Below, piece by piece: positions 1 through 20,349 of a stretch of DNA of 20,349 nt (position 1 is the stretch's first letter; every line of letters starts with the position of its first letter). Both the position numbers and the translations under genes were made by a program. The notes under the pieces are model-generated. The model saw only the letters and a program-made list of their open reading frames with translations, did not search any database and was not told the DNA's origin. The DNA comes from a virus: positions 1 through 20,349 of the IMG/VR virus record IMGVR_UViG_3300009003_000032. One strand, written 5' to 3'.

Positions 1-1
1 A

Positions 2-1249
2 TATAATTACACAGCTGATGGTTTAATTAATCAAAACAATCTTTCAAAGCTTAATTTAGAATTAAACAATTATTATAACGGCGGTATTGCTGAAAGTATT
101 TTAGGTGGTTTCTGTAATAGTCTAAAGAATATCTTTAATCAAATAGATGCGTTCTATGATTTAATAGGTGTAGTTGATGGATTAATCCAAGACGCTATAG
201 CAATTTATAATAAGATACCAAGAGACTATGATGGATTTAAAACATTAATTCAAGAGGAGATTATCGACAAGCTTCTTGAAGAAATACGAACTAAGATTAT
301 TAATGTTATAGTAGAAACGTTCAATGACATTATGGCTGCTATTGAAAACTTTGACCCTGTTGGTATTATATCAGACGCTGTAACAAATGTCAACCGTATG
401 CATACAAAAAGAGTTATGACACTTAAAGAACGTATGTGTAATCAGATGACAGAAAAGGAAAAACAAAAGCTTAAAGATAAACTTAAAAACTTTATGGATT
501 ATGCATTAGGTTTATTTGAAAACGTTGATTTAGAAACAGTACAATTCTTAGTTTATAGGTTCTGTGCACTTGCTACTAACGTTGAAGCTCTTATTAGAGA
601 AATTAAAAATCCATTAGATAGTTTCGGTAATCGTTATCAAAGAGTAGTACAAAGACTACAAACCATTGGAAATATGAATACATCTACAGCAATTCGTAAC
701 GGAGGTGTAAGATTTTCTGAAGAAGAGCGACGTGCGACTATAAATAGTCTAAGGGATGTATGGGAAGGCGATTCTGGACAAGTACTCAGAACTCCTACCG
801 GTGAAGATGCAATAGTTGTAAAAGAGATTACTGCTCAAGAATATAAAGACTTACCGCCTTGTATGGCTGTTTTAAAGGGCACAGATTCAAGGTTTGGCTT
901 AGATCCAGATGCAAAGAGTTTTAAAGAAGATGATTATGGTATAGGATTACCTGCTTATACTCATCTTGATTTAGATGTAAAAGTTTATCTTGCGAGGATG
1001 CAGTCGAAGCTAGGTGAGAAAATCGTTATTACCAAAGGTTGGGTTAATAAAGAATATAACGATAAAATAAAAGGTTCGCCTGAAAGCAGCCACTTAAGTG
1101 GGCTTGTTATAGATATACAGAACAACTTTAATTTAAATAGTGATGAGAAAGTTGAAGAATTTAAGACCAGAGCTATTGCTGCTGGTTTTAGATACATTGT
1201 AATATATGATAAGCACATACATTTAGACATAAGAGATATACCTAGATGA
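2..1249 (+). CDS. Virion structural protein with C-terminal M15-type peptidase domain (5' end outside window)
   Basis: The reading frame is open from base 2, so the true start lies upstream; the Met at 332 is internal. The visible 415 residues begin with a long, mostly helical region (about 1-250) rich in charged residues, with no obvious signal peptide. The last 60 residues carry a Zn-peptidase signature of the M15 (D,D-/L,D-carboxypeptidase, Peptidase_M15_3-like) type: SSHLSGLVID supplies H364 and D371, and HIHLD supplies H405, H407 and D409. In known M15 enzymes the first His, the Asp and the last His bind zinc, and the enzymes cut peptidoglycan cross-bridge peptides. The gene sits directly before gp25 and overlaps it by ATGA, so a baseplate or tail-hub role is inferred, perhaps replacing the T4 gp5 lysozyme as wall-opening module. 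The domain call is fairly firm; activity and exact virion position are not shown by sequence. Confidence 0.7.
   Translation, partial: YNYTADGLINQNNLSKLNLELNNYYNGGIAESILGGFCNSLKNIFNQIDAFYDLIGVVDGLIQDAIAIYNKIPRDYDGFKTLIQEEIIDKLLEEIRTKIINVIVETFNDIMAAIENFDPVGIISDAVTNVNRMHTKRVMTLKERMCNQMTEKEKQKLKDKLKNFMDYALGLFENVDLETVQFLVYRFCALATNVEALIREIKNPLDSFGNRYQRVVQRLQTIGNMNTSTAIRNGGVRFSEEERRATINSLRDVWEGDSGQVLRTPTGEDAIVVKEITAQEYKDLPPCMAVLKGTDSRFGLDPDAKSFKEDDYGIGLPAYTHLDLDVKVYLARMQSKLGEKIVITKGWVNKEYNDKIKGSPESSHLSGLVIDIQNNFNLNSDEKVEEFKTRAIAAGFRYIVIYDKHIHLDIRDIPR
1091..1228 (+). other. M15-type zinc peptidase signature (domain within the first CDS)
   Basis: The H-x2-G-x3-D element at visible residues 364-371 is followed 34 residues later by H-x-H-x-D at 405-409, preceded by a hydrophobic strand (GFRYIVIYD). 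This spacing and order match the compact M15_3 peptidases found in phage endolysins and tail proteins. All expected metal ligands are present, so the domain could be active. Confidence 0.65.
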
Positions 1250-1662
1250 CGATAATTAGTAAAACACCGATAAGTAAAAAGCCGAATTTGTATGCAGATT
1301 TTCATAAAGATCTAAGAATTAGTCCTATTTCAAAAGACTTAGCTCTATTAAAAGACGAAGACGCTGTAAAACAATCTTTAAAGAATCTGATTTTAACAGA
1401 TCCTGGTGAAAGACTTATGCAGCCATTTATAGGTGGCGGAATACGTGAATTACTATTTGAAAACATTACTCCAGGTGTGTTAAAAACAATTGAAACTAGA
1501 TGTAAAAATACTATAGCAACTTATGAGCCACGCGCAGAAATTATAAATGTTACTGCAACAAGCGAATTTGACGATAATACTGTTAGAGTTTTAATAGAAT
1601 TTTACATACGAAACGTCGACCGACCAATAACTCTCGATGTAATTTTAGAAAGGATAAGATAA
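1246..1662 (+). CDS. 25: Baseplate wedge protein, gp25-like
   Basis: This 138-residue protein matches the T4 gp25 / GPW_gp25 family in length (T4 gp25 is 132 residues) and motifs. The conserved block lies at residues 42-74 (LKNLILTDPGERLMQPFIGG and the following RELLFENI). The family-typical EPR motif is at 94-96 (YEPRAEI), followed by a beta strand pair ending in VDRPITLDVILERIR. In T4, gp25 sits in the inner baseplate ring, contacts gp6 and the sheath, and helps start sheath assembly; related proteins occur in R-pyocins and type VI secretion. Its ATG overlaps the previous stop as ATGA, implying translational coupling, and gp6 follows one base after its stop. The assignment is strong. Confidence 0.93.
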   Translation: MTIISKTPISKKPNLYADFHKDLRISPISKDLALLKDEDAVKQSLKNLILTDPGERLMQPFIGGGIRELLFENITPGVLKTIETRCKNTIATYEPRAEIINVTATSEFDDNTVRVLIEFYIRNVDRPITLDVILERIR

Positions 1663-1663
1663 G

Positions 1664-3526
1664 ATGGCCACTCCAAAAACGCCGATTACCGAACTTGATT
1701 TTGATTCGATAAAAAGCCAGTTAAAAACATATCTGCAAACGCAGACTCAATTCAAAGATTATAATTTTGAAGGTTCGAATATGAGCGCGATGCTTGATGT
1801 GCTCGCTTTTAATACTTTCCAAAATAATTTCTATACTAACATGACAATGAATGAGATGTTTCTTGACTCGGCCGTCTTAAAGAACTCTATCGTATCTCAT
1901 GCTAAAGAATTAAACTATATTCCAAGATCTCGTAAGAGTGCTAAAGCTACAGTTCGTGTTACTATTACTGATGCTAGTGCTACCGCTTCAACATTAACTA
2001 TTCCAACTTATACAAACTTTAGTTCTAGTTATCAAGGAGAATCCTTTAACTTCGTAACTAATCAAACATATATTGCAAGACGATCAGCGCCTGGTATATA
2101 TGTAGCTGATAATGTTGATATATTTGAAGGACAGATACTTGCTTCATTCCAAAGAGAAGGATTTATTATTGATGGAGACGGTGTATTACGTGTTCAGTTA
2201 ACTAATGACGAAGTTGATACAGACTCTATTGTAGTATTTGTTGATGCTGAACAACAAGAAGATCGAAACGTATTTGCCCGCGCTAACACAATTTATGGTG
2301 TTAAACCATTAGATAAAGTATTTTATTTAGAGCCTTATTTAGATAATAGATATGCAGTTTATTTTGGTAAAAACGAATTTGGTTTACAGCCAGAAGAGTT
2401 TGAAGACGTAAGAGTACGATATCGTGTTTGTTCTGGTGAATTACCAAACGGTGCTACTTCTTTCACAACAAGCTTTATTGACGGTGCTACGATCAATGTT
2501 ACTAATATAGCACCTGCAGCAGGTGGTGTGGAACGTGAAAGTACTGAGAGCATTAGATATTTTGCGCCTAAGTCTTTAGCAGTTCAAGAGCGTGCAGTTA
2601 CAACAAAAGATTACGAAGTATTATTACAACAAGCATTCCCTGAAATTAAAAGTGTAAGTGCTTATGGTGGTGAAGAATTAGAACCACCTCAATTTGGTCG
2701 TGTTGGTATTTCTGTTTATTTAGATGCAGAAACAACGCTGATCAGTTCTACGCTTGCAAATACTTATATTACATATTTAAAAGAAAAGAGTCCATTAGGA
2801 ATCGAGCCGATATTTGTACAGACTAAATTTCTTTTCGCAGATGTCGTTGCTGATATTGTTTATAGTAATAAAACAACTCAAAAGAGTTCAGCAGAACTTG
2901 AAGCACTCGTTAGAGCACAAATACAAACTTATGCAGATACTAACCTCGAAGATTTTAATGTTAAAATTCGTAAGAGTAAATTAACTGCTGATATTGATAA
3001 GATTGATACAGGTATTCAAAGTAGTACACTATCAATTAAACCAATGATTGACTGGGTACCTGCTTTAAATATTAAATCAGCTCCATCCTTTAAATTTGAA
3101 ATGGAACTAATTAAACCATATCCATTTAGAGATGCTAACGGATTTAAAGATTATAAACCATCTGTTAAAAGTACACCGTTTGATGTTAATAAAATTTGTG
3201 TTTATATACAAGACGATGGTCTCGGTAATTTAATGACAATTATTGATGACGCTACAAACCCTCAAGTATCTAATCCAAATGTCGGTTCTGTAGATTATAC
3301 AACAGGACTTATTAAACTTAATGATATAATCGTTGAAGCATTTGATGGTTCGTCTGTTAAAATAATGATCTGTCCTAAGAAGAGCGATATTGTTTCACCA
3401 AAAGGGCGTGTTCTTATTATTAGAGATACAGATGTACAAGTTAATATGGCACTTGAAGAAATACCTGGCGGTGCTACTACATCCTCAAGTTCAGCGATCG
3501 GTACACTAACAACAAGCAATTATTAA
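1664..3526 (+). CDS. 6: Baseplate wedge protein, gp6-like
   Basis: This 620-residue protein has the N-terminal signature of marine gp6 homologues at residues 33-90: YNFEGSNMSAMLDVLAFNT, then NEMFLDSA and SIVSHAKELNYIPRS. T4 gp6 is 660 residues. The central part, around 280-420, has the baseplate J-like pattern with ESIRYFAPKSLAVQERAVTTKDYE, typical of this family. In T4, two gp6 molecules per wedge dimerise to form the inner ring that holds the baseplate together and rearranges on contraction. A purine-rich AAAGGATAAGATAAG stretch just before the ATG overlaps the end of gp25 and serves as ribosome binding site. The C terminus is Ser/Thr-rich and probably flexible. Confidence 0.92.
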   Translation: MATPKTPITELDFDSIKSQLKTYLQTQTQFKDYNFEGSNMSAMLDVLAFNTFQNNFYTNMTMNEMFLDSAVLKNSIVSHAKELNYIPRSRKSAKATVRVTITDASATASTLTIPTYTNFSSSYQGESFNFVTNQTYIARRSAPGIYVADNVDIFEGQILASFQREGFIIDGDGVLRVQLTNDEVDTDSIVVFVDAEQQEDRNVFARANTIYGVKPLDKVFYLEPYLDNRYAVYFGKNEFGLQPEEFEDVRVRYRVCSGELPNGATSFTTSFIDGATINVTNIAPAAGGVERESTESIRYFAPKSLAVQERAVTTKDYEVLLQQAFPEIKSVSAYGGEELEPPQFGRVGISVYLDAETTLISSTLANTYITYLKEKSPLGIEPIFVQTKFLFADVVADIVYSNKTTQKSSAELEALVRAQIQTYADTNLEDFNVKIRKSKLTADIDKIDTGIQSSTLSIKPMIDWVPALNIKSAPSFKFEMELIKPYPFRDANGFKDYKPSVKSTPFDVNKICVYIQDDGLGNLMTIIDDATNPQVSNPNVGSVDYTTGLIKLNDIIVEAFDGSSVKIMICPKKSDIVSPKGRVLIIRDTDVQVNMALEEIPGGATTSSSSAIGTLTTSNY

Positions 3527-3540
3527 TAGGAAATTGATTC

Positions 3541-6183
3541 ATGGCTGATAATTATTCGCAGATAGAAAAAAGTATAAGCTTTTTTATTAATCAGCAATTC
3601 CCTGCGATCTATCGTGAAGATGGTCCTGAGCTAGTGCAATTAGCAAAAGACTATTATAAGTTTATGGAAACACAGAGTAACCAGTCTCTTTATGTTTCTA
3701 GACGTTTCTATGATTATAAAGATATTGATACAACAATTAAATCAATACTTATCTTTTTCCAAAAGAAATATCTTGCTGATTTAGAATTAAAGGAAGAGAT
3801 GGTACCTTTCCTTGTCAAGAACATATTAGACCTTTATAGAAGAAAGGGTACTAAAGCTGGTATTGAATTATTCTTTTCTATATTTTACAACGAATATGAT
3901 ATTGACATTATTTATCCGTCGTCTAAGATGCTTAAGCCATCTAATTCAGAATGGAAGACTGGTACATTCCTTCAGATGTTCCCAAACGCTAATCAATTTT
4001 TAAGTAAAACAAATATAGCATATACATATGCTGATCTTATATCAAAAAATATTACTGGTAGTATATCTAAAGCAGTCGCTTCTGTAACTAAAATTAATTC
4101 GATATTAATTAACGGTATTTACACACCTATTATTTACCTTGACAATGTTCAGGGTCAGTTTGTAAAGTACGATGATATCTATACTAATATTGAAGGCGAA
4201 ATCGTTACCTTCGGCCGTTTAAACGGATCTTTAACTGAATTTATTGTAGATCCTAGTGGTGGCCCAGAAGGCAGAAAATTACCACTCAATAAACCTGGTG
4301 ACCCATTTAAAGTTGTTTCTGAAACTGCAGGTGATGGTGGTGAAGGTATAGTTGTTTCAGTATCTACAGAAACAGATAGTGTTGCTACTTATACTATTGA
4401 AGATGGCGGTTTTGGATATACAACAGCAAATACATCTCTTATAGTATCAGACCAAGCTATTCAAAGAGCGATCAGTGACGAAACAGTATTTACTTACGGT
4501 GAAGTACTACGAGACACTCAAGGTAATGAAGGGTTTGTAGTTGGAACCAACGCAAGAAGTATTGGTGTTAAACGAACGTCCGGTTCATTTAATCAATCAT
4601 ATGCTATTAGTACAGTTGATCGTAGTCCAAACATCGATTTAAAAGCACTGGGTATTCAGCGTGATGTTTCCGGAGTACCTATTGTTTCTTCTCCTGGCGT
4701 ACTTTATCCAGAAGGTAGTCCACCAGATGCTAATACACACGTTACTGCTGTATTATCAAATACACAAACAGTTCCGTTAATTACAGATTTAATTCAGCCG
4801 TTTTTAGGTATTCAAGTTCACCTAACAGATATAGCTGCAGGTGTAACTGGTGATGCAAACGTAAGTGATTATAATAGTGGTGCAACAAATATGTCAGGCA
4901 CCACTGTTGCTCCAAATATTTACACACCATTAGATCAAGCTTTTAATATTCAAGATGTTGAAATTGGTACAATTACTGGATTTGCAAATATTAATCAAGG
5001 TAAAGGATATAATTTTGATATCTTTGCTAAAGCTAAAGACAATTTTATTACAAAATTTAATAAGAAAAATCAGATCATTCGTTTAGTTAATAAGCCTGAT
5101 GTTTCTTTCTTTGAATTACAAGAAACTATTACCGAAGCCAATACAGGAGCAACTGCAGTTATTATTGCTAAGGATGCTGATGAAGGTACTATAACAGTTA
5201 TACCAAATACTTGGTATGGATTCTCAGGTATTAATAGCATTATACGTAGTAATCTTGACGCATATGCTATTGAAGGTGTTTCTCTTGATTATAACAGTAC
5301 TAGAATATTTGGTGATAATGCTATAATAGACGCTAATGCAGATTATGAAACAGGATATATTGATACAGTAGCTATTAATAATTCAGGTTTTTCTTATCTC
5401 CACGGTGACACAGGAACACTTGTTGATCCAGACGACAGTACTAGAGAATTAGCTTTCGGTACAATTACAGCCAATACTCAGGGTAGAAATAAAGGTTATT
5501 GGAAAGATTATACTTCACATATTGACGGTTATGTTGCTCAACCTATCACTGATCAAACTCTAATATTACCAACAGCAGAATTTAGTAACCAAGCAGTTCG
5601 AACTGCAGTAGGTGTTACTACTACACCTCCCGACTTTAACACCTGGGGTCAATCAATAGCTTCAGATGGATTTGCTTATTTAGATATGAACCAGGATGGT
5701 GGTTCTATTACATCAGCCGATGCTTTACAATTCCTTTATTTAGCAGGTAAAACTGCAGATGAGGCCATAGTAAATAGATGGAATAATATAGTAGTTCCAA
5801 GTTTGCAAGCACAATGGTGGTATAGTTCATATCCTAATTTGTATAGCTTTGTTCAAGAAGTAAAATACTATAGTGCAGGAATGAGAATACAAGACAGTAA
5901 TTTCTACCAAGAATATTCATACCAAATTAAATCTACGCTTGATAAGAGTAGATACGAAAAATTACTTAAAGAGAATGTACACCTTGCAGGTACTAAGATG
6001 TTTGGTGACTTTATCTATAAGTACGAAAATGCAAGTACAATAAAACCAAGATTCGTCAGATTCTTTAACGATGACGGATATGGTTCAGCTCTCGATTTAG
6101 CTAATACAGATATACTCGAAGCTTCAGTAACAAACTTTACAGTTGATAGTACATATGTTACATCAGATCACGAACCAATATAA
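3541..6183 (+). CDS. Large baseplate wedge protein, gp7-like / tail protein I-like N terminus
   Basis: The N-terminal 130 residues resemble the tail-protein-I-type fold found at the start of gp7-type wedge proteins: FPAIYREDGPELVQLAKDYY (20-39), a helical region, and the YRRKGTKAGIELFFSIFY box (99-116). The gene follows gp6, as gp7 does in T4 (T4 gp7 is 1032 residues; this one is 880). The middle is beta-rich and carries Gly-Tyr turn motifs: EDGGFGYT (287-294), GKGY (487-490) and SGFSY (615-619). A calcium-binding-like loop DMNQDGGSITSAD lies at 715-727, followed by a helix and a Trp/Tyr-rich stretch (QAQWWYSSYPNLYSF). The C-terminal YYSAGMRIQDSNFYQEYSYQ region is typical of marine phage baseplate proteins. 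TAGGAAA lies 8 bases before the ATG. I am confident it is a wedge/structural protein, but less sure of one-to-one orthology with gp7. Confidence 0.75.
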   Translation: MADNYSQIEKSISFFINQQFPAIYREDGPELVQLAKDYYKFMETQSNQSLYVSRRFYDYKDIDTTIKSILIFFQKKYLADLELKEEMVPFLVKNILDLYRRKGTKAGIELFFSIFYNEYDIDIIYPSSKMLKPSNSEWKTGTFLQMFPNANQFLSKTNIAYTYADLISKNITGSISKAVASVTKINSILINGIYTPIIYLDNVQGQFVKYDDIYTNIEGEIVTFGRLNGSLTEFIVDPSGGPEGRKLPLNKPGDPFKVVSETAGDGGEGIVVSVSTETDSVATYTIEDGGFGYTTANTSLIVSDQAIQRAISDETVFTYGEVLRDTQGNEGFVVGTNARSIGVKRTSGSFNQSYAISTVDRSPNIDLKALGIQRDVSGVPIVSSPGVLYPEGSPPDANTHVTAVLSNTQTVPLITDLIQPFLGIQVHLTDIAAGVTGDANVSDYNSGATNMSGTTVAPNIYTPLDQAFNIQDVEIGTITGFANINQGKGYNFDIFAKAKDNFITKFNKKNQIIRLVNKPDVSFFELQETITEANTGATAVIIAKDADEGTITVIPNTWYGFSGINSIIRSNLDAYAIEGVSLDYNSTRIFGDNAIIDANADYETGYIDTVAINNSGFSYLHGDTGTLVDPDDSTRELAFGTITANTQGRNKGYWKDYTSHIDGYVAQPITDQTLILPTAEFSNQAVRTAVGVTTTPPDFNTWGQSIASDGFAYLDMNQDGGSITSADALQFLYLAGKTADEAIVNRWNNIVVPSLQAQWWYSSYPNLYSFVQEVKYYSAGMRIQDSNFYQEYSYQIKSTLDKSRYEKLLKENVHLAGTKMFGDFIYKYENASTIKPRFVRFFNDDGYGSALDLANTDILEASVTNFTVDSTYVTSDHEPI
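5683..5721 (+). other. Dockerin/EF-hand-like calcium loop inside the gp7-like protein
   Basis: Residues 715-727 read DMNQDGGSITSAD, followed by the helix-like ALQFLYLAGKT. This fits the D-x-N-x-D-G...(I/V)-x-x-x-D pattern of a single dockerin or EF-hand repeat, with one extra Gly/Ser compared with the canonical 12-residue loop. A calcium-binding, structure-stabilising role is inferred; only one copy is visible, whereas cellulosomal dockerins have two. Confidence 0.5.
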
Positions 6184-6189
6184 TAAATA
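6182..6189 (+). promoter_or_regulatory. Possible T4-type late promoter box (one mismatch)
   Basis: The gap between the gp7-like gene and the glycine-rich fibre contains AATAAATA, seven of eight matches to the T4 late -10 box TATAAATA. It lies about 30 bases before the next ATG. T4 late promoters need only this box plus sliding clamp and gp55-type sigma. The composition is very AT-rich, so chance occurrence is likely. Confidence 0.3.
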
Positions 6190-6205
6190 TTTAAATAAGA
6201 ATTTA

Positions 6206-6210
6206 AAGGA
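6206..6210 (+). promoter_or_regulatory. Ribosome binding site that decides the fibre gene start
   Basis: AAGGA ends 9 bases before the ATG at 6220. A nearer ATG at 6215 is in another frame and hits a stop after seven codons, so the 6220 start is preferred. Confidence 0.6.
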
Positions 6211-6219
6211 TAAAATGCT

Positions 6220-7668
6220 ATGGCCAAGCAAACAATAGGTATCGGCGCAAGTGCTAATGACGGATCAGGTGATCCGATTAGAATTGCTTTCGATAAAGTC
6301 AACGATAACTTTAATGAGTTGTATGGTAACGGTGGTACCACCGGCAATACGCTTATAGATTTATTCGATAGTTCGGGTAATTTCGATTTAACAGGTAAAC
6401 CACATAAAATATCATTCTATTATGATACACTAGTAAGCTTACAAGCACTGAACCCTGGTACTTATCACGGAGCTATAGGCCATGCTCACGATACCGGTTC
6501 ATTGTACTATGCTCACGGTTCTTGGAGAAGATTACTTGCAGATACTTCCGGTGGTACAATACTAAATTACAGTGACCCTCTTGCTCCTCATGTTTGGGCA
6601 AACAACGTTACTAACTCAGAAACATCTGATTATGTATTAAAAACAAATGCAGATGGTACATATACTTGGGTTGAAATGGCTGGTGGCGGTGGCAGTTCAT
6701 ACGCTGATGCAAATGTTGATACTCACTTAAATACAAGTGGAGCTTCGGCTGACGAAGTATTATCTTGGACTGGTTCAGATTATGCTTGGGTTGCCCAGTC
6801 AAGTGGTGGCGGTTCTTCTGCTAATACATTCGGAACAATAACAGTAGCAGGTCAATCTAATATAGTTGCAGATAGCGCAACGGACGGATTAACAATTGTT
6901 GCTGGTTCTAATATGACCATTACAACAGATGCATCTACTGATACTATTACTTTTAACGCATCAGGCAGTGGAGGCGGTGGTGGTACTGACCTCAACAGCT
7001 TAGTCGGTGGAACAATCGATGTAGCTGCAGATAGTATTGGATTTATTGATGCTGATGATTCTAATGCTTCAAAGAAAGAATTAATTGCTGATTTAGTTGC
7101 AGCAATTGCTGGTACTAATGTTACAGCTTCAAACGGAGTATTAAGTGTTGCAGCACCAGGAAATACATATACAAATGCTGATGTTGACGGTCACTTAAAT
7201 GTTTCAGGCGCAGCTTCTAATCAGTTCTTACAATGGAGTGGTTCAGATTATCAATGGGCTGCAGCAAGTGGTGGTGGTGGTGGTGCTGCTACGAGAGTAA
7301 ATGAAGCCGAAACAACAGGCTCGATAGCTGATGGCGCTAGTGGTAATATTGCATTCTCAACACTCGGTAAATCATTTGGATTACTTAAAGTTACTGTTGA
7401 TAAAGAATGTTGGGTAAGGATTTATTCTGATACATCATCAAGAACAGCAGACGCATCCCGAACACAAGGTACTGACCCGGCAGATGGTTCAGGTGTTATT
7501 GCAGAATTTATCTCAACGACTTCAGGCACACAAGTATTTAAAGTTACACCATCAATTATTGGTTGGCTTGATAATTCAGAAACAACAGTTCCTGTAGCAG
7601 TTCAAAATAACTCGGGAACAACAGGGACAGTTCAAGTTACGATCGACGCACTTAAATTAGAGTCTTAA
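6220..7668 (+). CDS. Glycine-rich tail fibre / virion structural protein with GSDYxW repeats
   Basis: This 482-residue protein opens with the anchor motif GASANDGSGDPIRIAFDKVN and NFNELY (about 8-35), a recurring N terminus in marine T4-like fibre and baseplate proteins. Two related 31-residue units follow at 161-191 and 317-347 (ADANVDTHLN...SWTGSDYAWV and TNADVDGHLN...QWSGSDYQWA). Each is followed by a poly-Gly/Ser linker. The C-terminal part, about 360-482, is a compact beta-rich domain (LLKVTVDKECWVRIYSDT ... VQVTIDALKLES) with no S74 chaperone. The low-complexity Gly/Ser/Thr composition, repeats and modular layout suggest a trimeric fibre or baseplate decoration; receptor binding by the C-terminal domain is inferred. 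The gene lies between gp7-like and gp8-like wedge genes and is followed after three bases by the subtilase gene. Confidence 0.7.
   Translation: MAKQTIGIGASANDGSGDPIRIAFDKVNDNFNELYGNGGTTGNTLIDLFDSSGNFDLTGKPHKISFYYDTLVSLQALNPGTYHGAIGHAHDTGSLYYAHGSWRRLLADTSGGTILNYSDPLAPHVWANNVTNSETSDYVLKTNADGTYTWVEMAGGGGSSYADANVDTHLNTSGASADEVLSWTGSDYAWVAQSSGGGSSANTFGTITVAGQSNIVADSATDGLTIVAGSNMTITTDASTDTITFNASGSGGGGGTDLNSLVGGTIDVAADSIGFIDADDSNASKKELIADLVAAIAGTNVTASNGVLSVAAPGNTYTNADVDGHLNVSGAASNQFLQWSGSDYQWAAASGGGGGAATRVNEAETTGSIADGASGNIAFSTLGKSFGLLKVTVDKECWVRIYSDTSSRTADASRTQGTDPADGSGVIAEFISTTSGTQVFKVTPSIIGWLDNSETTVPVAVQNNSGTTGTVQVTIDALKLES
6700..6792 (+). repeat. Fibre repeat unit, copy 1 (protein-level)
   Basis: Residues 161-191 of the glycine-rich fibre encode YADANVDTHLN ... 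LSWTGSDYAWV, followed by a Ser/Gly linker. It pairs with the second copy at 7168-7260; the similarity is clear in protein and diverged in DNA. Confidence 0.65.
7168..7260 (+). repeat. Fibre repeat unit, copy 2 (protein-level)
   Basis: Residues 317-347 encode YTNADVDGHLN ... LQWSGSDYQWA, followed by a poly-Gly run encoded by repeated ggt codons. Same unit as 6700-6792, 156 residues further on. Confidence 0.65.
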
Positions 7669-7671
7669 TAT

Positions 7672-9957
7672 ATGGATAAGCAATTTTATAACGTATTACT
7701 AGAACCAGGTTCTGACGAAGCAGCATTTCTTGCTAATGAAGCAGCAGGTATGATTTGTCATGATAATCTTGACCTCTTTGATATGTGTTTAGTTATGAAA
7801 TTAACAGAAGCAGAAGCAGCAACGCTAGAAGCAAGTCCAAAAGTAATAGAATGTCACAAAGAATTAGTAGCTGAGCCTGATTCATATCCAACAAGTATTC
7901 CAAGGTACGAAACACCAACTACAGAATATAGAGCAAGATACTATCCATCCGGCGGTGACGACGGTGCTGATTATACTGGTTCAAATATGTTTTTTACTAG
8001 TGAGTTTAAAGGCGCTACAGGTTTTAACCCGCCTATAGGATATTTTGGTGATACAAACTTTGAGGATACAGTTAAATCAAACTTTATGGGTGACTATGTT
8101 GATATAGTTGCAGTTGAAGCAGGATCCACAGCAGATGCTCTTGCCAATGGCCACGAAAATCATGTTGACTTTCAAGAGTTTGATAGTACTACTAGTAGGT
8201 TTGTTCCTATGGATTGGTCCGATATAAACTCATCTTTAACTAGTACTTTAAACAATCAAATTACTAACGCCAATGGTGCTGGAGATGGTTGGTTTACATA
8301 TCATGCAGCTGGTGTACTTAGTGCAGCTGGTGGTAAATATTGCGGTTGGGGTAAAAACTCTTCGTTAAGATTAATATATCTTGGTGGTGAATCAACAGCT
8401 TCTGTTTATTATGCAGTACTTCAATGGCACATTGCCAAACCTATTAATCCTATTACTGGAACTCGTAATGCAACAGTTGTTACTGGAGCATGGGGCTTTG
8501 GCGGATTAGAGCATACGAAGTTTTTTGATATTGAAGATTGTTCATATATAGAAGCAAAAGATCCAGTTACTAATGCCACTACTAGGTATGACAGAGGCGG
8601 TTACTTAGAAGGTGAAGAATTTAATATTACAATGACTGCCACAGGTTCTGCAGAATATATAGTTACAGGCAGCGATCGATTATATAACGGATCTACAGCA
8701 TCAACACCTCTAGGCAATAGAGGCATTATGGGAAGACCGGGCGATAGAATTACAATAACTAACAATGCAGTCGGTGCGCATCCTCTCTATGTTAAAACTT
8801 CACCGAGTAGTGGATCTACTAGTAATCTATATTCTGGAGTAACAGGACAAGGCACATCAGAAGTATCTTTTATCTTACCTGACGCAACTATAGGATTGCA
8901 TTATATTTGTGGATTTCATTCAGCAATGACTGGAACTATAACAAGTATTAAGGATACTACAACTTGGGGTCAAGATCTTAGACCATTCTTTAGATCTGGT
9001 ATTATTCCAAGAGTAATTCTAGACCCTGCAGATAATACTGATAAGTGGATGATTTCAGTACCAAACTCGTCACGCTGGTCGTCTTGGGATACAATTATGG
9101 GCCAGTTTGCTGCTTACGAAGGAATATATCATTTTAAAAGCGCTGGTAATAATGCTCATGTTGCAGTTGATCCAGGTGATAACAGATGGAACACAGTTGT
9201 TAGGCAAGACGGCAATAGTCCTTATGTTATTAATTCTGTTGTTAGCCAAACAAATAATTTTAGTTCAACTGCAAATCCTGGGGCATTTGATAATTATCCG
9301 CTTAGAACATATATTAATGGTGGAGATAATCAATTCACAGTTGCTGCTTGTCAACAAGACGACACAAACAGATTATTAGATGATTATAGTAACAGAGGCC
9401 CAATGATTGACATAGCTTCTTATGGAGCGCAAACGTGGACATCATATCCAATTCAAGCTTATAGTGATGGCAGATGGGGTTATTTTAGTGGAACAAGTTG
9501 TGCTGCTCCAGTAGCTGCTGGTTGTGCTGCAGTATTTTTAGATTGGTATGTTACTCAGAGAGGTAAATTTCCAACTATTCCACAACTCAAAGAATTAATA
9601 CAAAAACACGCTAAAGAAAACTTAATAGAAGATATAGTGACTAATATTGACTTTGAAAATCAAATAGGCACGTTGGACCCTAATATCGGCCAAGCTAGAT
9701 TATCGCCTAAAAATATATCTTCAAGTAAATTATACTCTTCAACAGAAGTTAATAGAATTAAAGATGGTGATAGCAGTAATGGTGGAGCAGACTTAACCGT
9801 TCTAGCTGGGACACAACCATTAAGAATTCATATTCCATGGGGAATCAGAATGGGAAGCGGTAAATATATCGCTGGTGGTTCCGAACAAACACAACATAAA
9901 AGGAGACCGACCTCTGGATCTGTTTGGCCTCGAAGAAAGGTTTCTTTTTCTTCTTGA
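7672..9957 (+). CDS. Subtilisin-family (S8) serine protease-like virion protein with inserted cupredoxin domain
   Basis: The 761-residue protein has a subtilase layout. Residues 1-70 resemble an I9-type propeptide (YNVLLEPG at 6-13; LTEAEAATLEASPKVIEC at 44-61). The Asp-box position reads DIVAVEAG (144-151), with E149 where catalytic Asp is expected. The His box is YHAAGVLSAAGG with H211, the oxyanion Asn is N493 in SAGN, and the Ser box GTSCAAPVAAG contains S609. Between the His and oxyanion/Ser parts lies a cupredoxin-like domain at 313-428. No signal peptide is seen, as expected for a virion protein. It starts three bases after the fibre gene with a weak Shine-Dalgarno (TTAGAG) inside that gene, suggesting coupled translation. 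Cleavage of surface proteins, or maturation of neighbouring fibres, is inferred; the Glu substitution leaves activity uncertain. The S8 assignment itself is strong. Confidence 0.85.
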   Translation: MDKQFYNVLLEPGSDEAAFLANEAAGMICHDNLDLFDMCLVMKLTEAEAATLEASPKVIECHKELVAEPDSYPTSIPRYETPTTEYRARYYPSGGDDGADYTGSNMFFTSEFKGATGFNPPIGYFGDTNFEDTVKSNFMGDYVDIVAVEAGSTADALANGHENHVDFQEFDSTTSRFVPMDWSDINSSLTSTLNNQITNANGAGDGWFTYHAAGVLSAAGGKYCGWGKNSSLRLIYLGGESTASVYYAVLQWHIAKPINPITGTRNATVVTGAWGFGGLEHTKFFDIEDCSYIEAKDPVTNATTRYDRGGYLEGEEFNITMTATGSAEYIVTGSDRLYNGSTASTPLGNRGIMGRPGDRITITNNAVGAHPLYVKTSPSSGSTSNLYSGVTGQGTSEVSFILPDATIGLHYICGFHSAMTGTITSIKDTTTWGQDLRPFFRSGIIPRVILDPADNTDKWMISVPNSSRWSSWDTIMGQFAAYEGIYHFKSAGNNAHVAVDPGDNRWNTVVRQDGNSPYVINSVVSQTNNFSSTANPGAFDNYPLRTYINGGDNQFTVAACQQDDTNRLLDDYSNRGPMIDIASYGAQTWTSYPIQAYSDGRWGYFSGTSCAAPVAAGCAAVFLDWYVTQRGKFPTIPQLKELIQKHAKENLIEDIVTNIDFENQIGTLDPNIGQARLSPKNISSSKLYSSTEVNRIKDGDSSNGGADLTVLAGTQPLRIHIPWGIRMGSGKYIAGGSEQTQHKRRPTSGSVWPRRKVSFSS
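8608..8955 (+). other. Cupredoxin-like (type 1 copper) domain inserted in the subtilase
   Basis: Residues 313-428 form a beta-rich module: FNITMTATGSAEYIVTG, RPGDRITITNN, GAHPLYVKTSP and LHYICGFHSAMTGTI. All four type 1 copper ligands can be placed: H370 (in AHPLY), C413, H416 and M419. The C-x2-H-x2-M spacing equals that of amicyanin (C92, H95, M98), and the first His is 43 residues upstream (39 in amicyanin). Similar 'CxxHxxM' modules occur in marine phage structural proteins. Whether copper is bound is not known from sequence. Confidence 0.65.
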
Positions 9958-9964
9958 GACCTAT

Positions 9965-9972
9965 TATAAATA
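9965..9972 (+). promoter_or_regulatory. Probable T4-type late promoter for the gp8-like gene
   Basis: An exact TATAAATA box lies in the 50-base gap before the gp8-like ATG at 10008. Transcription starting about six bases downstream would give a leader of roughly 30 bases. The leader contains a tandem AACAGTT AACAGTT and no strong Shine-Dalgarno. Exact matches also occur inside genes at 739, 11516 and 16509, about the number expected by chance in such AT-rich DNA, but this is the only intergenic exact match. Confidence 0.5.
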
Positions 9973-10007
9973 ATAAAAACAGTTAACAGTTAGAGTCGAA
10001 CTTAAAA

Positions 10008-11657
10008 ATGGCAGAAATACTTTCAAATAGCTTTAAAACAGATGTTACCCGATTATTTATTGACGATCTCGTCACTAATGACTATTGGCTATTTGTTTCT
10101 GGGATTGATACCTTCGCACCCGCTGACTCAGTTAAGTCAAAGCGTGAGTTTTTAGAGAAAACTTTATTCGCTAAGAAAGTAATTGAATCTGATATTCACT
10201 TTATGATAAAGTATTACCCTTGGCAGGTTGGCCAAGTATATGTTGAATATGATGATGAAGCAAATTTAACTGATCAAAGATTTTATGGAGTTGTTGGTCC
10301 AAACGATAATGATACTGGTGACTATCGTGTTTATAAATGTTTAAACAATAATGCTGGTACTACAGCAACTACACCACCTAATTATGATGCTACTAACACA
10401 ACTCAAATTTATTCAACGGCCGATGGTTATGTTTGGAAATATATGTATGTTATTAGCTCATTAGAATTTGATGCTTATAACGCAATTGGTTATATACCAA
10501 TTACACCAACACCAGTTCCTAATAATCCAGTAGCAACTACTAACAGTACAATTTCAGATATTGTTGTAACCAATCCTGCAGATAACTTTGGATACGTTTT
10601 AGAAAGAGGCTCATTTGCCTTGACACCGTTTTCAAGTGGTGTTATAATAGTAGAACCTACAACTACCTTTAGCCCAATAACAAATTACTATACTGGCCAA
10701 TACTTATATTCAACAAATCCAAGTAACGGTGTTTCAAGATTATGGCAAATTACTTATTATTCTTATAACACTGCTACAGGTAATGCTGAAATACGAGTTG
10801 GTGCAGAATTATTAACAGGTGCTGCTTCTCCAGATATATCTGGTGCTGCAAGTAATGCTAATTTCCAAATCTTCCCAAGACTTAAAATTGAGGGTGACGG
10901 TACTGGAGCTATAGCAATCCCAAATATTATTGATGGTAGAATAACTAAAATAACTGTATTAAATGAAGGAAGCAATTATACAAACGCTACTGCAAGTATT
11001 GTAGATCCTTCTTATAGTTTTGATCCAGAAGATACTACAACAACCGATATTAGAGCAGAAATACGACCTCGCTTATCACCTGCTGGAGGCCACGCATTTA
11101 ATTTAATCGACGATTTCCGTTGTAAGCACTTCTCAATGTATGCTTATATAACTGCCGATGATAATACAAAGATCGGTGATTCAAATACTTATGGTGGAGT
11201 TGGTATTGTACGATCGCCTACGTTTGATACAGGCTTTACTGCAGAAATCGTAGATAACAGAATAGCAATAACAACAGACGATTTTGATAAAGTGTCAGCT
11301 AATGGTAGTATTATTCAAGTTGATGGTAATAACGAAACTGTTTTTAGTGGCGTAGTACACGAGATTGACACATCAGCAAATACAGTTTATGTTGCTGAAT
11401 ACTTGGGTCCCTATAATAATAACAGCGATACTCAAACAGCTTTCAGTCGATCTGCAAACGACCTGCCATTAGATTTAACTTTACCATTTAGAAATGAAAC
11501 TGGCCAGACAATCAATATAAATACTCCTGTAGGAGACAATGTAATTTTACCCAAATACATACAAAGAACCGGCGAAGTTTACTTTATGGAAAACTTCTTC
11601 CCACTAGCCCGAACCGACCTATCTCGTGAGGAATTTAAGTTTGTACTGGAATTTTAA
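10008..11657 (+). CDS. 8: Baseplate wedge protein, gp8-like (enlarged)
   Basis: Both ends match gp8. Near residue 139 is DGYVWKYMYVISS, corresponding to DGYVWEYLFEI in T4 gp8. The C terminus GEVYFMENFFPLARTDLSRE (522-541) plus FKFVLEF corresponds to T4's GEMIYMENRPPI ... FTF ending. T4 gp8 is 334 residues and forms a dimer in each wedge; this one is 549. The extra length is a central beta-rich region, about 165-500, including a Gly-Tyr type motif (LNEGSNYTNATASIVDPS) like those in the gp7-like protein. The N terminus SFKTDVTRLFIDDLVTNDYW and SKREFLEKTLFAKKVIESD is the form seen in marine T4-like phages. It is separated from the upstream wedge genes by the fibre and subtilase genes and has its own probable late promoter. 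Confidence 0.85.
   Translation: MAEILSNSFKTDVTRLFIDDLVTNDYWLFVSGIDTFAPADSVKSKREFLEKTLFAKKVIESDIHFMIKYYPWQVGQVYVEYDDEANLTDQRFYGVVGPNDNDTGDYRVYKCLNNNAGTTATTPPNYDATNTTQIYSTADGYVWKYMYVISSLEFDAYNAIGYIPITPTPVPNNPVATTNSTISDIVVTNPADNFGYVLERGSFALTPFSSGVIIVEPTTTFSPITNYYTGQYLYSTNPSNGVSRLWQITYYSYNTATGNAEIRVGAELLTGAASPDISGAASNANFQIFPRLKIEGDGTGAIAIPNIIDGRITKITVLNEGSNYTNATASIVDPSYSFDPEDTTTTDIRAEIRPRLSPAGGHAFNLIDDFRCKHFSMYAYITADDNTKIGDSNTYGGVGIVRSPTFDTGFTAEIVDNRIAITTDDFDKVSANGSIIQVDGNNETVFSGVVHEIDTSANTVYVAEYLGPYNNNSDTQTAFSRSANDLPLDLTLPFRNETGQTININTPVGDNVILPKYIQRTGEVYFMENFFPLARTDLSREEFKFVLEF
11516..11523 (+). promoter_or_regulatory. Possible internal late promoter before the DUF4815-type gene
   Basis: An exact TATAAATA box lies within the end of the gp8-like gene, about 150 bases before the 11671 start. 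It could add transcription of the very long downstream gene. It overlaps coding sequence and may be chance. Confidence 0.25.
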
Positions 11658-11670
11658 GGAAATAAAATAA

Positions 11671-14600
11671 ATGCCTATTAACACAAATCTCAACCAATCG
11701 CCTTATTTTGACGATTACGATCAAGATAAGCAGTTTAATCGCATTTTGTTCAAGCCCGGCTTTGCGGTTCAAGCGCGTGAGTTAACACAGCTTCAGTCTA
11801 TACTTCAGAACCAAGTTCAGCAATTTGGTGATAATGTATTTAAAGAAGGTAGCATCGTTAAAGGATGTACCTTTACTGATATCGACGGTTTACAATATGT
11901 TAAACTGAGAGAAGGTACTGTTACCGCGTTCGACCCAACTTTATATGTAAGTAAAGTTGTAACAGAAGAAGTTGTTGGCGGTGCAGAGCAAGAGGTCGAC
12001 TATGTATATAAAATTACTGGTCAAACATCTCAGCTTCAAGCACAAATTGTTGCAGCAGTAAGAGGTTCTCAAGGTACTTCAGCTGCCAACGCGCCAAATA
12101 ATACATTCTTTATTAAATACTTAAATACTACTACAAGTTATTCACAGTTTAGTCAAGGTGAGAAGTTTGATATTACGTTAACTAAATACAAGCGTGGTAC
12201 TGGTGTTCCTGTAAACCCCATTCAACCTATTACTCTTCCTACAGTTGGTACAGACACTGTAACTATTTGGAATGACAGTGACGCAGTTGGTAAAGCATTC
12301 GGTATCGAATCATCTCCAGGCGTACTCTTCCAAAAGGGTCACTTTATTTATGCTGAAGAACAAGTATTAATTATAGAAAATTATAGTAATATTCCCGCAG
12401 ATAAATCTGTTGGTTTCCGTATTGCAGAAAATACAATTAACGCTCTTGTTGATGATTCGTTATACGATAATGCTTTCGGATCTAAAAACCAAAATGCACC
12501 TGGTGCAGACAGATTACAATTAGTTCCTCAATTAGTAGTTAAAACTCCTGCAGAAGCAAAAGAAGATGCTGATTTCTTTGCACTCATTCGTTATCAGAAC
12601 GGAAACGCAGTTACATTGAGAGATGTATCTCAGTATAATGTTCTTGGTGAAGAATTAGCAAGAAGAACATACGAAGAATCAGGTAACTACATATTAGAAA
12701 CATTCCCAGTACGAAGCGATGACAGAATACCTCAAGGCGAAGCTAATAGTAAAGTACACGCACTAGTCGGTCAAGGAGTTGCTTATGTTAAAGGTTTCCG
12801 TGTAGAAAATAGTGGTGAACGATCATTTGAAATTGATCAAATAACAAATACAGATATACTTAATAATCAATCTATTGCTACTGAATATGGTCACTACGTT
12901 AAAGTTACTTCTGTTCTTGGACATGTTGATATTGACTGGACACCAATTGATTTACAAAATTCAGGCGGATCAAAAATTGGTGAAGCAGTTGCTATTAACG
13001 TAACACCAACAAGATTATACCTTGCAAATATTTCAATGTCTGGAAGTATCGGAGACTTAGCCAAAGTATCAGATGGTAATGGTGTTATTGAAGTTGGTAA
13101 TGTTTTACAATCAGCTGCAAATAAAGCACTAATATTTCCTTCTGGCTTAATCAGTACTTTTGATATGACAGATACTCTAATACCTGTCCGTACTAAAGCA
13201 GAAGTTACACATACTGGTGGTGCAATTACAATTACTGCAAACTCTGGCGAAGACTTTATTTGCTCAAACTCTAAAGAAGATATTTTAGTTGTAGAAAAAA
13301 CTACTAATGTGTTTAGAGCAGTTTCAGCAGTAACAGTTACTAATAACAATTCAGAATTAAATATTACTATTGACGCTGGCGCAGCAAGCCCAGTGTATGT
13401 TTACTATAATAAGAGATTAGTTGGTTCTGCAAACGGTATTGATTCTTATAATAAAATTGTAAGAGAGCCGTATGTTAAAGTAAATTACTCAGGTAATGCT
13501 ACTCCTGCTAATACAAAATATAGTTTAGGTTTCCCAGACGTATTTGAAATAACAGAAATTAAAACTTTAGGTACAGGCCCTGGTGGAATTGACGAAGACT
13601 TTACAGGAAGTTTCAGATTAAAACGAAATCAAAAAGATCAGTTCTATGACTTATCTTATATTGAGTATATAAACGGTCGACCAAAACCTCTAGATGGAAC
13701 TGGAAATCTTTACATTAAAATGAAAGTATTTGAGTGCGACGGGTCCACTGGTGGCTACTTCTTTAATATTAATAGTTATCCGAATACCCTTGATCGAAAT
13801 GACATACCGGTTCATGTAGGTGACTCTGGTGGACTATACAACCTTAGAGACAGCTTAGACTTCAGGCCTCACTGTGACAAAGACTCAGCAGCTAACTATG
13901 GTATAACAACTACTGGTGCAGCACCAAGTATTACAGCTGCTGTGGGTTCAACAATACCAACATTTGCAGATAAAGGCGCTCCACTAATACCAACGTTTAC
14001 TGATGGTGTTACAACAGATATCGAGCATTACTTAACTCGTGTTGATACTATTACAGTTAACTCTTACGGCGATATAAGTTTAATTAAAGGTAAGGAAGCA
14101 CGATTTGCAGTTCCACCTCAACTTGAAACTGATAAACTAGCGATCGCCCAAGTTAGTGTTCCTGGTTACCCTGCTTTATCATCTAAGGATGCTGATAGTC
14201 AAGGGAAGCGACAATATGCTATCGCTATGAAGCCAACAGGAATTAAAAACTATACCATGAAAGATCTACACTCATTAGAGAAAAAGATCGATAACATGGC
14301 ATACTATATCTCATTAAATCAATTAGAATCTGATACACAGAATATAACAGTACTTGATGAAAATGGACTATCAAGATTTAAGAATGGTTTTATTGTAGAT
14401 CCGTTTAATAACTTATCTCTAGCAGATATTGGTAATCCAGAGTTTAAAGCAGCTGTTCCATTTAACCAAAAGATTTTAACTCCAGCTCTAAACACATTCC
14501 CATTGGATCTTAAATATAAGTCAAGCACATCTTCTACTATATTCCCTAGTGTATCAAAGCCAAGTGTTGCTACTTTAACAAGAGATTCAAATGTTGATAT

Positions 14601-17148
14601 TATAGAACAACCATACGCTACTAATTTCAGAAATTGTGTGTCTAACTTCTACAAATATGCAGGTGAAGGTGTTATCTCACCCCCGTATGACGCTGCTTAC
14701 GATACAACAACAAACCCTGTTACTTTAGATATAGATCTTACAAGTCACTTTGAAGAATTCGTTGATGAGATTCAAGCATTCTTGCCTATGACTGATACAA
14801 GAACAATAAACGTGACGCCGACAGACAATTTTCTATTTTTTCAGGCACAACGCGCGGCGCGGCGCAATGGAACACCATGGCCCTTACAGGAGCAAATTGT
14901 AACAACTACAAGAGAAATAGAGGTTGGAGAACAAGTTATAAGCGCACCTGTTGGTGACTTTGTATCTAACTTCTCGTTCGAGCCGTTCATGGCCTCTCGT
15001 GATATTAAGATTTATATGTCAGGATTGAGACCAAACACTGAGCATTACTTCTTCTTTGATGGGGTTGATGTCAATGCCCATATTGCTAAAGGTACTCCAA
15101 CTGCAAATGTTGTTGAAGATATTGAAAGGTTTGGTGACAAAGGTATCACTTCAATTGCAACTGACTCAACTGGTGTATTAAGAGCAGTATTCCATATACC
15201 AGCTGGAACATTCTATGTTGGAGATCGAGTATTAGAGATTGTTGATGTCAACCAGTATTCAAGCATTGATAGTGGTGCTACTTCTAAAGGTTTCGTAACA
15301 TACCGTGCCTATAACTTCTCTATTGAAAAATCATCACTTACTACTTCAACTCGTGCACCAACATTTGATATTAATAGTACTACAACTTTTAGAAATGTAA
15401 CTCGAAGAATACGTGGTCGTGATCCAATTGCTCAAACCTTCTTTATAAAGAAAGGTATGGGTTCAGGCTCAAATTCAATCTTCTTATCTGAAGTAGACGT
15501 ATACTTTAAACGCGTTAGTGCAGATAATGGTATTACTTTACAAATACGTGAAGTTATTAATGGTTTCCCAACAAACCAAATTATTCCATTCTCAAAAGTA
15601 CATAAATTACCAGCAAATCTTACTTCAGCTGTTAGTGATGACGCTTCAGTAGCAACTACATTTACTTTCGAGGCACCAGTTAGACTTGATGTTGAAAAAG
15701 AATATTGTTTAGTATTACAGCCTGATGCTTCAGATCCTAATTATTTAGTATTCATATCTAAAGTTGGTGGGCTTGACTTAACGCCTGGTTCATCTCAAGG
15801 AACTGCGATCGTGCAGGATTGGGGTGACGGTGTATTATTCAGTTCAACAAACAACAGCGCATGGCAATCTTACCAAGACGAAGATATGAAGTTTACTCTA
15901 CGTAGACATAACTTCAGTGCTTCTACTGGTTCTGTTACATTAACAAATAACGATAATGAGTTTTTAACCTTAAACAATATTACGCCATCTGTTTCATCTA
16001 ATTACTTTATTCCTGGTGAAGTTGTTTATTCTGTTAAAGAAACTGCTGGTGCAACAGCAAATACTGGTGGAGTTACTTCAAATTCTACAACTGTTTCACA
16101 AACAGCAGCTGATCAAACATATGTTATCGGTGACTTTGTTAAAATTATAAGTGGAGCTAATATTCAAATAGCTGAGGTTGTTAATATACCAAATGCAGAC
16201 TCTTTTGTAATTAAATCGCCATGGCCGTACGCTACTGCAACAGGTATTGATATTAATCCAGTTGTAAAAGGTAATATTTCAAATTATAATACAAGAACAC
16301 CTGGCACACTACAACTTGAAGCAAGTTCTGCTACAGCAACTAAAAACTTTGTTTCAACAGAAACTGTTACAGGTTTTGATAGTAAAGTATCTGCAATAAT
16401 TACATCAGTTGATAATATCAATTTAAGTTATGTTCAGCCAATGATTATGAGAGCAAATGATTCAGTATCTACTACTTCACTAGACGGTACACTCGTGCCA
16501 CCAAGTGCTATAAATACTACATACACATCTACATTAGCCTTTAATGATAATAATCATTTTAGTCAGAACGGTGCGATAGTTTATAGTAAATCAAATGATC
16601 CAACTCGATCTAAAGCGTTTGACTTTATCGTTAATATGGAAAATGCAAGTAATGTAACTTCTACACCGTTTATTGATATTGAAGCATCTAAGTTGATCGC
16701 TTATCAATACACACTTGACACAGACCAAGCAGAGTCTAGTAATTATATTTCTAAACCTGTTGAACTTGCTAGTGATTTAGACGCTGAAGATATACATGTG
16801 TATGTAACTGGTTATAGACCGGTTAATTCAGATATTAAAGTCTATATTAAAGCTCAAAATGCTTTTGATTCAGCGGACTTAGATTCTCTCGGCTGGACTG
16901 AATTAGAAATGTTTGAAGGAGTGGGTACATTCTCATCTAATTCAAATATTAGAGATTATAGAGAGTTCCAATACAGAATACCTGCAACTGCTAAAGTTGG
17001 TGGTCTACCTAGTGGAGCTCATACGTACACCTCAAGTAATGGTACATTTAATGAATTTAGAAGGTTTAAGATTAAAATTGCTTTAACTTCATCTAATATT
17101 CACAATGCTCCTACTTTAAGAGATTATAGAGCTATAGCTCTCACATAG
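11671..17148 (+). CDS. Very large virion structural protein, DUF4815-type
   Basis: The 1825-residue protein begins with the DUF4815 signature of marine T4-like structural proteins: PYFDDYDQDKQFNRILFKPG (11-30), then FAVQARELTQLQSILQNQVQ (31-50) and QFGDNVFKEGSIVKG. The rest is beta-rich. Two related strand motifs, DIKIYMSGLRPNTEHYFFFD (from 1111) and VYVTGYRPVNSDIKVYIKA (from about 1710), suggest repeated jelly-roll or fibronectin-like modules. A further module near 1331-1360 has EYCLVLQPDASDPNYLVFIS. The family occurs among virion proteins next to gp8 in marine T4-like genomes and is probably baseplate-attached, where T4 has gp10/fibre genes. Function beyond this is unknown. AAGGAAA precedes the ATG by seven bases. 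A short GC-rich patch encodes RAARRNGTPWP near residue 1060. Confidence 0.75.
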   Translation: MPINTNLNQSPYFDDYDQDKQFNRILFKPGFAVQARELTQLQSILQNQVQQFGDNVFKEGSIVKGCTFTDIDGLQYVKLREGTVTAFDPTLYVSKVVTEEVVGGAEQEVDYVYKITGQTSQLQAQIVAAVRGSQGTSAANAPNNTFFIKYLNTTTSYSQFSQGEKFDITLTKYKRGTGVPVNPIQPITLPTVGTDTVTIWNDSDAVGKAFGIESSPGVLFQKGHFIYAEEQVLIIENYSNIPADKSVGFRIAENTINALVDDSLYDNAFGSKNQNAPGADRLQLVPQLVVKTPAEAKEDADFFALIRYQNGNAVTLRDVSQYNVLGEELARRTYEESGNYILETFPVRSDDRIPQGEANSKVHALVGQGVAYVKGFRVENSGERSFEIDQITNTDILNNQSIATEYGHYVKVTSVLGHVDIDWTPIDLQNSGGSKIGEAVAINVTPTRLYLANISMSGSIGDLAKVSDGNGVIEVGNVLQSAANKALIFPSGLISTFDMTDTLIPVRTKAEVTHTGGAITITANSGEDFICSNSKEDILVVEKTTNVFRAVSAVTVTNNNSELNITIDAGAASPVYVYYNKRLVGSANGIDSYNKIVREPYVKVNYSGNATPANTKYSLGFPDVFEITEIKTLGTGPGGIDEDFTGSFRLKRNQKDQFYDLSYIEYINGRPKPLDGTGNLYIKMKVFECDGSTGGYFFNINSYPNTLDRNDIPVHVGDSGGLYNLRDSLDFRPHCDKDSAANYGITTTGAAPSITAAVGSTIPTFADKGAPLIPTFTDGVTTDIEHYLTRVDTITVNSYGDISLIKGKEARFAVPPQLETDKLAIAQVSVPGYPALSSKDADSQGKRQYAIAMKPTGIKNYTMKDLHSLEKKIDNMAYYISLNQLESDTQNITVLDENGLSRFKNGFIVDPFNNLSLADIGNPEFKAAVPFNQKILTPALNTFPLDLKYKSSTSSTIFPSVSKPSVATLTRDSNVDIIEQPYATNFRNCVSNFYKYAGEGVISPPYDAAYDTTTNPVTLDIDLTSHFEEFVDEIQAFLPMTDTRTINVTPTDNFLFFQAQRAARRNGTPWPLQEQIVTTTREIEVGEQVISAPVGDFVSNFSFEPFMASRDIKIYMSGLRPNTEHYFFFDGVDVNAHIAKGTPTANVVEDIERFGDKGITSIATDSTGVLRAVFHIPAGTFYVGDRVLEIVDVNQYSSIDSGATSKGFVTYRAYNFSIEKSSLTTSTRAPTFDINSTTTFRNVTRRIRGRDPIAQTFFIKKGMGSGSNSIFLSEVDVYFKRVSADNGITLQIREVINGFPTNQIIPFSKVHKLPANLTSAVSDDASVATTFTFEAPVRLDVEKEYCLVLQPDASDPNYLVFISKVGGLDLTPGSSQGTAIVQDWGDGVLFSSTNNSAWQSYQDEDMKFTLRRHNFSASTGSVTLTNNDNEFLTLNNITPSVSSNYFIPGEVVYSVKETAGATANTGGVTSNSTTVSQTAADQTYVIGDFVKIISGANIQIAEVVNIPNADSFVIKSPWPYATATGIDINPVVKGNISNYNTRTPGTLQLEASSATATKNFVSTETVTGFDSKVSAIITSVDNINLSYVQPMIMRANDSVSTTSLDGTLVPPSAINTTYTSTLAFNDNNHFSQNGAIVYSKSNDPTRSKAFDFIVNMENASNVTSTPFIDIEASKLIAYQYTLDTDQAESSNYISKPVELASDLDAEDIHVYVTGYRPVNSDIKVYIKAQNAFDSADLDSLGWTELEMFEGVGTFSSNSNIRDYREFQYRIPATAKVGGLPSGAHTYTSSNGTFNEFRRFKIKIALTSSNIHNAPTLRDYRAIALT

Positions 17149-17159
17149 GACTGATTAAA

Positions 17160-17345
17160 ATGAGTGATTTAAAAAGAGATTCAATATCTGGAGCAATAAT
17201 AAACAACGATGCGTCTGCGCTGAATAAATATAAAGTAGAGCGGAGTTATTATCGTAAAGTAGACAAGCTACAAGACGATATTTTAGAAATCAAGCGCAGT
17301 ATAATCTCTATATACGAAAGAATCGAAAAACTGGAAAACAAGTAA
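17160..17345 (+). CDS. Small helical/coiled-coil protein (61 aa), function unknown
   Basis: This short gene sits between the giant DUF4815-type gene and the S74 fibre. AGGA (in catagGActg) precedes its ATG, and its stop overlaps the next start as TAATG, implying coupled translation with the fibre. The second half, about residues 30-61, has a heptad-like pattern of Leu/Ile with charged residues (VDKLQDDILEIKRSIISIYE then RIEKLENK), ending in a likely coiled coil. No enzyme motif is seen. Its size, helical nature and position before a fibre make a fibre-assembly chaperone (compare T4 gp57A, 79 residues) or a small connector possible, but this is inference and I see no clear sequence match. Confidence 0.6.
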   Translation: MSDLKRDSISGAIINNDASALNKYKVERSYYRKVDKLQDDILEIKRSIISIYERIEKLENK

Positions 17346-18571
17346 TGGCAAAGGCTAATTTACAGAATATTACAACCTCTGGTACATTCCAGAACTGGTT
17401 TGATAAAACCAATGAGATTGTAAATATTATTAAGACTGATACTCTTACCGCTGGTGGTGATACTACTAACGGTAATGCTACTTTAGTTGGTAATTTTACA
17501 GCAACTAACGTTATTGCTAATACTTTATTACAAACTGATGGTATCGGGCCAAAAACTGGTGGAGCTACTATTCAAGTAAATAGTGACACTAAAATTAATG
17601 GTACTTCTCAAAACGCTTTAATAGTTTCTCATGGTACTGGTGGACAAGCACAATTTACAAACGGTAGTATTACTTGGAATGCAGGTCTTAAAGACAGCGG
17701 CGGAAATTTCATTATCGATACTGGTGCTGGTGATGATAAATTTAGTCTAGCAACCAACGGTATGCTTACTGTACCTAATATTACAGTTACTGAAGATGTT
17801 ACTGCTAGAGCCTTTTATGGTGATGGTTCAAATTTAACAGGTGTCGTATCAGCTGTTGGTATTAATGATATTACAGATGTTACAATTACTAGCCCTTCAG
17901 CTAACCAGGTTTTAAAATATAACGGAAGCGCTTGGGTTAACGGTACAGATGCTAGTGCTGATCCTGGAATACAAGACAGTTATCAAGGTGGTTCATTTAT
18001 TACAACTGGTTCAGTTTCTGGTGAAGAAAAAGCCTTCATTACAGGCAAGAGACTAATTAATGTACCATTCGGAGTTCTTAAAAGTAGTTGGAATGATGTT
18101 GCCTATGAAGTACTTACATGGGGCCCAAGTGGTATCAGTGTAAACGGTTACGGATATTTTAATGATGATGTTCAAGTCCGTGATGGTAATGTTACTGTTT
18201 ATAGCAACAACACTATCAAAGCATTCATTGATACAACAGGTAACGGATACTTTACTGGTGACGTAACAACAAACGGTTCTGCGTCAGACGAAAGATTAAA
18301 AGAAAATATAAAGCCTCTTGAAAAAGGTTTGAAAACAATAGAACAAATAAAGACGTATACGTTTAACTATAAAAACAAGCCTCAGGATACGCATCCTGGT
18401 GTTATTGCGCAGGAAATCGAAAAGCTGGTTCCTGAAGTAGTCTATGATGTTGAGATGGAAGAGGGTACGCGTAAAGCAGTGAGATACCAACAATTGGTTC
18501 CATTGCTAATAAATGCAATCAAAGAGCTAAGCGATAAGGTAAATGATTTAGAAGATCGGTTAAAATCGTAA
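17345..18571 (+). CDS. Tail fibre with C-terminal S74 intramolecular chaperone
   Basis: This 408-residue fibre-like protein begins with an attachment-type N terminus (LQNITTSGTFQNWFDKTNEI at 6-25, then VNIIKTDTLTAGGD). A Gly/Thr/Asn-rich shaft follows, with motifs common in marine phage fibres: ARAFYGDGSNLTGV and ITDVTITSPSANQVLKYNGS. The C-terminal 95 residues are a Peptidase_S74 domain starting at the SDERLKENI box (S314, D315), followed by TYTFNYKN, HPGVIAQEIEKLVPEVV and a terminal helix VNDLEDRLKS. In characterised S74 proteins this domain promotes trimerisation and then cleaves itself off just before the Ser of Ser-Asp; both residues are present here. A trimeric fibre or spike is therefore likely, with mature length near 313 residues. 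The receptor is unknown. Confidence 0.85.
   Translation: MAKANLQNITTSGTFQNWFDKTNEIVNIIKTDTLTAGGDTTNGNATLVGNFTATNVIANTLLQTDGIGPKTGGATIQVNSDTKINGTSQNALIVSHGTGGQAQFTNGSITWNAGLKDSGGNFIIDTGAGDDKFSLATNGMLTVPNITVTEDVTARAFYGDGSNLTGVVSAVGINDITDVTITSPSANQVLKYNGSAWVNGTDASADPGIQDSYQGGSFITTGSVSGEEKAFITGKRLINVPFGVLKSSWNDVAYEVLTWGPSGISVNGYGYFNDDVQVRDGNVTVYSNNTIKAFIDTTGNGYFTGDVTTNGSASDERLKENIKPLEKGLKTIEQIKTYTFNYKNKPQDTHPGVIAQEIEKLVPEVVYDVEMEEGTRKAVRYQQLVPLLINAIKELSDKVNDLEDRLKS
18284..18568 (+). other. S74 peptidase/chaperone domain of the fibre
   Basis: Residues 314-408 contain the Ser-Asp dyad at the start of SDERLKENI, the GVIAQEIEKLVPEVV core and a C-terminal helix for trimer contact. Predicted self-cleavage lies between A313 and S314. 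Confidence 0.85.
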
Positions 18572-18580
18572 TTCGTAATG

Positions 18581-18594
18581 AGTACTTGAGTACT
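18581..18594 (+). other. Short inverted repeat in the gap before the last fibre gene
   Basis: AGTAC TTGA GTACT can form a 5-bp stem with a 4-base loop, ten bases after the S74 fibre stop. No U-run follows, so it is not a convincing terminator. It sits just before the late-promoter-like box at 18600 and may be chance. Confidence 0.25.
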
Positions 18595-18599
18595 GACCT

Positions 18600-18607
18600 A
18601 ATAAATA
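18600..18607 (+). promoter_or_regulatory. Possible T4-type late promoter box before the last fibre gene (one mismatch)
   Basis: AATAAATA lies in the 60-base gap, the longest in the window, 25 bases before the ATG at 18632. It matches seven of eight bases of the late -10 box, the same variant as at 6182. The AAGGG ribosome binding site at 18616-18620 follows. Confidence 0.35.
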
Positions 18608-18631
18608 ATAGATAAAAGGGAATAAGATTAA

Positions 18632-20349
18632 ATGTCAAAGATTTCAGAACTAGGTTCCATTACCGGTGCAAATACTAGGTCGGAAGACCTTCTTGTAATT
18701 GTTAACCTTGTTCAAGGTGACGATGGTACCAAGAATATCTCAAGAAAAGAACTCGTACAAGCTATTCAGTACGAGATATTTGATCGTATCACTATTACAG
18801 GTGGAACGATCTCTGGCGTTGAGATGTCAGATAGTACTCTTGATAACGTTACAATTGATAACTCAAATATTGAAGATACTGATTGGATTCGTGGTACAAT
18901 TGATGAAACCGTCATTACGAATTCAGATGCTAACAATGTTGTCATTACTTCATCTTCGTTTACTGACGGTTCGTTAGTATCTTCTACTGGTGAACAACTA
19001 ACTATTGCCAATTCATCGTTCGACGATGGTACAATTACAAATAGTACTGCTAATAACGTTATCATAACTAATTCTGAGTTTAATAACGGAACTGCTAATG
19101 CAGTCGTAATAACAAATTCTGAGTTTAATGAAGGCACAGGTAACAATGTTGTCCTAACTAATTCAACTATTGATGATTCAGTAATCACTGATAGTACAGC
19201 AAATAATATCACAATAACAAGCTCAACCTATACTGATGGAGCTCTTGCTGATAGTACTGCTAATAATATTACCATGAGTTCATCAACGTTTGATGGTGGT
19301 CTAATTACAAATTCAGATGGTCGTACTATGGCCATCACTACATCATCTTTTGATAATGGTACTGGTTCAAATAACACATTTACAGATACTACTTTATTAA
19401 ATGGTACTGCAAATAACTTCGTAATTACTTCATCACAGCTTAATGACAGTACTGTTAATAACACAATTATTACAAGTTCTGAATTTAACGATGGTACTGG
19501 TAACAATGTTGTCCTAACTAATTCAACTATCGATGACTCTATCTTTACTGATGGTGTAATATCTAATACTGAATTCCAAGGTACAATGCAGAATGTTGTA
19601 GCAACTGATATGACAATCAGAAGCTCCGCTGCAGATGGTTTATCTTCTAACAATTCAACCTTTGAAAATGGTGCGGTATCTGGTTCAACCTTTGACGGCG
19701 GAACGATAACAAATACGAATCTTGTAGACTTCGACATGAATTTGACGCAAGAGTTCGACGCGCCGATGGACGACGAGTCATACTTTGCTATTCGTAACGA
19801 AAGAACTGGTGATACTGAACAGATTAATTTCAACCAACTCTTTGAAGAAGTTTCTAAGAAAACAGCACAAGCACTTAAAGTTAATGTAGACGCTGGATCT
19901 GGTGATGATGCAAATCCAGGTACAATGATGCAACCAGTAAGAACACTGGAAAGAGCATTTGAACTTTGTTTAGAAAAAGCTGGTGGTGAACTTAATCGTA
20001 ACGCTATTAACAACGCGGTTCACATCTCAGTTGGTCCTGGTACTTATTATACAAAAGGTAACTTGATGTTGCCTGATGATTGTTCTTGTACCTCAACTGC
20101 TGGTCAGTATGCAACTGTTATCGAGGCGCTGCCTGGATACGAAAACAATAACGGAATCTTAGTTGGTTCTGGTTGTTATGTTCAGGGTTTTGGTTATCAG
20201 AACTGGAAAGTTGATAACTTTGACTTCCCAGAAGGCGGATTCGCAATTGCTTATCGACCTGGTGCTAAACTATTACGTTCACCTTACTTAAGAGATAGTA
20301 CTCAGTTATCTAACTTCTTACGTCAAGATGTTGAACCACCTCTTAATCC
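18632..20349 (+). CDS. Beta-solenoid tail fibre/spike protein (3' end outside window)
   Basis: The frame opens at ATG 18632, with AAGGG 11 bases upstream, and is open to the window end, giving 572 codons in view. The N terminus (MSKISELGSITGANTRSEDL, then NISRKELVQAIQYE) is an attachment-type start seen in marine phage fibres. Residues 57-366 are a low-complexity repeat array of units such as TANNVIITNSEFNNG and TANNITITSSTYTDGALADS. Consecutive units from 101 to 290 are 15, 20 or 30 residues, always multiples of five, suggesting a pentapeptide-like or other right-handed beta-helix. After a linker comes a second module at 416 onwards with DAGSGDDANPGT...PVRTLERAFE, the DUF1565/pectin-lyase-like start found in beta-helix spikes. 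A receptor-binding or polysaccharide-contacting spike is inferred. No cysteine pattern or S74 domain is visible before the window ends. Confidence 0.75.
   Translation, partial: MSKISELGSITGANTRSEDLLVIVNLVQGDDGTKNISRKELVQAIQYEIFDRITITGGTISGVEMSDSTLDNVTIDNSNIEDTDWIRGTIDETVITNSDANNVVITSSSFTDGSLVSSTGEQLTIANSSFDDGTITNSTANNVIITNSEFNNGTANAVVITNSEFNEGTGNNVVLTNSTIDDSVITDSTANNITITSSTYTDGALADSTANNITMSSSTFDGGLITNSDGRTMAITTSSFDNGTGSNNTFTDTTLLNGTANNFVITSSQLNDSTVNNTIITSSEFNDGTGNNVVLTNSTIDDSIFTDGVISNTEFQGTMQNVVATDMTIRSSAADGLSSNNSTFENGAVSGSTFDGGTITNTNLVDFDMNLTQEFDAPMDDESYFAIRNERTGDTEQINFNQLFEEVSKKTAQALKVNVDAGSGDDANPGTMMQPVRTLERAFELCLEKAGGELNRNAINNAVHISVGPGTYYTKGNLMLPDDCSCTSTAGQYATVIEALPGYENNNGILVGSGCYVQGFGYQNWKVDNFDFPEGGFAIAYRPGAKLLRSPYLRDSTQLSNFLRQDVEPPLN
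19141..19170 (+). repeat. 30-base exact direct repeat, copy 1
   Basis: The 30 bases beginning taacaatgttgtcc and ending tcaactat recur unchanged at 19501-19530, exactly 360 bases (120 codons) later. They encode NNVVLTNSTI in the solenoid gene. Flanking codons are similar but diverged. Confidence 0.9.
19501..19530 (+). repeat. 30-base exact direct repeat, copy 2
   Basis: This is identical to 19141-19170 and in the same reading frame, encoding the same ten residues at the same place in the solenoid unit. Confidence 0.9.

Follow-up and report, generated by a model that had tools for sequence, protein, structure and literature searches.

A cupredoxin domain with an amicyanin-type ligand set inside a subtilase-fold tail protease of marine phages

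The window, a viral record of 20,349 bp, stems from a marine virus of bacteria and contains a T4-like baseplate neighbourhood, which comprises gp25, gp6, a wedge protein, a connector-like protein of phrog_677, a protease and another wedge protein. The gp6 protein is nearest to that of the Sinorhizobium phages phiM12 and phiN3 (38% identity). Due to this, the window virus may have an alphaproteobacterium as its host, and not a cyanobacterium. Elsewhere, the window encodes a baseplate-region protein with an M15 peptidase domain at its C-terminus (2-1249) and a fibre ending in an S74 intramolecular chaperone (17345-18571). The features of the protease and of the gene upstream of it are collected in Table 1.

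Table 1. Positions of the protease, its predicted functional residues and domains, and the upstream gene in the window
Feature	Position	Strand	Basis
Upstream connector-like protein (phrog_677), without cupredoxin	6220..7668	+	PHROG and profile comparison
ORF of 761 aa, subtilase-fold tail/baseplate protease with embedded cupredoxin	7672..9957	+	Pfam, PHROG, AF2, Foldseek
Residues 1-64, beta-alpha-beta-beta-alpha-beta unit, like a subtilase I9 pro-domain	7672..7863	+	AF2 secondary structure; BFVD names
Glu149, position of the catalytic Asp	8116..8118	+	Homologue column; end of strand 143-149 (model)
Site 1, residues 171-175; permuted cupredoxin in S-CAM1-type relatives, none in the window	8182..8196	+	Comparison with L074, L150, L162
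His211, catalytic His	8302..8304	+	Invariant, 44/44; start of helix 210-220 (model)
Cupredoxin domain, residues 312-428, site 2 (His box to Asn box)	8605..8955	+	Profiles, AF2, Foldseek, orthologue alignment
His370, predicted copper ligand 1	8779..8781	+	137/138 copies
Cys413, predicted copper ligand 2	8908..8910	+	137/138 copies
His416, predicted copper ligand 3	8917..8919	+	137/138 copies
Met419, predicted axial ligand	8926..8928	+	137/138 copies
Asn493, oxyanion Asn	9148..9150	+	Invariant, 44/44
Ser609, nucleophile (GTSCAAP)	9496..9498	+	Invariant, 44/44; start of helix 608-630 (model)

The protease matches a single Pfam family, Peptidase_S8 (PF00082; 43.6 bits at a cut-off of 21.8), and the tail fiber profile phrog_15006 (E 2.3e-53), and a phmmer search of the whole protein against the PDB gave a chance match only. 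An initial AF2 prediction from 12 close sequences had low confidence beyond the cupredoxin (pLDDT 44); a second one, based on 44 sequences, took its place and reached a pLDDT of 77.7 and a pTM of 0.73. For this second model, Foldseek returned two sets of matches, subtilases and cupredoxins, the former being CspB, ProteinT, EpiP, pro-subtilisin E and proteinase K. Here, the S8 fold is indicated by the PF00082 profile as well as by Foldseek. The best match in BFVD is a protein of S-CAM1 (TM 0.61), and further matches there include ones named Peptidase inhibitor I9. The Pfam I9 profile gave no match to residues 1-64, which by the secondary structure of the models resemble an I9-type pro-domain. 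At the opposite end of the protein, a C-terminal RRPxSGxxxPR motif (9901-9933) is nearly invariant among subtilases that are only ~20% identical, and is perhaps an attachment or processing signal.

The catalytic residues His211, Asn493 and Ser609 are unchanged in 44 homologues, down to ~20% identity. The catalytic acid was not named in the original prediction and corresponds to Glu149. In this column, Glu is found in 23 and Asp in 21 of the 44 homologues: the window and S-CAM1 clades carry Glu, and the S-H9-1 clade carries Asp. Since Glu149 takes the place of the Asp of standard S8 peptidases, the protein is better described as an S8-fold homologue with a variant triad. AF2 places Glu149, His211 and Ser609 in the layout of a subtilase, and the Glu-His-Ser triad, invariant together with the Asn, suggests a working enzyme. 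The residue numbers given in the original prediction (H211, H370, C413, H416, M419, N493 and S609) are all correct in ORF 7672-9957.

For the region 8608-8955 (residues 313-428), a cupredoxin domain had been proposed, and the profile match covers the same stretch. Taken alone, the domain of the window stays below every Pfam cut-off and PHROG likewise names no cupredoxin. The orthologous copies L013 and L017 lie above the cut-off of PF00127 (Copper-bind; 26.2 and 23.6 bits vs 21.2), and this family is matched at E 0.01 by nine of the 44 aligned members. Furthermore, when the solved structures were searched with a profile built from ten copies, plastocyanin 3bqv (E 0.0024) and amicyanin 1sfd (E 0.0026) were matched, and the His, Cys, His and Met align in both matches. 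AF2 assigned a pLDDT of about 70-90 to region 316-425. The Foldseek matches listed for the first model are cupredoxin-fold proteins, and the cupredoxin set of the second model contains rusticyanin, plastocyanin, AcoP and nitrite reductase. Plastocyanin, rusticyanin and AcoP are matched with prob 1.00 and a TMt of up to 0.61, and AF2 together with Foldseek reveals a Greek-key beta-sandwich. By profile and by model, residues 312-428 are homologous to cupredoxins and retain the complete ligand set of the amicyanin type, as had been predicted. Its embedding inside the subtilase-fold domain of a phage tail protein was likewise borne out, since Foldseek finds both folds and places this region on cupredoxins and the remainder on subtilases. 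One profile scan of bacterial and archaeal genomes gave no cellular relative of the module, and therefore no donor was identified.

The window domain displays the ligand order His, Cys, His, Met with a short C-terminal loop, so that the full type 1 ligand set of the original prediction is present. A motif of the form H-x(35-64)-C-x2-H-x2-M arises in 25 of 20,000 shuffles of the window protein, and the conservation of the four ligands in the aligned copies is far stronger than such a chance occurrence. All four ligands are kept in 11/11 domain-bearing orthologues (of 19 distinct orthologues) and in 137 of the 138 distinct complete domain copies from all loci fetched, some of which had been found by queries including the first His or the Cys strand. 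When clustered at 60% identity, 46 of 47 clusters keep them, the mean pairwise identity being 35%, and all four ligand columns rank within the top seven of the domain by conservation. A profile in which the ligand columns were masked gave the same count of 137/138, which argues against an artefact of the profile. Furthermore, the C-H and H-M spacings are constant in 136/137 copies, and the His-Cys distance ranges between 36 and 65.

Homologues that keep the fold and lose the ligands are thus limited to one exception in 138, the second tandem copy in L239 (L239:2492-5506, residues 651-750), from which all four ligands have been lost together. This all-or-none loss is what a metal site predicts, and the strict conservation would also be expected with a metal other than copper. 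The degenerate copy adjoins another cupredoxin copy in the same protein. The special retention of the ligands inside a protease, which had been pointed out originally, stands with respect to the retention, but it is not special to the protease, because the module retains its ligands in all of its contexts.

The ligand set is that of electron-transfer proteins, and this would fit a redox or electron transfer function, for example in oxidant defence or in the control of the protease, the latter having been suggested before. This function is extremely unlikely, since the domain contains no second Cys, the domain is lost without change in the protease, of which near-identical versions without it exist, and we know of no redox partner.

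The domain is cleanly absent from eight of the 19 orthologues. A single in-frame block of 342 bp distinguishes L014 from L019, and its flanks are 97.6% and 98.1% identical on DNA level. The protease thus stays intact without the domain, catalytic residues included. The cupredoxin is a discrete module, which is gained or lost in frame, and in our reading it is neither required for protease folding nor part of the catalytic machinery. A need of the metal for folding of the protease, as suggested before, is not supported by near-identical proteases lacking the whole domain and by its C-terminal placement in relatives.

The comparison of 131 distinct subtilase ORFs, for which the loci were fetched partly by domain-containing queries so that the counts are biased and do not represent natural frequencies, revealed 46 with a single cupredoxin downstream of the Ser box (as in S-H9-1, ACG-2014j and their relatives), 33 with one copy between the His and Asn boxes as in the window, seven in which a permuted copy separates the catalytic acid from the His (S-CAM1 type), seven with permuted copies at both sites, five with two tandem C-terminal copies, 30 with none and three irregular ones. 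In the permuted copies, the Cys-His-Met strand (PYWYQCxxHxxM) comes first and the His half (GHPF.I) last. A self-joined (doubled) profile matches them continuously across the junction, e.g., at model positions 89-196, and no such crossing is seen for canonical copies. The second permuted site is the insertion loop of the window (TRPG...GWG). At least three arrangements of the cupredoxin are present in phage subtilases, in addition to other virion proteins.

In the subtilisin topology, both insertion loops flank the substrate cleft, one following the strand of the catalytic acid and the other the strand lining the S1 pocket. With both sites beside the cleft, and both filled in some relatives, the domain could be a gate or exosite, which governs the access to the active-site cleft or the choice of substrate, possibly in a metal-dependent manner. 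We consider this quite unlikely, since the largest group carries the module C-terminally and near-identical proteases manage without it. An unrelated insert of ~300 aa (VGGQTAVPD...EHVFHTLHMHG...) with EHxxH-like motifs is found in L016:862-4029, L018:4001-6802 and L024:407-3235 upstream of the catalytic acid, at window residue ~113; no Pfam or PHROG match to the insert itself was seen.

The upstream phrog_677 gene has its own cupredoxin in many relatives (e.g., L007:2315-3994 and L019:1142-2902). Within the window clade, wherever the gene upstream of a domain-less protease could be read, it contains such a copy, with the S-CAM1-like L182 as the exception. A Fisher test on the complementarity of upstream and protease cupredoxins, uncorrected for relatedness, gave a pooled p of 1.8e-4 (60% clustering); for the window clade and the S-H9-1 clade taken separately, p was 0.20 and 0.018, respectively. 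It is only suggestive that every tail locus retains at least one cupredoxin, either in the protease or in the upstream gene. The same module with all ligands is also present in a late-region protein of the Prochlorococcus podovirus P-SCSP2 (L076:3947-5260), for which no match in the PDB was found, and in a protein of the freshwater Actinomycetia phage DSL-LC01 (L078:3140-4510). The earlier remark that cupredoxin-like modules are common in structural proteins of marine phages is supported.

This occurrence in many virion proteins of differing function (connector, tail fibre, podovirus proteins), as well as the dispensability seen for L014 and L019, would be explained by a structural staple, an Ig-like tail decoration in which the metal only stabilises a small beta-sandwich in sea water and no recognition takes place. 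Such a staple is conceivable, although we do not favour it: the several insertions near the cleft within a single protease family and the near-absolute retention of the four ligands, instead of a partial loss, suggest a role beyond stability.

For the window protein, we propose a plug-in recognition module, which is stabilised by its metal and located next to the substrate cleft of a baseplate protease, a proposal whose chances of being right or wrong we regard as balanced. Here, the cupredoxin is plugged into the loop region after the S1-pocket strand of a subtilisin-fold protease with Glu149-His211-Ser609/Asn493, and this protease would be active. Copper would be bound at the site and taken up after lysis; the loading is placed there because assembly is cytosolic and free copper in the cytosol is minimal. 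The metal would fasten the loop of the Cys, His and Met to the His strand, thereby stabilising the pole farthest from the tethers. In the cupredoxin topology, the canonical termini are found at the end of the domain remote from the copper, and so is the permuted break, which directly precedes the Cys strand. In canonical and permuted copies alike, the metal pole would therefore face away from the protease. The stabilised pole would then serve as a recognition surface, through which the protease attaches to a partner, most probably a component of the host surface. This recognition role is deduced from modularity and position, and it is favoured by the position of the insertion, the strict ligands and the free gain and loss.

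Type 1 sites hold their metal tightly and in a buried position, and we know of no receptor for copper displayed on a tail. Both points speak against metal-mediated docking, in which the tail copper would be recognised by a metal receptor of the host in analogy to the proposed iron Trojan Horse of marine phages, and which we consider very unlikely. The iron Trojan Horse is itself hypothetical. As a precedent, HxH iron sites are present in T4 gp37 and have been proposed in marine phages (PMC11705849), and the cupredoxin site is strictly conserved.

A far wider generalisation would be that copper proteins are a common part of the virions of marine phages: a type 1 module, mobile and possibly including the first natural permuted cupredoxins, would be placed repeatedly around the active site of the baseplate protease and in neighbouring tail proteins, with its copper end acting in host recognition or entry. 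In our opinion, this generalisation is doubtful.

Cupredoxins and phage subtilases are both already known, and it is their combination that appears to be new. The module is present in cyanophage proteins already deposited in databases, mostly labelled as unknown or tail proteins. In the literature accessible without subscription, nothing relevant was found on cupredoxin, blue copper or plastocyanin-like domains in phage tails, and no natural circularly permuted cupredoxin. The cryo-EM paper on P-SCSP1u was considered as a prior description of a podovirus-tail cupredoxin and mentions none. If the proposed role is true, a class of abundant marine phages carries a defined metal site on its tails and trace-metal chemistry is tied to phage adsorption in a testable way. 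Natural circularly permuted cupredoxins, as well as natural protease pairs with and without the insert, would become available. It would also mean that tail proteins can gain a function by plugging a stable module into a loop of an enzyme, which remains unbroken.

Compared with known systems, the domain shares the fold of amicyanin and plastocyanin (PF00127; profile, Foldseek) and the same H...C-x2-H-x2-M with the short loop of amicyanin. In contrast to these, it is ~20% identical or less and embedded in a protease, and we know of no electron-transfer partner. In small blue copper proteins the His is usually followed by Asn, and in multicopper oxidases His-Pro is found; in the phage domain Pro follows the His in 136/137 copies, unlike in the usual small blue copper proteins. 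Among phage proteins, the 'putative proximal tail fiber protein' of S-CAM1 (phrog_15006; AOV57849.1) is a homologous Glu-His-Ser subtilase of the tail module, which differs from the window protein by a circularly permuted cupredoxin between the catalytic acid and the His. The 'subtilisin-like serine protease' of S-H9-1 (phrog_9158; QPB08157.1) is a tail-region subtilase with the same cupredoxin family, but it has an Asp-His-Ser triad and a canonical cupredoxin at the C-terminus. With the cellular S8 subtilases (proteinase K, CspB, EpiP, ProteinT), the window protease has in common the catalytic fold, the His, Asn and Ser boxes and a probable pro-domain, and it is distinguished from them by Glu in place of the catalytic Asp and by the embedded cupredoxin. 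Finally, the HxH sites of T4 gp37 and of marine tail fibres, compared here by their description in the literature, also represent a metal in a phage tail protein, but they hold octahedral iron by paired histidines and contain no cupredoxin (PMC11705849).
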